NCBI RefSeq assembly: GCF_002262875.1
Contig: NZ_NKYE01000003.1
Coordinates: 62,001 to 126,000, forward strand
Origin: Amycolatopsis antarctica
GTDB taxonomy: Bacteria; Actinomycetota; Actinomycetes; Mycobacteriales; Pseudonocardiaceae
Reading direction: 5' to 3'
Length of the DNA: 64,000 nucleotides
Part shown: in pieces, positions 1 through 64,000 of the stretch
Position numbering within the stretch: the first letter of the stretch is position 1
Layout of the letters: the number at the start of each line of letters is the position of its first letter
Translations under genes and position numbers: made by a program
Notes under the pieces: generated by a model
Seen by the model: only the letters and a program-made list of their open reading frames with translations
Database searches by the model: none
Told to the model about the DNA's origin: nothing

Positions 1-193
1 CCTTGCCGTCGGCGCCGGCCAGCATCAGGAAGACGTCTTCCTTCCACGGCCCCTCGGGGATCACCCGGATCACCACGGCGGAGAGGTCGGCCCAGGTGAC
101 CGATTCCTCGCTGCCGTCCGCGAGCTGACGACGCACCCCCGCATCGTCGACGGTGACCGAGCGGGACTGCGCGTTGGACGACTCCTTGGACAA
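1..193 (-). CDS. Hypothetical protein, N-terminal part only (continues past the window edge)
   Basis: The minus strand is open from a TTG at 193 to the window edge, giving about 64 residues without a stop. GGAG sits six bases before the TTG, which decides this start. The visible part begins LSKESSNAQSRSVTVDDAGV and continues with an alternating hydrophobic pattern around a TWADLSAVVIRV stretch, like the start of a small beta-rich (PH-like) domain. I do not recognise the family. It lies downstream of dinG on the same strand, 67 bp away, so it could be co-transcribed. Coding looks real from frame and RBS; function is unknown. Confidence 0.6.
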   Translation of the reverse strand, partial: MSKESSNAQSRSVTVDDAGVRRQLADGSEESVTWADLSAVVIRVIPEGPWKEDVFLMLAGADGK

Positions 194-260
194 CGGGCTC
201 TCCAATGGGTGTTCGCGGCTCCAGAGTTCCGGTTACCGTATCCGCCTCGACCGGGGGCCC

Positions 261-2312
261 TCAGGCTGGGGCGGCGGCTTCGAGCCGGCGCAGTGCCGAT
301 CGGGCGACCTCGGGGTCCGTCGTCGGCCAGAACGGCGGCAGCGACGCCCGCAGGAAGCCGCCGTACCGTGCCGTGGCAAGCCGGGAATCCAGTACGGCCA
401 CCACACCGCGGTCGCTGACCGTACGGTGCAGCCGTCCCGTCCCCTGGGCGAGCAGCAGCGCCGCGTGGGTGGCCGCGACGGTGAGGAAACCGTTGCCGCC
501 GCGTGCCTCCACCGCCCGCTGACGGGCCGAGGAGACCGGATCATCGGGGCGGGGAAACGGAATCCGGTCCACCAGAACGAGTTGCAGGGACGGCCCCGGG
601 ACGTCCACGCCCTGCCACAGCGACAGCGTGCCGAACAGGCAGGTGCGCGGGTCGTCGGCGAACTTGCGCACCAGCAGACCGGTGGAGTCGTCGCCCTGGC
701 ACAGGATCGGGTGGTCCAGCCGCTCGCGCATCGCCTCCGTGGCCTGCTTCGCCGCCCGCATCGAGGAGAACAGGCCCAGCGCCCTGCCGCCCGCGGCCTC
801 CACCAGTTCGGCGATCTCGTCCAAAGTGGACTTGGCGAGTCCGTCCCTGCCGGGCGCGGGCAGATGCCTTGCCACGTAGAGGATGCCGTTCTTCTTGTGG
901 TCGAAGGGCGAGCCGACGTCCACGCCTGTCCACTTCGGACCGTCGTTGTCCGCCGGCGGCGCCTTGTCGGTCGCCGTGCCCGCCGCCTTGACGTGCTCCG
1001 GTGAACTCGCGGGCAGGCCCCACTGCCGTGCCATCGTGTCGAAGGTCCCGCCCAGGGTCAGCGTGGCCGAGGTGAGCACGGTGGTGCTCTGGTTGAACAC
1101 CCGCTCGCGGAGCAGGCCGGACACCGACAACGGCGCCACCTTCAGCGCCGGCGGGCGCGGGTTCGCCGAGAACGTGTCCCCGTGCAGCCACACCACGTCA
1201 CGCTGGTGCGCCTCGTCCGGGTCGAAGGCGTCGAGCAGCCTGGCCGCGGTGTCGTGCACCTCCTCCAGCAGCGTGCGGGCGAGCTTGCGTGCCGTCGCCT
1301 CGTCCACGTCCTCCTTGCGGTCCGAGCCGAGTGCGTCGACACAGGCGCGGGCGGCGTCCCGGACGGCGGGCAGCGCGCCGGTGCGCAGCGGCTGGGGGAG
1401 CGCGTCCATCCGGCCGGGCTGCAGGTCGTCCAGCACCAGCGCGAGTCCGTCGCCGGACTCCAGCAGCCGGTCGGCGATGTCCGCGTCGATGAGCTTGCCG
1501 CAGCGACGGGTGGCGGCCGAGATCATCGCGCTGGTCAGCTCCGCCGTGGCCACCGAGGTGACCCGGTCCACCAGGTCGTGTGCCTCGTCGATCACCACCA
1601 CGTCGTGCTCCGGCAGGATCTGGTAGCCCTGCAGGGCGTCGATGGCGAGCAGGGCGTGGTTGGTGACCACGATGTCGGCCTTGCCCGCCTCCGCCCGCGC
1701 CTTCTCGGCGAAGCAGTCGGTGCCGATCGGGCAACGGGCCGCGCCAAGGCACTCCTTCGCCGTCACCGACACCTGCCGCCACGCCTGGTCGGACACACCG
1801 GGCACCAGCTCGTCCCGGTCACCCGACTCGGTGTCCGAGGACCACTCGTAGAGGCGGGTGACCTCCTTGCCGAGACGGGACACGGCGAACGGGTCGAAGA
1901 GCTGCGCGTCGTCGGGTTCCTCTGGCGCGCCGGTGTCCAGCCGGTGCAGGCAGAGGTAGTTGCGCCTGCCCTTGAGGATCGCGAACGTGGGTTCCCGGCC
2001 CAGCGGCTTCTTCAGCGACTTGGCCAGCCTGGGCAGGTCCCGGTCGACGAGCTGACGCTGCAGCGCGATCGTCGCCGTGGAGACCACCACCGTGGTGTCC
2101 TTCTCGACGGCGTGCCGGATCGCGGGCACCAGGTAGGCCAGCGACTTGCCGGTCCCGGTCCCCGCCTGCACGGCCAGGTGCTCACCGGTGCGGATCGCCT
2201 TGCCGACCGCCTCCGCCATCGACACCTGACCGGGCCGCTCGGCGCCCCCGACCGACTCGACCGCGTGGGTCAGCAGTTCGTTGACACCGGGAAAGTCTGC
2301 TCGGGACGGCAC
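261..2312 (-). CDS. dinG: ATP-dependent DNA helicase, DinG/XPD family
   Basis: A superfamily 2 helicase of about 683 residues that would unwind 5'-tailed duplexes, R-loops or G-quadruplexes during replication and repair. Walker A GTGTGKS is at about 51-57 and the DEAH box (VVIDEAHDL) at 242-245. Four cysteines at about 121, 188, 194 and 200 between these motifs match the Fe-S cluster ligands of DinG/XPD enzymes. The frame stays open upstream to 2396, but GTG 2312 gives the usual short N-terminus (MPSRADFPGVNELL). It is the counterpart of M. tuberculosis Rv1329c, which also lies beside pncB. Family assignment is firm; the exact start is inferred. Confidence 0.92.
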   Translation of the reverse strand: MPSRADFPGVNELLTHAVESVGGAERPGQVSMAEAVGKAIRTGEHLAVQAGTGTGKSLAYLVPAIRHAVEKDTTVVVSTATIALQRQLVDRDLPRLAKSLKKPLGREPTFAILKGRRNYLCLHRLDTGAPEEPDDAQLFDPFAVSRLGKEVTRLYEWSSDTESGDRDELVPGVSDQAWRQVSVTAKECLGAARCPIGTDCFAEKARAEAGKADIVVTNHALLAIDALQGYQILPEHDVVVIDEAHDLVDRVTSVATAELTSAMISAATRRCGKLIDADIADRLLESGDGLALVLDDLQPGRMDALPQPLRTGALPAVRDAARACVDALGSDRKEDVDEATARKLARTLLEEVHDTAARLLDAFDPDEAHQRDVVWLHGDTFSANPRPPALKVAPLSVSGLLRERVFNQSTTVLTSATLTLGGTFDTMARQWGLPASSPEHVKAAGTATDKAPPADNDGPKWTGVDVGSPFDHKKNGILYVARHLPAPGRDGLAKSTLDEIAELVEAAGGRALGLFSSMRAAKQATEAMRERLDHPILCQGDDSTGLLVRKFADDPRTCLFGTLSLWQGVDVPGPSLQLVLVDRIPFPRPDDPVSSARQRAVEARGGNGFLTVAATHAALLLAQGTGRLHRTVSDRGVVAVLDSRLATARYGGFLRASLPPFWPTTDPEVARSALRRLEAAAPA

Positions 2313-2398
2313 GCCCGGAGACGTTACCGGGGCGCACCGTCGGAATTCGCCGCGCCCGGCCGTGGCGGGCATCCGGTCCCGGGGGCCGCACAGCACAG

Positions 2399-2427
2399 CA
2401 GGCCCCCGCCACGAGGGCGAGGGCCTG
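2399..2427 (-). terminator. Probable rho-independent-like hairpin after bioY
   Basis: An inverted repeat (CAGGCCC ... GGGCCTG with further inner GC pairs) lies just past the bioY stop and before dinG. It lacks a clear T tract, so termination efficiency is uncertain. Confidence 0.4.
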
Positions 2428-2444
2428 TGTACGAGTGGGGTGGG

Positions 2445-3029
2445 TCAGTCGCGGCCGCGGCCGGTCAGCGCCCACGCGGCGGGCAGCAGTCCGGCGGCGA
2501 GCGCGATCTTGACGACGTCGCCGATCAGGAACGGTGCCACCCCGGCGCCCAGCGCGGTGCCGAGGTCCATCGACGCGGCGGCCATCAGCCATGGCACGCC
2601 CACGGCGTAGACGACCAGGTTGCCCACCGCCATCGTCCCGGCGGCGCGCAGTGGCGTGCGGTCGCCGCCGCGGCTCGCGAGCGCACCGACCAGGGCGCCC
2701 GCGAAAACGAAGCCCACGATGTAGCCCGCGGAGGCGCCGGTGAGACCGGAGGTCGCGCCGTTGAACCACGGCACGCCCATGGCACCGACCAGCAGGTAGA
2801 GCAGCATCGCCGCGCCACCACGACGCCAGCCCAGAGTCGCGCCCACCAGCAGGGCGGCGAAGGTCTGGCCGGTGATCGGCACCGGCGTGCCGGGAACGGG
2901 CAGCACGACCTGGGCGGCCAGCCCGGTCAGCCCCGCTCCGGCCGCGACCAGCGTGATGTCGCGGGCCAGCGTGCCCGGCACGAGGTCGGCCAGCACGGGG
3001 CGGCGAGCGGCAAGGGACGGGACGGACAC
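2445..3029 (-). CDS. bioY: Biotin transporter S component, BioY family
   Basis: A 194-residue membrane protein predicted to take up biotin, either alone or as the substrate-binding unit of an ECF transporter. About six hydrophobic segments cover the whole length. The BioY-type stretch (PVPITGQTFAALLVGATLGW) lies near residues 49-68, followed by a Gly-rich repeat of small-residue helices. GTG 3029 is preceded by AGGAGG at good spacing, which decides the start. No BioM/BioN genes are beside it, so the energising module, if used, is encoded elsewhere. Nothing in the short upstream region looks like a riboswitch. Confidence 0.9.
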   Translation of the reverse strand: MSVPSLAARRPVLADLVPGTLARDITLVAAGAGLTGLAAQVVLPVPGTPVPITGQTFAALLVGATLGWRRGGAAMLLYLLVGAMGVPWFNGATSGLTGASAGYIVGFVFAGALVGALASRGGDRTPLRAAGTMAVGNLVVYAVGVPWLMAAASMDLGTALGAGVAPFLIGDVVKIALAAGLLPAAWALTGRGRD

Positions 3030-3246
3030 GGCGACCTCCTGGTGTCGGGGAACGTGCCTGCTAGGGGAACCTGCCGGACGAGGCTAGTTCCCGGTGTGCC
3101 CGGCCGAGGCCCGCAGTGGCTCAGCTCACTGACACTCGTTCAGGTGGGATCGGCCGGGCGCGGGTCAGGCCGCGGAACCGGACGGCCGATGTCGACGGAA
3201 GGCGACACCGCCGAAGCAGCCGAGCACCGACGACAGGAGTTCCCCG

Positions 3247-3909
3247 ATGGCGACGTTCAACCGCAGTGCCAGGTCGGCCGTGGCCGTGTTCACCGGATGC
3301 ATGCTGGCCACCGGTGCGCTCGCCGGCCCGGCGCAGGCGGCGGCACCCGCCGCGAGCGGGGCGGTCGGCTCGGTGCAGCTCGACCTCGGTGGCGTGCCGG
3401 TGACCGTCGCACCGCTCGCGCCGTGCGAACTGGGCAGCACACCGCAGGCGTCCACCGGCGGCACCTCGGTGCCGGACGTGGTGTCCTACGGTTCCTCGAC
3501 CACGACCTGCGGCACCGACGACGCTGGCAACGCCTTCGCCAGGGCCGAGGGCGGCCGGTTCGAGAGCACGGTGCTCACCCGATTCGGCGGCCCCACCGTG
3601 CGGATCCGCTCGTTCTCGCTGGAGTGCCGCACCAACGGCACCGGCAGCAGCGCGTCGATGGCGCTCGGCGGCGTGTCCGGGTTCGAACTGCCGCAGCGCA
3701 TCGAGCCCGACTCGAAGGTCACCGTGCCCTCGCGCACCCCCGGCGCCGCACCGCTGGCCGAGCTGACGCTCAACGAGTTCGTCGTACCGGAACCGGCGGA
3801 CGGCACCCTCACCACGCACGCGCTGCGGATGACCCTGTTCCCGCAGGGCGGCCCGGCGAGCGGCGACATCGTGCTCGGCACGGCGAACTGCGACCCCTCC
3901 GGCGGCTGA
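3247..3909 (+). CDS. Secreted choice-of-anchor P family protein
   Basis: A 220-residue exported protein with a clear signal peptide: basic N-terminus, hydrophobic core from about residue 11, and an AQA-A cleavage site near 34. The mature part resembles the choice-of-anchor P group: FGGPTVRIRSFSLECRT in the middle and a terminal TLTTHALRMTLF ... GDIVLGTANC stretch. Four cysteines in the mature chain could form disulfides. No membrane anchor or sorting signal remains at the C-terminus, so it is probably released or loosely wall-associated. A GGAG-like RBS (acaggagttccccgATG) supports the start. Biochemical role unknown. Confidence 0.8.
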   Translation: MATFNRSARSAVAVFTGCMLATGALAGPAQAAAPAASGAVGSVQLDLGGVPVTVAPLAPCELGSTPQASTGGTSVPDVVSYGSSTTTCGTDDAGNAFARAEGGRFESTVLTRFGGPTVRIRSFSLECRTNGTGSSASMALGGVSGFELPQRIEPDSKVTVPSRTPGAAPLAELTLNEFVVPEPADGTLTTHALRMTLFPQGGPASGDIVLGTANCDPSGG

Positions 3910-3927
3910 CCGCCGGGCTCGCCGGGA

Positions 3928-4497
3928 TCAGCCGACCTTCGGTGTCCCGGTGAGTTCGACGCCCGCCGAGCGCATCTCCGCCAGTGCGGTGTCCACAGTG
4001 GACTGAGCTACTCCCGCGGTGAGGCCGAGCAGCACCCGGACGGCGAAGCCCGCCTCGCGCGCGTCCAGCGAAGTGGCCCGCACACAGTGGTCGGTGGCGA
4101 TGCCCGCCACGTCGATCCGGTCGACCGCACGCTCGCGCAGCCAGTCGGTGAGCTTCTCCCCGGCGTCGGTGTGCCCCTCGAAGCCGGAGTAGCCGTCGCT
4201 GTACTGGCCCTTCGAGAACACCGCGCTCACCCGCGCCACGTCGAAGCCGGGATGGAACGCCGCGCCCCGCGTCCCGGCGACGCAGTGCACCGGCCAGGAC
4301 CGCACGAAGTCCGGCTGCTCGCTGAAGTGCGCGCCAGGATCGATGTGGTGGTCCCGGGTCGCGGCCACGTGGTCGTAGACGCCCGAGGCCAGGTAAGTGG
4401 TGATCTCGTCGGCCACGGCGGCACCGCCGGTGACGGCGAGCGCACCGCCCTCGCAGAAGTCGTTCTGCACGTCGATCACGATCAGCGCGGTAGCCAT
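3928..4497 (-). CDS. pncA: Nicotinamidase / pyrazinamidase
   Basis: Hydrolyses nicotinamide to nicotinate for the Preiss-Handler NAD salvage route in the cytoplasm. The 189-residue protein keeps the isochorismatase-fold triad at D9, K96 and C138 ([14 protein letters not shown]) and the metal ligands D49, H51, H57 and H71, nearly the M. tuberculosis PncA numbering. ATG 4497 gives the standard [14 protein letters not shown] start; the frame is open further upstream but without homology. It lies 67 bp downstream of pncB on the same strand, so deamidation and phosphoribosylation of the vitamin are probably expressed together. Confidence 0.95.
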
Positions 4498-4564
4498 GTC
4501 GAATGCCCCTCGGCGGCCGGTGGGTGGGTTCGCCGCCGATTGTCCCTCACGTCCGCGCGAGCGA

Positions 4565-5857
4565 TCACCCGAACACCGTCGGCACCGCAGGATCACCGGG
4601 GGACAGCTTCAGGCCCTCCCACGGCAGGCTGACCAGCGCCCTGCGCAGCCGGGCGCGGCCGTCGTCCAGCGAGGGCAGACCGTCGACCGGGACTCCGGCG
4701 CGGGCCAGCGGGATCTGCGGCTCCACGTCGTGTTCGCCGCGCTCCGGGTCGGTGCCGGCCGGGTACACGAACTCCTCCAGCGCCGTACCGGTCGGCTTGT
4801 GCCGCCGCAACACCCGCTTGTGCCCGCCGCGCGACTCCTTGTGCGTGCTGCGTTTCGCCACCGGACGGCCGTCCACCTCGACGAGCTTGTAGACCATCCC
4901 GGCCGTCGGCGCGCCCGAACCGGTCACCACCGAGGTGCCCACGCCGTAGGCGTCCACCGGCTCGGCGCGCAGGGCGGCGATCGCGTGCTCGTCCAGATCG
5001 CCGGACACCACGATCCGAGTGTCCCTGGCCCCCAGCGAGTCGAGCTGCTCGCGCGCCTTGCGGGCCAGCACACCGACATCGCCCGAGTCGATCCGGATCG
5101 CGCCCAGCTCCGGGCCCGCCACCCGCACGGCCGTCTCGATGCCCGCGGTGATGTCGTAGGTGTCCACCAGCAGCGTGGTGTCCGTGCCCATCTTCTCCAC
5201 CTGCGCGCGGAAGGCCTGCTCCTCGCTGTCGTGCAGCAGCATGAAGGCGTGCGCGACCGTGCCGCGGGTGGGGATCCCGTACCGCCGCCCGGCTTCCAGG
5301 TTCGACGTAGTGGCGAATCCGGCCAGGTACGAGGCCCGAGCCGCCGCGACCGCCGCCGCCTCGTGCGTGCGCCGCCCGCCCATCTCGATGATCGGCCGCC
5401 CGTTCGCGGCACCCGCCATGCGCGCGGCCGCCGAGGCGATCGCGCTGTCGTGGTTCAGGATCGACAGCGCCAGCGTCTCCAGCACCACGGCGTCGGCGAA
5501 CGTGCCGCGCACCGTCAGCACCGGCGAACCGGGAAAGAACAGCTCACCCTCCGGGTAGCCGTCGATCTCGCCGGAGAACGAGTAGTCCGCCAGCCAGGCC
5601 AAGGTGTCGGCGTCCACCACGGCCGTCGACTCGAGCTGCGCGAGCTCCGCGTCCCCGAAGCGGAAGTCGGCGATCGCGTCGAGCAGCCTGCCCGTGCCGG
5701 CGACCACGCCGTAACGCCTGCCCGAGGGCAGGCGGCGGGCGAACACCTCGAACACGCACGGCCGGGAGCCGGTGTCGTCGGCGAGCGCGCTGCCCAGCAT
5801 GGTCAGCTCGTAGTGGTCGGTGAACAGTGCGGTGCTGGCGGTGGTTTCCGGGGCCAT
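4565..5857 (-). CDS. pncB: Nicotinate phosphoribosyltransferase
   Basis: Converts nicotinate, PRPP and ATP to nicotinate mononucleotide, the committed step of NAD salvage. The 430-residue sequence shows the TDHYELTML start motif, the [18 protein letters not shown] region, and the [20 protein letters not shown] phosphate-binding stretch typical of the family. The ATG at 5857 follows a TAGGGT -10 box by six bases, so the mRNA is probably leaderless. It is the counterpart of Rv1330c (pncB1), but here paired with pncA immediately downstream. Confidence 0.95.
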
Positions 5858-5863
5858 GGCGTA

Positions 5864-5869
5864 ACCCTA
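5864..5869 (-). promoter_or_regulatory. -10 box of a leaderless pncB-pncA promoter
   Basis: TAGGGT on the minus strand, six bases before the pncB ATG. The spacing fits transcription starting at or next to the start codon, a recurring pattern in this window. Confidence 0.5.
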
Positions 5870-5944
5870 TGCAGGAAACGCCTTCGGGTGGGCGTTCCAT
5901 GGCCTGTGGCACCGGCGTCACCCGCGCGTGACAACATGGACGGC

Positions 5945-6232
5945 ATGACCACGCCCGCCGAGGCCGAAGAGGCGATCGGTTCCGAACTCGGTGCCGAGGA
6001 CAAGCCGTGGCAGACCGTCGTCTGGAACGACCCGGTAAACCTCATGTCATACGTGACATACGTCTTCCAGAAGCTGTTCGGTTACAGCCGCGATCACGCC
6101 ACGAAGTTGATGCTGGATGTCCATCACAAGGGCAAGGCGATCGTGACTTCGGGGACGAAGGACAAGGTGGAGGGTGATGTGGCGAAGCTGCATGCTGCCG
6201 GCTTGTGGGCGACGATGGAGCAGCCGGTATGA
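5945..6232 (+). CDS. clpS: ATP-dependent Clp protease adaptor ClpS
   Basis: A 95-residue N-degron adaptor that would deliver substrates to ClpC/ClpP. After a short flexible N-terminus come [11 protein letters not shown], the helix [21 protein letters not shown], and the [20 protein letters not shown] end. The Asn-Asp pair and the HHKG histidine correspond to pocket residues of known ClpS proteins. An in-frame ATG at 5936 is an alternative start. Its TGA overlaps the ATG of a second ClpS-like gene, and the 3' two-thirds is duplicated there almost base for base. Counterpart of Rv1331. Confidence 0.92.
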
Positions 6233-6458
6233 GCGTGTTGGCGGGGTGGAACGACCCGGTGCTGTATCGCTCGTTGTCATACGTGACATACGTCTTCGGG
6301 AAGTTGTTCGGTTACAGCCGCGATCACGCCACGAAGTTGATGCTGGATGTCCATCACAAGGGCAAGGCGATCGTGACTTCGGGGACGAAGGACAAGGTGG
6401 AGGGTGATGTGGCGAAGCTGCATGCTGCCGGCTTGTGGGCGACGATGGAGCAGCCGGC
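6045..6458 (+). repeat. Tandem duplication (about 184 bp, period 230 bp) of the clpS 3' part
   Basis: Bases 6045-6228 recur at 6275-6458. I can see only a handful of differences (for example CAG to GGG, CTG to TTG, GGT to GGC); the last 140 or so bases are otherwise identical. Such low divergence, including at third positions, points to a recent duplication or ongoing gene conversion. Each copy ends with the GGAG that serves as RBS for the next ATG. Confidence 0.9.
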
Positions 6459-6462
6459 ATGA
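6229..6462 (+). CDS. Second, N-terminally altered ClpS-like protein
   Basis: A 77-residue paralogue starting at the ATG that overlaps the clpS stop (ATGA). From SYVTYVF onward it is nearly identical to ClpS, but the leading segment is replaced by [16 protein letters not shown]. Relative to ClpS it lacks the 18-residue N-terminal arm, has two extra residues between the Asn-Asp pair and SYV, and has Leu where ClpS has Met in the pocket helix. In E. coli ClpS the arm is needed for substrate hand-off and Met40 gates specificity, so this copy could bind other N-degrons or act as an inhibitor. Its stop overlaps the next gene (ATGA), suggesting translational coupling. Confidence 0.75.
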
Positions 6463-7016
6463 AGAATTGGCGGCGTAAGGGCGCCCGGGTGCACGCCGGG
6501 TTCGAACAGCAGGAGGCGGCCGTGCTGCGCGGCCTCGTCCGCCAGCTCGACGACATGTTGCGCGCCCGCTCCGAGGAAGCGCCGCAGGACGAACTCGCCG
6601 AGCTGACCGGCATCCGCACCGGCCCCTCCGAATCGCCGAACGACCCGGTGCTGTCCCGCCTGCTGCCCGACTTTCACAAACTCGACCCGGACAACCCGTC
6701 CAGGGAAGACCTCGACTCGGCCGCCGCGCTGCGCTCGCTGCACGAGCCCACGGTGCTGGACGCGAAGGTCGGCGTCGCTGCCGTCGTGCTCAAGACGTTG
6801 CGCCCCGAGGGTGGCGAGGTGAAGCTGAGCTTCGAGGAGGCCGACGCCTGGCTGTCCGCCCTCAACGACGTCCGCCTCGCACTCGGCACCGCGCTCGACG
6901 TCACCGACGACATGCCCGACGACCTGCCCGAGGACGACCCCCGCGCCCCGCACCTGGGCGTCTACCACTGGCTCACCTGGGTGCAGGAGAGCCTGGTCCA
7001 GGCGCTCACCGACTGA
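6459..7016 (+). CDS. DUF2017 family protein
   Basis: A 185-residue acidic soluble protein, counterpart of Rv1332, of unknown function. Visible features are a basic start ([15 protein letters not shown]), a [18 protein letters not shown] helix, a Glu/Asp-rich middle and the terminal [15 protein letters not shown]. It follows clpS in actinobacteria and may belong with Clp proteolysis; that is inference from synteny. The start overlaps the stop of the second ClpS-like gene by four bases, with GGAG upstream. Confidence 0.85.
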
Positions 7017-7026
7017 CGGAGGCACC

Positions 7027-8049
7027 GTGGCGCGAACCGGACCGCTCAACGCGATCACCGACGTGGCCGGCGTGCTGGTCGGCCACCACGAGCGCACCGG
7101 CCGCGGCTGGGCCACCGGCACCACCGTCCTGCTCGCGCCGGAAAGCACCACCGGAGCCGTGGACCAGCGCGGAGGCGCGCCCGGAACCCGCGAGACGAAC
7201 CTGCTCGAACCCGAGAACCTGGTGCGGTACGTCGACGCCGTGTGCCTGTCCGGCGGCAGTGCCTACGGTCTCGCGGCGGCGGACGGGGTGGTGCGGTGGC
7301 TCGGCGAGCGCGGCCGCGGACTCCCGGTCGGCCAGCAGCCGCACGAGGTGGTGCCGATCGTCCCCGCCGCGGTCCTGTTCGACCTGCCGCGCGGCGACTG
7401 GGGCAACCGGCCCGACGCGGCCTTCGGTCACGCCGCCTGCGCTGCCGCGGCCGGAGGACCCGTGCCGCAGGGCAACGTCGGTGCCGGCACCGGCGCCACC
7501 GTCGGCTCCCTTTCCGGCGGCATCGGCACGGCCAGCGAACAGGTGGACGGGTTCGTGGTGGGCGCGCTCGCCGCCGTCAACGCGGCAGGGGAGGCGGTGG
7601 ACCTGGAGACCGGCCGCCCCTACGCCGCCGACCACGAGGTCGACGGCGAGTTCGGTGTGACGGCGTGGCCGGACCGCCCGGCGGTCCTGCCCGGCACCGA
7701 GGCGCCCCGGCTGAACACCACGATCGGCGTGGTCGCCGTGGACGCAGCCCTGTCGAAGGCCGAGTGCCGCAGGCTGGCCGTCGCCGCGCAGGACGGCCTC
7801 GCCCGTGCCGTCCGCCCCGCGCACACCATGTTCGACGGCGACACCGTTTTCGTCATGGCCACCGGGGAGCGGGAACTGCCCGAGGGTGCGGGCGTCGTCG
7901 GCGGGGCGGGCCGTGCCGCGGCACTCGACGCGCTGTGTTCCGCCTCGGCGCGGGTGTTCGCCCGCGCCATGGTGCACGGACTGTTGCGCACCGGCCCCAC
8001 CAGCGGCGTCCCCGCGTACGCCGAGGTCTGGCCCGGCGTCCTGCGCTGA
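7027..8049 (+). CDS. P1 family (DmpA/NylC-type) self-processing hydrolase
   Basis: A 340-residue Ntn-type aminopeptidase/amidase that would cleave itself to expose a nucleophilic threonine. The scissile site is visible as LNTTIGVVAVDAA, predicted Asn230/Thr231, as in NylC-type nylon oligomer hydrolases. The N-terminal part carries the VCLSGGSAYGLAAADGV and GNVGAGTGATVG glycine-rich motifs. GTG 7027 follows GACGGAGGCACC, a usable RBS, 10 bp after DUF2017, so it belongs to the same operon. Counterpart of Rv1333. Natural substrate unknown. Confidence 0.9.
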   Translation: MARTGPLNAITDVAGVLVGHHERTGRGWATGTTVLLAPESTTGAVDQRGGAPGTRETNLLEPENLVRYVDAVCLSGGSAYGLAAADGVVRWLGERGRGLPVGQQPHEVVPIVPAAVLFDLPRGDWGNRPDAAFGHAACAAAAGGPVPQGNVGAGTGATVGSLSGGIGTASEQVDGFVVGALAAVNAAGEAVDLETGRPYAADHEVDGEFGVTAWPDRPAVLPGTEAPRLNTTIGVVAVDAALSKAECRRLAVAAQDGLARAVRPAHTMFDGDTVFVMATGERELPEGAGVVGGAGRAAALDALCSASARVFARAMVHGLLRTGPTSGVPAYAEVWPGVLR

Positions 8050-8083
8050 GGCGAATGCGAGGAGCACCACCCGCTCTCACAGT

Positions 8084-8112
8084 GTGAACGTTCGCGGTCC
8101 AGCCATTAGGAT
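8084..8112 (+). promoter_or_regulatory. Probable promoter of mec-cysO-cysM
   Basis: GTGAAC at 8084-8089 and TAGGAT at 8107-8112 are separated by 17 bp, and the start codon GTG 8120 lies seven bases after the -10 box. This fits a SigA-type promoter making a leaderless mRNA. Confidence 0.5.
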
Positions 8113-8119
8113 GGGCGAC

Positions 8120-8572
8120 GTGCTGCGCATCCGCCGTGACCTCGTCGACGCGATCGTCGAGCACGCCCGCCGAGACCACCCGGACGAGGCGTGCGGGGTG
8201 ATCGCGGGTCCCGAAGGCTCCGATCGCCCCGAGCGTCACATCCCCATGCTCAACGCCGCGCGCTCACCGACGTTCTACGAGTTCGACTCCGCGGACCTCC
8301 TCCGCCTGTACCGCGACATGGACTCCCGCGACGAGGTGCCCGTGGTGATCTACCACTCGCACACCGCCACCGAGGCCTACCCTTCGCGCACCGACATCTC
8401 CTACGCCTCCGAGCCCGACGCGCACTACGTGCTCGTCTCCACTCGCGACGCCGAGCAGCACGAGTTCCGCTCGTACCGCATCGTCGAGGGCGTGGTCACC
8501 GAGGAACAGGTCGAGGTCGTCGAGTCGTACATGTTCGCCAACACCGGCAGCGACGACACCCCCGACGCCTGA
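8120..8572 (+). CDS. mec: JAMM metalloprotease of the CysO pathway (Mec+ type)
   Basis: A 150-residue zinc isopeptidase that releases cysteine from the CysO-cysteine adduct. The JAMM signature is complete: E23 (DEACGVIAG), H79 and H81, S89 and D92 (HSHTATEAYPSRTD). GTG 8120 is preferred over ATG 8111 because it sits seven bases after a -10 box and gives the usual MLRIRRDLV start. Immediately downstream lie cysO and cysM, the same order as Rv1334-Rv1336. The cysO here has two residues after its Gly-Gly, so this protease may also trim the precursor. Confidence 0.92.
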   Translation: MLRIRRDLVDAIVEHARRDHPDEACGVIAGPEGSDRPERHIPMLNAARSPTFYEFDSADLLRLYRDMDSRDEVPVVIYHSHTATEAYPSRTDISYASEPDAHYVLVSTRDAEQHEFRSYRIVEGVVTEEQVEVVESYMFANTGSDDTPDA

Positions 8573-8639
8573 GACCCGCGGGAATAGTCCCGCGAGCCGA
8601 GACGTCAGCACAGACAAGAACCCCAAGCGGAGGTAACCC

Positions 8640-8918
8640 ATGGCCGTGACCGTGTCCATTCCCACGATCCTGCGTACGCACACCGGCGGCGAGAAGTCCG
8701 TCGAGGCGAGCGGCAGCACCGTGCTGGAGATCATCGACGACATCGAGGCCCAGCACGGCGGCCTCAAGGCCCGGCTGGTCAAGGACGAGAAGCTGCACCG
8801 CTTCGTCAACGTCTACGTCAACGACGAGGACGTCCGCTTCTCCGGAGGACTGGGTGCCGAGGTCAAGGACGGCGACTCGCTGACCATCCTCCCCGCCGTC
8901 GCGGGCGGTGCTCGCTAA
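8640..8918 (+). CDS. cysO: Sulfur-carrier protein CysO (MoaD/ThiS family) with a C-terminal extension
   Basis: A 92-residue ubiquitin-fold sulfur carrier whose C-terminal Gly-Gly is converted to a thiocarboxylate and donates sulfide to CysM. TVSIPTILRTHTGGEKSV at the start and the RFVNVYVNDEDVRFSGGL core are characteristic. The last residues are AVAGGAR: Ala-Arg follow the expected terminal Gly-Gly, so the C-terminus is not ready for adenylation until trimmed. A strong RBS (GCGGAGG) precedes the ATG. It ends 3 bp before cysM. Confidence 0.92.
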   Translation: MAVTVSIPTILRTHTGGEKSVEASGSTVLEIIDDIEAQHGGLKARLVKDEKLHRFVNVYVNDEDVRFSGGLGAEVKDGDSLTILPAVAGGAR

Positions 8919-9872
<954 letters not shown>

Positions 9873-9897
9873 GGCACGTCCGGTAGAGGATGGCCCG

Positions 9898-10626
9898 ATG
9901 AAGGTCATCGGGCTGCTGGGCGGCATGAGCTGGGAATCCTCCGCGCACTACTACCGGCTCGTCAACGAACGGGTACGGGACGTTCGCGGTGGCCTGCACT
10001 CCGCGCACTGCGTGCTGTACTCCGTCGACTTCGCCGGCATCGAGCGGATGCAGGCGCAGGGGCGCTGGGACGAGGCCGCCACCACGCTGGCCGAGGCGGG
10101 GGTGGCGCTGACCCGGGCCGGTGCGGAGCTGATCGTGCTGTGCACCAACACGATGCACAAGGTCGCCGATCAGCTCGCCGCCGCGGTGGGCGTACCGCTG
10201 CTGCATCTCGCCGACGCCACCGCCGACGCCCTGCTGCGGGCGGGCGTACGCCGTGCGGGGTTGCTCGGCACGGCGTTCACGATGGAGCAGCCGTTCTACC
10301 GGGACCGGCTCGCCGCGCACGGCCTCGACGTCCTGGTGCCCGGCGAGACCGATCGCGCGCTGGTGCACCGGGTGATCTACGAGGAGCTGGTCGTCGGCGT
10401 CGTCTCGGCGGAGTCCCGCAGGGCGTACCGGGGCGTCATGGACCGGCTCGCCGAGGCGGGTGCGGACGGGATCGTCTACGGCTGCACGGAGATCGAGCTG
10501 CTCGTCGGCCCTGACGACAGCCCGGTGCCCAGCTTCCCGACCACCCGCCTGCACGTCGAGGCCGCCGTGGACCACGCGCTCGGCAGGGTGCCGCTGCCGC
10601 CGCTCCCGGCGGACCGGCGGACCTGA
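9898..10626 (+). CDS. Aspartate/glutamate racemase family protein
   Basis: A 242-residue cofactor-independent amino-acid racemase with the two catalytic cysteines C82 (LCTNTMHK) and C196 (YGCTEIELL) and the opening LLGGMSWESSAHYY typical of the YgeA/RacD branch. It could supply D-Asp, D-Glu or another D-amino acid for the wall or a secondary product; the true substrate cannot be read from sequence. AGAGGATG upstream of ATG 9898 provides an RBS. Compared with M. tuberculosis it is an extra gene placed between cysM and the rhomboid gene, followed by a repeat array. Confidence 0.85.
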   Translation: MKVIGLLGGMSWESSAHYYRLVNERVRDVRGGLHSAHCVLYSVDFAGIERMQAQGRWDEAATTLAEAGVALTRAGAELIVLCTNTMHKVADQLAAAVGVPLLHLADATADALLRAGVRRAGLLGTAFTMEQPFYRDRLAAHGLDVLVPGETDRALVHRVIYEELVVGVVSAESRRAYRGVMDRLAEAGADGIVYGCTEIELLVGPDDSPVPSFPTTRLHVEAAVDHALGRVPLPPLPADRRT

Positions 10627-10656
10627 CCCGGCCGGTGGCGGCGGCTCGAAGAGCCT

Positions 10657-10744
10657 GCCGGACCGCCCGACACGGGGTGCCGGACCGCCCGACACGGGGT
10701 GCCGGACCGCCCGACACGGGGTGCCGGACCGCCCGACACGGGGT
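10657..10744 (+). repeat. Four perfect tandem copies of a 22-bp repeat
   Basis: Units at 10657-10678, 10679-10700, 10701-10722 and 10723-10744 are identical, each containing CCGGACCGCCCGACACGGGG. They fill the gap after the racemase gene. A diverged array of the same repeat, inverted, occurs at 55717-55848. No cas genes and no unique spacers, so not a CRISPR. Confidence 0.95.
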
Positions 10745-10796
10745 GTGAGGGGCGGAATCAGGGAAATCACCCGAGGTGGGGTCGGGCGCGCGGACG

Positions 10797-10802
10797 TAGT
10801 CT
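10797..10802 (+). promoter_or_regulatory. -10 box of a leaderless rhomboid-murI promoter
   Basis: TAGTCT ends seven bases before GTG 10810, matching the leaderless pattern seen at other genes here. It implies a new transcription unit after the repeat array. Confidence 0.5.
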
Positions 10803-10809
10803 GGTTGAC

Positions 10810-11502
10810 GTGAGCACCATGCCGATCGGGCCCGCGCAGTCCGGGAAGACGCCGGAGACCACCAACCCGGCCAAGCGCATCGTCCCCGCCAACCCGAAGG
10901 CGGCCGGGGTGGTCGCGCTGGCCTTCACCGTCCTGCTCTACCTCGTCGAACTGGTGGACCGGATCCTGCCGGGCAACTTCGAGCAGGGCGGAATCGCGCC
11001 GCGCTCACTGTCCGGAATCGACGGGATCGCCTGGGCACCGATCCTGCACGGCGAGTGGAGCCACCTGGTCAGCAACACCGTGCCGGTGCTGGTGTTCGGC
11101 TTCCTCGCGATGGCGGCCGGGATCGGTCAGTGGCTGGCCGTGACGGCGACGATCTGGATCGTCGGCGGGCTGGGCGTCTGGCTGATGGCCCCGCCGGGGG
11201 CGGTGCACATCGGCGCGTCCGGTCTCGCGTTCGGATGGCTCGCATACCTGCTGGTGCGGGGCATCTTCAATCGCAGTATCGGTCAGCTCGTGGTCGCCGT
11301 GGTGCTGTTCGGCATCTGGGGCGGGATGCTCTGGGGCGTGTTCCCCGGCCAGCCGGGCATCTCCTGGCAGGGACACCTCTTCGGCGCGCTCGGCGGCGTC
11401 CTGGCCGCCTGGCTGGTCGGCCGGTCCGGCCGCGCCAAGCCGGCGAAGGGCCCCGCCGGTACCGGTGGACCCGCGTCCGCTCCGGGTAGCCTCGGCGTGT
11501 GA
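10810..11502 (+). CDS. Rhomboid family intramembrane serine protease
   Basis: A 230-residue membrane protein with about six transmembrane helices that would cleave single-pass membrane substrates. The catalytic serine is S137 in [10 protein letters not shown] and the histidine H189 in [11 protein letters not shown]; a further conserved His lies in GEWSHLVSN (85). An unusually polar N-terminus of about 30 residues precedes the first helix. GTG 10810 is chosen because of the -10 box seven bases upstream. Counterpart of Rv1337; its stop overlaps the murI start by three bases. Confidence 0.9.
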
Positions 11503-12302
11503 GCTCTCCCGGCGCGCCGATCGGCGTCTTCGACTCCGGTGTCGGCGGCCTGACGGTCGCCAGGGCGATCGCCGATCAGCTCCCGGCCGAGCGACTGCGC
11601 TATGTCGGCGACACCGCGCACAACCCGTACGGCCCGCTGCCGATCGCGCGGGCGAGGGAGCTGGCCCTCGCCGTCATGGACGAACTGGTGGCAGGCGGGG
11701 TCAAGGTGCTGGTCATCGCCTGCAACACCGCCTCCGCCGCCTGCCTGCGCGACGCCCGGGAACGCTACGAGGTGCCCGTCGTGGAGGTGGTGCTCCCGGC
11801 CGTGCGGCGGGCGGTCGCCGCCACGCACAGTGGCCGGATCGGTGTGATCGGCACCGAGGGCACGGTCCGGTCCCGGGCCTACGAGGACGCCTTCGCGGCC
11901 GCACGGGACGTGCGCCTGTCCACGGTGGCCTGCCCGCGGTTCGTCGACTTCGTCGAACGCGGGATCACCTCGGGACGGCAGGTGCTGGGCCTGGCCCAGG
12001 GGTACCTCGACCCGCTGCTGCGCGAGGAGGTGGACACCCTGGTGCTCGGCTGCACGCACTATCCGCTGCTGACCGGGGTGCTGCAGATCGTCATGGGCCC
12101 GGACGTGACCCTGGTGTCCAGTGCGGAGGAGACGGCGAAGGACGTGGTGCGGGTGCTCACCGAGCTGGATCTGTTCGCCGAACCGGCCGGGGAGGCGCCC
12201 CGGCACGAGTTCCTCGCGACCGGGTCCGCGGAACCGTTCGGCAGGCTCGCGCAGCGGTTCATGGGCTTCGGTCCTGGCGCGCTGTCCGCGGCCGCGAGCT
12301 GA
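11499..12302 (+). CDS. murI: Glutamate racemase
   Basis: Makes D-glutamate for peptidoglycan. The 267-residue protein has the [12 protein letters not shown] opening and the paired catalytic cysteines C75 (ACNTASA) and C185 (LGCTHYPLL). GTG 11499 overlaps the stop of the rhomboid gene, so the two are probably coupled. Counterpart of Rv1338. A second racemase-family gene 870 bp upstream is only distantly related. Confidence 0.95.
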
Positions 12303-12322
12303 TCCGTGACAGGGTGTCCGAC

Positions 12323-13090
12323 GTGCGCCTGACCATTCTCGGCTGCTCCGGTTCCGTGCCGGGCCCGGACGCCGCGGCCTCCGGTTACCTGCTGGAAGCC
12401 GACGGATTCCTGCTTGGGATCGAACTGGGCAACGGCACGCTGGCCCGGCTGCAGACCCTGCGCAGCCCGTTCGACCTCGACGCCCTGCTGCTCACCCATC
12501 TGCACGCCGACCATTGCGCGGACGTCAGTGCGCTGGCGGTGTACCGGAGGTACCACCCGGCGCCGCCGTACGAGGTGCGACCGCGCAGGCTGCCGGTGCT
12601 GGCGCCGGCCGAGGCCCCGCAGCGGCTGGCCAACGCCTACGCCGCGCACGAGTCGGAGCGCCGCGGCACCGACCTGTCCGACGTGTTCGACTTCCGGGCG
12701 CTGGACGCCGGTGCCACCCGGATCGGCCCGTTCACGGTGACGGCACACCCGGTGGACCATCCGACGGCGGCGTTCGGGGTCCGGGTGGAACACGGCGGCA
12801 GCGTGCTCGCCTACACCGGCGACACGGGGCCGTGCCCGCAGCTCGATGACCTCGCCGCCGGGGCGGATGTGCTGCTCTGCGAGGCCTCGTGGACCGACGC
12901 GCCGGACCGGCCGGCGGGGGTGCATCTTTCCGGCAGGCAGGCGGGGGAACTGGCGGCACGGGCCGGAGTGGGCCGGCTGCTGCTGACGCACATCGCGCCG
13001 TGGACCGATCGCGGCGAGGTGCTCGCCGAGGCCACGGCGGCCTTCGCCGGCGCCGCACTGGTCGAGCAGGGCGCGGGTTACGAACTCTGA
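12323..13090 (+). CDS. Metallo-beta-lactamase-fold phosphodiesterase (Rv1339-like)
   Basis: A 255-residue metal-dependent hydrolase. The metal site motif THLHADHCADV covers H59, H61, D63 and H64, with a second His in VTAHPVDHPT, Asp in YTGDTGPCP and a terminal LLLTHIAPW. The M. tuberculosis counterpart Rv1339 has been described as a cyclic-nucleotide phosphodiesterase lowering cAMP. GTG 12323 gives the usual MRLTILGCSGSVPGP start; an in-frame GTG at 12314 is possible. It overlaps the convergent gene at its 3' end by 13 bp. Confidence 0.88.
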   Translation: MRLTILGCSGSVPGPDAAASGYLLEADGFLLGIELGNGTLARLQTLRSPFDLDALLLTHLHADHCADVSALAVYRRYHPAPPYEVRPRRLPVLAPAEAPQRLANAYAAHESERRGTDLSDVFDFRALDAGATRIGPFTVTAHPVDHPTAAFGVRVEHGGSVLAYTGDTGPCPQLDDLAAGADVLLCEASWTDAPDRPAGVHLSGRQAGELAARAGVGRLLLTHIAPWTDRGEVLAEATAAFAGAALVEQGAGYEL

Positions 13091-13935
13091 GGCGCGGGCG
13101 CGCCGGTCTGGTCGAGGTAGTCGGTCAGCAGGTACTCGGTGTACGCGGCCAGCAGGGCGACGGTCTTCGCGGCCCCGTCGGGCAGGTCGAACTCGGCGAT
13201 ACCGTGGGCCAGTTCGGCGCCGCGCAGGCTGGGTGTCGCGTTGCCGACGTCGGTGAACCAGTCGAGGAAGGTGAGCTGGCGCCGCGAACCCGGCCCCGGG
13301 CCGGGCGAGAGCGGGTCGAGTAGCGGCGAGCGGTTGCGCAGCACGAGCCGGTAGAAGTCGGAGAACTCGTAGAAGCGTTGTTCGACGGCGGTCGGCGGGA
13401 CGCCGTGGACCTGCTCGGCGAGGGCCTTGCCGTGTTCGGTGGAGGCCTGCTCGGCCTCGCTCCAGGCCTGGTCGTGCGCCGAGCGGGAGGCGAGTCCGCC
13501 GTCGCGCAGCCGGGTCAGGTAGTTCGCCCAGAGCGTCGATCCGGGGTTGCCGAAGGTGTCCTCGTCGCGGCCGGAGGCGATGGCGATACCGCGTTCTATG
13601 CCTTCGATGATTCCGGCGTCCACGTGCGACACCCAGGTGCCGGGGGCGCCCATGTCGTTGGCGCGGAAGAACTCGACGATGCCCTCGATGTTGCGCCAGC
13701 GCGGGGTGTAGCCGGGGATCACCTCGGCGGCCGGGCCGTCGGAGAGCGCGCGGACGAGGTCGAGACGTTCGGCCATCGTCATCCGGTCGATGTCGCCCGC
13801 GGTGCAGTCGAGCGTGGCGGCGCAGGCCGCGGGCGTGCGATGCACCTCGGCGACGGCGGGAACGGACGCCGAGCCGAGCAGCACGGTGATCCCGAGCGTG
13901 ACGGCGGCGGTGAACCTGCCGTGCCGGATCCTCAT
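13078..13935 (-). CDS. Secreted protein of unknown function
   Basis: A 285-residue exported protein: MRIRHGR, a hydrophobic stretch TAAVTLGITVLLGSASV, then a likely AVAE/V cleavage near residue 30. The mature chain starts with a Cys-containing loop (AACAATLDC) and is largely helical, rich in charged residues and aromatic patches (FYEFSDFYRLVLRN, LTFLDWFTDV). I do not recognise the family. The start ATG follows GGGGGGACGCG. The gene is convergent with the Rv1339-like hydrolase and sits inside an otherwise conserved gene order, so it is a lineage-specific insertion. Confidence 0.75.
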   Translation of the reverse strand: MRIRHGRFTAAVTLGITVLLGSASVPAVAEVHRTPAACAATLDCTAGDIDRMTMAERLDLVRALSDGPAAEVIPGYTPRWRNIEGIVEFFRANDMGAPGTWVSHVDAGIIEGIERGIAIASGRDEDTFGNPGSTLWANYLTRLRDGGLASRSAHDQAWSEAEQASTEHGKALAEQVHGVPPTAVEQRFYEFSDFYRLVLRNRSPLLDPLSPGPGPGSRRQLTFLDWFTDVGNATPSLRGAELAHGIAEFDLPDGAAKTVALLAAYTEYLLTDYLDQTGAPAPQSS

Positions 13936-14026
13936 CGCGTCCCCCCAGGGCGTTGCCGGATCGCGAACTGTAGCGGGACGGACACGGCGGGAACAAGGTC
14001 CGCGTCGCGGCCGCGGCGGCGGGGCC

Positions 14027-14032
14027 TAGGCT
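14027..14032 (+). promoter_or_regulatory. -10 box of a leaderless rph promoter
   Basis: TAGGCT followed by seven bases and GTG 14040. Good match to the leaderless pattern; no clear -35 element is visible. Confidence 0.5.
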
Positions 14033-14039
14033 GGGTGCC

Positions 14040-14834
14040 GTGGTGAGAAAAGACGGCAGGAACGACGACCAGCTCCGCGAGGTGCGGATCACCCGAGGCT
14101 TTCAGCGCTGGCCCGCGGGTTCGGTGCTCATCGAGTTCGGCGACACGCGGGTGCTCTGCGCCGCGAGCGTCACCGAGGGGGTGCCGCGCTGGCGTGCCGG
14201 TTCGGGCCTCGGCTGGGTGACCGCGGAGTACGCGATGCTCCCCTCGGCCACCAACACCCGCAGCGACCGGGAGGCCGTGAAGGGCCGGATCGGTGGCCGG
14301 ACGCACGAGATCTCCCGGCTGATCGGGCGCTCGCTGCGTGCCTGCATCGATCTGGCCGCGCTGGGCGAGAACACCATCGTCATCGACTGCGACGTGATCC
14401 AGGCCGACGGCGGGACCCGGACGGCCGCCATCACCGGCGGCTACGTGGCGCTGCACGACGCGATCACCTGGCTCGGTGCGGCCCAGCGGCTAGCCGACCC
14501 GCAGCCGCTGTCGGCGGCGGTGTCCGCGATCAGTGTCGGCGTGGTGGACGGCCGGGTACGGCTCGACCTGCCGTACGAGGAGGACTCGCGGGCCGAGGTG
14601 GACACCAACGTGGTGGCCACCGACGCGGGCACCCTGATCGAGGTGCAGGGCACCGGCGAGGGCGCCACTTTCACCCGGTCTACTTTGGACACCATGCTGG
14701 ACATGGCGCTGGCTGGCTGCGCGGAGCTGACGCGCAAGCAGAACGAGGCGCTGGCGCTGCCGTATCCGGGTGAGCTGCCCGAGCCGAAGGCGAACGGGAA
14801 GAAGCCGGAGAAGAAGCCGAAGGGCTCGAAGTGA
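14040..14834 (+). CDS. rph: Ribonuclease PH
   Basis: A 3'-to-5' phosphorolytic exoribonuclease that trims tRNA precursors. The 264-residue sequence carries family landmarks: [68 protein letters not shown] and [13 protein letters not shown]. The C-terminus adds a Lys-rich tail ([13 protein letters not shown]) of about 20 residues that is not part of the fold. Two adjacent GTG codons (14040, 14043) are possible starts; the first lies seven bases after a -10 box. Counterpart of Rv1340. Confidence 0.95.
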
Positions 14835-14875
14835 TGACTCGCCGACGTGGTTTTCTCAGCGGAGGCGTGAGTTGA
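14834..14875 (+). CDS. Micro-ORF 1 between rph and rdgB (13 codons)
   Basis: ATG at 14834 overlaps the last base of the rph TGA and encodes [13 protein letters not shown] before a TGA at 14873-14875. That TGA overlaps the start of a second, almost identical micro-ORF. Whether the peptide exists is unknown; the arrangement fits translational coupling. Confidence 0.4.
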   Translation: MTRRRGFLSGGVS

Positions 14876-14907
14876 CTCGCCGACGTGGTTTTCTCAGCGG
14901 AGGCGTG
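14835..14907 (+). repeat. Tandem direct repeat, 35 bp unit with 38 bp period, carrying two micro-ORFs
   Basis: Bases 14835-14869 are repeated exactly at 14873-14907. Both units contain GGTTTTCTCAGCGGAGG, so each ends in a Shine-Dalgarno. The second unit supplies the RBS of rdgB. Confidence 0.95.
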
Positions 14908-14913
14908 CGGTGA
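14872..14913 (+). CDS. Micro-ORF 2 between rph and rdgB (13 codons, TTG start)
   Basis: TTG at 14872 opens a frame for the same peptide, ending VR instead of VS, with TGA at 14911-14913 overlapping the rdgB GTG. It lies 11 bp after the GGAGG of repeat unit 1. Expression is unproven. Confidence 0.35.
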   Translation: MTRRRGFLSGGVR

Positions 14914-15518
14914 CCCAGGTGCTGCTGGCTACCCGGAACGCCAAGAAGCTGGGTGAGCTCCGGCGAATTCTTGTGGCGGAGGGGATCGCCGGGGTGCAGG
15001 TGCTCGGACTGTCCGATGTGGACGAGTTCGAGGAGGCGCCGGAGACGGAGCCGACCTTCGAGGGCAACGCGCTGGCGAAGGCGCGCGATGCCGCGGCGGC
15101 GACGGGGTTGCCCGCGATCGCGGATGATTCGGGTCTTGCCGTGGACGCGCTGAACGGGATGCCGGGTGTGCTCTCGGCGCGCTGGTCGGGCAGGCACGGC
15201 GATGATGTGGCGAACCTGGAGTTGCTGCTGGGACAGCTCGGCGATGTTCCGGACGAGCGACGTGGTGGTGGTTTCGTCTGCGCCGCCGCCCTGGTGCTGC
15301 CGGGCGGCGAGGAGACGGTGGTGCGTGGCGACTGGCGAGGTGTGATCGTCCGGGAACCGAGGGGCGCCAACGGTTTCGGTTATGACCCGGTCTTCGTTCC
15401 GGAGGGTGGGAGCCGGACCTCGGCGGAGCTGGACGCCGCGGAGAAGGACGGTCTCTCGCATCGAGGCCGCGCGTTGCGTGCGCTGTTGCCGCGGCTGCGG
15501 GCGCTGGCCGAGGGCTGA
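14910..15518 (+). CDS. rdgB: RdgB/HAM1 family non-canonical purine NTP pyrophosphatase
   Basis: Removes dITP, XTP and similar nucleotides before they are incorporated. The 202-residue protein shows LLATRNAKKLGEL at the start, PTFEGNALAKARDAA and the IADDSGLAVDALNGMPGV active-site stretch, plus GYDPVFVPEG near the end. GTG 14910 follows GCGGAGGCGTGCG and overlaps the stop of micro-ORF 2. Counterpart of Rv1341; end of the conserved block. Confidence 0.94.
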   Translation: MTQVLLATRNAKKLGELRRILVAEGIAGVQVLGLSDVDEFEEAPETEPTFEGNALAKARDAAAATGLPAIADDSGLAVDALNGMPGVLSARWSGRHGDDVANLELLLGQLGDVPDERRGGGFVCAAALVLPGGEETVVRGDWRGVIVREPRGANGFGYDPVFVPEGGSRTSAELDAAEKDGLSHRGRALRALLPRLRALAEG

Positions 15519-15606
15519 ATCAAGTCCACAGTGGATGGTGTGTCCTGCGTGCGGCCGGTACTGGTGGTCGGGTGGAAATGGAGTGTGTCGTACCGGTCCG
15601 GGCTGT

Positions 15607-15807
15607 TATGGTGCGACACGAGTGACAGTCGAGTACGGGAGTTCAGTCGTGGCAGGTGAGGACGACATCTCCGGGTGAACCCGGAAGTGTCCGGCCATCG
15701 GCAGGCGCGCGGAACGCGCTGCCGCCGTGGCCATGTCGTCGTCCCCATGAATCCCGCACCGGCCAGGGCGGCTCCGGCGCGCCCGTGATCACCTCCGAGG
15801 TTTTTCT
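15607..15807 (+). promoter_or_regulatory. Leader region of the ABC-F gene with probable attenuator
   Basis: A -10-like TATGGT (15607-15612) would start a leader of about 190 nt. It holds a nine-codon ORF (15649-15678), a small hairpin over its stop (TCCGGGT/ACCCGGA, 15669-15684), and a long GC-rich hairpin (GGCCA...CGGCAG...CTGCCG...TGGCC, about 15691-15735). ACCTC immediately before GAGG can mask the RBS of the main gene and is followed by a T run. This is the layout of ribosome-stalling attenuators upstream of antibiotic-resistance ABC-F genes. No part has been tested. Confidence 0.5.
15649..15678 (+). CDS. Putative leader peptide upstream of the ABC-F gene
   Basis: GTG with GGGAG seven to eight bases upstream opens the nonapeptide MAGEDDISG and stops at TGA 15676-15678, inside the first leader hairpin. 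It would sense stalled ribosomes. Short ORFs arise by chance, so confidence rests on the RBS and the hairpin context. Confidence 0.4.
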   Translation: MAGEDDISG

Positions 15808-17436
15808 ATGTCCGATGCCTTCATCGTCTGTTCCGAGCTGTCCTTCTCCTGGCCCGACGACACTCCGGTGTTCCGGGACCTGTCCTGCACGGTGGGCGCG
15901 GGCCGTACCGGTCTCGTCGCCCCGAACGGGGCGGGCAAGAGCACTCTGCTCAAGCTGATCGCGGGTGAGTACCGGCCCGGTGCCGGGAGCGTGTCCGTCC
16001 ACGGGACGGTCGGTTACCTACCGCAGAGCCTGCCGCTGACCGGGAGCCTGACCGTGGCGGAGGTGCTGGGGATCGCTCCGGTGCTCCGGGCGCTGGAGGC
16101 GATCGAGTCCGGTGACACGGGTGAGGAGCACTTCGGCACCATCGGCAACGACTGGGACGTCGAGGAGCGCACCCGGGCGGAGCTGGACCGGCTCGGCCTC
16201 GGCGGCCTCGCCCTGGACCGGCGGCTGCGCACGCTCAGCGGCGGCCAGATCGTCTCGCTCGGCCTGGCCGCCCAGTTGCTGAAGCGGCCGGACGTCCTCC
16301 TGCTCGACGAGCCCACCAACAATCTCGATCTGGACGCGCGCCGCAGGCTGTACACCGTGCTGGACGAGTGGACGGGCTGCCTGTTGCTGGTCAGCCACGA
16401 CCGGGTGCTGCTCGACCGGATGGACCGTATCGCCGAGCTCGATCGCGGCGAGATCCGTTACCACGGCGGGAATTTCACTGCCTACAGCGAGGCGGTTCGG
16501 GCGGCGCAGGAGGTGGCGGAGCGCAATGTCCGCAACGCCGAGCAGGACGTGAAGCGGGAGAAGAGGGAGAAGCAGCAGGCCCGGGAACGCGCGGAGCGGC
16601 GGGCCGGCAACGCCGCCCGCAACCTGAAGAACGCGGGGCTGCCGAAGATCGTCGCCGGGATGAAGAAGCGCAACGCGCAGGAGTCGGCGGCGAAGGCGGA
16701 CGGGACGCATTCCGCGCGGGTGGACCAGGCGCGGGCGCGGCTCGACGAGGCGTCCCGTTCGCTGCGCGAGGACCAGCGGATCGCGCTGGAACTGCCCGCC
16801 ACCAACGTTCCGGCCGGACGCACCGTCTTCCTCGGTGAGGGACTGCGGGTGCGCCACGGCGACCGGGACGTGTTCGCCGGTGTCGATCTGGCGATCCGTG
16901 GTCCGGAGCGGATCGCGCTGACCGGCCCCAACGGCACGGGGAAGTCCACCCTGCTGCGGGTGATCGCCGGTGAACTGGAACCGGAGGCCGGTACGACGAG
17001 CTGGGCGGAGGCCAGGGTCGCCGCCCTCTCGCAGCGGCTGGATCTGCTCGACACCGATCGCACGGTGGCGGAGAACCTGGCCGCGTTCGCGCCGGGGCTG
17101 GAGCTGGAGCGGCGGATGAACGTGCTGGCGCGGTTCCTGTTCCGGGGCCCGCGGGTGCATCTTCCGGTCGCGGCGCTGTCCGGCGGGGAGCTGCTGCGCG
17201 CGACGCTGGCCTGCGTGCTGTGCGCGGAACCGGCACCGCGTTTGCTGCTGCTGGACGAGCCGACGAACAACCTCGACCTGGTGAGCGTCGCGCAGTTGGA
17301 GAGCGCGCTGGCCGCCTACCAGGGCGCGTTCGTCGTGGTGAGCCATGACGAACGGTTCCTCGCGGAGATCGGGGTGGAGCGCAGGTTGCGGCTCTCCGGT
17401 GGCACCCTGCTGGAAGCCGGTCCGCCGGAGCTGTGA
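15808..17436 (+). CDS. ABC-F family ATPase, probable ribosome-protection / antibiotic-resistance protein
   Basis: A soluble 542-residue protein with two ABC domains and no membrane segments. Walker A sites are APNGAGKST (38-46) and GPNGTGKST (about 374); each domain has a signature (LSGGQ, LSGGE) and the DEPTNNLDL Walker B of ABC-F proteins. Between them a charged coiled-coil linker (about 230-320, rich in Arg/Lys/Glu/Ala) would reach the ribosomal tRNA site. Two-domain actinobacterial members of this type give resistance to macrolides, lincosamides or pleuromutilins; the drug cannot be read from sequence. The leader with short ORF and hairpins suggests drug induction. Confidence 0.88.
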   Translation: MSDAFIVCSELSFSWPDDTPVFRDLSCTVGAGRTGLVAPNGAGKSTLLKLIAGEYRPGAGSVSVHGTVGYLPQSLPLTGSLTVAEVLGIAPVLRALEAIESGDTGEEHFGTIGNDWDVEERTRAELDRLGLGGLALDRRLRTLSGGQIVSLGLAAQLLKRPDVLLLDEPTNNLDLDARRRLYTVLDEWTGCLLLVSHDRVLLDRMDRIAELDRGEIRYHGGNFTAYSEAVRAAQEVAERNVRNAEQDVKREKREKQQARERAERRAGNAARNLKNAGLPKIVAGMKKRNAQESAAKADGTHSARVDQARARLDEASRSLREDQRIALELPATNVPAGRTVFLGEGLRVRHGDRDVFAGVDLAIRGPERIALTGPNGTGKSTLLRVIAGELEPEAGTTSWAEARVAALSQRLDLLDTDRTVAENLAAFAPGLELERRMNVLARFLFRGPRVHLPVAALSGGELLRATLACVLCAEPAPRLLLLDEPTNNLDLVSVAQLESALAAYQGAFVVVSHDERFLAEIGVERRLRLSGGTLLEAGPPEL

Positions 17437-17449
17437 CGAGCGCCGCCTC

Positions 17450-17483
17450 GGCGCGGGCGCAGCCCCGGGGTCGCGCCCGCGCC
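17450..17483. terminator. GC-rich hairpin between convergent genes
   Basis: GGCGCGGGCGC pairs perfectly with GCGCCCGCGCC across a 12-nt loop, between the ABC-F gene and bcp stops. It could serve both strands; there is no T tract. Confidence 0.6.
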
Positions 17484-17485
17484 GC

Positions 17486-17965
17486 CTACTTCTCCAGCCG
17501 GAGATCCTTGATCAGCTTCGCCACGTGCCCGGTGGCGCGGACGTTGTAGCGAGCTTCGGCGATCCGGCCTTCCGGGTCGACGACGAAGGTGGACCGGATG
17601 ACGCCCTGGACGACCTTGCCGTAGTTCTTCTTCTCGCCGAAGGCACCCCACGCGGTCAGCGTCGACTTGTCCGGGTCGGACAGCAGCGGGAAGGTGAGCT
17701 GCTCGGCCTCGGTGAACTTCGCCAGCTTGGCCGGGGCGTCCGGGGAGACGCCCAGCACCTGGTAACCGGAGTCGTTGAGCAGGGCGAGACTGTCCCGGAA
17801 GTCGCAGGCCTGCTTGGTGCAGCCGGGGGTCCCCGCGGCCGGATAGAAGTAGACGACCACGGACTTGCCACGGAAGTCACCGAGGGAGACGGTGTCGCCG
17901 TTCGCGTCGGGAAGCGTCAGTTCGGGGGCCGGGTCGCCGGGGGAGAGGCGCTGCTGCTCGGTCAT
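17486..17965 (-). CDS. bcp: Thioredoxin-dependent thiol peroxidase (Bcp/PrxQ)
   Basis: A 159-residue peroxiredoxin reducing hydrogen peroxide and alkyl hydroperoxides. The peroxidatic cysteine is C49 in PAAGTPGCTKQACDFRD, with a second cysteine C54 five residues on, the atypical two-Cys PrxQ arrangement. VVVYFYP and the terminal GHVAKLIKDLRL are typical. It ends just before a strong hairpin shared with the ABC-F gene. Confidence 0.95.
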   Translation of the reverse strand: MTEQQRLSPGDPAPELTLPDANGDTVSLGDFRGKSVVVYFYPAAGTPGCTKQACDFRDSLALLNDSGYQVLGVSPDAPAKLAKFTEAEQLTFPLLSDPDKSTLTAWGAFGEKKNYGKVVQGVIRSTFVVDPEGRIAEARYNVRATGHVAKLIKDLRLEK

Positions 17966-17988
17966 GTGAGGAGACTAGCGGGCGGTGC

Positions 17989-18540
17989 TCACGCCTCACC
18001 GCGATAGCTGGCCACCACCGGAACCGCGCCGTCGGGCTGCACCGAGAGGGTGAGTTCGGCAGGGCGGGCGGGGACGGCAAAGGCCAGCATCAGCCGTACG
18101 TTGCGGCCCTGGGGGAGATCGGTGTCGGCGTTGACGACGCCGTTGAAGCCCTGCGTCGGGTCGACGACCTGTTTGGCGGGCGCACCGTCGATCCGCGCCA
18201 CCGCCGTCAGGTTGGACAGCCGGAACGAGCGGGCACCCTCGTTGTAGAGCGAGACCTCGACGGCGACCGCACGGTCGCTGCGCGGGTAGGCGGTGTCGCT
18301 GGGGCGGAACGACTTGGGGGTGGAGATGCGCACCGTGAGCCCGCTGGCGAAGCGGTACTCGCTGCCGAACGTCAGCCCGGTGGGGTCGGCCGTGCTGCCC
18401 GCGGGCGCGGCGCCGGCCACGGGTCTGCCCGCGATACCGGGAGTGGGCCCCTCGCTCGCCTCGGTGGCACCGCAGGCCGTCAGGACCAGCAGTGCGCCCG
18501 CGGCCAGGATGCGGCCGGGCGTCCGCAGAGGCGCCAGCAT
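17989..18540 (-). CDS. Lipoprotein of unknown function (DUF4352-like)
   Basis: A 183-residue exported lipoprotein: hydrophobic signal GRILAAGALLVL and lipobox LTAC with the lipidated cysteine at 23. After a Pro/Ala/Gly linker comes a beta-rich domain (YRFASGLTVRISTPKSF, AVAVEVSLYNEGARSFRLSNLTAVARI) resembling immunoglobulin-like DUF4352 domains of actinobacterial lipoproteins. The ATG at 18540 is preceded by AGGAGTGG. Ligand unknown. It lies 23 bp upstream of bcp on the same strand and could be read with it. Confidence 0.8.
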   Translation of the reverse strand: MLAPLRTPGRILAAGALLVLTACGATEASEGPTPGIAGRPVAGAAPAGSTADPTGLTFGSEYRFASGLTVRISTPKSFRPSDTAYPRSDRAVAVEVSLYNEGARSFRLSNLTAVARIDGAPAKQVVDPTQGFNGVVNADTDLPQGRNVRLMLAFAVPARPAELTLSVQPDGAVPVVASYRGEA

Positions 18541-18761
18541 CGTTTTCCACTCCTGGTAGTAGCGGGGGTCATCCGTTCGGCGGTGTCGCCGACGTCCTGA
18601 ACCACTGTCCCGGTCGAGGGTCCGTGCCGCGAGCGGAACGCCGTGTTGAGGCGTAGCTGGTGTCCTGTCGTGGCCGTACCGTGATCGTTTCGGCACGCCT
18701 GGTGACAGATGGTCCCGATGCGTCTCGCCTTCCCGGATGTTCTCCGGGACTTCCGGCAGGC

Positions 18762-18944
18762 TCAGACGGCGAGCGCGAGGAACAGGATGAACACGGCGAG
18801 TCCCGCGAGCCAGGCGACGATGAGCCAGCCGAAGTCGCGCCACGGGTCGATCGCCCGGTTGTCCTCGCCCGGAACGTAGACCCCGCGCAGCTCGAACCAG
18901 TCGGCCCAGCGGACCAGCATCCGGAACGGATTACGACTGGACAT
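18762..18944 (-). CDS. Small membrane protein
   Basis: A 60-residue protein starting MSSRNPFRMLVRWADWFELRG with a single C-terminal hydrophobic helix (DFGWLIVAWLAGLAVFILFLALAV) ending at the last residue, so it would be tail-anchored. ATG 18944 has GGAAGGGGG upstream. I do not recognise the family. It stands alone, over 200 bp upstream of the lipoprotein gene. Confidence 0.65.
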   Translation of the reverse strand: MSSRNPFRMLVRWADWFELRGVYVPGEDNRAIDPWRDFGWLIVAWLAGLAVFILFLALAV

Positions 18945-19063
18945 CGGGCCCCCTTCCGGCGCGGAACACGCGTCACAGTACGACATTCCGTGGCCGGTGC
19001 GGCCGGGTGGAGCCCGGCCGGCGCGCGCGGGCACGGGGAACCACGTGCGCGCCGGCCGGGAGA

Positions 19064-19327
19064 TCAGCCGGGGAAGCAGTGGCACGCCCGGTTCACGTGG
19101 TCGTCCACTCGGCAGACCCCTGGGCCAACCCGCCGTGTCACGACCGGTTCCGGTGCGGGTGCCCGTTCGGTCCCGGCAGGGCGCCGGGACGGGATGAGGT
19201 GCTCGAATCCGTGCCTGCGCAGCCAGTCGCGGGCGTTCTTGCGGTCCTTGCCCGCCGGTCCGAGCGCGAGTTCGCGGTAGTACCCGAGCTTGTCGGCCGA
19301 CGCGGGACGACGGGGTGTGGCCGTCAT
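19064..19327 (-). CDS. Small hypothetical protein
   Basis: An 87-residue basic protein (RPASADKLGYYRELALGPAG, DRKNARDWLRRHGFEHLIP), with a C-terminal tail holding two cysteines and several histidines (CRVDDHVNRACHCFPG). Its ATG overlaps the stop of the upstream 82-residue gene (ATGA), so the two form an operon diverging from an XRE regulator. The arrangement is common beside XRE/DUF397 pairs in actinomycetes; function unknown. Confidence 0.6.
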   Translation of the reverse strand: MTATPRRPASADKLGYYRELALGPAGKDRKNARDWLRRHGFEHLIPSRRPAGTERAPAPEPVVTRRVGPGVCRVDDHVNRACHCFPG

Positions 19328-19572
19328 GCCTGCCCGCCGCGTTCGCCGCGGACCTCGTCGCAGGCGGAGCAGTCGTAGATCCGCTTCGCGGCCCGGCGGG
19401 AGCCGACGACGTGGTTCATGCCGCAGAGCAGGTCGACCACGGTGCCGTTCCCCGGAGCCGTCTCGTGGTCGCTGAGGTGGCGGACGCCGCCGAGGACCGG
19501 CCGGTACGCCCGCTCGATCGTCTCCCCGCCCGTGTCGCCGGGGGCGCGGGCAGTCTGCTGGCCGGGCACCAT
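19324..19572 (-). CDS. Small hypothetical protein with paired cysteines
   Basis: An 82-residue protein; LLCGMNHVV followed by YDCSACDEV gives a C...C-x2-C arrangement plus His that could bind zinc. It is first in a two-gene minus-strand unit and divergent from the XRE regulator at 19681, with palindromes in the shared upstream region. Family not recognised. Confidence 0.6.
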   Translation of the reverse strand: MVPGQQTARAPGDTGGETIERAYRPVLGGVRHLSDHETAPGNGTVVDLLCGMNHVVGSRRAAKRIYDCSACDEVRGERGGQA

Positions 19573-19606
19573 CGCGCCTCCGTTCGGTGGGTCGACTGCG
19601 GCTGTA

Positions 19607-19644
19607 TGCTCGCCACGAGCACATCACATCGTGCATGTATGCAC
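19607..19644. promoter_or_regulatory. Two palindromes in the divergent XRE promoter region
   Basis: TGCTCG-CCA-CGAGCA at 19607-19621 and GTGCAT-GT-ATGCAC at 19631-19644 are perfect inverted repeats within 40 bp, placed between the divergent small-ORF operon and the XRE gene. They are good candidates for operators of the neighbouring regulator. Confidence 0.5.
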
Positions 19645-19680
19645 AATGGAGAGAATGCAGTTAGCCCGGACGGAGCATCG

Positions 19681-20556
19681 ATGTCCTCGAAGCCGCCGCT
19701 GCGCCGCCGCAGGCTCGCCCGGACCTTGCAGAAGCTGCGGGAGCAGAACACCGAGTTGACGGTCACCGATGCGGCGAGGGCAGCGGGGTTCTCCCAGGCG
19801 AAGTTGTCCCGCATCGAGGGCGCGCACATCGCGATCAGCGGGGACGACACCGACGCGCTGTGCACGGTGCTGGGCGTGCCGAGGGAACTGAGCGACGAGC
19901 TGGTGCAACTCGCCCGTCAGGCGAAGCAGCGCGGCTGGTGGCAGACCTATCCGGACAGCATTCTCGGCCGGTCCACCGACCTGCTCGAACTCGAAGCCGA
20001 CGCCGTCACCGAGTACAGCTTCACCATCGACGTCGTCCCTGGCCTGTTGCAGACGGCGAGCTACGCGCGCACCATCCTGCGCGCCGCCCTGCCGAGGGAG
20101 CCGGACGAGCAGCTCCAGGAACGTCTCGACCTGAGGATGAACCGGCAGAAGCGGATCCAGACGGGCGAGCTGGAGCTGTGGGCGATCATCGACGAGCCCG
20201 CGCTGCGCAGGGCGGGATTCGGTGAACAGGTGATGGCCGAACAGGTCGAACGGCTCGCCGAACTCGCGGGCACACAGCAGGTCTCGGTCCAGGTCATCCC
20301 CGACGGAGTGGTGCACAGCGCGCTCAGTACGCCGTACTCGCTGTTCACCCTCGACGACGGTTACAAGTGCGTGGCCTGCGACAACCTCACCGGCGGGCTC
20401 TACATCGACGATGAGAACGAGGTGCAGTCCTACAGCGATACCTGGGCCAAGCTCGCCGCCAGGGCATTACCCTTCGATGAATCGGCCGAACGGCTGAGTG
20501 CGATTGCCGAGGAGCATCGGAGAAGGACTCGTGAACCTGGACCCCGCCCGCTGTGA
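19681..20556 (+). CDS. XRE family regulator with DUF5753 domain
   Basis: A 291-residue DNA-binding protein. Residues about 10-65 form a helix-turn-helix (LARTLQKLREQNTELTVTDAARAAGFSQAKLSRIEGAHI); the rest is the actinomycete DUF5753 domain (PGLLQTASYARTILRAA, VQVIPDGVVHSALSTPYSLF). Such proteins control differentiation and antibiotic production and are usually followed by a DUF397 gene, as here. ATG 19681 follows CGGAGCATCG. The DUF397 gene begins inside its 3' end. Confidence 0.9.
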   Translation: MSSKPPLRRRRLARTLQKLREQNTELTVTDAARAAGFSQAKLSRIEGAHIAISGDDTDALCTVLGVPRELSDELVQLARQAKQRGWWQTYPDSILGRSTDLLELEADAVTEYSFTIDVVPGLLQTASYARTILRAALPREPDEQLQERLDLRMNRQKRIQTGELELWAIIDEPALRRAGFGEQVMAEQVERLAELAGTQQVSVQVIPDGVVHSALSTPYSLFTLDDGYKCVACDNLTGGLYIDDENEVQSYSDTWAKLAARALPFDESAERLSAIAEEHRRRTREPGPRPL

Positions 20557-20710
20557 ATGGCGGAAAGCCACGGCGTCGAACAACAACGCCCAGTGCGTCG
20601 AAGTGACCAGACGGCCCGGCCTGACCGGGGTGCGCGACACCAAGGACCGCGGTGGCGGTTTCCTGGTGTTCTCGCAGCCCGCGTGGCAGGCGCTGCTGCG
20701 CCGTCTCTGA
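20531..20710 (+). CDS. DUF397 domain protein
   Basis: A 59-residue protein (WRKATASNNNAQCVEV, VRDTKDRGGGFLVFSQPAWQALL), the standard partner of XRE/DUF5753 regulators. GTG 20531 lies 26 bp inside the regulator gene, with AAGGA just upstream, so translation is coupled. By analogy with known pairs it probably modulates or antagonises the regulator. Confidence 0.88.
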   Translation: MNLDPARCEWRKATASNNNAQCVEVTRRPGLTGVRDTKDRGGGFLVFSQPAWQALLRRL

Positions 20711-20820
20711 CCCGGCCACGGCGACGTCCGTCCCCACCGGCCCCGGCACCCGGATGCCGAGCCGGCGCTGCGCCGTGTCCTGCCCGCCGTCTCGCCGCCG
20801 CCCTTGCCAGCCAAGTCTCT

Positions 20821-20865
20821 GCCGCCCAATCCCTTGCCGCCCAATCCCTTGCCGCCCAATCCCTT
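20821..20865 (+). repeat. Three perfect copies of a 15-bp tandem repeat
   Basis: GCCGCCCAATCCCTT occurs at 20821-20835, 20836-20850 and 20851-20865, with degenerate edges. It lies in the 221-bp gap between the DUF397 gene and the stop of the SnoaL-like gene. A minus-strand frame through it would read as pentapeptide repeats, but no RBS or homology supports a gene. Otherwise the gap shows nothing. Confidence 0.9.
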
Positions 20866-20931
20866 GCCGCCAAGCCTGGCCGGTGACGCGGGCCGGTCCG
20901 CCGGATGCGTTCCCCGGCGATGCGGGCGGAC

Positions 20932-21366
20932 TCACCGTTGTCCGTCCCAGTCCAGCGGCTCCGTGTGCGCGAGGGCCTCGTCGCCCTCGGCGAATACGGC
21001 GAACTGGCTCCGGATCGTGTTGTGGAACGCCAGAATCAGGCCGTCGCGAACGATCTTCGTCTGGATGGCGTGGGTCTCGCCGGCGCGCGGCCCGGCGGGA
21101 ACCAGGAGAGCGGACGTGGTGTGCACCAGCAGAACGCCGTCCGTCAGCGGGCGGGAGGACAGTTCGCGGAGGTCGAGCCGGGAGCCGTGATAGATCGTGT
21201 CGAAGACCTTCTGGTGCTCGCGGGCGATCACCTCTCGGCCGTGCTGAATCCGGCCCAGCACGTCCACGAACTCCGCGTCCGCCGCGAAGTGGCCCGCCCA
21301 GGCGGCGCCGTCGCCCGCGTTCCACGCCTTCCGGAGGCCGGTCATCAGCTCGTGCGTTCTCGTCAT
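20932..21366 (-). CDS. SnoaL-like / NTF2-fold protein (SgcJ/EcaC type)
   Basis: A 144-residue cone-fold protein. Landmarks are LRKAWNAGDGAAWAGHFAADAEFVDVLGRI, GREVIAREHQKVFDTIYHGSRL and HNTIRSQFAVF. Members are small hydrolases, isomerases or detoxifying proteins; substrate unknown. The ATG at 21366 defines the start; no operon partner. Confidence 0.82.
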   Translation of the reverse strand: MTRTHELMTGLRKAWNAGDGAAWAGHFAADAEFVDVLGRIQHGREVIAREHQKVFDTIYHGSRLDLRELSSRPLTDGVLLVHTTSALLVPAGPRAGETHAIQTKIVRDGLILAFHNTIRSQFAVFAEGDEALAHTEPLDWDGQR

Positions 21367-21531
21367 GGCCGCAGCGTGACACCTCGACCGAGGTAGAGGT
21401 CAACGCGCCGGAGACGGCGCGGCGACCCGCTGATCCGGCTCGGCCTGCTCGCCGGCCGCTCGGTCGCCGGGGCGAACGCCTACGACTTGCTGGTTTGCCC
21501 GGCGAAGCCGCGCGGGAACATGCCTGTCGGG

Positions 21532-21605
21532 TGGGCCCGGTGGGACTCGAACCCACACTGGCACGGACCTAAACCGTGTGCCTCTGCCAATTGGGCTACG
21601 GGCCC
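21532..21605 (-). tRNA. tRNA-Leu (anticodon TAG), class-I-like with short variable loop
   Basis: A 74-nt cloverleaf: acceptor GGGCCCG/CGGGCCC with discriminator A, anticodon stem CACGG/CCGTG around TTTAGGT (anticodon TAG), T arm GTGGG/CCCAC with TTCGAGT. The variable loop is only CCAGT, five bases, whereas bacterial leucine tRNAs are normally class II with a long variable arm. The CCA end is not fully encoded. Confidence 0.88.
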
Positions 21606-21726
21606 CATCTCGCCGGAAGAGCTTAGCGGGCGGGTGTGGCGCCGCCTTCGGCGTGCCCGTGCGGCGTCGCGGCCTCCGGTGATCTACCGTTGGGCGCCTG
21701 CACGGCATGCCTGGCGAGGAGGAACA

Positions 21727-21948
21727 GTGGCCCGCGATCCGGACACCATCGAGCGCGAGATCGAGAAGGCGCGCAACGCGCTGGCGTCGACTCTGGACGA
21801 GCTCGGCGTCAAGGCGAACCCGAAGCGGCTGGCCGACTCGGCGAAGTCGAGCGTGCTGTCGACCCTGGAGGAGCCGAAGGTGAAGTACCCGCTGATCGGC
21901 GTGGGCGCGCTGATCGGTCTGCTGCTGCTGCGAAAGCTGTTCCGCTAG
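21727..21948 (+). CDS. DUF3618 membrane-associated protein
   Basis: A 73-residue protein with an N-terminal helix typical of DUF3618 (DPDTIEREIEKARNALASTLDEL) and one C-terminal hydrophobic segment (YPLIGVGALIGLLLLRKLF). GTG 21727 has AGGAGG at good spacing. Function unknown. It overlaps the convergent gene by four bases. Confidence 0.88.
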   Translation: MARDPDTIEREIEKARNALASTLDELGVKANPKRLADSAKSSVLSTLEEPKVKYPLIGVGALIGLLLLRKLFR

Positions 21949-22565
21949 CCCGCGGAGCTCGCCGAAGTGGTGGCGGGCTCGTCCCGGGTGGCCGCGGTGT
22001 CCTTCTCGCGATCCCCGGATGCCGTCTCGGTACCGGAGTTCCGTCGCGTCTCGGGGAGCTTCTTCGAGACGGCGGGAATGGGCTTCCCCGGCTTCGCGTC
22101 CCCGGCAGTCGTGGCGTCCTCGGACGGCGCCCCGGCCGTCTCCACGGCGACGGGCTCTCCGGTGACCTCGTTCTTCGTTTCCTCGCCCGCGATGCCTTCG
22201 GCCGGACTCCCGGCTTCCGGACTCCCGGCTTCGGAGACCGTGCCGTTCGTGCCTTCCGCCTCGGTGCCGTTGTCCTCCGCGGCCGGCGCTTCGTCCGCCG
22301 CCTGGGTCGCGGGGGCCTCGCTGGTCTGCGGCCGGGTCAGCCTGGCCGTCATGTAAGCGGTGGTGAACTCGAGCGCGCTGCCCCCCAGCAGGTGCACCAC
22401 CGTCGGCGCCTTTCCCACTGGCGACAGCTTCTCGACAAGCTGGTCGGCACGGTCGCGCGCGGCGATGATGCCGGGCGCCCGTCCGGTGAACTCCTTGCCG
22501 AGCCCGGCGACGGTGATCGTCCAGTCGTCCTCGTCCTGCACGTATGTCGCTGTGATGGCATCCAT
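21945..22565 (-). CDS. Hypothetical protein with a small N-terminal domain and a long Ala/Glu/Thr-rich tail
   Basis: A 206-residue protein. Residues 1-75 look folded (ITATYVQDEDDWTITVAGLG, a helix, then VHLLGGSALEFTTAYM); the remaining 130 are low-complexity acidic sequence. ATG 22565 is chosen because GGGAGGGG lies eight bases upstream. Family not recognised; the disordered tail suggests a scaffold or secreted-surface role only weakly. Confidence 0.65.
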   Translation of the reverse strand: MDAITATYVQDEDDWTITVAGLGKEFTGRAPGIIAARDRADQLVEKLSPVGKAPTVVHLLGGSALEFTTAYMTARLTRPQTSEAPATQAADEAPAAEDNGTEAEGTNGTVSEAGSPEAGSPAEGIAGEETKNEVTGEPVAVETAGAPSEDATTAGDAKPGKPIPAVSKKLPETRRNSGTETASGDREKDTAATRDEPATTSASSAG

Positions 22566-22763
22566 CAGTCCCACCCCTCCCGTCTCCTGGCACCCCTGCA
22601 CCCTGGGAGACCCGGTCACCCTCGCGGTATGACGCGAGATCACCTGTGACACGTTCCGGCGGACCGGAATCTTCCAGTTACAAGAATCTTCGGTCGTCCG
22701 CCTCGATCGGGCAAATCTGTGCCGCCGAGTGGGGGATACCAGGGGCGGCGGCCTCGACGCAGG

Positions 22764-23390
22764 TCAGCGCCGCGCGCGAACGCCCAGCCCGTGCCAGAGG
22801 ATGTCCATCGCGTAGTCGGTGACCTGCTCCGGCGTCATGTCCTCGTGTCGTTCGCTCCAGATCGCCAGCCGTTCGGTGGCCCCCACCACGAACTCCGCGG
22901 ACGCCTCGACGTGCAGCGGATCCGAGTCGTCGAAGTAGCCGGCCATCAGGAATGCGATCAGGTCGGTCTGCTGCCTGCGGGTCGCCTCGACCTCCTCGGC
23001 TGCCGAGGTGCCGTTCAGTGCGACCTCGTGCCGGAGCAGGGCCCAGGCCTCGCGGTGCTCGCGGATGAACACGAAGAACGCACGCAGGCCGTTGCGCAGG
23101 GATTCCTCGGCGTCGGCGGAACCGACGACGGCGAGCTCGGTGGCGTCGCGCAGCGCCGTGCGGGACTGACGGATGCAGGCGACGAGCAGGCCCTCCTTGG
23201 AACGGAAGTACTCGTACAGCATCGGTTTCGACACCCCGACCCGGTCGGCGATCTCGTCCATCGACGCGGCCACGTAGCCGCGCTCGGCGAAGACGGTCTC
23301 GGCGATGTCGATCATCTGACGCTCGCGCTCGGCCCTCGGCATCCGGGTGCGCTTCGGTGCCGAGTCGGCGTTGCGCGATGTCGACGTCAC
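22764..23390 (-). CDS. TetR family transcriptional regulator
   Basis: A repressor of about 208 residues with the N-terminal HTH (IAETVFAERGYVAASMDEIADRVGVSKPMLYEYFRSKEGL) and a C-terminal ligand domain. GTG 23390 is preferred to the in-frame GTG at 23399 because it lies seven bases after a TAGAGT -10 box. It is divergent from a Baeyer-Villiger monooxygenase with palindromes between them, so it most likely represses that gene and itself in response to a hydrophobic substrate. Confidence 0.9.
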   Translation of the reverse strand: MTSTSRNADSAPKRTRMPRAERERQMIDIAETVFAERGYVAASMDEIADRVGVSKPMLYEYFRSKEGLLVACIRQSRTALRDATELAVVGSADAEESLRNGLRAFFVFIREHREAWALLRHEVALNGTSAAEEVEATRRQQTDLIAFLMAGYFDDSDPLHVEASAEFVVGATERLAIWSERHEDMTPEQVTDYAMDILWHGLGVRARR

Positions 23391-23397
23391 GAAACCC

Positions 23398-23442
23398 ACT
23401 CTACCGGAAGTAACCTACTCCGAGTAAGATGGACTTCCGGTA
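23398..23442. promoter_or_regulatory. TetR operator region between the regulator and monooxygenase
   Basis: TACCGGAAGT (23402-23411) and ACTTCCGGTA (23433-23442) are perfect inverted arms around the inner palindrome TACTCCGAGTA (23416-23426). The TetR -10 box TAGAGT (minus strand, 23398-23403) touches the left arm, so binding would block transcription. Confidence 0.65.
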
Positions 23443-23499
23443 ACACCTAATACGCATCTTTCGGTACGCATCTCAGACGGAGAACGGAGGGACGAGCAG

Positions 23500-25011
23500 A
23501 TGGGTGAGCGCGTCGAAGCTGGAGTGGTCATCGTCGGAACCGGGTTCTCCGGACTAGGGATGGCGATCCAGCTTCTCAAGGAGGGCCGCGAGGACTTCGT
23601 GATCCTGGAGAAGGCGCAGGACGTCGGCGGAACCTGGCGGGACAACACCTACCCGGGCTGTGCGTGCGACATCCAGTCGCACATGTACTCGTACTCCTTC
23701 GAGCAGAACCCGGAGTGGTCGCGCTCCTTCTCCAGTCAGCCGGAGATCTGGGAGTACATGAAGGGCGTCGCCCGCAAGTACGACCTCTACCGTTTCGTGC
23801 GGTTCGGCCAGGAGATGACTGGCGCGCGCTGGGACGCCGAGGAGCACCGCTGGTACGTGAACACCAAGGCGGGCGACGTGTTCTCCGGCCGGTTCCTGGT
23901 CAACGGTGTGGGAGCGCTGCACATCCCGCAGATCCCGCGGCTGCCCGGCGTCGAGAGCTTCCGCGGGGCCACTTTCCACTCCGCGCAGTGGGACCACGAC
24001 TACGACCTGCGCGGCAAGAAGGTCGCCGTGATCGGCACCGGGGCCAGCGCGATCCAGTTCGTCCCGCAGATCGCCAAGGACGTCGAGCATCTCGCTCTCT
24101 TCCAGCGGACGCCGCCGTGGATCATGCCCAAGCCCGACCACGAGATGCCGGACTGGGCGAAGAAGGTCTTCGCGAAGGTCCCGGGTGCCCAGCGGGCCTA
24201 CCGCAACTTCCTGTACTGGATGCTCGAGGTCCGTGCGGTCGGCTTCAACGGTCACCCCGGCGTGATGAAGCTCGGCCAGAAGCTGGCCAAGTGGAACATC
24301 GACAAGGGGGTGAAGGACCCGGCGCTGCGCGCGAAACTGACGCCCGACTACACCATGGGATGCAAGCGGGTGCTCGTCTCCAACGACTACTACCCCTCGC
24401 TGAACCGGGACAACGTCGAGGTGGTCACCGACGGCGTCGCCGAGGTCCGCGAGCACAGCATCGTCGACACCGCCGGGGTCGAGCACGAGGTCGACGCGAT
24501 CATCTTCGGTACCGGCTTCCACGTCACCGACGCCTTCGACGATCTGGAGATGATCGGGGAGGGCGGCCGCAACCTCGGCAAGGAGTGGGCGGGCGAGGGC
24601 ATGCAGACCCACCTCGGCATCACCGTCAACGGGTTCCCCAACCTGTTCTTCCTGCTCGGCCCGAACACCGGGCTCGGCCACAACTCGGTGGTGTTCATGA
24701 TCGAGTCGCAGATCCGCTACGTGGCGGAGGCGATCCGGCTGGTGGAGGAGTCGAAGGCGCGGGCCATCGACGTTCGCAGTGACACCCAGGCGCAGTTCAA
24801 CACCGGCATCCAGCAGAAGCTGGACAAGGGCATCTGGACCCAGGGCGGCTGCACGAGCTGGTACCTCGACGCCAAGGGCATCAACCGCACGGTCTGGCCG
24901 GGCTTCACCTGGCGCTACTGGATGCGTACGCGCAAGCTCCGCAGTGCCGACTTCGAGCTGGTCGGCAACGCCGAGGACGCCCGGCCGATGGCCGACCAGG
25001 CGTCCGGCTGA
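23500..25011 (+). CDS. Flavin-containing Baeyer-Villiger monooxygenase
   Basis: A 503-residue FAD/NADPH enzyme inserting oxygen next to a ketone carbonyl or oxidising a heteroatom. The FAD Rossmann motif GTGFSG is at 13-18, the NADP Rossmann motif GTGASA near 178, and the Baeyer-Villiger fingerprint F-x-G-x3-H-x3-W-D is complete at 154-165 (FRGATFHSAQWD). It resembles the EthA/MymA-like set of actinobacteria, which oxidise ketones, steroids and thioamide drugs. RBS ACGGAGGGACGAGCAG precedes the ATG. Controlled, by inference, by the divergent TetR protein. Confidence 0.93.
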   Translation: MGERVEAGVVIVGTGFSGLGMAIQLLKEGREDFVILEKAQDVGGTWRDNTYPGCACDIQSHMYSYSFEQNPEWSRSFSSQPEIWEYMKGVARKYDLYRFVRFGQEMTGARWDAEEHRWYVNTKAGDVFSGRFLVNGVGALHIPQIPRLPGVESFRGATFHSAQWDHDYDLRGKKVAVIGTGASAIQFVPQIAKDVEHLALFQRTPPWIMPKPDHEMPDWAKKVFAKVPGAQRAYRNFLYWMLEVRAVGFNGHPGVMKLGQKLAKWNIDKGVKDPALRAKLTPDYTMGCKRVLVSNDYYPSLNRDNVEVVTDGVAEVREHSIVDTAGVEHEVDAIIFGTGFHVTDAFDDLEMIGEGGRNLGKEWAGEGMQTHLGITVNGFPNLFFLLGPNTGLGHNSVVFMIESQIRYVAEAIRLVEESKARAIDVRSDTQAQFNTGIQQKLDKGIWTQGGCTSWYLDAKGINRTVWPGFTWRYWMRTRKLRSADFELVGNAEDARPMADQASG

Positions 25012-25042
25012 CCGGGCCCCGGGCGTCCCCCGGTGGCGCTGC

Positions 25043-25540
25043 CTAGGGGGACGTCCGGATGCCGGACATGGCGTGCAGTCTCGCCAGTAGATCGTTGGCG
25101 GGCAGCCCGCACAGTTCGGCCATCCAGTCCAGCGCGCCCAGCTCGACCTGTAGCTCGGGAACGGTGGCGGTGGTCAGCCGGTCGGCGGCCCAGCGTCGCA
25201 GCGGGATCAGCTCGGGCTGGTCGTCGGCGACGATCCGGGGCAGGTCGAGGCGCACCCTGCCGGGTTCGTCGGCGAACACGCGCCGGTGCACCCGGGCGAG
25301 CAGGTTCTGCGGCAACTCCTCCATCGCCACGCACAGCTCGACGAGGCGGACCACCGAGCAGTGCCGGGTGCCCAGCTCGTAGGTCGCCAGCGTCTGCAGG
25401 GAGATCTCGCTCTGCAGCCTGTCGTTGAGGTCCTTGCGAGTCCAGCCGCGTTTTCGCCGGAGTTTCCTCAGTTCCTCGCCGAGTACGCGTTGGTACGCCT
25501 CCCCGTCGATCCGCACTACGTGCCCCCTGCCCTCACCCAT
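25043..25540 (-). CDS. XRE-type HTH regulator
   Basis: A protein of up to 165 residues; a helix-turn-helix (GEELRKLRRKRGWTRKDLNDRL, LQTLATYELGTRHCSVVRLVELC) fills the N-terminal half, followed by a domain with LPRIVADDQPELIPLRRWA. ATG 25540 and GTG 25516 are both possible; the latter has AGGGGG closer to ideal spacing. It is convergent with the monooxygenase gene. Target unknown. Confidence 0.8.
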   Translation of the reverse strand: MGEGRGHVVRIDGEAYQRVLGEELRKLRRKRGWTRKDLNDRLQSEISLQTLATYELGTRHCSVVRLVELCVAMEELPQNLLARVHRRVFADEPGRVRLDLPRIVADDQPELIPLRRWAADRLTTATVPELQVELGALDWMAELCGLPANDLLARLHAMSGIRTSP

Positions 25541-25710
25541 GCGTAGTCCAGCGTCCCGGCTCCGTTGCCGGTCGAACGCGAGCGTGCTTCACATGAATGA
25601 AAACGGCCGAAGCGCTCCCACTTACGCGGTTTTCCTGGATTGGCAGGGAGAAACCGCAGAACTGGGCTGAACGAGTTAACCCTTTCGGGTGGCTCGCCCG
25701 CCGCCGTGGA

Positions 25711-27393
25711 TCAGTTGACGCAGGGAACGCCCTCGGCGGTGATCGGGGGCGGTTCGGGAGCGGGCTGGCGGGCCGCACCCGGGGCACCGGCACCGCCGCC
25801 CTGCGCGTTCGGCCCCGAGGACGTGGTGCTGCCGCCGGGACCGGAGTAGTCGGAACCCAGCAGCACCGTCACCCGGCCGGCCGAGATCGACGGGTCCTCC
25901 TCGACGGTGCCCGAGCCGCCGAGCGCCTCGGCCACCTTCGCCGCGGCGTCCGCGCCACCGGCACCGTGCCGGATGACCGTCGACTCGCGGGACTCGGCGT
26001 TCGCCGTGTCGCCCGCGGTGAAACCCTTCTCGGTGAGCGCCTGGGAGACCTGCGCGGCGAGTCCGGTGACGCCCGAGGCGTTGCGCACGTCGACCGTGGT
26101 GCCCGCGTTCTCCTCGCCCGGTGCGGGCGGTGGTGCGGGCAGGCCGCTGGAGGTCTGCACGAACTCCGAGATCTGCCGGGGATCGACCTCGATGGCGTCG
26201 CCGTCCTCCGGGGTGTCGATGTAGGCACCCACCGGGACGGTGCGGAACTCGAGCTGCCCGCCGGTCAGGCCCTTCATCTGCTGGGCGAAGCCGATGATGT
26301 CCCAGCCCTCGTTGAGCACCACGGACTTCTTGGTGGCGTCGATCAGGCCCTGCAGCTTGCCGGGGTCGGCCAGCGTGCCCGCCGACAGGATCTTCTTCGC
26401 CAGGCCCGCCATGAACACCTGCTGGCGGACGACGCGGTCGAGGTCGTTGTTGACCAGCTCGTACCGCTGGCGGACGAACGCGAGCGCGTCGCCACCGGAG
26501 ATCGTCTGCGGTCCCGCCTCGAAGTCGGCCCCGGAGAAGGTGTCCTTGACCTTCCTGTTCAGGCACACGTCGACGCCGCCGACGGCCTGGGTGATGTCGT
26601 AGAAGCCGAGCAGGTTCACCGAGGCGTAGTTGTCGATCGTGACTCCGGTGAGGCTCTCCACCGTCTCGATCAGCTTCTTCGCGCCTTCCTGGTTGCTGCG
26701 CAGCTCGAGTTCCTTGGCATCGGTCACGCCCTCGCCGGGGAGTCTGCGCAGTGAGTCGTTCTTCGCGCGCACGTACGCCGAGTTGACCTTGTGCGTGCCG
26801 TAACCGTCCGGGATGTCGACGTAGGAGTCGCGCGGGATGGAGAAGGTGACGGCCTTGCTGCCGTCGTTGGGAACCCGCAGCAGCAGGATGGTGTCAGTGT
26901 TCAGCGGCTCGTCGGCCGCGCTGGCCCGGAGCTGCTCCAGCACTTCCTTCGGCAGCGGGTTGCCCTGCGCGTCGGTGCGGCTGTCCAGGCCGACCAGGAG
27001 GATGTCGCGCGCGCCGTCGGCCGGCTTGTCGCCGCCGCCCTCCTCGCCGATCACGTCCGAGGTCGTCAGCCCGTCGACCAGGCCCTTCATCGCCGCCCAC
27101 GCGTAGCCGGTCATGCCCATCACCAGGACGGAGAAGATCGCCAGCGCGATCTTCGCGGCGCGCGGGCCGCGCCGGGACGGCGGGGGTGGTGGTGGGGGCC
27201 TGCGGTGATCGCGCGGCTCGCGCGGCGGCGCGGCGGCGTGCCCCTCGGGGGGTGGACGGCGGCGGGGCGGCACCGGTGGTCCGGGCGGCCGTCCGGGACC
27301 GCCGCGTGGGTGCGGGCGGCCGTCCGGGCGGGACTCCTGCCACGGGCGTGCGGGACGACGGTCCCGGCCTCCGTTCCGCGGCTGCTCTTCCAC
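25711..27393 (-). CDS. LytR-CpsA-Psr (LCP) family wall polymer ligase with LytR_C domain
   Basis: A membrane enzyme of about 560 residues that attaches lipid-linked polymers, in this group probably arabinogalactan, to peptidoglycan. A Pro/Arg-rich cytoplasmic N-terminus (about 80 residues) precedes one transmembrane helix (KIALAIFSVLVMGMTGYAWAA). The LCP domain has ILLVGLDSRTD, NTDTILLLRV, FSIPRDSYVDIPDG and DALAFVRQRYELVNNDLDRVVRQQ with its conserved Arg/Asp residues. A LytR_C domain (TTVDVRNASGVTGLAAQVSQAL) follows, and the chain ends CVN. GTG 27393 is chosen for RBS spacing; a TTG two codons upstream is also open. Confidence 0.92.
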   Translation of the reverse strand: MEEQPRNGGRDRRPARPWQESRPDGRPHPRGGPGRPPGPPVPPRRRPPPEGHAAAPPREPRDHRRPPPPPPPSRRGPRAAKIALAIFSVLVMGMTGYAWAAMKGLVDGLTTSDVIGEEGGGDKPADGARDILLVGLDSRTDAQGNPLPKEVLEQLRASAADEPLNTDTILLLRVPNDGSKAVTFSIPRDSYVDIPDGYGTHKVNSAYVRAKNDSLRRLPGEGVTDAKELELRSNQEGAKKLIETVESLTGVTIDNYASVNLLGFYDITQAVGGVDVCLNRKVKDTFSGADFEAGPQTISGGDALAFVRQRYELVNNDLDRVVRQQVFMAGLAKKILSAGTLADPGKLQGLIDATKKSVVLNEGWDIIGFAQQMKGLTGGQLEFRTVPVGAYIDTPEDGDAIEVDPRQISEFVQTSSGLPAPPPAPGEENAGTTVDVRNASGVTGLAAQVSQALTEKGFTAGDTANAESRESTVIRHGAGGADAAAKVAEALGGSGTVEEDPSISAGRVTVLLGSDYSGPGGSTTSSGPNAQGGGAGAPGAARQPAPEPPPITAEGVPCVN

Positions 27394-27553
27394 GCCCAAC
27401 AGCTCCCCTCGTCAACGCCCGCTCGTTGTGTGCGGTCTGGTCAGTGGACGCCCGGCCCGGGGTCCGGGTTGTCGTAGCGTGGCATATCGATCTGTGATGG
27501 TCGTTCACCACACCCGGCCGAGGGCGGGGCGGTTCACTCGTCGTGAGTCCGTA

Positions 27554-29743
27554 TCACCCACCGTGTTCGGTCGCCAGAGCCTGCCTCGAGCGTCCGCGGA
27601 CGACGACGGTGCAGGCCAGCGCTGCCACGGCGAACAAGGCCGTGCCGCCGTGCACGAGCAGGCCGAGCCGGTCGACCTGCTGGCCCGCCGTGGCGGCCAG
27701 CAGTGACGGGGCGCAGGCCAGCACCGTCAGGGCCCACGTGCTCGCCCGCCCGCTGCTGCCGATCCGCACCGTGTGCAGCAGAACCACGCCGAGCAGCAGG
27801 TGGACCAGGCTCTGGATGGGGTCGAGCGAGATGCCCGGTACCGGCGAGGGGACGGTGCCGTCGCTGAACCCGCTCAGCGCGAAACCGAAGACGCCGAGCG
27901 TCGCGTAGCCGACACCGAGCACGGTGGCCGACCGTCCGAGCAGCGCCCCCAGTCCGGCGTCCACCGGCTCGGCCGACGGTGGCGCGGGCGGGCCGGCGTG
28001 GCGTTCGAACCAGCGGAACACCAGCGCCGCCGGTGCCGCCAGCAGCGCGAGCGCCAGCAGCGATCGCGGCTCGGCCAGCACGTCCAGTCCGCCGTCCAGC
28101 CTGCCCGGCAGGTAGACGACCGCGACCACCAGCAGCATCACCGCCAGGAAGGAGAGGTAGAGGCTCATTGGCGCGCGCAGGACCGTCGTGGTCACGCGCA
28201 GCGCGGTGGCGTTCGCGGCGAAACGGCGCAGCGGACCGGCGAGCAGCCCCAGCACACCGAGCTGGACGATGCCGAGCAGCAGGACGGGCAGCGGTGGGCC
28301 GGCCAGGGGTTCCGGGGCTCCCGGCAGTCCGAGCAGCACGGGCGGGCCGGAACCGGTGATCGCGATCGCGGCGAGACAGCCCATGGCCGCGACCGCGACG
28401 ATCGCCGTGGTCACCGGACGGGGCCTGCCGTAGGTGGCGTGGCAGAACGCCGCCTGCTGGGCGAGCAGGGCGAGCACCACGGCCGACACGTAGTGCGGCA
28501 GCGGCGTCGTCCACGCCCGCGCCAGGGTCTCGGCGGTGACCAGCACGCAGGCGAGCGCCGCCATTGTCAGCCGCGGCCGTATCCGGTGCGCGGCCAGCAG
28601 CGGCGGTGTGGCCACGATCGTCAGCAGGTAGACGCCCAGTAACCACAGCGGGTGCAGCGCGATCCGCAGCACGTGCGCGGCGGTGCCGCCGGGAATACGC
28701 AGCAGCTCCAGCGCCATCGGCACCGCGAAGGCCACCACGGCGAAGATCAGTACCGGGCGCAGCAGCCTGCCCGCCCGGTGCGCGAGGTACTGCCGGTACC
28801 CGCCGCCGACCGCGCGCACCGCGTGCCAGCCCGCCGCGTTCGCGTGCCCGCCCGCGAAGAAGAACACGAGGGAGAGCTGCGCGAGCCAGGTCAGCGGCCA
28901 GAGCCAGCCGGGACTCGCGCCCGCCCAGCGGGCCAGTGCGACGACCGACTCGCCGAGGACCATCGTGGCAATCGCGGCGACGCCGAGCAGCGCCCAGCGG
29001 CCCGCCGAGGAGGCCGGGGCACGGGGTCGCGCGCCGGGCGGCACGGTCGCGAAGGCCGCTGTCCGCCGGTTCCGCAACCAGCCGCGCAGCCGGACGACCA
29101 GCAGTACCCCGATCACGGCCAGCCCGGCCAGCGCGGGACCGATCGGCTCGCCGATGGGCGGGCCCCACCGCTGGTGCCAGGAATTGAGCAGCATGCCGAA
29201 CGAGTAGGCGGAGGCGACGACACGGCAGGTGCCCGCGGAGTCCATCGGATTGAGGTCGCAGGCGGCGTGCATGTCGGTGGAAAGCCGGTCGTCCAGGGCT
29301 TCCCGCGCGTCCGGGCCCAGCGGGCTGCCCTTCGCGGCGGCGTACCGGAGCAGGTCGTACCCGAGGTCGTGCGCCTTGCACGGGACCGAGTAGTCCCAGC
29401 GGGTGTTGTCATCACCCCACGGCGCGGAGCAACCGCCGTCGACGTGCACAGCGCGGACCGTTCCGTCCCGCGCCGGCATCCGGTCCGGGAGGACGCCGGT
29501 CACCTCGGTGAAGTCGGCGGGCAGCCGGTCGAGTGCGGTCGGCGCCGGGCCGGGGGCGAGCAGCGCGTCCACCGCCTGCCGGGCGGCCGCGAGATCGCCC
29601 CGTGGCGGCCCGGGATCCGGACGGGCCTGCGAGCGGGACGCGACGAAGCCGAACCCGACGACCACCAGCACCAGCACCAGTGCCCACGCCGAGGTCCGCA
29701 GCGGCCTGCGCACGGGCGGAGGTCCGTCGGCGGTCGCGGTCAT
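27554..29743 (-). CDS. Fusion: secreted-type phospholipase A2 domain plus multi-pass acyltransferase-like membrane domain
   Basis: A 729-residue protein with an unusual layout. After one N-terminal helix (about 18-36), residues 95-205 form a prokaryotic phospholipase A2 domain: DGGCSAPWG calcium loop, WDYSVPCKAHDLGYDLLRY with the H125-D126 pair, and cysteines at 105, 122 and in HAACDLNP and GTCRVV placed for two disulfides. Residues about 215-600 are ten or so hydrophobic helices resembling acyltransferase-3/OafA proteins (HPLWLLGVYLLTIVA). The last 110 look like a DUF4383 module. It may release a fatty acid outside and handle acyl groups in the membrane; that is inference. Confidence 0.82.
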   Translation of the reverse strand: MTATADGPPPVRRPLRTSAWALVLVLVVVGFGFVASRSQARPDPGPPRGDLAAARQAVDALLAPGPAPTALDRLPADFTEVTGVLPDRMPARDGTVRAVHVDGGCSAPWGDDNTRWDYSVPCKAHDLGYDLLRYAAAKGSPLGPDAREALDDRLSTDMHAACDLNPMDSAGTCRVVASAYSFGMLLNSWHQRWGPPIGEPIGPALAGLAVIGVLLVVRLRGWLRNRRTAAFATVPPGARPRAPASSAGRWALLGVAAIATMVLGESVVALARWAGASPGWLWPLTWLAQLSLVFFFAGGHANAAGWHAVRAVGGGYRQYLAHRAGRLLRPVLIFAVVAFAVPMALELLRIPGGTAAHVLRIALHPLWLLGVYLLTIVATPPLLAAHRIRPRLTMAALACVLVTAETLARAWTTPLPHYVSAVVLALLAQQAAFCHATYGRPRPVTTAIVAVAAMGCLAAIAITGSGPPVLLGLPGAPEPLAGPPLPVLLLGIVQLGVLGLLAGPLRRFAANATALRVTTTVLRAPMSLYLSFLAVMLLVVAVVYLPGRLDGGLDVLAEPRSLLALALLAAPAALVFRWFERHAGPPAPPSAEPVDAGLGALLGRSATVLGVGYATLGVFGFALSGFSDGTVPSPVPGISLDPIQSLVHLLLGVVLLHTVRIGSSGRASTWALTVLACAPSLLAATAGQQVDRLGLLVHGGTALFAVAALACTVVVRGRSRQALATEHGG

Positions 29744-29808
29744 GCGGTACAGGATTCCAGCGCCACTGTGGCGGGGGCACTCCGGATGTCCCCCATTTCT
29801 CCCTGAGG

Positions 29809-31272
29809 TCACCCCTCGGTGCGCTGTGCGGGTGGCACCGAGGCGTCCGGCGGCACGTCGGCGGCGAAGCGCACCAGGTTGCGTCCGCTCTCCTTGGCGT
29901 CGTAGACGGCACCGTCGGCGGCCTGCAGCATCGCTTCGAGCGAGTCGGCGTGCCGGGGATACACGGCGACACCGATCGAGGTGGTGCGCCCGGCGACCGT
30001 GGTCTGCCCGCCTCGCTTGTCCGTGGTGACGATCCGCAGATCCTCGATCGCGCTACGGACACGTTCCGCGGCGAGTTCGGCGCCTGCCCTGTCGATGTCG
30101 GGCAGCAGGATCAGGAATTCCTCGCCGCCGAAACGGCCGACCACATCGGCGGGACGGGTCACCTCGCCGAGGGTCTGCGCCACGGATCTGAGCACATCGT
30201 CGCCCGCTGGGTGTCCGAAAGTGTCGTTGATCCATTTGAAATGGTCGAGATCGATCATCAGCAATGCAAGTTCTTCGGACGAACGACTCGCTCTGTTCAG
30301 CGCGCGTTGAGCTGATTCGGTCCAGCCGCGCACGTTCAGCACGCCGGTTTTCGCGTCGGTGCGCGCCTCGGATTGCAGTTGGTTTATTTCGGCCAATCTG
30401 TTTCCGACCACGCTTACCAGAACCAGAATGATTATTGAAGGTGGCAGATTGACGAGTAGCACCGTCGCGATCGTGCCGAGTCCGATGGTAGATGCCTCGA
30501 GGAGATTGTCGGACTTGCTGCCGAGTACGTTGCGCAGGGTCGGTGACGCGGTGCCGCCGAGTGCCAGCAGGGAGCCGATGATCAGGGCCTGCACGAGCGC
30601 GTAGGCGAACCCGACGAGCATCAGCAGTGCGAACATCCGCAATCCGTTGGATTGGTCCAACCTGCTGATGTCGTCGGCCGCGAGTGCCTCGAAAAGCCGC
30701 TGTGCCACCAAAGCCGCCACCGCGACGGTGAACGTCGTGAAGACGAACTTGTGCGGCGGGCGGCGCGAGTTGACCCATCGCTGGCCGCGGACGATCGCGA
30801 TCAGCAGCAGCGTCAGGTGGATCGGCAGCAGCAGGGCCGCGGGGAAGGTCCAGATGCCGCTGAGGTCGATGTGCACCGACGCGATCCGGTTGCGGCGGCG
30901 TTCCTCCTGCCGCCGGGTGAGCTGGATGTGCAGCGTCGCGCAGCCGGCCAGCGCCGCCAGCCGGGTCCAGTCCGTAGCGGTCACCTCGCCGGCCGTGGCG
31001 ATTCCGAAGGACAGCAGGACGACCGCCGCGATCTCCCAGACCGCAAGGAAAACGATCATGCCCCGTGGTTTGGACCACAGGTCCCAGCGTCGCGGGGACG
31101 CCCGCGAGTACCGCCGCACGGCGGTGCTCCCACCGGCCTGTTCCTTGACGGTGCGTGTTCGCTCGGGCACTTTCTCGGCGTATTCGGAATCGTTATCGGA
31201 TTTTTCCGCGGCGGTGGGCTCGCCGTCCGTGTGCAGGACTTGCTGCCGGTGACGGCGCGGACCGGGTGTCAT
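29809..31272 (-). CDS. Membrane diguanylate cyclase (GGDEF domain)
   Basis: A 487-residue protein: a polar N-terminus of about 70 residues, six to seven transmembrane helices (about 72-290), then a GGDEF domain. DARTDAKTGVLNVRGW, LMIDLDHFKWINDTFGHPAGDDVL and the active-site RFGGEEFLILLPD are intact, so it should make c-di-GMP. An RxxD inhibitory site is not obvious before the GGEEF. ATG 31272 follows GGGAGGACTCGCACG. Part of the gene has lower GC than its neighbours (about 30230-30500). It is the first gene beside the MSDREA micro-ORF array. Confidence 0.92.
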   Translation of the reverse strand: MTPGPRRHRQQVLHTDGEPTAAEKSDNDSEYAEKVPERTRTVKEQAGGSTAVRRYSRASPRRWDLWSKPRGMIVFLAVWEIAAVVLLSFGIATAGEVTATDWTRLAALAGCATLHIQLTRRQEERRRNRIASVHIDLSGIWTFPAALLLPIHLTLLLIAIVRGQRWVNSRRPPHKFVFTTFTVAVAALVAQRLFEALAADDISRLDQSNGLRMFALLMLVGFAYALVQALIIGSLLALGGTASPTLRNVLGSKSDNLLEASTIGLGTIATVLLVNLPPSIIILVLVSVVGNRLAEINQLQSEARTDAKTGVLNVRGWTESAQRALNRASRSSEELALLMIDLDHFKWINDTFGHPAGDDVLRSVAQTLGEVTRPADVVGRFGGEEFLILLPDIDRAGAELAAERVRSAIEDLRIVTTDKRGGQTTVAGRTTSIGVAVYPRHADSLEAMLQAADGAVYDAKESGRNLVRFAADVPPDASVPPAQRTEG

Positions 31273-31598
31273 CGTGCGAGTCCTCCCGGTTCGGTAGTCA
31301 GCGGCGGATTCGGCGGGCAAGCGGTCTCGGCTGTGGGATCGGTGTTAATCACCGGTATCATCCCACCGTCGAGTTGTCGGTGTTCGCACTGCAATGATTG
31401 TCCCCGAATTGATCAGCGGTCCACTCGTGAAGTCTTCGCGATGAGGTGATTTTCCCATGCTCGGCGGAAGGCACCGATCGTGGCGGTTGGTCTCGGCGAT
31501 TCCGGGTACGAGACGGAGGGTGTCCGGCGGATGCCGGATCGCGTGGTGCGAGTCCGGGGACGGTCGTCGCTCGTTGTGCTTCTGGGAGGTGTCCCGCC

Positions 31599-31619
31599 AT
31601 GTCGGATCGTGAGGCCTGA
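31599..31619 (+). CDS. MSDREA micro-ORF 1
   Basis: ATG start, GGGAGG at 31584-31589. Uses GAT, CGT and GCC where most copies use GAC, CGC and GCG. Confidence 0.45.
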   Translation: MSDREA

Positions 31620-31670
31620 ACGTGCGGAGTGTTCCAGTTCTCGAACCCGCGGGGTACGGAGGTGAGCCGG

Positions 31671-31691
31671 ATGTCGGATCGTGAGGCCTGA
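31671..31691 (+). CDS. MSDREA micro-ORF 2
   Basis: ATG start, GGAGG at 31658-31662. Identical in codons to copy 1. Confidence 0.45.
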   Translation: MSDREA

Positions 31692-31749
31692 GCCGCGCGC
31701 ACGAATTTGCTGGTATGCAAGAAAAGGCGAGACGAAAGGACGGTGCCCG

Positions 31750-31770
31750 ATGTCGGACCGCGAAGCGTGA
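31750..31770 (+). CDS. MSDREA micro-ORF 3
   Basis: ATG start with a weaker AAAGGA at 31735-31740. Uses GAA for glutamate. Confidence 0.4.
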   Translation: MSDREA

Positions 31771-31824
31771 GTAACCGGGATTGACGTACGGCGGAGGAAA
31801 TCGCAGCAGGGAAGGAGAGGGCGC

Positions 31825-31845
31825 ATGTCGGACCGCGAGGCGTGA
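31825..31845 (+). CDS. MSDREA micro-ORF 4
   Basis: ATG start, AAGGAG at 31812-31817. Consensus codons throughout. Confidence 0.45.
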   Translation: MSDREA

Positions 31846-31895
31846 ACATCCGTTCGAATGGCAGTCGAGGATCGGCGAGATCGGAGGTGAGCAGG

Positions 31896-31916
31896 GTGTC
31901 GGACCGCGAGGCGTGA
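31896..31916 (+). CDS. MSDREA micro-ORF 5 (GTG start)
   Basis: GTG replaces ATG, a change that keeps initiation possible. GGAGG at 31883-31887. Confidence 0.45.
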   Translation: MSDREA

Positions 31917-31972
31917 GCACGGAACCGGGAAAAGCGGGGCAGCACGGGAAACGAAGTGGAGGTGGCCACGAG

Positions 31973-31993
31973 ATGTCGGACCGCGAGGCATGA
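31973..31993 (+). CDS. MSDREA micro-ORF 6
   Basis: ATG start, GGAGG at 31958-31962. Alanine is GCA, so the stop overlaps another ATG (GCATGA). Confidence 0.45.
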   Translation: MSDREA

Positions 31994-32039
31994 GCCGGGC
32001 AGCGACGGAAATCGACGAGCAGCGAGGAGGTGGACCGCG

Positions 32040-32060
32040 ATGTCGGACCGGGAAGCGTGA
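32040..32060 (+). CDS. MSDREA micro-ORF 7
   Basis: ATG start, AGGAGG at 32025-32030. Uses CGG and GAA. Confidence 0.45.
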   Translation: MSDREA

Positions 32061-32116
32061 ATTCCGAAGTCATTGAAAGTTCTAACGACCAGTGGGCGAG
32101 GCGGAGGTGACCCGAG

Positions 32117-32137
32117 ATGTCGGACCGTGAGGCGTGA
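32117..32137 (+). CDS. MSDREA micro-ORF 8
   Basis: ATG start, GGAGG at 32103-32107. Uses CGT. The preceding linker is AT-rich for this genome. Confidence 0.45.
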   Translation: MSDREA

Positions 32138-32191
32138 AATACCGGACAGCGACGGCAGGCCGTGAACGAAGAAGGACCGGAGGTGAGAAAC

Positions 32192-32212
32192 GTGTCGGAC
32201 CGCGAGGCGTGA
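32192..32212 (+). CDS. MSDREA micro-ORF 9 (GTG start)
   Basis: GTG start, GGAGG at 32179-32183. Otherwise consensus codons. Confidence 0.45.
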   Translation: MSDREA

Positions 32213-32285
32213 GATCCCGGATCGGGAATGGACGGCAGTACCGAGATGACGGCGAAGGCCTGGACACACGGAGAGGTGGACCGCG

Positions 32286-32306
32286 ATGTCGGACCGCGAG
32301 GCGTGA
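32286..32306 (+). CDS. MSDREA micro-ORF 10
   Basis: ATG start, GAGAGG at 32271-32276. Consensus codons. Confidence 0.45.
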   Translation: MSDREA

Positions 32307-32461
32307 ACGGATACCCCATCGACCGCACGAGCGGCACGTGCGCCAGCACGAGCGACGGCACGAGCGAACGACCGGGACGCGAAGGACGGAACGTGCAGGA
32401 CGCCGAAGACGGGCGGAGACCCGGATTCCGGCGAGGACGAGGACGAGGTGGAGGTTCCGCG

Positions 32462-32482
32462 ATGTCGGACCGTGAGGCGTGA
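32462..32482 (+). CDS. MSDREA micro-ORF 11
   Basis: ATG start, GGAGG at 32450-32454. Uses CGT. It follows the longest gap (176 bp), where one or two copies may have been lost. Confidence 0.45.
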   Translation: MSDREA

Positions 32483-32570
32483 ACGAGGGCAGGACCGGCG
32501 GCAGCGGTCCGCACGACGGTGCCGGGGACGTCCCGGCCGCCAGGCGCCGGCGATCCGGCGATGTGCCGGC

Positions 32571-32591
32571 GTGTCCGACCGTGCGGCATGA
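32571..32591 (+). CDS. Degenerate micro-ORF 12 (MSDRAA)
   Basis: GTG start, TCC for serine and GCG in place of the glutamate codon; no Shine-Dalgarno is visible. Probably a decaying copy at the array edge. Confidence 0.3.
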   Translation: MSDRAA

Positions 32592-32614
32592 GACCTACAG
32601 ACGTGTCGGGGTGA

Positions 32615-33838
32615 TCAGCCGGCCTCGTCGACCCGGGGCGCCTGCTGATCCTTGTGTACCCGGGACCAGGACAGCGCCACCGGCGCCGCGAGTACCACTC
32701 CCAGAACCCCGGCCAGCGCGATCGTGTTCGGGACCGAACCGATCAACTCGGCCACCGCGCCACCGAGCGCGACCCCCACTCCCTGCGCGACGCGCAGCCC
32801 GGTCCGGTACAGGCCCCCGGCAGCCCCGCGCATCTCGTTCGGCACCCAGGTGTTGAACGTGGCGCCGACGGTGATGATGTAGGCACCCGCCGCGCCGGCG
32901 AGTGCGAGCAGTGCCAGCGCCAGCCCGAGGTTCGGCTGCACGGCGAAGCCGATCAGCACCCCGCAGGACGCGACCGCCAGTACCCCCATCAGTCGCAGCC
33001 GTGATTGCGCCGACGCGTACTTCGAGAGCAGGTACGCGCCCAGCACGAATCCCAGCGGGTCCGCCGCGAGCAGCCAGCCGACCGCCTCCTGCGGGGCACC
33101 GATCTGGTCCGCCAGTGGCGCCGCGAGACCCTCCGGGACGACGGCGAGACCGACCAGCCAGGACAGCGCCAGCAGCAGCCGGAGCCTCCGCTGCCCGAAG
33201 ACCCAGCGGGCCCCGCCGAACCAGCTGTCCGACTTCTTGCCGGCCGCCGGACGGGCCCGCACCCAGAGCCGGACCACCAGCGCGCTGATCGCGAACGTGA
33301 CGGCGTTGCACGCCAGCGCCCAGGACGTGCCGACCAGCGTCACCAGCAGCCCGCCGCCCGCCAGGCCGAGCAACATCACCGTGTTCGTGGTGATGCCGCG
33401 CAGGTCCTGGCTGCGCAGGTACAGATCGTCGTCGGTGAACACCTCGCGGGTGACGGCGTTCTGCGCGGCATTGGCCGGGGCCACCACGAGCTGCACGGCG
33501 ACGACCAGCGCGCAGAGGGCGACCAGCGGCATGCCGGGCACCGCCATCAGTGCGACCAGCGCCGCCTGGATCAGCGCGCACGTGGTCAGCAGCGCACGTC
33601 GCGGGTAGCGGTCGGCGAGCTGGGAGAGGCCGAGCCCGCCGATCAGCGCGGGCAGGAAGGTCAGCGCGTAGACGCCCGCCGCCCACAGTGCCGAACCGGT
33701 GCGCTGGTAGACCATGATCGCCAGCGCGACCTTGGCGAGCTGATCGCCCGCCGCTGACTGTGCCTCGGCGAACCACAGCGCCCTGAACTCGACGTTCTGG
33801 AGTACCACTCCCATGCGGGGTGCCGTGCTGGTGCTCAC
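32615..33838 (-). CDS. MFS transporter (enterobactin-exporter-like / DHA3 type)
   Basis: A 407-residue permease with about 12 hydrophobic helices. The N-terminal half has FRALWFAEAQSAAGDQLAKVALAIMVYQRTGS and the loop signature GGLGLSQLADRYPRR of DHA3-type exporters. It probably exports a drug, siderophore or metabolite. GTG 33838 is taken as start; an internal ATG at 33814 would remove eight residues. It reads toward the MSDREA array but stops 23 bp before it. Confidence 0.85.
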   Translation of the reverse strand: MSTSTAPRMGVVLQNVEFRALWFAEAQSAAGDQLAKVALAIMVYQRTGSALWAAGVYALTFLPALIGGLGLSQLADRYPRRALLTTCALIQAALVALMAVPGMPLVALCALVVAVQLVVAPANAAQNAVTREVFTDDDLYLRSQDLRGITTNTVMLLGLAGGGLLVTLVGTSWALACNAVTFAISALVVRLWVRARPAAGKKSDSWFGGARWVFGQRRLRLLLALSWLVGLAVVPEGLAAPLADQIGAPQEAVGWLLAADPLGFVLGAYLLSKYASAQSRLRLMGVLAVASCGVLIGFAVQPNLGLALALLALAGAAGAYIITVGATFNTWVPNEMRGAAGGLYRTGLRVAQGVGVALGGAVAELIGSVPNTIALAGVLGVVLAAPVALSWSRVHKDQQAPRVDEAG

Positions 33839-34266
33839 CGGTCGGCCACCTGCCCCCTCCGCCGAAGTCCTCGCGTCCGTCCTTCCCCGCCCGCCGGTGC
33901 GGTGGTGCTGCGACGGCGATGCGAGGGCCACCGGGTCCACGTCACCGGCGACACGTTCAGTATGCCGTCGGCTACGGGGAGACGAACAGAGAACCACGCC
34001 TGAACAGGACGAATGGCGGGTATCAGCCGTCCGCTGGGTGACCGATTCACCACTGTGGGTATGCGCGGGGTGGTTCTCCGCGCTCCGGCCGACCCGCGCG
34101 GCACTTTCACCGCACCGATCAGCACTCACTCGTTCGGCGCAGCGCAGCCGCCGCTCGTCGCGGCCCGGGGTGCACGGCCGCGACCGCGGCCAACACTGGG
34201 AACAAGAGCCGGTGGCAGCGAGCGAACCAGGAGCTGTGTCGGGGCCGGCCGGGGCGGAGGAGCGAC
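33839..34266. other. Divergent intergenic region, no gene seen
   Basis: 428 bp between the MFS gene and the SDR gene. It should hold both promoters. Open frames here lack RBS and homology. No clear repeat or palindrome was found. Confidence 0.5.
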
Positions 34267-35217
34267 ATGGGCACCGTCAAGGGCGGCGACACGGGCACCG
34301 GCAACGGGTCCGCGGGAACGCTCGCCGGGAAGGCCGTGGTGGTCACCGGAGCGGGCCGGGGTCTCGGCGAGGCGTTCGCCGTGCACGCCGCGCAGGCCGG
34401 AGCCGCGGTCGTCGTCAACGACATCGACGCCGAGCTCGCCGATCGGACGGCGGCGGGTATCCGGGCGCACGGCGGCCGGGCCGTGGCCAGCGGCCACAAT
34501 GTCGCCGACGCCGAGCAGGCGCAGGCGATCGTCGACACCTGCGTCGGCGAGTTCGGCGGCATCGACGGCCTGGTCAACAACGCGGGCCTCAACTACGAGG
34601 CGCTGCCGTGGCAGGACGACCCCGCCAGGGTGCGGGAGCTGGTCGAGGTGAACGTGCTCGGCGTGATCTACACCGGCATGGCCGCCGCGAACGCGATGAT
34701 CGCGCAGGACACGGGCGGCTCGATCGTCAACATCTCTTCCGGGGCCTCGCTCGGGCAGCGCAAGCTGGGCGCGTACAGCGCGAGCAAGGGAGCGGTCGCC
34801 TCGCTGACCTACTCGTGGGCGCTCGACATGGAGGAGGCGGGCATCCGCGTGAACGGGGTCTGCCCGCTGGCCCACACCCGGATGGTGTGGAAGTCGGAAC
34901 GTTCACTGCGCAACTGCCCGCCGGACCGCACCCCCTCGCGCATCGCACCGCTGGTCCTCTACCTGCTCGGCGACGACTCGCGTGGCATCACCGGCCAGCT
35001 CGTCCGGTGCAACGGGCCGCAACTGCACATCGTCGGCCACCCGCACCTCAAGGCGCCCATCCTGGAACGCGCCGTCTGGGACACCGAGAGCGTGCGCGGC
35101 GCGTTCGAGGAGGTTTTCAGCGCCCACCTGGAGCCGTACGGGCTGGAGAAGCGGGTGCCTCCTCGGCTGCGCAAGTGGACCGACGGTTCGGCGGCGACAC
35201 CTCTGCGCAGCGCCTGA
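34267..35217 (+). CDS. Short-chain dehydrogenase/reductase
   Basis: A 316-residue NAD(P)-dependent oxidoreductase. The cofactor motif TGAGRGLG is near 28-35, NNAG at about 100-103, and the catalytic Ser (ISSGASLG) and Y-x3-K (YSASK) are intact. About 50 extra residues follow the SDR core (LKAPILERAVWDTESVRGAFEEVF), which is longer than the classical 250. Strong RBS GGCGGAGGAGCGAC. Substrate unknown; convergent with a fatty acyl-CoA ligase gene. Confidence 0.88.
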   Translation: MGTVKGGDTGTGNGSAGTLAGKAVVVTGAGRGLGEAFAVHAAQAGAAVVVNDIDAELADRTAAGIRAHGGRAVASGHNVADAEQAQAIVDTCVGEFGGIDGLVNNAGLNYEALPWQDDPARVRELVEVNVLGVIYTGMAAANAMIAQDTGGSIVNISSGASLGQRKLGAYSASKGAVASLTYSWALDMEEAGIRVNGVCPLAHTRMVWKSERSLRNCPPDRTPSRIAPLVLYLLGDDSRGITGQLVRCNGPQLHIVGHPHLKAPILERAVWDTESVRGAFEEVFSAHLEPYGLEKRVPPRLRKWTDGSAATPLRSA

Positions 35218-35221
35218 CGGA

Positions 35222-35249
35222 CCGGTCCCGGCCACCGCGCCGGGACCGG
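35222..35249. terminator. Hairpin between convergent SDR and fadD genes
   Basis: CCGGTCCCGGC and GCCGGGACCGG form a perfect 11-bp stem with a six-base loop between the two stop codons. Confidence 0.6.
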
Positions 35250-35256
35250 CGCCCGC

Positions 35257-37092
35257 TCAGGTCGCCTGGTACAGCTCCGCGATGCTCGGTTCGTAGCGCT
35301 CGTTGATCACCCGTCGCTTGAGCTTGAGCGTCGGGGTCACCTCGCCGCTCTCCGGGGTCCAGGTCCTGGCGATCAGGTGGTAGCGCTTGATCTGCTCGGC
35401 ACGGGAAAGGCGGTCGTTGGCCTTCGCCACCGCCCGGTCGATCTCCGCCCGGACGCCCTCGTGGCGGGCCAGCGACTCGATGTCGGCCGCGTCGATGCCC
35501 TGCCCCTGTGCCCAGGCCGGGGCGATCTCGTCGTCGAGCACGATGAGCGCGGTGACGTAGGGCCTGCGGTCGCCGATCGCCACCGCCTGGCCGATCAGCG
35601 GGTGCTCCTTGAGCAGGCCCTCGATCCGGGTCGGCGCGATGTTCTTGCCGCCCGAGGTGATGATGAGTTCCTTCTTCCGGTCGGTGATCGTCACGTACCC
35701 GTCCTCGTCGACCGTGCCGATGTCGCCGGTGGCGTACCAGCCGTCGGCGTCGACGGCCGGGTTGATCGTGCCGTCCTCCTGCAGGTAGCCGAGAAACACG
35801 ATGGGCCCGCGGACCAGCAGCTCGCCGTCCTCGGCGACGCGTACCTCGATATCGGCCAGCGGCCTGCCCACCGTTCCCGCCCGGAACGCGCCCTGGGTGT
35901 TGGACGTGGCGGCACCGGTGGTCTCGGACAGGCCCCAGACCTCCTCGATCTCGATCCCCAGCCCGGCGATGAAGTACAGCACTTCGAGCGGCAGCGCGGC
36001 GGCTCCGCTGGAGGCGAGCAGCAGATTGTCCAGCCCGAGTAGCTGCCGGACGGGCTTCATCACGGTCTCGTCCGCCTCGGCGATCCTGGCGGCGAGTTCG
36101 GCGGGCACCTCCGAGCCGGCCGAGCGCAGCTTGTAGCCCTGCTGCAAGAGTTCGTTCGCGCCGAGCAGTGCGGTGCGCCGTTCCTCGGGCAGTGTGCCGA
36201 GCATGTTCCGCAGCCCAGCCACCATCTTCTCCCACACCCTGGGGACGCCGAAGAACCAGTCGGGCTTGACCTTGCCGAGCGCGGCGACCACGGTCGACGG
36301 ATCGGCGACGGTGTGCACGTGCCCGGCGTAGAGCGTGGGCAGGTAGATCGCCAGTTCCCGCTCGGCGATGTGCGCCAGCGGCAGGTAGGCGATGCTCTTG
36401 GTGTGCATCCGCATACCGTGCAGGGTGTTCACGGCGAGCCCCTGGTGCAGGGCGTTGCGGTGCGAGAGCACGACGCCCTTGGGGTCGCCCGTCGTGCCGG
36501 AGGTGTAGATCATCGACAGCGGATCGTCCGGTTTGATCCCCGACCACATCCGGTCGAAGGCCTCCGGCTCGGCCGCGTGCCGTTCGGCGCCCGCCGCCCG
36601 TACGCCGGAGTAGGCGGCGAAGCGGTCGTCGCCGGCCGGTATCGCCGAGGCGTCGAGGACCACGATCCGGCGCAGGGCGGGCAGGTCGTCGAGGACGGGC
36701 AGCCAGCGTTCCAGTTCGGCGCTGCCCTCCAGCACGGCGACCGTGGCGGCGCTGTGCCTGGCCACGTAGCGCACCTGATCCGAGGACAGCGTCGCGTAGG
36801 CGGTGCAGGGGATCGCGGCGAGATGGGTGGCGGCGAGGTCGACGACGAAGTGCGCCGGGCGGCAGGACGCCATGATCAGCATCCGGTCACCGGGCTCGAG
36901 GCCCAGTCCGGCGAGGCCGTGCGCGACGGTCGCGATCTCGGTGCGCAACTCCGACCAGGTCAGCGTCGGTTCGCCCGTGTCGTCGAGGCCGGTGATGGCC
37001 GGGAGTTCGGCGTACTCCTCGGCGTTGCGGCGGACCAGGCCCGGGATGGTGAGGTCTTCGGTCTCGGCTGCGACGGATGGGGAAGGGGTCAA
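35257..37092 (-). CDS. Long-chain fatty acyl-CoA synthetase (FadD15-like)
   Basis: An AMP-forming acyl-CoA ligase of 611 residues. The P-loop-like YTSGTTGDPKGVVLSHRN, the GLSETTGAA motif, and the hinge region GDIGTVDEDGYVTITDRKKELI are all present, with the TSGGKNIAP catalytic end. The start is TTG 37092, because AGGAGG lies six bases upstream; the open frame continues to 37176. It is divergent from kynU, with a promoter and palindrome in between. Confidence 0.92.
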   Translation of the reverse strand: MTPSPSVAAETEDLTIPGLVRRNAEEYAELPAITGLDDTGEPTLTWSELRTEIATVAHGLAGLGLEPGDRMLIMASCRPAHFVVDLAATHLAAIPCTAYATLSSDQVRYVARHSAATVAVLEGSAELERWLPVLDDLPALRRIVVLDASAIPAGDDRFAAYSGVRAAGAERHAAEPEAFDRMWSGIKPDDPLSMIYTSGTTGDPKGVVLSHRNALHQGLAVNTLHGMRMHTKSIAYLPLAHIAERELAIYLPTLYAGHVHTVADPSTVVAALGKVKPDWFFGVPRVWEKMVAGLRNMLGTLPEERRTALLGANELLQQGYKLRSAGSEVPAELAARIAEADETVMKPVRQLLGLDNLLLASSGAAALPLEVLYFIAGLGIEIEEVWGLSETTGAATSNTQGAFRAGTVGRPLADIEVRVAEDGELLVRGPIVFLGYLQEDGTINPAVDADGWYATGDIGTVDEDGYVTITDRKKELIITSGGKNIAPTRIEGLLKEHPLIGQAVAIGDRRPYVTALIVLDDEIAPAWAQGQGIDAADIESLARHEGVRAEIDRAVAKANDRLSRAEQIKRYHLIARTWTPESGEVTPTLKLKRRVINERYEPSIAELYQAT

Positions 37093-37147
37093 CGCTGGCC
37101 TCCTCGTCAGGGCGGTGGGCCGCCGGGCGCTGCGCGGATACGCGCGA

Positions 37148-37187
37148 TTCGTACACGTAGTCCTTCGCTGTGACAAACGTAACGTTT
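37148..37187 (-). promoter_or_regulatory. fadD promoter with an overlapping palindrome
   Basis: On the minus strand TTGTCA (37171-37176) and TACGAA (37148-37153) are 17 bp apart, a good SigA promoter. AAACGT-A-ACGTTT (37175-37187), a 13-bp palindrome, overlaps the -35 box and is a candidate operator. Confidence 0.6.
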
Positions 37188-37249
37188 CCGCTTGTGCCGG
37201 GTCGAGCCCGAACCGAGTCCGAGCGGTGATCGTCCGCGCCGCGCGTTGG

Positions 37250-37255
37250 TAGCGT
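37250..37255 (+). promoter_or_regulatory. -10 box of a leaderless kynU promoter
   Basis: TAGCGT followed by seven bases and ATG 37263. Confidence 0.5.
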
Positions 37256-37262
37256 TCCGCTC

Positions 37263-38468
37263 ATGGATTCCGTGGTGCGCGATCTCGCCGCAGACCTCAG
37301 CGAACAAGCCAGGGAACTGGACGGGCGCGACCGGCTCGCGGGCAAGCGGGACGAGTTCGATCTCGACCCCGAAGTCGCCTATCTGGACGGGAATTCACTG
37401 GGCGCCCCACCGCTGTCGGTCGCCCCCCGGCTGGCCGAGGTCGTCCGCGAGCAGTGGGCCGGCCGGCTGATCCGCTCGTGGTCCGACGGCTGGTGGGACG
37501 CCCCGGTGCGGGTGGGGGAGCGGATCGCGCCGCTGCTCGGGGCGGCACCCGGTCAGACGGTGGTGTGCGACTCCACCAGCGTCAACCTGTTCAAGGCACT
37601 GGTCGCCGCGACGCGGATCAACCCGGGGCGCGAGGAGATCCTGCTCGACGCGGGCACTTTCCCGACCGACGGCTACATCGCCGACAGCGTCGCCCGGCTG
37701 ACCGGGACCCGGGTGCGCAGGGTGCCGATGCCGGAGATGGCAGGCGCCGCTTGCCCGCGCACCGCCGTGGCACTGGTCAACCACGTCGACTACCGGACGG
37801 GCGCACTTGCCGACCTGCCCGCCGTGACCGCGGGCCTGCACGAGGCGGGTGCGCTCGTCGTATGGGATCTGTGCCACGGAGCCGGGGCGGTGCCCCCGGA
37901 CCTGGACCAGTCCGATGTGGACATCGCGGTCGGCTGTACCTACAAGTTCCTCAACGGTGGCCCCGGTTCGCCTTCGTTCGTCTACGTGGCGCGGCGTCTG
38001 CAGGAAGTGTTCGACCAGCCACTGGCCGGCTGGGGCGGGCACCGCGACCCGTTCGCCATGGCGGAGTCCTACGAGGCCGGCCCCGGGATGGACCGTGCCC
38101 GCAGCGGCACCCCGGACATCCTGTCGCTGCTGGCGCTGGACGCCGCACTGGACGTGTGGGAGGGGGTCGACCTCGCCGAGGTGCGGGCGAAGGGCTTGGC
38201 GCTGGGCGACTTCTTCCTGCACTGCCTGGACGAACTGCTGCCGGGAACCGGCGTGATCTCGCCCCGCGATCACGCTCGCGGCAACCAGATCTCGATCGCC
38301 TGGCCGGACGCGGAGGCGACGATGCGCACGCTGACCGAGCGCGGCGTCATCGGGGACTTCCGCCCGCCGGACGTCCTGCGATTCGGCCTGGCCCCGCTGT
38401 ACACCCGCTACGCCGACGTGCTGCGGGCCGTGCTGGCACTGGCGACCGTGCGCGCCGAGACGGCCTGA
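37263..38468 (+). CDS. kynU: Kynureninase
   Basis: A PLP enzyme of 401 residues that splits kynurenine to anthranilate and alanine. The PLP lysine is K228 in GCTYKFLNGGPGSPSF; YLDGNSLGAPP near the start and the WDLCHGAGAVP cofactor-Asp stretch are typical. ATG 37263 is supported by the -10 box. No kynA or kynB gene is adjacent, so the rest of the pathway is elsewhere, or the product anthranilate serves a biosynthetic pathway. Confidence 0.95.
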   Translation: MDSVVRDLAADLSEQARELDGRDRLAGKRDEFDLDPEVAYLDGNSLGAPPLSVAPRLAEVVREQWAGRLIRSWSDGWWDAPVRVGERIAPLLGAAPGQTVVCDSTSVNLFKALVAATRINPGREEILLDAGTFPTDGYIADSVARLTGTRVRRVPMPEMAGAACPRTAVALVNHVDYRTGALADLPAVTAGLHEAGALVVWDLCHGAGAVPPDLDQSDVDIAVGCTYKFLNGGPGSPSFVYVARRLQEVFDQPLAGWGGHRDPFAMAESYEAGPGMDRARSGTPDILSLLALDAALDVWEGVDLAEVRAKGLALGDFFLHCLDELLPGTGVISPRDHARGNQISIAWPDAEATMRTLTERGVIGDFRPPDVLRFGLAPLYTRYADVLRAVLALATVRAETA

Positions 38469-38506
38469 CCTCCCCGGGCGGCGGTGCTCCACGCCGCCCG
38501 GGGAGG
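38469..38506. terminator. Strong hairpin between convergent kynU and the NlpC/P60-like gene
   Basis: CCTCCCCGGGCGGCG and CGCCGCCCGGGGAGG form a perfect 15-bp stem with an eight-base loop right after the kynU stop. Confidence 0.75.
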
Positions 38507-38570
38507 AGTCGCGGACCGCCCGGCGGCAAGGGCTTGCGCCCATGGGGCCGCCGGGGCCGGGCTGACTGGA

Positions 38571-39077
38571 TCAGGCCGGAACCTGTCCCTCGCTCCAGCC
38601 GAGGTAGTTGCCGAAGTAGGAGAGGCTGCCGCCGTGGCCGATCGCCCCGCCGACGCTGGAGGAGTAGAAGCCACCCTTGCCGTCCGAGATGCCCACGTGG
38701 CCGTACTGGCTGGTGTTCCAGTAGACGAACGCGCCCTTGGGTGCGTTGGTGCTTCCCTTGTGCGCCTTGCCCGCCTTGATCGCACCCTCCCAGTGGGCGA
38801 TCGCCGAGGGCCAGATGCCCGTCGTGCCGTAGGCGTTCTCCACTGCCTTCTCGCACAGGCCCTCGTAGGCGGTGGAGCCACTCTTCGAGGTGAACCACTC
38901 GACCGCACCCGCGGCGGTGCCATCGCCGGGGGAGGCGGCGATCTCCTGAACGGCGGCCGGGGTGGGCGGCTCGGCGAGGGCCGGCGCGGCGGTGCCCAGC
39001 GGGATGAGCGCGGCAGCGGCCGCGGTGACGGCCGCGATGGCGGGACGGCTCCAGCCTCGTGCGCGGTGCTTGGTCAC
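38571..39077 (-). CDS. Secreted NlpC/P60-like or CHAP-like protein
   Basis: A 168-residue exported protein. The signal peptide covers about 38 residues (RPAIAAVTAAAAALIPLG then ALA/EPP). The mature domain has GLCEKAVENAYG with a candidate catalytic cysteine, GAFVYWNTSQYGHVGI with a candidate histidine, and a terminal YLGWSEGQV. This pattern fits papain-like wall hydrolases, but the family match is partial. GTG 39077 follows GGAGGATCC. Confidence 0.75.
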   Translation of the reverse strand: MTKHRARGWSRPAIAAVTAAAAALIPLGTAAPALAEPPTPAAVQEIAASPGDGTAAGAVEWFTSKSGSTAYEGLCEKAVENAYGTTGIWPSAIAHWEGAIKAGKAHKGSTNAPKGAFVYWNTSQYGHVGISDGKGGFYSSSVGGAIGHGGSLSYFGNYLGWSEGQVPA

Positions 39078-39190
39078 GGATCCTCCGACAGGTGTCACAT
39101 TTTCCCACTGGACGATCGAAGCCAACCAGAGTCGGTACGGGCGAGGTAGCGCCAAGCGGAGCAATGCGCGGTGGGCGCGAGGGCGTGCAC

Positions 39191-39228
39191 AAAAAAGAAC
39201 GCAGGCCATCAACGATGACCTGCGTTCT
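39191..39228 (-). terminator. Intrinsic terminator after tRNA-Lys
   Basis: On the minus strand GAACGCAGG and CCTGCGTTC form a 9-bp stem with extra pairing in the loop, followed by six T residues. A textbook rho-independent terminator just downstream of the tRNA. Confidence 0.88.
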
Positions 39229-39233
39229 GTGGG

Positions 39234-39306
39234 TGCGCCGTCAGGGACTCGAACCCCGAACCCGCTGGTTAAGAGCCAGCTGCTCTGCCAATTGAGCTAA
39301 CGGCGC
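39234..39306 (-). tRNA. tRNA-Lys (anticodon CTT)
   Basis: Acceptor GCGCCGT/ACGGCGC with discriminator A, anticodon stem GCTGG/CCAGC around CTCTTAA (anticodon CTT), normal D and T arms (GGTTCGAGTCC). The CCA end is not encoded. Confidence 0.95.
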
Positions 39307-39423
39307 TGGTGTCTGTCACATGCTTGTTCTCACGTCGCCGGAACTCCTTGGCGACGGCGGAAACCGTAGCACAGGGCGTTTTCGGGCCTTGCCGGGAGCC
39401 CCCTGTTCCGCCAAGGACACGAC

Positions 39424-39451
39424 TTGACACTACCTGCACACGAAGTTTATG
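39424..39451 (+). promoter_or_regulatory. Promoter of the L,D-transpeptidase gene
   Basis: TTGACA (39424-39429) and TTTATG (39446-39451) with a 16-bp spacer. A leader of about 50 nt precedes ATG 39511. Confidence 0.6.
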
Positions 39452-39510
39452 CGGTCGGGCACACTACAGACGGAACAAGGGCAAACTCGACAGGGAACGG
39501 ACGGTCGTCG

Positions 39511-40725
39511 ATGAGCAGTCGGGGTGGCGCGGGCTCGCGCCTGGGGACGCGGTGGTCGCTGGTGCTGGCCGCCGCGGGACTGGTGCTCGCGGGCTGCACC
39601 GCGGCACCTGCCGACGAGCAGGCCGGTGACGGGCAGCCGCCGCCCGCGACCTCTACGGCACCCCCGAAACCCGTCTCGCTCGCGGTGACCCCGGCCGAGG
39701 GCACCGCCGAGGTCGCGCCCGGCGAGCCGGTGACGGTGGCCGCGACCGACGGCAAGATCACCGAGGTGACTCTCACCAACGAGGAGGGCAAGGTCGTCGC
39801 GGGCCAGCCGAGTCCGGACGGCTCGGGCTGGCAGTCCGCGGAGCCGCTCGGGTACGGCAAGTCGTACACGGTGACGGCCGCGGCCACGGGCACCGACGGC
39901 AAGCCCGCTTCCACCACGTCCACCTTCACCACCGCCAAGCCCGCCCGGCAGACCACCGTCTCGATGAACCTGACCGACGGCGAGACCGTCGGCGTCGGCA
40001 TGCCGCTGGTGTTCACCTTCGGCAGCAAGATCACCGACAAGGGCGCGGCGGAACGCGCCTTGAAGGTGGTGAGCGAGCCCGCTCAGGAAGGCGCTTTCCA
40101 CTGGTTCTCCGACGAGGCCGTGACCTGGCGTCCGAAGGACTACTGGCAGGCAGGCACCAAGCTCTCGGTGAACGCGGCGATCTACGGCAAGAACCTCGGC
40201 AACGGGACGTTCGGCAAGGAGGACCGCGCCGCCTCGGCGACGGTCGGCGACAAGCTGGTGGCGATCGCCGACGGTGGCAACTTCCAGATGAAGGTCTCGG
40301 TGAACGACCAGGAAGCCCGCACCATGCCGATCTCGATGGGCAAGAAGTCGAGCACCACCCCGAACGGGTCGTACACGGTGATGAGCGAGCACAACGGCTA
40401 CACGATGGACTCGGGCACCTACGGTGTCCCGGCCGATTCCCCCGGCGGTTACGAGACCTTCGTCAAGTACGCGGTGCGCATGTCGAACAGCGGCATCTTC
40501 TATCACTCGGCGCCGTGGTCGGTGGGCTCGCAGGGCAAGCGCAACGTCAGCCACGGCTGTATCAACCTCTCGACCGAGAACGCGCAGTGGCTGATGGACA
40601 TGTCCAAGAAGGGCGACATCATCACGGTGCAGAACAGCGGAGGCCAGGAGCTCGAGCCCACCGACGGCTGGAGCGTCTGGCAGATGAGCTGGGACGACTG
40701 GAAGGCAGGCGGCGAGAAGAACTGA
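39511..40725 (+). CDS. L,D-transpeptidase lipoprotein (Ldt family)
   Basis: A 404-residue exported lipoprotein forming 3-3 peptidoglycan cross-links. Signal RWSLVLAAAGLVLAGC has its lipobox cysteine at 29. One or two Ig-like domains (about 50-265; VSLAVTPAEGTAEVAPG, TVSMNLTDGETVGVGMPLVFTF) precede the YkuD catalytic domain, where SHGCINLS carries the nucleophile C350. The start ATG is the first in frame after the promoter. Relevant to resistance to beta-lactams that target D,D-transpeptidases. Confidence 0.94.
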   Translation: MSSRGGAGSRLGTRWSLVLAAAGLVLAGCTAAPADEQAGDGQPPPATSTAPPKPVSLAVTPAEGTAEVAPGEPVTVAATDGKITEVTLTNEEGKVVAGQPSPDGSGWQSAEPLGYGKSYTVTAAATGTDGKPASTTSTFTTAKPARQTTVSMNLTDGETVGVGMPLVFTFGSKITDKGAAERALKVVSEPAQEGAFHWFSDEAVTWRPKDYWQAGTKLSVNAAIYGKNLGNGTFGKEDRAASATVGDKLVAIADGGNFQMKVSVNDQEARTMPISMGKKSSTTPNGSYTVMSEHNGYTMDSGTYGVPADSPGGYETFVKYAVRMSNSGIFYHSAPWSVGSQGKRNVSHGCINLSTENAQWLMDMSKKGDIITVQNSGGQELEPTDGWSVWQMSWDDWKAGGEKN

Positions 40726-40748
40726 CCGCCTACTGCCGACCCGCCCCG

Positions 40749-40796
40749 AAACGCACCCCGGCCCCGCGAGCAACTCGCGGGGCCCGCGTGCGTTTT
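40749..40796 (+). terminator. Terminator of the L,D-transpeptidase gene
   Basis: GGCCCCGCGAG/CTCGCGGGGCC (11 bp, three-base loop) nested in AAACGCAC/GTGCGTTT and followed by a short T run. Confidence 0.85.
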
Positions 40797-40843
40797 CGGC
40801 AGGTGGATCGCCGCGCGGGCTTGTTTAGCTTGTCGCGCAACAG

Positions 40844-40890
40844 AAAACCCCTCGTGGTCGAACGTGTGACGTTCGGCCACGAGGGGTTTC
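40844..40890 (-). terminator. Terminator downstream of tRNA-His
   Basis: AAACCCCTCGTGG pairs with CCACGAGGGGTTT and continues with CGAACGT/ACGTTCG around a GTG loop, with one mismatch. On the minus strand it ends in TTTT. Confidence 0.8.
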
Positions 40891-40894
40891 GTGG

Positions 40895-40968
40895 GGTGAC
40901 TGACGGGGCTCGAACCCGCGACCTCCGGGACCACAACCAGGTGCTCTACCAACTGAGCTACAGCCACC
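40895..40968 (-). tRNA. tRNA-His (anticodon GTG)
   Basis: Acceptor GTGGCTG/CAGTCAC, discriminator C and an extra 5' G as expected for His; anticodon stem CCTGG/CCCGG (one mismatch-tolerant pair) with loop TTGTGGT. The T arm reads GCGGGTTCGAGCCCCGT. Confidence 0.93.
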
Positions 40969-41056
40969 ACGGCGCTCTCGCGTAGGGACTCAAAAGCGTC
41001 CCGGCGACCTGCGCGCAGACATCGTATCGTGCGGGCCCGGCGGGTGTTTCCGGGGG

Positions 41057-41665
41057 TTACTCCGTGCGTTCACCTGCGATTTCGGCGGCCGCGGCCCGTG
41101 CGGTGTCGGTGCTCGGGCCGGGATGGGCGACGAAGGCGGTCCTGCGGTAGTACGCGAGTTCGCCGATGGACTCGGTGATGTCGGCCAGCGCCCGGTGTGC
41201 GAGCCCCTTCTCCGGCTTGGCGTAGTAGACGCGCGGATACCAGCGGCGGACGAGTTCCTTCACCGAGGACACGTCGACCATCCGGTAGTGCAGGTGCCCG
41301 TCGAGCGCGGGCATGTCCCGGGCGATGAACCCGCGGTCGGTGCCGATCGAGTTCCCGGCGAGCGGAGCGGTCCCGGGTTCCGGCACGTACTCGCGGATGT
41401 AGTCCAACACGCGCTGCTCGGCCTCGGCGAGGGTGACCGCGGAGGCACGGACCTCCTCGGTGAGCCCGGACCTGGCGTGCATGTCGCGCACGATGTCCGG
41501 CATGCCGGCGAGAGCGTCGTCATCGGCGTGGATGACCACGTCGAGGCCGTCACCCAGAACGTTGAGCTCGGAATCGGTCACCAGGGCAGCGATCTCGATC
41601 AGGGCGTCTTTGCCGAGGTCGAGTCCGGTCATCTCGCAGTCGATCCAGACAAGGCGGTCAGTCAC
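41057..41665 (-). CDS. orn: Oligoribonuclease
   Basis: A 202-residue DEDDh 3'-5' exonuclease that degrades di- to pentaribonucleotides, including pGpG from c-di-GMP turnover. Exo motifs are [13 protein letters not shown] (D, E), [13 protein letters not shown] (D) and [11 protein letters not shown] (H, D). GTG 41665 lies seven bases after a TAGGGT -10 box, so the message is probably leaderless. Divergent from the HerA-like gene, as in Rv2511/Rv2510c. Confidence 0.94.
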
Positions 41666-41672
41666 CCGGCAA

Positions 41673-41678
41673 ACCCTA
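41673..41678 (-). promoter_or_regulatory. -10 box of a leaderless orn promoter
   Basis: TAGGGT on the minus strand, seven bases before GTG 41665. Confidence 0.5.
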
Positions 41679-41787
41679 ACCGAACCGGGCGACAGGAGCC
41701 GGGTCACCTGCGAATCGCTCGCCGATGGGTTCTAATGCCCTGAATCGTGCATGCCCTACGAAGCCTTTCGATGAGCGGGAGCGTTCA

Positions 41788-43338
41788 ATGGCCGACCAGC
41801 AGTCCTCCAGCCCGGCCCAGGAGATCGCCGCCGGTTACGCGAGTGACGGTGGCGCGATCGAACTCGGTTCGGTGGTGATCGACGGGCAGGCCGACGCCTC
41901 GGCGGCCGTGCGGCTGCCGCTGGCGACGCTGAACCGGCACGGGCTGGTGGCCGGCGCGACCGGCACCGGCAAGACGAAGACCCTCCAGTTGATCGCCGAG
42001 CAGCTCTCCGCCAGCGGCGTGCCCGTCGTACTGGCCGACGTCAAGGGTGACCTGTCCGGACTGGCCGAGCAGGGCACCGGCGGGGACAAGCTCACCGCGC
42101 GTGCCGCGGAGACCGGTGGCGACTGGGCTCCGGAGGCGTTCCCGGTGCAGTTCCTCTCCCTCGGCACCGGCGGGAAGGGCGTACCGATCAGGGCGAGCAT
42201 CACCAGCTTTGGGCCGATCCTGCTGTCGAAGGTGCTGGGACTGAACGAGACCCAGGAGTCGACGCTCGGACTGATCTTCCACTGGGCCGACCAGCGCGGG
42301 CTGGCTCTGCTGGACACCAAGGACCTGCGGGCGGTGATCACGCACCTGACAAGTGACGAGGGCAAGGAGGACCTGAAGGGCATCGGCGGGGTCTCGGCAG
42401 CCACCGCCGGGGTCATCCTGCGCGCACTGTCCAATCTGGAGGCTCAGGGCGGCGACGACTTCTTCGGCGAGCCGGAGCTCGATGTCGCGGACCTGATGCG
42501 GCGGACCGACGCCAAGGGCGTGGTGAGCCTGCTGGAACTGGACAACCTGCAGACGAAACCGGCGCTGTTCTCCACTTTCCTCATGTGGCTGCTGGCCGAG
42601 CTGTTCGAGGAACTGCCGGAGGAGGGCGACCTCGACCGGCCGAAGCTGGTGTTCTTCTTCGACGAGGCGCACCTGCTGTTCAACGACGCCTCGAAGGCGT
42701 TCCTGGACAGCATCGAGCAGACGGTGAAGCTGATCCGTTCCAAGGGGGTCGGCGTGTTCTTCTGCACCCAGTTGCCGACCGACATCCCGAACGCGGTGCT
42801 CTCCCAGCTCGGCGCCCGGGTGCAGCACGCGCTGCGCGCCTTCACTCCCGAGGACCAGAAGGCCCTGGCGAAGACCGTGAAGACGTATCCGACGACGAAG
42901 CACTACGCACTGGACGAGGCGCTCACCTCACTGGGCACCGGCGAGGCGATCGTGACCGTCCTGTCCGAACGGGGTGCCCCGACCCCGGTGGCGTGGACCC
43001 GGCTGCGCGCGCCCAGGTCGAAGATGGGATCCATCGGCGCCGAGGCGATCACCGCCTCCTCGGCCACCTCGGATCTGCACGGCAAGTACTCGGAGACGGT
43101 GGACCGCGAGTCGGCGTACGAGAAGCTCGCGGACCGGGTGTCCGCCCCGGCGTCCGCCGGCGAGACCGAGGCGGCCACGCCGGACGCACCGGAGCGGCAG
43201 CCGGAGTCCGACGCCGAGGAGCCCGGCTTCCTGTCGAAGGCGATGAGCAACCCCGCGCTCAAGTCCTTCGCCCGCTCGGCCGCGAGTGCGCTCGGCAGGG
43301 AGGTCACCCGCGGCCTGTTCGGCAACCGGCGCCGGTAG
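41788..43338 (+). CDS. HerA-like P-loop ATPase (DUF853, Rv2510c-like)
   Basis: A 516-residue ATPase of the HerA/FtsK superfamily. Walker A GATGTGKT is near residue 53 and Walker B KLVFFFDEAHLLF at about 287-299; FFCTQLPTDIPNAVLSQLGARVQHALRAF carries the sensor and arginine-finger region. Residues 455-490 form an acidic Pro/Ala linker, then a short basic C-terminus. Homologues are proposed DNA or RNA motors of unknown task. GGGAGCG precedes ATG 41788. Confidence 0.88.
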   Translation: MADQQSSSPAQEIAAGYASDGGAIELGSVVIDGQADASAAVRLPLATLNRHGLVAGATGTGKTKTLQLIAEQLSASGVPVVLADVKGDLSGLAEQGTGGDKLTARAAETGGDWAPEAFPVQFLSLGTGGKGVPIRASITSFGPILLSKVLGLNETQESTLGLIFHWADQRGLALLDTKDLRAVITHLTSDEGKEDLKGIGGVSAATAGVILRALSNLEAQGGDDFFGEPELDVADLMRRTDAKGVVSLLELDNLQTKPALFSTFLMWLLAELFEELPEEGDLDRPKLVFFFDEAHLLFNDASKAFLDSIEQTVKLIRSKGVGVFFCTQLPTDIPNAVLSQLGARVQHALRAFTPEDQKALAKTVKTYPTTKHYALDEALTSLGTGEAIVTVLSERGAPTPVAWTRLRAPRSKMGSIGAEAITASSATSDLHGKYSETVDRESAYEKLADRVSAPASAGETEAATPDAPERQPESDAEEPGFLSKAMSNPALKSFARSAASALGREVTRGLFGNRRR

Positions 43339-43381
43339 CCAGGGCGGGCCGGCGATCCGGCACGGCGAAACCCTTGCCGTG

Positions 43382-44327
43382 TCAGCGATCCGTCAGTTTC
43401 GCCATGATCGTCTTCGCGTCGTTGATCGGGATGGCGAAGCCGATTCCGACGCTGCCCGCGGCACCGCCGCTGCCCGCCGACGGGGAGTAGATGGACGAGT
43501 TGATGCCGATCACCTCGCCCGCCGAGTTCACCAGCGGCCCGCCCGAGTTGCCCTGGTTGATCGAGGCGTCGGTCTGGATCGCGGTGTAGCCGGGCGCCTG
43601 CTCCGCGGACCCGCCGCCGCGCGCCTGCGATTCGGCCCGCTCGCCGACCTCGGATAGCTGCCTGCCGACGGCGCTGACGATGCCCGAGGTGACCGTGTTC
43701 CGCAGGCCACCGGGGGAGCCGATCGCGACGACCTCCTGCCCGGCACGAACGGCCGAGGAGTCGCCGAGTACCGCCGGCGTCAGCCCGCTCGCGCCGGTCG
43801 CCTGGAGCACGGCGATGTCGGCCGTGGCGTCCGCACCGAGGACGTCGGCCCGCACCTTCCGGCCGTCCGACAGGGTGACGGTGACCTGCCCGGACGCCCC
43901 GTCGACGACGTGGGCGTTGGTGAGGATCCGTCCGTCCTCGCTCAGGATCACGCCGGAGCCGATCGACTCGCCGCGCGCCGTACGCACGTTGACCTGGACC
44001 ACGCTCGGCAGCACCTGCCCGGCCACGGCGCTGACATCGGCGGCCCCGGTGGACACCGGCGTTCCGGTGGCGGTGGCCGAGGTGCCGGGCCCACCGTCCG
44101 TGCCGCTGCCGAGCCCGACGACGACGGCGCCCGCCCCGCCGCCCACCAGCGCCGCGGCCACCGCGGTGGCGGAGACGACGGCGGCGAGACGCCGGGGTCC
44201 GCGCGGTCGCTCCCGCTGCCCGCCGGGTGCCGGGGCGAACAGTGGATGCCCGGATTCCGGGTCGGCGGTGTTCTGCGGGTGTGCTGCGTTCCAGGGGCCG
44301 TGGCCGCGATACTGGTCGGTGTCCATG
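43382..44327 (-). CDS. Membrane-anchored trypsin-like serine protease (HtrA-like, no PDZ)
   Basis: A protein of about 314 residues: cytoplasmic N-terminus, one transmembrane helix (LAAVVSATAVAAALVGGGAGAV), then a chymotrypsin-fold domain. The triad is in ILTNAHVVDG (His), TADIAVLQ (Asp) and NQGNSGGPLVNSAG (Ser). It stops right after the protease domain, lacking the PDZ domain of HtrA/PepD. ATG 44327 is chosen; an in-frame ATG lies at 44347. Likely role: envelope protein quality control. Confidence 0.88.
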
Positions 44328-44412
44328 AACCCAGGTTCGGCGCGCATCGTGAGAGCAGGCTGAGGGCAAGCCCTCGATTTGGCTGAGAGTCGCGCCAGGA
44401 GGAGACGGCGGC

Positions 44413-45057
44413 GTGACGGACGCGCTGATTCCCCGCGTCCGGCGGGAACTGGCCCCCGGTGCCGTGCACCTGCCGGACTGGCTGGACCTCGACGCGCAAC
44501 GCGAACTCGTCCGGGCGTGCCGGGGCTGGGCGGGTGCGCTGCGCGCGGCCCGGCTGCCGAACGGCGGCGTGATGTCGGTGCGCTCGATGTGCCTGGGCTG
44601 GCACTGGTACCCGTACCGGTACTCGCGCACGATCGACGACGGGGACGGCTCCCCGGTCACCCCGTTCCCGGAATGGCTGGGCGATCTCGGCAGGAGGGCG
44701 CTCGCGGACGCCTACCTCGGCGACGCGCCGGACTACCGGCCGGACGTGGCGCTGGTCAACTACTACGACCACACCGCGCGGATGGGTCTGCACCAGGACC
44801 GCGAGGAGCTGAGCACGGCTCCGGTGGTCTCGCTCAGCATCGGCGACGCCTGCGTGTTCCGGTTCGGCAACACCGAGAACCGTGGCCGCCCGTGGACCGA
44901 CGTCGAACTGGAGTCCGGTGACCTATTCGTTTTCGGCGGCCCTTCGCGTCTCGCCTTCCACGGCGTGCCCCGCACCCGGCCGGGCACCGCCGATCCGGCA
45001 CTCGGCCTCGTCGCCGGGCGGCTCAACATCACCCTCCGGGAGTCCGGACTGGACTGA
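44413..45057 (+). CDS. AlkB-like alpha-ketoglutarate-dependent dioxygenase
   Basis: A 214-residue Fe(II) enzyme reversing alkyl damage in DNA or RNA. Iron ligands H127, D129 (GLHQDREE) and H183 (LAFHGVPRTRPG), and the 2-oxoglutarate Arg in RLNITLR are intact. VALVNYYDHTARMG is the usual substrate-side strand. GTG 44413 has AGGAGGAGACGGC upstream. Its stop abuts the stop of the convergent methyltransferase gene. Confidence 0.9.
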   Translation: MTDALIPRVRRELAPGAVHLPDWLDLDAQRELVRACRGWAGALRAARLPNGGVMSVRSMCLGWHWYPYRYSRTIDDGDGSPVTPFPEWLGDLGRRALADAYLGDAPDYRPDVALVNYYDHTARMGLHQDREELSTAPVVSLSIGDACVFRFGNTENRGRPWTDVELESGDLFVFGGPSRLAFHGVPRTRPGTADPALGLVAGRLNITLRESGLD

Positions 45058-45819
45058 TCAGCGCAGCGTGGCACCGACGATCTGGGTGACGCCCGCGTAG
45101 GTCTGGTCGAGCTCGGTGAAGCCCCTGGCCCGTAGTTCGGCGGCGATCTCACCGCGTTCGAACATGCGCTGCCCGGAGGCGATCCCGCCGAGCGTGTCGA
45201 CGGTCCGCGCGGGCTCCCAGGAACGGCGCGCCGTGGTGAGCAGCGCGATCCGGCCACCGGGGCGCAGCGTGGCGGCGAACGAGTCGAGCGCGGCGTGCGG
45301 ATCGGCGAACATGTGCAGCGCCGCGAAACAGCACACGGCGTCCACACTGGATTCGCGCAGCGGCAGGGTCACCGCGTCGCCCCGGAGGTACACCGCCGTG
45401 TCCGGGCCGTCCGCCGCCACGGCACGGTCCAGCATCGGCCGGGAGCCGTCCAGCCCCACCGACAGGCCCTCCGGCCCGACGTGCCAGGCGAAGGCCCTGG
45501 TGAACCGGCCGGTGCCGCAGGCCACGTCCAGCACGGTGTCGCCCTGATTGGGGCACAGCAGTTCCATGGCGAGCGCGACCTCCTCGTCCATGCTCGGGCC
45601 TCCGGCGCCCTTGGCCACCCGCCCCAGCGCGGGCCGCCACCAGTGTTCGTAGACCGCGGCCACGGCGCCGACGCCCATGAGCCGCTGGGTGATACCGGTG
45701 GACGGTCCGGCGGGCGAGTCGCCGAGCAGGTCGAGGTAGCCGGCGGCGGTTCTCGGCGTGGCCGGTGGTTCGGCGAGAAGCCCGAGCAGACGCTGGTCGG
45801 CCGCGGAGGGACCGGGCAT
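45058..45819 (-). CDS. Class I SAM-dependent methyltransferase
   Basis: A 253-residue methyltransferase. The SAM motif VLDVACGTGRFTRAF is near 97-111, GLDGSRPMLDRA holds the acidic motif II, and LRPGGRIALLT motif III. The N-terminal 70 residues resemble the lipid or quinone methyltransferases of actinomycetes. RBS AAGGAG lies seven bases before ATG 45819. Substrate unknown. Confidence 0.87.
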   Translation of the reverse strand: MPGPSAADQRLLGLLAEPPATPRTAAGYLDLLGDSPAGPSTGITQRLMGVGAVAAVYEHWWRPALGRVAKGAGGPSMDEEVALAMELLCPNQGDTVLDVACGTGRFTRAFAWHVGPEGLSVGLDGSRPMLDRAVAADGPDTAVYLRGDAVTLPLRESSVDAVCCFAALHMFADPHAALDSFAATLRPGGRIALLTTARRSWEPARTVDTLGGIASGQRMFERGEIAAELRARGFTELDQTYAGVTQIVGATLR

Positions 45820-46325
45820 GGTTGCGCTCCTTCCCCGGAGTGCTGCCGGCGGGCCGCGTTCCGGCTCCGCTCCCGGCTCCGCGTGACGGCTTCCGTCTCC
45901 GGTACCGCCAGTCTGGCCGCCGCGCACCGCCGGCGCATCCGTCCGTGCGGGGCCTCGGCCGCCGCGCCACCCAACAGTGCGCTCGCAGCGGGGCCGCGTG
46001 GACGGAGGGGGCGCCGTTCGTCGTCCGCGGCCCGCCGTTCGCCGCTCGGTTCGGTACGAGCGGTCCACTCGTGCCGGTTGCGCTGGCGCCAGCTCGCGCC
46101 GCCGTTCTACTTTCGTTGCGGGGAAAGGAAACGGGCGGATTCCGCGCAGGTGCGGCCGGCGGCCGGCGAGAGCCCGGCACGGTCGCCCGAGCGACGAGGA
46201 GGGGGAGCACATGAGCACTCGGCAGGCTTCCGGGGCGCGGCGAGGTACCCGGCCGGAGGCGCGCCCGTGCCGTCACGGCGGAGGGGGCCGGTCCGGCGGC
46301 GGGCCGGTTGTGGTGAGCTGGACGA
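45820..46325. other. 506-bp intergenic region, no gene seen
   Basis: Between the divergent methyltransferase and M50 genes. Very GC-rich. An ATG at 46211 with a good upstream GGAGGGGGAG opens a frame, but it runs on out of phase through the M50 and proA-like genes and has no homology, so it is not called. Promoters are not obvious. Confidence 0.5.
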
Positions 46326-47030
46326 GTGAACGGCCTCGATCAGCTCGTCAACGCGCAACCCGATCCGGCGGGCGCCGTGCCACTCGTCACCGGAGGGCTG
46401 GCGCTGCTACTGGTGCTGTCGGGATCGCCGTGGCGCTGGGCACGCAACGTGGTCACGATCGTCCACGAGGCCGGGCACGCTCTGATCGCGGTACTGGTCG
46501 GCCGCCGCCTGCAGGGCATCCGCCTGCACTCCGACACCTCCGGCGTTACCGTCTCCCGCGGCCGCCCGACCGGTCCGGGCATGGCGCTGACGGCGCTGGC
46601 CGGTTACCCCGCGCCCGCGTTGCTCGGGCTGGCCTTCGCCGGGCTGATCGCGGCCGACCGCACGCCCCTGCTGCTGGTGCTGGCCGCCGGGTTGCTGCTG
46701 GGCGTGCTGGTGATGGTGCGCAACGTGTACGGCGTCTTCACGGTGGTCGTCTCGGCCGCGGTGCTCGCCGTGGTGGCCTGGCTGGCGCCGCCGGGCGTCC
46801 AGGCGGCTTTCGTGTACCTGATGACCTGGTTCCTGCTCCTCGGTGGCGTCCGGCCGGTCTTCGAACTGCAGGGCAAGCGCAGGCGCGGAGCGGCCCGCGA
46901 CTCCGACGCCGACCAACTCTCCCGGCTGACCGGGGTGCCGGCGGCGTTGTGGATGCTCGTCCTCGGTGTGCTCGCGGTGGGATGTCTGCTTCTCGGCGGG
47001 ATGCTGCTGGTGGAGCCGGTGTTCGCCTGA
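46326..47030 (+). CDS. M50B family membrane metalloprotease
   Basis: A 234-residue membrane protein with about six helices. The zinc motif HEAGH is at 47-51 within the first helices (VVTIVHEAGHALIAVLVGRRL), which defines the M50B group related to SpoIVFB. A cytoplasmic basic loop (FELQGKRRRGAARDSDADQL) precedes the last helix. GTG 46326 starts the protein. Substrate unknown; perhaps an anti-sigma factor. Confidence 0.87.
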   Translation: MNGLDQLVNAQPDPAGAVPLVTGGLALLLVLSGSPWRWARNVVTIVHEAGHALIAVLVGRRLQGIRLHSDTSGVTVSRGRPTGPGMALTALAGYPAPALLGLAFAGLIAADRTPLLLVLAAGLLLGVLVMVRNVYGVFTVVVSAAVLAVVAWLAPPGVQAAFVYLMTWFLLLGGVRPVFELQGKRRRGAARDSDADQLSRLTGVPAALWMLVLGVLAVGCLLLGGMLLVEPVFA

Positions 47031-47150
47031 CCGGCGCCGAGGCACCCGCCGCGCGTGCGGCACACTTGCCTGGTGTTCCGGCCGCCACCCGGTGGACGTG
47101 CGGACCGGCACGGGAGAAGTCCGTTCCTGGGGCTGTCGAAAGGATCCGCG

Positions 47151-48392
47151 GTGACCGACGAGGTGTCGAAGGCTGTCGAGCAGTGTGCGCGTGCGGCGAA
47201 GACCGCGGCGCCGTCCCTGGCCGCGGCGGCCCCGGAGGCCGTCGACGCGGCCCTGCTGGCCATGGCCGGACGACTGCGCAGCGAGCGGGACGCGGTGCTC
47301 GAAGCGAACGCGGCCGACGTGGCCGCGGCGCGGGCCGAGGGCATGAGCGCGGGCCTGCTCGACCGGCTGACCATCACCGAGCAGCGGCTGACCGGGATGG
47401 CGGAACAGCTCCGGCTGCTGGCCGGCTGCCCGCACCAGGAGCGCTCCCTGCCGGTGTCCACTCTGGACGGTGGGCTGCGGCTGGTCGAGCGCAGGCGCCC
47501 GGTCGGCGTCATCGGCGCCAACTACGAGGCCCGGCCGAACGTCACCGTCGACATCGCATCCCAGCTCGTCAAGTCCCGCAACGGCGGTGTGCTGCGCACC
47601 GGTTCCGCCGCGCTGGGCTCGGCGCAGCGGCTGCTGGAGGTCGTGGTGACGCCCGCGCTGGTGGAGGCGGGCATCGATCCGGCCGTGATCCAGCTCGTGC
47701 CGCGGGCCGAGCGAGCTGCCGCTGCGGAGCTCGTCCGGCTGCCGGGCCTGGTACCGCTGGTCATCCTGCGCGGCAGCGGGGAGAGCACCAGGGCGCTGGC
47801 CACCGAGGCCGCCGCCCACGGCGTCCGCACCCTCGCCCACGCCGACGGTGGCGGGGTCCTCTACGTCGACGACGCCGCCGACCCGGCGACGGTGCGCGAA
47901 CTGGTCTCCCGCAGCCTCGACCGGCTGGGCGTGTGCAACCGGCTCAACCTGCTGTTGATCTCCTCGGCCGTGCACGACCAGGTGTGGCCGTCGATCGCCG
48001 ATGCGCTCGCGGAGCGCGGCGTCGTGGCCTCGCTCCCGCCGCACGAGCATCCGATCGGCTACGAATGGGCGCTGGACTCCGACAGCGAGGCCACGGTGAC
48101 CGTCGCCCGGGTCGGTTCCCTCGCCGAGGCCGTCGAGATCGCCAACGAGCGGACCTCCGGGCTCGCGGCGGGTATCGCCACCGAGGACGCGTCCGCCGCC
48201 GAGGCGTTCTTCGACGGCTACCAGGGAACCGGTGTCTTCTGGAACGCCCCGACCCGGTTGCTCGACGGCTTCACGATGCTCGGCGTGCCGGAGACGGGCA
48301 TCAACCTCGACAAGGTCCCCGGTCCGCGGGGTCCGGTCACCTACACCGACCTCTACGTCCGCCAGTACGCAGTGCTCCCCGAAGGGCGCTGA
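47151..48392 (+). CDS. Gamma-glutamyl phosphate reductase-like enzyme (ProA family, diverged)
   Basis: A 413-residue aldehyde-dehydrogenase-fold protein that by family would reduce gamma-glutamyl phosphate to glutamate-5-semialdehyde for proline synthesis. PVGVIGANYEARPNVTVDIAS and the catalytic Cys in DRLGVCNRLNLLL are conserved, with WNAPTRLLDGFTMLG near the end. Several stretches differ from standard ProA: VLRTGSAA in place of the usual LRG segment, and the terminal GPRGPVTYTDLYVRQYAV. GTG 47151 follows AAAGGATCCGCG. It could be the proline enzyme or a paralogue; no proB is beside it. Confidence 0.8.
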   Translation: MTDEVSKAVEQCARAAKTAAPSLAAAAPEAVDAALLAMAGRLRSERDAVLEANAADVAAARAEGMSAGLLDRLTITEQRLTGMAEQLRLLAGCPHQERSLPVSTLDGGLRLVERRRPVGVIGANYEARPNVTVDIASQLVKSRNGGVLRTGSAALGSAQRLLEVVVTPALVEAGIDPAVIQLVPRAERAAAAELVRLPGLVPLVILRGSGESTRALATEAAAHGVRTLAHADGGGVLYVDDAADPATVRELVSRSLDRLGVCNRLNLLLISSAVHDQVWPSIADALAERGVVASLPPHEHPIGYEWALDSDSEATVTVARVGSLAEAVEIANERTSGLAAGIATEDASAAEAFFDGYQGTGVFWNAPTRLLDGFTMLGVPETGINLDKVPGPRGPVTYTDLYVRQYAVLPEGR

Positions 48393-48405
48393 TCCCACCG
48401 CGGGG

Positions 48406-49605
48406 TCAGCGGCGCCGCCGGCGGCGGGATCGCACACCGCCAGGTCTGCCGCGGCCGTCCGGGGTGTGCTCGCCCGGCTCGCCGTCGAGCGGTGGCCCCG
48501 GGGCCCTCCCGTGCGGGGTACGTCCCAGCACCCCGGCCGCGAGTTCCTGCGAACCCGCGAGGAAGCCGCCGGGGCGATCGCCCGCACGGCGCAGTGCCGA
48601 GGGACGGAGCCGGTTGTAGCCGCGCACGGAAACGGGACGGCGTAGTCGCAGGCGATAGTCGAGGTGCTCCGCGAGCTCGGCGGCCAGCGCCCGGTCGACC
48701 AGGATGGTGCCGGGCCGGGCGATCGAGGTGAGCCTGCTGGCGAGGTTCACGACCGAGCCGTAGACGTCGCCGAACCGGGACAGGATGGGCCCCGACGCCA
48801 GCCCGGCCCGGACGGCGGGCAGGCCCTCGTCGGCGTCCGCGCGTTCGCTGAGCGTCAGCGCGATCTCCGCCGCCCCGGCCGCCGAGTCGGCGACGAACAG
48901 CACCTCGTCACCGATCATCTTCACCACACGCCCGTGCTGCTCGGCGATCACCTCGCCCGCCATGCCCTCGAAACGTTCCAGCACGGCGCGCAGCTCAGCG
49001 TCGTCGATCCGCCGGGTCAGTCGGGTGAAGCCGACCATGTCGACGAAGCCGGCCACCCGCACCCGCGCATCCGTGTCGCTGTCGCCGTCGGCGAAGGCCC
49101 GGCCGGCGAACGCCGCGAGATGCCTGCGCCAGACGAAGGTCTGTACCGCTTCGAGCTCGGGCAGCAGCTCCTCCACCAGCCTGGCGATCCGGCGTTCGCT
49201 GCTGGCGAGACCGGGATTCTCCACGATCAACGTCCTGAGCAGGTCGATCTGCCACTCGGCGAGCCGGGACAAGTGCTGGCCGAGTGCGCGTGCCACCGAG
49301 GACTCCACCGTGTCCTCGACCAGCCCGGACCGGACCAGCCGGTCGGTGACCCGCATCGCCTCGACGTCGGCGTCGGTGAACACCACCTCGTCGTCGGCGA
49401 CGGTGGCGAAGCCGAGCGCACGCCACAGCCGCGCCGAACGTTCGCTCGGCACCCCGGCGCGGTCGGCCACCTCGGCGCGGGTGTACTTGCGCCTGCCGCC
49501 GAGCAGGGCGCGCTCGATCCGTCGTTGCAGCTCACCGGGTGACAGCCCGGCGAGCGCCTCGGCAGGGACCTCGGCAGGGACTTCGGCGTCGCGCTCGTCG
49601 GCCAC
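48406..49605 (-). CDS. Adenylate cyclase (class III) with N-terminal regulatory domain, Rv2212-like
   Basis: A soluble 399-residue nucleotide cyclase. Residues about 25-175 form the helical regulatory domain seen in the pH-sensing Rv2212 group (LGGRRKYTRAEVADRAGVP, VFTDADVEAMRVTDRLV). The cyclase domain has metal Asp residues in FVDMVGFTRL and MIGDEVLF, and VNLASRL holds the transition-state Asn and Arg. A basic tail ends RSRRRRRR. GTG 49605 lies three bases after the stop of the USP gene, so both are on one message. Confidence 0.9.
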   Translation of the reverse strand: MADERDAEVPAEVPAEALAGLSPGELQRRIERALLGGRRKYTRAEVADRAGVPSERSARLWRALGFATVADDEVVFTDADVEAMRVTDRLVRSGLVEDTVESSVARALGQHLSRLAEWQIDLLRTLIVENPGLASSERRIARLVEELLPELEAVQTFVWRRHLAAFAGRAFADGDSDTDARVRVAGFVDMVGFTRLTRRIDDAELRAVLERFEGMAGEVIAEQHGRVVKMIGDEVLFVADSAAGAAEIALTLSERADADEGLPAVRAGLASGPILSRFGDVYGSVVNLASRLTSIARPGTILVDRALAAELAEHLDYRLRLRRPVSVRGYNRLRPSALRRAGDRPGGFLAGSQELAAGVLGRTPHGRAPGPPLDGEPGEHTPDGRGRPGGVRSRRRRRR

Positions 49606-49608
49606 GGC

Positions 49609-50058
49609 CTACGTGGTGTGCACGATCAGTACGTCGACACCCGACTTGCGGGCCACCTCGGCGGGCACCGAGCCGAGGATGCGGCCGGCGATGGTGTTCA
49701 GGCCCCGGTTGCCGACCACCAGCAGGTCCGCCGAACGCTCCTCGACGGTCTTGCGCAGCGAAGCGACGGGTTCACCGACGACGGCGACCGTGTCGATCTT
49801 CGCGGCGCCCTGCCGGGCCGCCCGGTCCCGCGCGGACTGCAGGGTGTCCTCCGCCGGAGCCGATCCCACGACCTGGTACGCCTCCTCGCGCAGCGCCTCC
49901 TGAGCTTTCTCCACCTCGTGCCTGTCGGCGGGATAGTAGGCGCAGGTGATCACGAGCTGGGCGTTCGCGTCCGCGGCGACGGCGGCCGCTCGGTCGACCG
50001 CCGCGAAGGACGAATCCGAACCGTCGGTGCCAACCACGACGGTCTTGTAACCGGCCAT
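49609..50058 (-). CDS. Universal stress protein, close to cAMP-binding Rv1636
   Basis: A 149-residue USP. It opens YKTVVVGTDGSDSS and ends with LLVVGNRGLNTIAGRILGSVPAEVAR and VDVLIVHTT, closely like mycobacterial Rv1636/MSMEG_3811, which bind cAMP with high affinity. GNRGLNTIAGRILGS is the nucleotide-phosphate site. SD GGAGGCTCTCCG precedes the ATG. It is the first gene of a two-gene unit with the adenylate cyclase, so cAMP binding and synthesis are co-expressed. Confidence 0.92.
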   Translation of the reverse strand: MAGYKTVVVGTDGSDSSFAAVDRAAAVAADANAQLVITCAYYPADRHEVEKAQEALREEAYQVVGSAPAEDTLQSARDRAARQGAAKIDTVAVVGEPVASLRKTVEERSADLLVVGNRGLNTIAGRILGSVPAEVARKSGVDVLIVHTT

Positions 50059-50149
50059 CGGAGAGCCTCCAGCAGGGGTGAGTCGTCGGCGTGTGCAGGA
50101 GCGACAATAGCCGCCCGAGCATCGGCGCGAACCTCCGGAGCCCCGTTAC

Positions 50150-51340
50150 CTACTCGTGAGTTGGTTTTTGCTCGGAACGTCCGGACTGGCTGCCCGAGGA
50201 TCCGGCAGTGGCGTGCTGCTGTTTCCCTGACTCCTCCGAGCCCGGCTTGCGCGGCGAGGGCGTCGGCGAGGGGGCCGGAGCGGGCGTGCCGCCCCGCGTG
50301 GGCCGGAACTGGTGGGTCGGCGAGTCGTCCGTCACCGCCGTGGCACCGCCGACGGTGCCGAGCGCCGCGTCGGCCTGCGTCAGCATCGTGCGGGCAGCGC
50401 GCACCTGGTCGGCGATCTGCGCGCGCAGTGCCTGCAGGGTCTCGACCCGTTCCGTGGCGTCGCCGATCCGGCGGTTGGCTTCCTCGGTCGCCTCCCGGAC
50501 GCGGCGGTGCGCCTCGTCGGACGCCTCCGCCAGCCGGGCGTTGGCCTCGCTGATGGAGCCCTGCTTGCGCCGGTTCGCGTCCTCCACGGACTCACGGCGG
50601 CGACGTTCGACGTCCGCCTTGCAGGTCGCCTCCTCCTCGGCGACCGCCGTACGGATGGCCGTCGCCTCGTCGGTGGCCTCGCGCAGCCTGCGTTCCGCCT
50701 CCGCCTTGCTGGTGGCCTCCTGCTCGGCGAGCACACGCATCGCTTCGGTGCGCCGCGTCGCCATCGCGATCTCGAAGTCCTCCTCGACCTGGGTGCGCCG
50801 CTGCTCGGACTCGGCGTCCAGGCGATCGCGCTCCTCGGTCGCGGTACCGGTGATCTCGGTGGCCTCGGCGCGCGCGGTCTCCAGGACGCCGCGGTGCTCG
50901 GCTTCCATCTCCTTGCGCCGCTCGGCCAGCTCGCCGAGGAGCTGCTCGTAGCGGGCCCGCATGGCGCTGGCGTCGGACTCGGCCGTCGCGCGGATGTGGC
51001 CTGCCTCGGCCTCGGCACGGGCGCGCGTGTCGGCCGCCTCATCCTGGGCGAGCCGGAGCATCCGCTGCAGGCGCTCGGAAAGGCCCTCCAGGGTGGTCGG
51101 CGGCTGGGCCAGCCGATCGACCTGTTTCTGCAGGTCGTCGATCTCGCTGCGGGAGATCTCCAGTTGCCGCGCGAGGTCGCCGGCCTGGGAGATGGCCGCG
51201 TCCCGGTCGGACGTCAGCATGCGCAGGTCGGCGTCCAGCCGCTCGAGATGCTCGTCGACCTGGGCCCGGTCGTAGCCGCGCTTCATCGAGTCGAAGCCGG
51301 CTCCCAGTGGTACGAGCTCCCGTTCTTCGCCAAGACTCAT
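50150..51340 (-). CDS. DivIVA-like coiled-coil protein
   Basis: A 396-residue protein. The N-terminal LGAGFDSMKRGYDRAQVDEHLERLDADLRML is a DivIVA-type membrane-targeting segment. Residues about 45-310 are one long Ala/Glu/Arg coiled coil with short repeats of the AEAERRLREATDEA kind, and the last 75 are Pro/Ser/Gly-rich and disordered. Such proteins organise polar growth or cell wall assembly in actinobacteria. A single Cys sits mid-coil. Partner proteins unknown. Confidence 0.85.
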   Translation of the reverse strand: MSLGEERELVPLGAGFDSMKRGYDRAQVDEHLERLDADLRMLTSDRDAAISQAGDLARQLEISRSEIDDLQKQVDRLAQPPTTLEGLSERLQRMLRLAQDEAADTRARAEAEAGHIRATAESDASAMRARYEQLLGELAERRKEMEAEHRGVLETARAEATEITGTATEERDRLDAESEQRRTQVEEDFEIAMATRRTEAMRVLAEQEATSKAEAERRLREATDEATAIRTAVAEEEATCKADVERRRRESVEDANRRKQGSISEANARLAEASDEAHRRVREATEEANRRIGDATERVETLQALRAQIADQVRAARTMLTQADAALGTVGGATAVTDDSPTHQFRPTRGGTPAPAPSPTPSPRKPGSEESGKQQHATAGSSGSQSGRSEQKPTHE

Positions 51341-51427
51341 GGTCCTACCGTAGCCGTCCCGTGGCTCTCGCCGGGCGTGCGCCCCGTGCCGTGGCGCAAC
51401 CCGGACATGGTTTTCCCTGTTCGGCCC

Positions 51428-52777
51428 TCAGACGCCGCGAAAGCGATTGATGCCGTCCAGGTGCCGTTCGCGGAACTCGGTGTCGCGTACGCCGAGACCT
51501 TCCTCCGGGGCGAGGCAGAGCACGCCGACCTTGCCCTGGTGCGCGTTGCGGTGCACGTCCAGTGCGGCCTGGCCGGTCTCCTCCAGCGGATAGGCCCTGG
51601 ACAGTGTCGGGTGCACGTGGCCCTTCGCGATCAGCCGGTTGGCCTCCCAGGACTCCCGGTAGTTGGCGAAGTGGGACCCGATGATGCGCTTGAGGTTCAT
51701 CCACAGGTAGCGATTGTCGAACTGGTGCAGGTAGCCGGAGGTCGACGCGCAGGTGACGATCGTGCCGCCCTTGCGCGCAGCGAAGACCGACGCGCCGAAG
51801 GTCTCGCGACCCGGGTGCTCGAACACGATGTCCGGGTCCTCGCCGCCGGTCAGTTCCCGGATCCTGGACCCGAACCGCTGCCACTCCTTGGGATCCTGCT
51901 CGTGTTCGTCCTTCCAGAACCGGTACCCCTCGGCGTTGCGGTCGATCACCAGCTCGGCGCCCATCCGGCGGCAGACCTCCGCCTTCTCCGGGCTGGACAC
52001 GACGCACACCGGGATCGCCCCGCCGTTGATCGCGTACTGCGTGGCGTACGAGCCGAGCCCGCCGGAGGCGCCCCAGATCAGCACCACGTCGCCCTGCTTC
52101 ATGTCGGCACCGTTGCGCGAGACGAGTTGCCGATAGGCGGTGGAGTTGACCAGGCCGGGGGAGGCGGCCTCCTCCCAGGTGAGGTGACCCGGCTTCGGCA
52201 TGAGCTGGTTGGCCTTGACCAGCGCCACCTCGGCCAGCCCGCCGAAGTTCGTCTCGAAGCCCCAGATCCGCTGCTCGGTGTCGAGCATCGTGTCGTTGTG
52301 CCCGTCCGGGCTCTCCAGCTCGACATTGAGGCAGTGCGCCACGACCTCGTCGCCCGGCTTCCAGGTGTGCACCCCGGCACCGGTCCGCAGCACGACGCCG
52401 GACAGGTCGGAGCCCACCACGTGGTACGGCAGGTCGTGCCGCTTCGACAACGGCGAGAGCCTGCCGTAGCGCTCGAGGAACTTGAACGTGGGTATCGGCT
52501 CGAAGATCGACGTCCACACCGTGTTGTAGTTGATCGCACTGGCCATCACGGCCACCAGCGCCTCGCCGGGGCCGAGTTCGGGGGTGGGCACCTCGTCCAG
52601 GTGCAGCGAGCTGCGGGGATCCTTGTCGCGGCTGGCCATTCCCTCGAACATGCCGACCTCCTCGGCCCGCACGGTGACGCCCCGGTAGGCCTCGGGTACT
52701 TCCAGCGAACCGAGCGACGCCCGCTCGCCGGCCAGGATGGCCTGCTGGATCTCACTGAGCTGTGTCGACGGGGCCAC
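51428..52777 (-). CDS. ccr: Crotonyl-CoA carboxylase/reductase
   Basis: A 449-residue MDR enzyme making ethylmalonyl-CoA from crotonyl-CoA, CO2 and NADPH. The CO2 site described for the Kitasatospora enzyme (N81, F170, E171, H365) is intact here at N85, F174, E175 and H369, a constant offset of four. The NADPH motif GASGGLGSYA is near 236-245. GTG 52777 follows GGAGG at ideal spacing. It provides extender units for polyketides or the ethylmalonyl-CoA pathway and is close to the epimerase and thiolase genes. Confidence 0.95.
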   Translation of the reverse strand: MAPSTQLSEIQQAILAGERASLGSLEVPEAYRGVTVRAEEVGMFEGMASRDKDPRSSLHLDEVPTPELGPGEALVAVMASAINYNTVWTSIFEPIPTFKFLERYGRLSPLSKRHDLPYHVVGSDLSGVVLRTGAGVHTWKPGDEVVAHCLNVELESPDGHNDTMLDTEQRIWGFETNFGGLAEVALVKANQLMPKPGHLTWEEAASPGLVNSTAYRQLVSRNGADMKQGDVVLIWGASGGLGSYATQYAINGGAIPVCVVSSPEKAEVCRRMGAELVIDRNAEGYRFWKDEHEQDPKEWQRFGSRIRELTGGEDPDIVFEHPGRETFGASVFAARKGGTIVTCASTSGYLHQFDNRYLWMNLKRIIGSHFANYRESWEANRLIAKGHVHPTLSRAYPLEETGQAALDVHRNAHQGKVGVLCLAPEEGLGVRDTEFRERHLDGINRFRGV

Positions 52778-52955
52778 GTACTACCTCCAGGGTCGGGCGG
52801 GCTCGCGGGACGAAATTACTCGTCGGTAACGAGGCTGCACAACTGTACGAGACGACGGGCACCCGCACACCCGCGAACCGGCCGGTTCGCCCTGTCCACG
52901 CTGACGGGTTCCCGGGCCCGCCGTCGCTCCGTCACACCTTCGGATGGAAACCGGG

Positions 52956-53399
52956 TCAGTGGGTGCCTGCCGGCTCCACGAGTTCGACGAGCACCCCGCC
53001 GGCGTCCTTGGGATGAACGAAGTTCACCCTGCTGCCCGCGGTGCCGCGGCGCGCCTGCTCGTAGAGCACCCGAAGTCCCTTGGCCCGCAACGCGTCCGCC
53101 GCGTCGTCGACGTCGGTGACCCGGTAGGCGAGCTGCTGCAGGCCGGGCCCTTTCCGGTCGAGGAACTTCGCGATCGCCGAATCGGCACGCAGCGGGGCCA
53201 GTAGCTGGATCGCCGTCCCGCGCTCGTCGCCGGGGGCGTGCAGCATCGCCTCCCGGACGCCCTGGTCCTCGTTCACCTCGGTGTGGGTGGCGACCAGGCC
53301 GAAGGTCTCCGCGTGGAAGGCGATCGCGGCGTCGAGGTCGGCGACCGCGATGCCGACGTGGTCGATGGTCGTGACGAAGGGGCGCAACGCGTCGTTCAT
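52956..53399 (-). CDS. mce: Methylmalonyl-CoA (ethylmalonyl-CoA) epimerase
   Basis: A 147-residue vicinal-oxygen-chelate protein inverting C2 of methylmalonyl-CoA, and in many bacteria of ethylmalonyl-CoA. [52 protein letters not shown] and [16 protein letters not shown] match the family with its metal His/Glu residues. ATG 53399 is the standard start. It is divergent from the thiolase gene (as Rv1322A/Rv1323) and 178 bp upstream of ccr on the same strand. Confidence 0.94.
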
Positions 53400-53518
53400 G
53401 CACGGAGGATAGGCACCGGCGGCCGGCGGGCGGGCCGTGCGTCGGCTCACACCCGGCTCAACCGGTTCAGGCCGGTATCGTCGCCGTGTTGTCCGTGTAC
53501 TCGCATCTGGAGGATGTT

Positions 53519-54700
53519 GTGTCGGGTTCCGTGATCCTTGGTGCCGCCCGTACCCCGATCGGCAGGCTGCTCGGCTCGCTGAAGGACTTCTCCGGGGCTC
53601 AGCTCGGCGGGTTCGCCATCAAGGCGGCGCTCGAGCGCGCGGGCGTCTCGCCCGACGCGGTGCAGTACACGATCATGGGCCAGGTGCTCACCGCGGGCGC
53701 CGGGCAGATCCCGGCCCGGCAGGCCGCCGTGCACGGCGGGATTCCGATGGACGTCCCCGCGCTGACCATCAACAAGGTGTGCCTGTCCGGCCTCGACTCC
53801 ATCGCCCTCGCCGACCAGCTCATCCGCGCGGGCGAGTTCGACCTGGTCGTCGCCGGTGGCCAGGAGTCCATGACGCAGGCGCCGCACCTGCTGCCGAAGT
53901 CGCGCGGCGGGTTCAAGTACGGCGACACCACCCTGGTCGACCACATGGCCCACGACGGTCTGTTCTGCGCCTTCGACCAGGTCGCGATGGGCGCGTCCAC
54001 CGAAAAGCACAACGCTCGCTACGGGCTGACCCGCGAGGCGCAGGACGAGTTCTCCGCGCGGTCGCACCAGCGGGCGGCGGCCGCCATCGAGGCGGGACGC
54101 TTCGCCGAGGAGATCGTCGACATCGAGATTCCGCAGCGCAAGAAGGACCCGGTCGTCTTCAGCGCGGACGAGGGCGTGCGCGCCGACACCACCGCGGACG
54201 GCCTCGGCAAGCTGCGTCCGGCGTTCGCCTCCGACGGCACGATCACCGCGGGCTCCGCCTCGCAGATCTCCGATGGTGCCGCCGCCGTGGTCGTCGCCAG
54301 CCCGGAGAAGGCGCGCGAACTCGGCATCACCCCGCTGGCGGAGATCGGTGCGCACGGCGTGGTCGCCGGACCGGACGCGAGCCTGCACGAGCAGCCCGCG
54401 AACGCGATCACGGCCGCGCTGGCGAAGGCGAAGCTGGGCGTCGGCGATCTGGACCTGGTCGAGATCAACGAGGCCTTCGCCGCCGTCGGCCTGGTCTCCA
54501 CCGAGCGGCTCGGGATGGACGCCGGGAAGGTCAACGTCAACGGCGGGGCGATCGCGCTCGGCCACCCCATCGGCGCCTCCGGCGCCCGGCTGGCGGTGCA
54601 CCTCGTGCACGAGCTGCGGCGGCGCGGCGGCGGTCTCGGTGCCGCGGCGCTGTGTGGTGGCGGCGGCCAGGGCGACGCACTGCTCATCCGGGTTCCGTAG
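53519..54700 (+). CDS. Acetyl-CoA acetyltransferase (thiolase)
   Basis: A 393-residue biosynthetic-type thiolase condensing acetyl-CoA units. The acyl-carrying cysteine is C88 ([12 protein letters not shown]), the His is in [11 protein letters not shown] and the second Cys in [16 protein letters not shown] 53519 has GGAGG five bases upstream. Its acetoacetyl-CoA could feed the crotonyl-CoA used by ccr. Counterpart of Rv1323 (fadA4). Confidence 0.93.
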
Positions 54701-54741
54701 CGCCGACCGCCGCCCTCCGGCGGGGAGCAGGGAGAACGTCA

Positions 54742-55710
54742 GTGCCGGTGCCGGTCGACGTCGGTGAGCTGGTCGCGAAGGCCCGCGAGGGAACACCCCG
54801 GGCCATCGCACGCCTGCTCTCCCTCGTCGAGGAGGACCATCCACAGCTCGCGGAGGTGGCCGCCGCGCTGACCCCGCACACCGGCAACGCGCGCGTCGTC
54901 GGGCTCACCGGGCCGCCCGGCGTCGGCAAGTCGACCACCACCTCGATGCTGCTCTCGGCGCTGCGCGCGGACGGCAAGCGGGTCGGCGTGCTCGCGATCG
55001 ACCCGTCCTCGCCGTTCTCCGGTGGTGCCCTGCTCGGCGACCGCATCCGGATGACCGAGCACGCCACCGATCCCGGCGTCTTCATCCGCTCGATGGCCAC
55101 CCGCGGGCATCTCGGCGGGCTGGCCTGGGCGACCCCGCAGGCGGTGCGCGTGCTCGACGCCGCCGGGTTCGACGTCGTGCTGATCGAGACCGTCGGCGTC
55201 GGGCAGTCCGAGGTGGACGTGGTGCGGCTGGCCGACACCATCGTGGTGCTGCTCGCCCCGGGGATGGGCGACGGTGTGCAGGCGGCGAAGGCCGGGGTGC
55301 TGGAGATCGCCGACGTGTTCGTCGTGAACAAGGCCGACCGGGACGGTGCCGAGGCCACGGTTCGCGATCTGAAGAACATGATCTCCTTGGGGCGCAAGGA
55401 GATCCGGGGACGTACCTGGCGTCAGCCGATCGTCGCCGCCGTCGCCTCGGAGGGACGCGGCGCGGACGAGGTGCTGGCGGCGCTGGCCGGGCATCACGAC
55501 TGGCTCACCGCGGACGGTGAACTCGTTGAACGCCGGAAACGCCGCGCGGGCAACGAGATCGAGGCGATCGCGCTGCGCAGGCTGAGCGCCGCGCTCGGCG
55601 ACGTCCAGGGTCACGGCAGGCTCGCCGACCTCGCCCTGCAGGTGGTCGACCGCCGGACCGACCCGCACTCCGCCGCCGACACCCTCGTCCAGGAACTCCG
55701 CCGCTCCTGA
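54742..55710 (+). CDS. meaB: Methylmalonyl-CoA mutase-associated GTPase MeaB
   Basis: A 322-residue G3E GTPase that loads and protects the B12 cofactor of methylmalonyl-CoA mutase. Walker A GPPGVGKST is at 57-65; VLIETVGVGQSEVDVV is switch/Walker B and VVNKADRDGA the base motif. GTG 54742 is the likely start, 41 bp after the thiolase stop, so they are probably co-transcribed. The mutase itself is not in the window. Confidence 0.94.
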   Translation: MPVPVDVGELVAKAREGTPRAIARLLSLVEEDHPQLAEVAAALTPHTGNARVVGLTGPPGVGKSTTTSMLLSALRADGKRVGVLAIDPSSPFSGGALLGDRIRMTEHATDPGVFIRSMATRGHLGGLAWATPQAVRVLDAAGFDVVLIETVGVGQSEVDVVRLADTIVVLLAPGMGDGVQAAKAGVLEIADVFVVNKADRDGAEATVRDLKNMISLGRKEIRGRTWRQPIVAAVASEGRGADEVLAALAGHHDWLTADGELVERRKRRAGNEIEAIALRRLSAALGDVQGHGRLADLALQVVDRRTDPHSAADTLVQELRRS

Positions 55711-55716
55711 CCCCAC

Positions 55717-55848
55717 GCCGTGTCGCGCGTTCTGGCATGCCGTGTCGGGCGCTCTGGCATGCCGTGTCGCGCTTTCTGACCCCCGTGTCGCGCGCCCCGA
55801 CCCCCCGTGTCGGGCGCTCTGGCATGCCGTGTCGCGCGTTCCGGCATC
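55717..55848 (-). repeat. Six diverged copies of the 22-bp repeat
   Basis: CCGTGTCGSGCG cores recur at 55718, 55740, 55762, 55783, 55805 and 55827, spaced 21-22 bp, several followed by TCTGGCATG. On the minus strand most units open ATGCCAGAGCGC or close variants. They match the array at 10657-10744 in inverse orientation. They fill the gap after meaB. Confidence 0.9.
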
Positions 55849-55862
55849 GCCGTGCCGGACGG

Positions 55863-56480
55863 TCAGCGTAGGCCGACGTCGCGAAGCGTCCGGGTCAGGA
55901 TGTCGACGGTGGGCGCGAAGGCATGCCGTGCGGGCGTGCCGTAGCCGAGAACGAGGCCCTGCGGACGATCCTCGCCCGCCCGGATCCACTGCCGGCCGAG
56001 CCCGTCGACGGTCAGCGACCGCCGCCGCGCCGCCGCCACGACCTGCTGCTCGCTCACCCCCTCGGGCAACGGCAGTACCAGGTGCAGGCCGGCCGAGATC
56101 CCCGCGGGACGGAGACCTTCCGGCAGGGCACCGAGGAGCTGGTCGCGGCGGCCGCGGTAGGCGGCGCGGCTACGCCGGGCGTGCCGGTCGTACGCGCCGG
56201 AGTCGATCATGTCGGCCAGTACGAGCTGGTCGAGCACGGGCGGCCGCCAGCCCGCGGCGGTCATGGCGGCCAGCACCGGATCGACGAGTTCGCGCGGCAG
56301 TACCAGCCAGGCCAGTCGCAACGCCGGCGCCAGCGTCTTGCTCGCCGTGCCGATGTACACCACCCGTTCCGGTGCGAGCGCCTGCACGGCGCCGACGAGC
56401 TTGCGGTCGTAGCGGAACTCGCCGTCGTAGTCGTCCTCGATGACCAGCGGGCCGCGCCGGACGAGTGCCGCCCGCTCGCG
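55863..56480 (-). pseudogene. MocR-type PLP regulator, 5'-truncated remnant
   Basis: The frame encodes only the C-terminal third to half of a GntR/aminotransferase (MocR) regulator: LVIEDDYDGEFRYDRKLVGAVQ (PLP Asp/Tyr region), YIGTASKTLAPALRLAWLVLP with the PLP lysine, and the closing domain. The HTH and the first part of the aminotransferase fold are missing, and no start with RBS is present. The frame runs directly into remnants of a divergent gene, so a deletion removed both 5' ends. Probably non-functional. Confidence 0.8.
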
Positions 56481-56754
56481 CGACGCCCGCGGGCTCGGCG
56501 AGGACGAACGGCGCATCTTCGTGCTGCCGGGCTGGTGGGAGGCCGGGCTCTACGACGAGCGGGAACGAGCGGCACTCGCCCTCACGGAGTCGATGACCCG
56601 CCTGTCCGAGCATCAGGACGTGCCGGACGAGATCTACGATGCAGCCGCCGCGACCTTCGACGACGCGCAGCTCTCGGCCGTCATCTGGCTCATCACGGTG
56701 ATCAACGCCTGGAACCGGCTCGCCGTCACCACCCGGTCACCCCTGCCGGTCTGA
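56476..56754 (+). pseudogene. Carboxymuconolactone decarboxylase / AhpD-like gene, 5'-truncated remnant
   Basis: The frame opens in SRDARGLGEDERR and continues YDERERAALALTESMTRL, FDDAQLSAVIWLITVINAWNRLAV, the second half of an AhpD-like helical protein. The N-terminal half with the first helices and usual active-site Cys region is absent. It abuts the MocR remnant head to head with essentially no gap. In actinomycetes these two families are frequent divergent neighbours. Confidence 0.75.
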
Positions 56755-56828
56755 TGCCGCCGTGGAGAAGTCGTCCATGGCCGGTGGCGTTTCGGTGACG
56801 ATCGGAGCGCGGAAAGTGTGATCAGGAG

Positions 56829-56834
56829 TACAGT
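56829..56834 (+). promoter_or_regulatory. -10 box before the small membrane protein gene
   Basis: TACAGT, eight bases before ATG 56843. Confidence 0.4.
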
Positions 56835-56842
56835 CACCGGCT

Positions 56843-57385
56843 ATGGACACCGCGCCCACTGGCGAGGTTATCGTCAGGCTCGATTCGGCGAGTAAGACGC
56901 TCGCCCTGGTCTGTGCGGTCCTCTTCACCGGTGCCGGGGTCGCGATGATCGTCGTGTCGATCGCGGGCCTGGTCGAGCAGACCGGTTCCCAGCAGATCGT
57001 CGGCCTGGTACTCGGCGTGCTGGCGATCGGGTTCGCCGTCGTCGTCGGCATGGCGCTACGTCGACCACCGGACACGGTGAAGGTCGACGAGAACGGCTTC
57101 TTCCTGCGCAAGCATCCCGATGTGGAGTTCGGCGTCGCGTGGCCGGATCTCGCCGGCGCGCGGCTGTACCGGGAACGGTGCCACGTGGGCCACATCCGCG
57201 TCTGGTTCTACCGGCTGGAGTGGGAAGCCGCCGACGGCGAGTTCGGCCGCCGGCATCCCGAGATGGACGAGTTCCACAACGGCGACCGTTACAGCTACGC
57301 GCTCGGACGGCTGGGCTGGGACGGGAAGCGCCTCTACGACGGGTTCCGTCAGCACGGCCCGCAGACCGTCCGCTATCAGTGGTAG
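56843..57385 (+). CDS. Membrane protein of unknown function
   Basis: A 180-residue protein: two hydrophobic helices (about 21-44 and 51-70) followed by a soluble PH-like domain (VKVDENGFFLRKHPDVEFGVAWPDLAGARLYRER, HIRVWFYRLEW). The sequence ends GPQTVRYQW. No family name is recognised. The start is supported by a -10 box eight bases upstream. Confidence 0.75.
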   Translation: MDTAPTGEVIVRLDSASKTLALVCAVLFTGAGVAMIVVSIAGLVEQTGSQQIVGLVLGVLAIGFAVVVGMALRRPPDTVKVDENGFFLRKHPDVEFGVAWPDLAGARLYRERCHVGHIRVWFYRLEWEAADGEFGRRHPEMDEFHNGDRYSYALGRLGWDGKRLYDGFRQHGPQTVRYQW

Positions 57386-57440
57386 CCGGCGCCTCTCGCG
57401 AACCGGACTCCTCGTTCGGGTGAACCGCGGCACCCGAGAC

Positions 57441-57537
57441 CGCAATACGTCGACATATTGCGGCACCCAGGACCGCAATATGTCGACGTATTGCGATGCC
57501 TTGTGCACGATGTTTCGCAATATGTCGACGTATTGCA
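57441..57537. repeat. Three copies of a 22-bp near-perfect palindrome
   Basis: Copies at 57441-57462, 57474-57495 and 57516-57537 share GCAATAYGTCGACRTATTGC; the first is the exact reverse complement of the second. They are AT-rich against about 70 percent GC and sit in the 241-bp gap between two convergent genes. Linkers differ. Confidence 0.9.
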
Positions 57538-57626
57538 GTGGGGGAGGGGCGGGAGGCGCGTGGCGGACACGTGCCGGGGCCCGCGGTTCGTGCGCCCGCG
57601 GGCCCCGGTGTGTCAGCTCAGGCGGA

Positions 57627-58628
57627 TCAGCACTGCTGCTTGTAGAAGTACTGCGCGTTGGCGTCCATCGTGTCCTTGGTGATCGAGTGCAGTCCGGCGG
57701 TGATGTCGCGCTGCACCGGCTTGCCCTCCAGCGCCGCAACGGCCTGCTGCACGCCCTGCTGGCCGATCGACGCCGGGTCCTGCGCGATGAGGCCCTGGTA
57801 CTCGCCCTTGCGCAGGCCCTCGACCTCGGACGGGCTCGCGTCGAAACCGACCAGGTTGACCTGGCCGATCTTGCCCGCGTTGCGCAGACCGGTCGCCGCA
57901 CCCTCACCGGTGTTCAGGTTGGTGGCGAAGATCCCGATCAGGTCAGGGGTCGAGGACAGCGCCGCGGTCACCTTCGACGCCGCCTGGTCCGGCTCGTTCT
58001 GGGTGAACTGAGCGCCGACCGACTTCAGGTTCGGGTAGTTCTTGAGTTCGTCCTCGAAGCCCTTCGCCCTGGCGTTCGTCGTCGACGTACCGGCGATCGT
58101 GTCCAGTACCAGCACCGAGCCCGGTTTGTCCCCGACCAGTTTCGCCAGGGTCTGCGCCGCGAGCTTGCCGCCCTCCGCGTTGTCCGAGGAGATCGACGAG
58201 ACCGCCACGTTCTTGTCCTTGAGCGAGGTGTCCACCTCGACGACCTTGGTCCCGCCGTTCTTCACCTGCTGGATCGGCGCGATCATCGCCTGGTCGTCGG
58301 TCGGCGCGATGAGCAGTCCGGCCGGCGGGGCCGAGCCCAGCGCGTTGACCTTCTCCGTCTGCAGGGCCGCGTCGAACTTCTGCGGCGCCTGCGTCTCCAG
58401 CGTGTAGCCGAGCTTGCCCGCCTCCGCCTCCGCACCGCACTGCATCGAGATGTAGAACGGTTCCGCCTGCGTACCGGGAATCAGCACCAGCTTCTTGTTG
58501 CCCGGAGCCGCCTGGTCACCGCCCTCGTCACCGCCGCCGACCTGACCGCCCCCGCCGCACGCCGTCACCAGCGCCAGCAGTGCCGCCACCGAACCGGTGA
58601 CCGCCGCCGTCTTTCGGTTGCGCTTCAT
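57627..58628 (-). CDS. Sugar ABC transporter substrate-binding lipoprotein (RbsB-like)
   Basis: A 333-residue lipoprotein with lipobox VTAC (C24) and a Gly/Asp linker. The periplasmic-binding fold is of the ribose/galactose class: LVLIPGTQAEPFYISMQCGAEAEA, VEVDTSLKDKNVAVSSISSDNAEGG, IGIFATNLNTGEGAATGL, VGFDASPSEVEGLRKG. It is the last gene of a minus-strand operon with permease, ATPase, isomerase and LacI regulator. Sugar unknown. Confidence 0.92.
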   Translation of the reverse strand: MKRNRKTAAVTGSVAALLALVTACGGGGQVGGGDEGGDQAAPGNKKLVLIPGTQAEPFYISMQCGAEAEAGKLGYTLETQAPQKFDAALQTEKVNALGSAPPAGLLIAPTDDQAMIAPIQQVKNGGTKVVEVDTSLKDKNVAVSSISSDNAEGGKLAAQTLAKLVGDKPGSVLVLDTIAGTSTTNARAKGFEDELKNYPNLKSVGAQFTQNEPDQAASKVTAALSSTPDLIGIFATNLNTGEGAATGLRNAGKIGQVNLVGFDASPSEVEGLRKGEYQGLIAQDPASIGQQGVQQAVAALEGKPVQRDITAGLHSITKDTMDANAQYFYKQQC

Positions 58629-58668
58629 TTTCCGACCTCCGCACTTCGTTGTGCCCTATGGCTTTTCT

Positions 58669-59718
58669 CTACCTGCTGTTGCGGAGCCTGCGGCGCCGCT
58701 GGTCGAACCAGACCGCGGCGATGAGGACGCCACCGACGGCGATCATCTGCCAGAAGTCCTGCACCCCGGTGATGTTGAAACCCTTCTTCAGCACCGCCGG
58801 GATGAACACGCCGATGACCGTGCCGAGCACCGAACCGATACCGCCGAACAAACTGGTGCCGCCCATCACCGTGGCGGCGATGGCGTTGAGATTATCGGTG
58901 GTGTGCGCCGAGATCGTGGTCGAGGCGTAGTAGGCCAGCGACATGAAGCCCGCGATCCCGGCCAGGAAACCGGTCAGCAGGTACACCTTCAGCAGGTGGG
59001 CCGTGACGGCGATACCGGACCGCCGCGCCGCCTCGGCGTTGGAACCGACGGCGAAGGTGTAGCGGCCGAACTTGGTGGTGTGCAGCAACCACGCGCCGAT
59101 CAGCGTGATCACCACCGCGACGATCACCAGGTTCGGGACTCCGAACCAGGCACCGTAGCCGAGCGTCTGGTTCAGCTCGGTCGGCACGCTGCGCGCGTCC
59201 GAGCCGTCGTTGAGCAGGTAGGCGGCGCCGAGTGCGGCACCCATCGTGCCCAGCGTGACGATCAGCGGCGGGATCTTGGCCACCGCGATGAGGAACCCGT
59301 TGATCAGGCCCCACACCGTGCCCGCGACCACCGCGGCGAGCAGTCCGACCGAGATGACGTCCCAGCCCGCGGCGGTCGAGTCGCCACCGGGGCTGAGCGC
59401 CTCCATCGTCTTGGCGCCGATCATGCCGGCGAAGATCAGCACCGAGCCGACGGACAGGTCGATACCCGAGGTGACGATCACGAAGGTCATGCCCACCGAC
59501 AGCACCAGCAGCACCGAGGTCTCGATGAGCAGCGTCTGGAAGGTGAACACCGAGGCGAACTCGCCGGGTGCCGCGATCGTGAACACGATGCACAGCGCCA
59601 GGAGTACCAGTGCGATCCAGAACGTGTTCGCGCCGACCAGCCTCGCGCCCAGTGGGCGTTTGGCGAAACCGGCGTCCACTTCGGACTGGACCTTCGGGGG
59701 GACTGAGGGAGCGCTCAT
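58669..59718 (-). CDS. Sugar ABC transporter permease (RbsC-like)
   Basis: A 349-residue permease with eight to ten helices. SVGMTFVIVTSGIDLSVGSVLIF and IPPLIVTLGTMGAALGAAYL are hallmarks of the ribose-type BPD_transp_2 family, and GRYTFAVGSNAEAARRSGI is the ATPase-coupling loop. ATG 59718 is two bases after the ATPase stop codon. A single permease would act as a homodimer. Confidence 0.92.
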   Translation of the reverse strand: MSAPSVPPKVQSEVDAGFAKRPLGARLVGANTFWIALVLLALCIVFTIAAPGEFASVFTFQTLLIETSVLLVLSVGMTFVIVTSGIDLSVGSVLIFAGMIGAKTMEALSPGGDSTAAGWDVISVGLLAAVVAGTVWGLINGFLIAVAKIPPLIVTLGTMGAALGAAYLLNDGSDARSVPTELNQTLGYGAWFGVPNLVIVAVVITLIGAWLLHTTKFGRYTFAVGSNAEAARRSGIAVTAHLLKVYLLTGFLAGIAGFMSLAYYASTTISAHTTDNLNAIAATVMGGTSLFGGIGSVLGTVIGVFIPAVLKKGFNITGVQDFWQMIAVGGVLIAAVWFDQRRRRLRNSR

Positions 59719-59720
59719 GG

Positions 59721-60491
59721 TCAGGCCACCTCCTCCTGGGTGAGTGCGCCGGTCATCGCGCCGACGAGGTCTTCGAGTTTCGTTTCGGCCGCACGGAAAG
59801 TGGCGACCTTGCTGCCGAGGCGCAACACCTCCACCCGGTCGGCGACGGACAGCACCTCCGGCATGTTGTGGCTGATCAGCACCACGGCGATGCCCTCGTC
59901 CCGGACCCGGCGGATCACCTCCAGCACCCGCTCGCGCTGCACGACGCCGAGTGCGGCGGTCGGCTCGTCCATGAACACGACCTTGCTCGCCCAGACGACC
60001 GAGCGGGCTACCGCGACGCTCTGCCGCTGCCCACCGGACAGCGCGCCGATCGGCACGTCCGAACTCTGCAGGGTCACGCCGAGTCGCTGGAACTCCGTCA
60101 CCGCCTGCCTGCGCATCTCCGGCTTGTCCAGCATGCCCAGCTTGCCGAGGATGCCCGGCCGGTGAATTTCCCTGCCCAGGAACAGGTTCGCCGCCGGATC
60201 GAGATCCGGGGCCACCGCCAGATCCTGGTAGACGGTCTCGATCCCGAGCCGCCGCGCCGTCGTCGGCGAGTCCAGGTTCGCCGGTTTCCCGTCGAGCAGG
60301 ATCTGCCCACCGTCCGGCTGTTCCGCGCCGGACAGGCACTTCACCAGGGTCGACTTGCCGGCGCCGTTGTCGCCGATCAACGCGGTCACCTCACCCGCGC
60401 GGGCCTGGAACGAGGCACCACGCAGTGCCTCCACCGACCCGTACCGTTTGGTGATCTCCTGCGCGTCCAGCAGGATCGCGTCCTCGCTCAT
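59721..60491 (-). CDS. Sugar ABC transporter ATP-binding protein, single domain
   Basis: A 256-residue ATPase with Walker A GDNGAGKST near 39-47, Q-loop VYQDLAVAPDL, signature LSGGQRQSVAVARSV and Walker B VVFMDEPTAALG. Ribose-type systems often have a tandem RbsA; here only one nucleotide-binding domain is encoded, as in the FrcA/XylG-like short forms. ATG 60491 overlaps the isomerase stop by four bases. Confidence 0.92.
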   Translation of the reverse strand: MSEDAILLDAQEITKRYGSVEALRGASFQARAGEVTALIGDNGAGKSTLVKCLSGAEQPDGGQILLDGKPANLDSPTTARRLGIETVYQDLAVAPDLDPAANLFLGREIHRPGILGKLGMLDKPEMRRQAVTEFQRLGVTLQSSDVPIGALSGGQRQSVAVARSVVWASKVVFMDEPTAALGVVQRERVLEVIRRVRDEGIAVVLISHNMPEVLSVADRVEVLRLGSKVATFRAAETKLEDLVGAMTGALTQEEVA

Positions 60492-61546
60492 CTCTGGTCT
60501 TCCCTCCGTGGATGCGGTGGCAGGCAGCGGATCACGGTCAGGTCGCCATCCACAGTGGACTCTCCGGCCGAGTGGGGGACGACCACCGTGTCGCCCTTGG
60601 CCAGCGGCTGTTCGCCCGCCTCCGTGCGCAGTGTTCCGGCTCCGTCGAGCACCACGAGGACGGCGAACGACGGGGCCAGCACCAGGTCCGGTGCCGGACG
60701 GATCCGCTGCGCCCGGAAGTACGGCGACGCCGCCTCGACGAGCAGGTCCACCTCGGGATCGGGTGTCTCACCGGTGTGTTTCACGATCGACCCCAGCCGG
60801 TCGGCGTCCCAGCCGGACAGGTCCAGCGCGTCGAGTGCCGTGTCGAATCCGAGGCCGAGGTGGCCCTTGTCCGGTGATTCCAGGAAGTCGCGCCACTCCA
60901 TCGTCAGCGAGAAGTCCGTCGGCTGCTGCAACTCCACGACGAACACCCCCTTGCCGATCGCGTGCGGCAACCCCGCCGGGATGTAGACGGTGTCGCCGGG
61001 GCGCACCGCCATGCTGTTCAGCGCCCCGAGCATCGCCGGGGCGTCCTGATCGCGGACCCAGTCGTCGATCGTGGCCCGGCTCTGTGCCCGCGCGAACCCG
61101 GCGTGTACCCGTGGATCGTCGCCGTAGGTATCGACCACGATCCACGCCTCGCTCTTGCCGAAGTGCGAGTCGAAATGCCTGCGGGCGAACGAGTCCGACG
61201 GATGGAAGTGCACGGGCAACCGTTGCCCGGCGTCGAGCAGTTTGACCAGCAAGCCGGTGGAACCGGCCGGTGCGTCGGCGTGATCGCGGCCGAGCCAGGC
61301 CACCGGATCCGCGTGCACGGCATCCCGCAGCCAGCGTCCGTCCGGCAACGAGGACAGTCCGTTGACGTCCTGGCCGAACATCGTGGTCGTGGAGCCGACC
61401 CAGTCCTCAGGGCCGAAGCCGGTGTCCGAATTGGACACCGCGGCCACCGGCGGAACGCCGCGCAGCGCGGCGATCGCGTCGCCACCGCGGTAGAACTGCG
61501 GTGGCTGGTTCGCGGGCAGCCGGATGGGCCCGAGATGAACGGTCAT
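60488..61546 (-). CDS. Mannose-6-phosphate-isomerase-like cupin protein (class I)
   Basis: A 352-residue cupin of the ManA type. LPVHFHPSDSFARRHFDSHFGKSEAW gives the metal His residues and PGDTVYIPAGLPHAIGKGVFVVELQQ a second His/Glu site; a second cupin half closes the protein. It would interconvert a ketose and aldose (phosphate) derived from the imported sugar. ATG 61546 overlaps the lacI stop by four bases and its own stop overlaps the ATPase start, so the operon is tightly coupled. Confidence 0.85.
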   Translation of the reverse strand: MTVHLGPIRLPANQPPQFYRGGDAIAALRGVPPVAAVSNSDTGFGPEDWVGSTTTMFGQDVNGLSSLPDGRWLRDAVHADPVAWLGRDHADAPAGSTGLLVKLLDAGQRLPVHFHPSDSFARRHFDSHFGKSEAWIVVDTYGDDPRVHAGFARAQSRATIDDWVRDQDAPAMLGALNSMAVRPGDTVYIPAGLPHAIGKGVFVVELQQPTDFSLTMEWRDFLESPDKGHLGLGFDTALDALDLSGWDADRLGSIVKHTGETPDPEVDLLVEAASPYFRAQRIRPAPDLVLAPSFAVLVVLDGAGTLRTEAGEQPLAKGDTVVVPHSAGESTVDGDLTVIRCLPPHPRREDQR

Positions 61547-62598
61547 GGAGCGATTTCCCCCGATCCGCGGGCCACCAGATGCACCGGCAGCACCGCTCTT
61601 TTCGGCGCGGACGTGTCGCCCTGGATGCGGGCGAACAGCAGTTCCGCGGCGGCCCGGCCGAGTGCCGAGACGTCGTGCGCGATCACGGTGACCGGTGGGT
61701 CCAGCAGGTCGGCGAGCTCGAAGTCGTCGAAACCCACCAGTGCCGGCCGTTTCCGGGCGTGTGCCAGGGCACGCAGCACGTGCACCGTGACCCGGTTGTT
61801 GCCCGCGATCACCGCGGTCGCCCCCGCCGCGCCTGCCACGCCGTCGTGTCCGTCCGATCCGGACAGTCGCGTGCGGACGGCGTCGGCCACGCTCGCCTCG
61901 GTGGGCGTGCACATCGACACCAGCCGTTCGTCGTAGGCGATACCGGCCGCGACGCAGCCCTCCCGGTAGCCGCGCAGCCGCTCGGCGGCGGTGAAGATGT
62001 CGGGATCGTCGCCGAGGAACGCGATCCTGCGGTGCCCGTGCGCGGCCAGGTGGGCGACGGCCGCGGCCGTGCCGCCCACGTTGTCCACCAACACGGTGTC
62101 GGCCACGACGTCCCCCGCCGGACGGTCGATGAACACCACCGGGGTGCCTGCGCGGGTCTCCGGCATCAGGTATCCGTGCCGCATTCCGGCGGGCACGATC
62201 AGCAGCCCGTCCACCTGCCGGGCACAGAACTCCAGCGCGAGCTCCCGCTCTCGCTCCGGGTCCTCGTCCGAGGAGCCGGTCAGCAGGTGCCGGTCGAAGG
62301 AGGTGGCGATCCGCTCGACCGCGCGGTTCAGCTCGGAGTAGAACGGGTTGCCGACGTCCTCGACGATCAGCCCGACCGTGCCGGTGGTGGAGCCGCGACG
62401 CAGGTTCCGGGCACCGAGGTTGCGGCGGAAACCGAGCGTTTCGATCGCGGAGAGCACCCTGTCCGCCGTGTCCCGGTGGACCCCCGGCTCGTCGTTGACC
62501 ACCCGCGACACCGTCTTGATGCTCGTGCCGGAGAGGCGGGCGACATCGTTCATGGTGGCGCGGCGTCCTTGCCCACCACCGGGCGACAACGTTGTCAT
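61543..62598 (-). CDS. LacI family transcriptional regulator
   Basis: A 351-residue repressor. The HTH is TMNDVARLSGTSIKTVSRVVNDEPGVH at about 15-41 and the hinge helix NLGARNLRRGST follows; the effector domain resembles periplasmic sugar-binding proteins (GLIVEDVGNPFYSELNRAVE, VGFDDFELADLLDPPVTVI). It is the first gene of the sugar-uptake operon and probably controls it. A TTGACA-like -35 lies on the minus strand at 62633-62638. Confidence 0.92.
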   Translation of the reverse strand: MTTLSPGGGQGRRATMNDVARLSGTSIKTVSRVVNDEPGVHRDTADRVLSAIETLGFRRNLGARNLRRGSTTGTVGLIVEDVGNPFYSELNRAVERIATSFDRHLLTGSSDEDPERERELALEFCARQVDGLLIVPAGMRHGYLMPETRAGTPVVFIDRPAGDVVADTVLVDNVGGTAAAVAHLAAHGHRRIAFLGDDPDIFTAAERLRGYREGCVAAGIAYDERLVSMCTPTEASVADAVRTRLSGSDGHDGVAGAAGATAVIAGNNRVTVHVLRALAHARKRPALVGFDDFELADLLDPPVTVIAHDVSALGRAAAELLFARIQGDTSAPKRAVLPVHLVARGSGEIAP

Positions 62599-62805
62599 AG
62601 TGCGGAGGATTTCACACCTTCGAGGGATAGCCTGTCAACAGTTCGTTCGTCGTATCCTCGTCTTTGCTCACTAACCGTTACTGGACAAGGATTTCCTTCC
62701 AGTCGGGTGACGCATGATGACGGTCGCCGCGGCGATCCGGCACCGCCGTCCGGGTGCGGAACGAGGACGTCGTGGACAAGGTTGTCGGTCCGCGCCGGGC
62801 CGGGC

Positions 62806-62858
62806 GCAACCTTCGTCGGCGCGCGGGCAACCTTCGTCGAGGAGGCGGGCAACCTTCG
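62806..62858 (+). repeat. Three spaced copies of GCAACCTTCG
   Basis: Copies at 62806-62815, 62827-62836 and 62849-62858, spaced 21 and 22 bp, each after a GGGC-like stretch. The period equals that of the 22-bp repeat family but the sequence is unrelated. Confidence 0.75.
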
Positions 62859-62899
62859 CAATCAGGGAAAACCCGGATCCGGGCCGGTGGCCGAGGCGC

Positions 62900-62905
62900 T
62901 ACGGT
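62900..62905 (+). promoter_or_regulatory. -10 box of a leaderless ABC exporter promoter
   Basis: TACGGT, six bases before ATG 62912. Confidence 0.45.
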
Positions 62906-62911
62906 CCCTCC

Positions 62912-63847
62912 ATGAACGAAGCCTGGTCGGCACAGGCGCCTGGGGACACGCCGGCGCTCGTCGTGGACGACATCCACATGACTTACGGGGAACTGCGTGC
63001 GGTGGACGGGGTCTCGTTCTCCGTCGCGGAGGGTGAGTTCTTCGGCATCCTCGGGCCGAACGGGGCCGGCAAGACCACCACGCTCGAGATCGCCGAGGGC
63101 CTGCGCGAGCCGGCGTCCGGCTCGGTGCGGCTCCTGGGCGAGCAGCCATGGCCGCGCAACGTCGCGCTGCTGCCCCGGATCGGTGTGCAGCTCCAGGCGT
63201 CCGCCTTCTTCGAGAAGCTGACCGCGCGCGAGCAGCTCGAGACCTTCGGAGCGCTCTACGGCGTCGGCGGCGAGCGGGTGGACGAGATGCTCGAACTCGT
63301 CGGGCTCACCGACAAGGCCGCCACCCCCGAGGCGAAACTGTCCGGCGGGCAGCGGCAGCGCCTGTCCATCGCCTGCGCTCTGGTGCACGATCCCGACATC
63401 GTCTTCCTCGACGAGCCCACCGCAGCCCTCGACCCGCAGGCCCGCCGCAACCTGTGGGACGTGCTGCGCGAGGTGAAGTCGCGGGGCAAGACCATCGTCT
63501 ACACCACCCACTACCTGGACGAGGCCGAGGTCCTCTGCGACCGCGTGGCCATCATGGACCGCGGCCGGATCCTCGCCATGGACGCCCCGGCGAGGCTCGT
63601 CCGCGATCTGGACGCCGCCACCCACGTGATCCTGGAACGTGACTCGCTCCCGCTCGGCGAGGCGCGGGCACTGCCCGGCGCCGACGAGGTGAGCGAGGAC
63701 GAGGTCTCACTGACCATCTCCACCCGCACGCCCGCACCGGTGCTCTCCGCGCTCGCCGAACGCGGCACGCTCGACGGCCTCCAGGTGCGGACCGCGACCC
63801 TCGAGGACGTGTTCCTCGGACTGACCGGCAGGGAGTACCGGGCATGA
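62912..63847 (+). CDS. ABC transporter ATP-binding protein (drug/lipid exporter type)
   Basis: A 311-residue ATPase of the DrrA/NodI-like class. Walker A GPNGAGKTT is near 48-56, signature LSGGQRQRLSIACALVHDPDI and Walker B VFLDEPTAALDPQARR follow; the C-terminal 70 residues form the extra regulatory segment ending LEDVFLGLTGREYRA. ATG 62912 lies six bases after a -10 box. The stop overlaps the permease start by four bases. Confidence 0.92.
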   Translation: MNEAWSAQAPGDTPALVVDDIHMTYGELRAVDGVSFSVAEGEFFGILGPNGAGKTTTLEIAEGLREPASGSVRLLGEQPWPRNVALLPRIGVQLQASAFFEKLTAREQLETFGALYGVGGERVDEMLELVGLTDKAATPEAKLSGGQRQRLSIACALVHDPDIVFLDEPTAALDPQARRNLWDVLREVKSRGKTIVYTTHYLDEAEVLCDRVAIMDRGRILAMDAPARLVRDLDAATHVILERDSLPLGEARALPGADEVSEDEVSLTISTRTPAPVLSALAERGTLDGLQVRTATLEDVFLGLTGREYRA

Positions 63848-64000
63848 CCATCACCGAGAAGCCACGCGAGAGCACTGCCGCCACCGGGCGGGCCCTCGCG
63901 CCCACGCCGTTCCGGGCGCTGTCCGTCGCGATGGTCAAGGGGTTCCTGCGGGACAAGGCGACGCTGTTCTTCACCTTCCTCTTCCCGCTGATGTTCCTGG
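63844..64000 (+). CDS. ABC-2 type permease, N-terminal part (runs off the window)
   Basis: ATG 63844 overlaps the ATPase stop. The visible 52 residues read through FRALSVAMVKGFLRDKATLFF into a first hydrophobic segment (FTFLFPLMFL), typical of ABC-2 permeases. It would form the exporter with the preceding ATPase. Substrate unknown. Confidence 0.8.
   Translation, partial: MTITEKPRESTAATGRALAPTPFRALSVAMVKGFLRDKATLFFTFLFPLMFL

Follow-up and report, generated by a model that had tools for sequence, protein, structure and literature searches.

Tandem arrays of hexapeptide micro-genes beside a membrane diguanylate cyclase gene suggest an undescribed peptide signalling system in actinobacteria

Introduction

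In SIP/RopB of the Firmicutes, a system of leaderless communication peptides (LCP), a 24-bp ultrasmall open reading frame (ORF) encodes the mature signal directly, with neither leader nor processing (PMC10518010). The mccA gene of microcin C encodes the seven-residue peptide MRTGNAN, which is exported by the MccC pump, and short ORFs of the mccA type undergo reiterative translation in vitro (PMC6495379). What the N-terminal domains of GGDEF proteins sense is often unknown; a survey in Streptomyces describes the signals for these domains as unknown in six of its proteins (PMC6205966).

In this report, we analyze a locus in which a hexapeptide micro-ORF is repeated eleven times beside the gene for a membrane GGDEF protein. 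Such arrays together with a membrane GGDEF gene, often with a transporter gene as well, suggest an undescribed peptide signalling system. They also suggest that bacteria can raise peptide dose by multiplying complete micro-genes, every copy having a separate ribosome-binding site; we know of no bacterial precedent for this. A search of the literature, limited to titles and abstract starts among the matches listed, found no description of such arrays; preprints were not covered, and absence from print is unproven. A search for “MSDREA” returned nothing relevant.

Results

The MSDREA array

The array comes from a soil actinobacterium, Amycolatopsis antarctica. “The window” denotes the whole stretch of its DNA that was analyzed, 64,000 nucleotides in length. 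The features concerned are:

29809..31272, minus strand: membrane diguanylate cyclase, membrane domain plus GGDEF domain (translation, PF00990, TIGR00254, models)
31344..31365, plus strand: intergenic element GTTAATCACCGGTATCATCCCA, partly conserved (leader-region alignment)
31599..31619, plus strand: micro-ORF 1, MSDREA, GGAGG 9 nt upstream
31671..31691, plus strand: micro-ORF 2, MSDREA, GGAGG 8 nt upstream
31750..31770, plus strand: micro-ORF 3, MSDREA, AAAGGA 9 nt upstream
31825..31845, plus strand: micro-ORF 4, MSDREA, AAGGAG 7 nt upstream
31896..31916, plus strand: micro-ORF 5, MSDREA, GTG start, GGAGG 8 nt upstream
31973..31993, plus strand: micro-ORF 6, MSDREA, GGAGG 10 nt upstream
32040..32060, plus strand: micro-ORF 7, MSDREA, GGAGG 9 nt upstream
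32117..32137, plus strand: micro-ORF 8, MSDREA, GGAGG 9 nt upstream
32192..32212, plus strand: micro-ORF 9, MSDREA, GTG start, GGAGG 8 nt upstream
32286..32306, plus strand: micro-ORF 10, MSDREA, GAGGTG 7 nt upstream
32462..32482, plus strand: micro-ORF 11, MSDREA, GGAGG 7 nt upstream
32571..32591, plus strand: decayed or chance copy, GTG start, MSDRAA-stop, without Shine-Dalgarno sequence
32615..33838, minus strand: MFS transporter, exporter type, convergent with the array (PF07690, PF05977)

An earlier note on this DNA had described eleven 21-bp ORFs reading Met-Ser-Asp-Arg-Glu-Ala-stop, and exactly these are present on the plus strand between 31599 and 32482, nine with ATG starts and two with GTG. 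Ten of the eleven starts are preceded by GGAGG, GAGGTG or AAGGAG ending 6-11 bases upstream, and the copy at 31750 has AAAGGA 9 bases ahead of its start, in agreement with the ten GGAGG-type ribosome-binding sites and one AAAGGA counted before. The units are spaced by 72, 79, 75, 71, 77, 67, 77, 75, 94 and 176 bp; the range of 67-94 bp given previously thus holds for nine spacings, but not for the tenth. The interval once assigned to the array, 31531-32591, does contain the eleven true units, but both of its ends are look-alikes missing features: the one at 31531 is MSDREA-like without a stop codon, and the other is the MSDRAA copy listed above.

In the 6.34-Mb assembly, the strict pattern has 11 forward matches and none in reverse, and a reversed-pattern control gave no match. 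The array is therefore unique in its own genome, with no copies outside 31599-32482. It is absent from the output of Tandem Repeats Finder, and Rfam gave no match in it at gathering thresholds, finding only three tRNAs in the window. A unit model built from sequence only (R1) retrieved 10 of the 11 units from this genome at E<=0.024 and the eleventh at 0.52, with the best non-array match at 0.165; the model therefore lacks the power to pick out lone units elsewhere, and other genomes were not searched with it.

A long overlapping protein in the window was ruled out. The copies occupy all three frames of the plus strand, and the spacings leave remainders of 0, 1 and 2 on division by three in three, three and four cases, both in agreement with the earlier statement that copies in all frames leave no long protein that could keep the motif.

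Selection on the peptide

The hexapeptide is under selection in the array. All 96 pairwise codon differences in the window (55 pairs of the 11 units, which are not mutually independent counts) are synonymous: codon positions 1 and 2 each differ in 0/275 comparisons, and position 3 in 96/275. The flanks of the same units, compared pairwise, differ at 73% of positions, i.e. they are randomised. The earlier observation that only third codon bases and the choice of ATG or GTG vary was accurate, and equal variation at all codon positions, which would have refuted a coding role, is not what the copies show.

The same holds in relatives, where 450 of 594 codon differences among orthologous arrays are synonymous with the window included and 354 of 498 without it (expected, 0.218); in 26 other arrays, 477 of 548 within-array codon differences are. 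Unit pairs whose flanks were less than half different had been removed from the counts for window and orthologous arrays as recent duplicates. Outside the window, the excess is partly built in, for the units were gathered with peptide patterns. With that reservation, the synonymous changes in window and relatives bear out the earlier proposal that selection acts on translation of the hexapeptide.

An array of DNA repeats or protein-binding sites with no coding role is an explanation to which we give next to no weight. A spacing near 73 bp does equal about seven helical turns, and in six-codon orthologous units codon 3 is RRY in 210/214 and codon 4 CGY in 212/214 (seven-residue and nested ORFs are excluded from this set), so that a bias at the nucleotide level is possible. 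However, quite different peptides all come with Shine-Dalgarno sequences, undamaged start and stop codons and a preference for synonymous change, and serine codons swap between TCN and AGC inside three arrays (L132, L190 and L191); these codon data contradict a repeat without coding function.

Arrays in relatives and controls

The orthologous set comprises 67 of 78 loci; the remaining 11 (L088-L098), with only a distant GGDEF match, served as a negative control. The paralogue set consists of 40 lower-scoring places chosen among the matches listed, and the class-wide set of 40 places, selected without prior sight of their upstream DNA. For these added loci, only about 2-3 kb upstream was available and nothing beyond the GGDEF gene; some (e.g. 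L188, L189, L192 and L193) end at contig ends, which lowers the MFS counts.

Such micro-ORFs, divergent from the membrane GGDEF gene, precede it in 66/67 orthologous loci, and they precede its relatives in 34/40 paralogous and 26/40 class-wide loci. Multi-copy arrays, defined as at least two micro-ORFs for the same peptide on the divergent strand, number 58/67, 17/40 and 15/40, respectively, with 2 to 23 copies per array and a median spacing of 73 nt. Because the same-strand control (0/147 loci) and the dinucleotide-shuffle control (0/2940 shuffles) were both empty, a chance origin of the arrays is excluded. The 11 loci of other GGDEF genes had no array. Thirty further orthologous loci (L099-L128), which share species with the 67 and were kept out of the counts, all have micro-ORFs. 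Among the class members sampled, the array thus goes together with this GGDEF family, and specifically so as far as tested: it is a conserved companion of the family, often with an MFS gene, while its peptide changes between lineages.

Two observations count against the signalling proposal. Many class-wide GGDEF relatives, mostly of family f31, lack an MFS gene and have at most one micro-ORF. In genus g45, unlike in the window, the array copies keep phase with an open frame on the antisense strand.

A search of the plasmid collection with the GGDEF protein gave no match at E 1e-40; among viral contigs, six stretches fit a pattern, and none encodes a relative. In a phylum sample of 296 genomes searched at E 1e-20, only A. 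antarctica itself matched. The membrane domain may thus be restricted to the class. Most class members possessing that domain were also missing from the sample.

The peptide code

The peptide is nearly uniform inside an array and different between loci, where MRDREA, MSSRDF, MRSRDW, MNNHGW and MRDTTWS are found. Five genomes were seen with at least two multi-copy arrays (G025, G239, G409, G439 and G764), each array with a different peptide. This uniformity within and difference between arrays, even in one genome, speaks against an array that serves titration or ribosome loading alone.

Co-change was explored on 63 tips, some of them near-identical species. On branches where the peptide changes, substitutions in the membrane domain of the GGDEF protein are relatively higher than those in the MFS protein (p=0.0022) and than those in the GGDEF domain (p=0.021). 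No single column survived correction for 417 per-residue tests.

The membrane diguanylate cyclase

The earlier assignment of a c-di-GMP synthase gene next to the array is upheld by a match to PF00990 (E 9.1e-44), joined by one to TIGR00254. The active site, GGEEF, is intact and shows no variation in an alignment of four orthologues. The helical membrane domain spans residues about 63-300 (31086-30373) and matches no Pfam family. Its model is confident (pLDDT 92.9), with six long helices. In a fold search of the PDB with this model, ECF S-components, including ThiT and RibU, were among the first matches (S-component chains at TM 0.42-0.58; ThiT 4muu at prob 0.98 and TM 0.58 by target). Even the best match lacks significance, with an E of 0.32, and the matches also include unrelated proteins. 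The modelled domain can thus be said to resemble S-components only weakly.

The MFS gene, the leader region and RNA-based explanations

The open frame of the MFS gene reaches 34129, and its start is inferred. The protein matches TIGR00900 and EntS below their cut-offs, and no solved structure matches it by sequence at E 0.001. The Pfam scan of six other neighbours in the window gave MFS, SDR, PLA2-like (below cut-off), LytR-CpsA-Psr, AMP-binding and kynureninase-like proteins.

An MFS gene, scored as a tblastn match within the fetched stretch, is near the array in 62/67 orthologous, 26/40 paralogous and 13/40 class-wide loci, or 101/147 in total; at L134 and L136 it is more than 1.5 kb away from the GGDEF match. 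Multi-copy arrays accompany it in the orthologous loci (58/62 with MFS vs 0/5 without) and class-wide (12/13 vs 3/27). In the paralogue set there is no such enrichment (10/26 vs 7/14), which counts against the proposal.

The leader-region alignment has the consensus GTAATC..CGGTaCC..GGTATCATCCCA. The element at 31344..31365 is possibly a promoter or operator of the array, perhaps also of the divergent GGDEF gene; its function is inferred. A sigma-70 consensus scan detected neither promoter nor terminator, again to the disadvantage of the proposal.

These arrangements bear on the idea of a cis-acting RNA or ribosome-loading element, in which translation would open the transcript or stall ribosomes and so control expression of the MFS or GGDEF gene. 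Minigenes can act in cis on an adjacent gene (PMC8708949), and the regular spacing, with its median of 73 nt, would fit one ribosome per unit. We nonetheless regard this explanation as improbable. An attenuator or leader peptide would share its transcript with a regulated gene lying further downstream, but the MFS gene ahead of the array lies on the GGDEF strand, convergent with the array, in 100 of the 101 loci where it was found, L148 being the sole case of an MFS gene downstream in sense; this disfavours a leader RNA. Further, the peptide is near-constant within arrays and different between them, and stop codons vary (TGA, TAG and TAA) both between and within arrays; it is therefore not a fixed termination context that has been preserved. 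Among the three roles the earlier note had offered, the short peptide with many copies is thus favoured over the leader RNA and the titration array.

Discussion

We lean towards reading the array as one gene in many copies for a ready-made peptide that the MFS protein exports and the membrane cyclase senses, i.e. a module-specific signal. One transcript would begin between the GGDEF gene and the array and bear eleven independent ribosome-binding sites. Each micro-ORF would yield formyl-Met-Ser-Asp-Arg-Glu-Ala, needing neither leader nor processing; the adjoining MFS protein would export it, and its binding by the membrane domain of the cyclase would set c-di-GMP output. Transcription, translation, export by the MFS protein, binding by the cyclase and the direction of the effect are all inferred, in the absence of transcript, ribosome-profile, peptidome or binding data.

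A peptide that acts inside the cell only, where it would bind or inhibit the membrane cyclase or the MFS protein without any intercellular signalling, seems to us unlikely but not negligible. The membrane domain also has cytoplasmic faces, the array peptides are too short to hold a secretion leader, and 7 of 14 paralogue loci without a detected MFS gene keep multi-copy arrays. Against it stand the frequent presence of an MFS gene near the array and the lineage-specific, uniform codes, which are typical of extracellular signals.

Little probability also attaches, in our judgment, to the idea that the array encodes a peptide antibiotic or a RiPP precursor in many copies, with the MFS protein as exporter and the cyclase as regulator. 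Peptide length and the neighbouring exporter-type gene agree with microcin C, but a Pfam scan of six neighbours in the window showed no peptide-modifying enzyme, and specifically no MccB-type (ThiF-like) adenylating enzyme. An Asn-ended precursor such as MRTGNAN of E. coli does not occur among the 214 six-codon orthologous units, whose final residues are F, A, W, L, G, Y or C; elsewhere, only L178 (MRDNNWN) and L188 (MRDSTWN) end in Asn.

Whether signalling by exported peptide extends to a class-wide actinobacterial system, in which micro-gene arrays print a peptide, an MFS pump exports it and a cyclase with an S-component-like membrane receptor domain reads it, with a code per lineage and per module, is to our minds evenly balanced. 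If it does, the cyclase would be a c-di-GMP switch gated by linear peptides as ligands, and the arrays would be a case of gene amplification in which whole ORFs, rather than a precursor protein, are repeated. The locus gives for each cyclase a named candidate ligand, written in adjacent DNA, that can be tested with synthetic hexapeptides. Annotation with a minimum ORF length would overlook such micro-genes. C-di-GMP governs development in Streptomyces, and Amycolatopsis is a mycelial genus that includes antibiotic producers; the peptides may offer a way to influence development and antibiotic production in mycelial actinomycetes of this kind.

Several known systems resemble the array in part. 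The tarsal-less/polished rice gene of insects likewise places several tiny ORFs for near-identical short peptides on one transcript; unlike the array, it is eukaryotic, its peptides are longer, and it has neither a transporter nor a cyclase partner. Arbitrium AimP, Phr peptides and the PatS pentapeptide are, like the array peptides, group-specific signals of 5-7 residues, often with a conserved Arg, but they derive from longer precursors encoded by single genes and act on other receptors. The mccA gene resembles the array in being a minigene, of seven codons, clustered with an export pump, for which the array has an MFS gene of exporter type; the mccA product is C-terminally adenylated by MccB (PMC6495379), whereas the array peptides rarely end in Asn, and their ORF is multiplied. 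Export of the array peptide by the MFS protein is inferred, and a relation of that protein to MccC is at most putative. Streptomyces GGDEF proteins are also diguanylate cyclases, some of them membrane-bound, with N-terminal input domains for unknown signals; no peptide partner is mentioned in the accessible part of the survey (PMC6205966), and the membrane domain of the array cyclase has no match in Pfam.

The array satisfies the LCP criterion of a peptide of about 5-8 residues coded without a secretion signal, its status as the mature form being inferred. No cytosolic receptor of the RopB/RRNPPA type was found by the array, where a membrane GGDEF gene adjoins and the six other neighbours were scanned with Pfam. 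The LCP systems and the arrays have in common direct coding by an ultrasmall ORF, an adjacent receptor gene, which is putative for the arrays, and codes that differ by species (PMC10518010). They part in that SIP has one ORF and a cytosolic receptor of the RRNPPA family, whereas the actinobacterial arrays comprise as many as 23 ORFs, accompanied by a membrane cyclase and often by an MFS protein.

Results

The array in the window

An earlier note had described eleven 21-bp ORFs reading MSDREA-stop, most with their own ribosome-binding sites, beside a c-di-GMP synthase gene. We found all eleven, and a membrane GGDEF gene does adjoin them, divergently. The motif GGAGG, GAGGTG or AAGGAG ends 6-11 bases before the start in ten of the units, and AAAGGA precedes the other. 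The outer ends assigned to the interval hold look-alikes; the intact ORFs lie between them:

29809-31272 (-): membrane GGDEF gene
31344-31365 (+): GTTAATCACCGGTATCATCCCA, an intergenic element conserved in part, a possible promoter or operator of the array
31531: look-alike ORF without a stop
31599-32482 (+): eleven MSDREA-stop ORFs
32571: look-alike ORF without a Shine-Dalgarno (SD) sequence
32615-33838 (-): MFS gene, convergent with the array

Variation had been said to be confined to third codon bases and the start (ATG or GTG), and equal variation at all codon positions would have refuted a coding explanation. The test came out otherwise: past the start codon, codon positions 1 and 2 are identical across the eleven coding parts, and 96/96 pairwise codon differences are synonymous. 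In the flanks, of which 30 bases were compared for each unit, 73% of positions differ, nearly as in unrelated sequence. Throughout the organism's own assembly, the MSDREA pattern has 11 forward matches, all within the array, with none in reverse, none for a reversed-pattern control and no copy elsewhere. When the unit was modeled from the sequences of relatives, the model recovered ten of the eleven with E values of at most 0.024 and the remaining one with 0.52; its best match outside the array has E 0.165. Other tandem repeats occur in the window at 6045-6462 (230-bp unit, 1.8 copies), 10656-10745 (perfect 22-bp unit, 4.1 copies) and 55717-55854 (22-bp unit, 6.3 copies).

Orthologous loci

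The degenerate MSDREA 21-mer, which the earlier note had proposed to seek in relatives, was found by a strict search in 5 of 80 genus genomes and 3 of 297 genomes of a family sample, the own genome counted each time. At two such loci (L009 and L011) the matches have the same two flanking genes as the array in the window, a membrane GGDEF gene (divergent) and an MFS gene (convergent), with additional copies changed at residue 2; a third (L020) has a single copy, and a dehydrogenase where the MFS would be. Querying with a GGDEF alignment yielded 78 loci, and in 67 of them the match extends across the membrane domain. These 67 come from Amycolatopsis, Prauserella, Saccharomonospora, Haloechinothrix, Qaidamihabitans, Actinophytocola MAGs and one Actinomycetes MAG, with near-identical species included. 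Micro-ORFs are present on the divergent strand, that of the array, in 66 of these 67, L083 being the sole locus without them. The peptide is almost uniform inside one locus, varying most at residue 2, and differs from locus to locus (MRDREA, MMDREY/MLDREY, MSDRAW, MSSRDF, MSSRDW, MSNRDF, MSGRDF, MSDRDF, MRNRDL, MSNRDG and others). Together with the window, these loci hold 225 units of five or six residues fitting M-x(1-3)-R-[DEAN]-x, with GTG (130), ATG (74) or TTG (21) starts and TGA (223) or TAG (2) stops. The invariant Arg is built into this search pattern; a pattern-free scan of the orthologous loci, using only SD and length, recovers the same peptides.

Among the 214 six-codon units of the 67 loci and the window, the Arg codon is CGT or CGC in 212 and codon 3 is RRY in 210, which points either to strongly biased codon choice or to nucleotides constrained beyond their coding role. 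Seven loci (L042, L044, L046, L047, L050, L051 and L062) carry a second SD-preceded ORF of seven codons (MDDRVEP, MSDSVEP and similar) beginning 10 nt ahead of the last MSSRDF micro-ORF; the overlap could be fortuitous or could couple their translation.

Paralogous and class-wide loci

Used alone as query, the membrane domain proves to belong to a wider GGDEF family, of which one genome can hold several paralogues: matches occur in 74 of 397 order genomes (E 1e-10) and 75 of 394 class genomes (E 1e-15), and in a phylum sample of 296 genomes the own genome alone matched at E 1e-20. Upstream DNA was taken for 40 paralogous and 40 class-wide members, which are picked loci and not a census. Of these, 34/40 and 26/40 have micro-ORFs with an upstream SD on the divergent strand; on the other strand, 3 and 2 do. 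The peptides include MRSRDW/MSRDW (L129 and L132, 18 and 23 copies), MRNRAW (L148, eight), MNNHGW (L159, five, with weak SD), an MNNWSW type (L160, five), MLDNWRWP (L158, two), MRDTTWS/R (L177, 13), MRDNNWN (L178, eight) and MRGNSWD (L190, six), with further peptides at other loci. Five genomes (G025, G239, G409, G439 and G764) each have two or more multi-copy arrays, with a different peptide in each.

Four loci of family f31 (L199, L200, L205 and L210) have one micro-ORF upstream of the cyclase, MLRGVTWI/T or MRGVSWI, common to several genera, and neither MFS nor array was detected there; this is possibly a single-copy form of the system. At L180, a 10-codon ORF (MWVRAGWRCE) without clear SD occurs three times on the array strand, flanked by two tandem cyclase genes.

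In three loci of genus g45 upstream of a membrane GGDEF gene (L129, L131 and L132), 50/50 MSRDW/MRSRDW unit spacings are divisible by three, one antisense frame is stop-free across the entire array, and the GGDEF-match open frame is longer (1093, 858 and 1087 aa, respectively). The cyclase may have an N-terminal extension here, with the array on its antisense strand; a peptide-signal model does not explain the phasing of these arrays with the antisense open frame.

Statistical support

An array was defined as two or more ORFs of 5-8 residues, each preceded by an SD, within 1.1 kb and agreeing in at least three of the last four residues. On the divergent strand, 58/67 orthologous, 17/40 paralogous and 15/40 class-wide loci qualify; none does on the other strand (0/67, 0/40, 0/40) or in dinucleotide shuffles (0/1340, 0/800, 0/800). 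Eleven control loci of other GGDEF genes have no more than two micro-ORFs each, unrelated. Units follow one another at a median of 73 nt (259/292 spacings within 60-82).

Random single changes would be synonymous in a share of 0.218. The within-array share is 450/594 in the orthologous set with the window, 354/498 without it, and 477/548 in 26 other arrays, where Ser TCN/AGC swaps, each needing two changes, are included. For arrays other than that of the window, collecting units by peptide pattern has itself raised these shares. Three loci run contrary (L146, 0/5; L160, 0/8; L166, 0/5): their few differences all change the residue, at positions 2, 3, 5 or 6 or in an N-terminal extension.

Neighboring genes

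By tblastn match within the fetched stretch, an MFS 62-74% identical to that of the window occurs in 62/67 orthologous loci, and a more distant one (37-51%) in 26/40 paralogous and 13/40 class-wide stretches. It lies mostly directly past the array; in L134 and L136, over 1.5 kb separates it from the GGDEF match. It shares the strand of the GGDEF gene in 100/101 loci, L148 being inverted. Multi-copy arrays accompany it in the orthologous (58/62 loci with MFS vs 0/5 without, p 1e-5) and class-wide sets (12/13 vs 3/27, p 1e-6); the association is absent among paralogues (10/26 vs 7/14, p 0.5). These p values take loci as independent. Against NCBIfam, the window MFS is best matched by TIGR00900 and EntS, all below cut-offs.

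A gene for a phospholipase A2-like membrane protein (Pfam score slightly under cut-off) occurs in 54/67 orthologous loci and a short-chain dehydrogenase gene in 64/67. The 80 other loci yielded 1 and 6, respectively; for these, the DNA fetched stops within the GGDEF gene and covers no more than 2-3 kb upstream. In the window, the phospholipase A2-like open frame (27554-29812, -) shares four bases with the end of the GGDEF gene. The two probably form an operon, and this protein is a possible output of the module.

The membrane domain of the cyclase

The GGEEF site of the window cyclase is intact. Its membrane domain matched no Pfam family; the AlphaFold2 model is confident (pLDDT 92.9, pTM 0.90), and a PDB structure search with it returned nothing at E 0.001. 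Several S-components of ECF transporters (ThiT, RibU and others), which are vitamin-binding membrane proteins, are among the leading matches (probability up to 0.98, TM up to 0.58 by target). Because the best E is 0.32 and unrelated proteins are intermixed, this modeled likeness is only a hint.

We placed 63 loci on a tree. The peptide code, taken as residues 3, 5 and 6, changes on 17 of its branches, and these account for 29.3% of the substitutions seen in the membrane domain, compared with 25.3% for the GGDEF domain and 23.2% for the MFS. When branches of similar length were permuted, the membrane domain exceeded both the MFS (p 0.0022) and the GGDEF domain (p 0.021); the GGDEF domain showed no such excess over the MFS (p 0.39). 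This exploratory result favors the membrane domain, more than the MFS, as the part that would be obliged to match the peptide.

Discussion

The arrays consist of many identical, separately initiated micro-ORFs selected for their peptide, which is near-constant inside a module and replaced between modules. They accompany a family of membrane cyclases, and 101/147 loci examined have an exporter-type MFS gene as well. We infer, without expression data, that the array transcript would start from the GTTAATCACCGGTATCATCCCA region and that the micro-ORFs would be translated at a high level. Export of the peptide, and then its sensing, are likewise inferred.

In Streptomyces, development is under c-di-GMP control via BldD (PMC6205966). 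Streptococcus uses eight-residue leaderless peptides, encoded by a 24-bp ORF, as genuine signals (PMC10518010). The microcin C precursor, a short ORF, is translated reiteratively in vitro (PMC6495379). By analogy, such reiterative translation could be a reason for these micro-ORFs to stay at six or seven codons, adding copies and not length.
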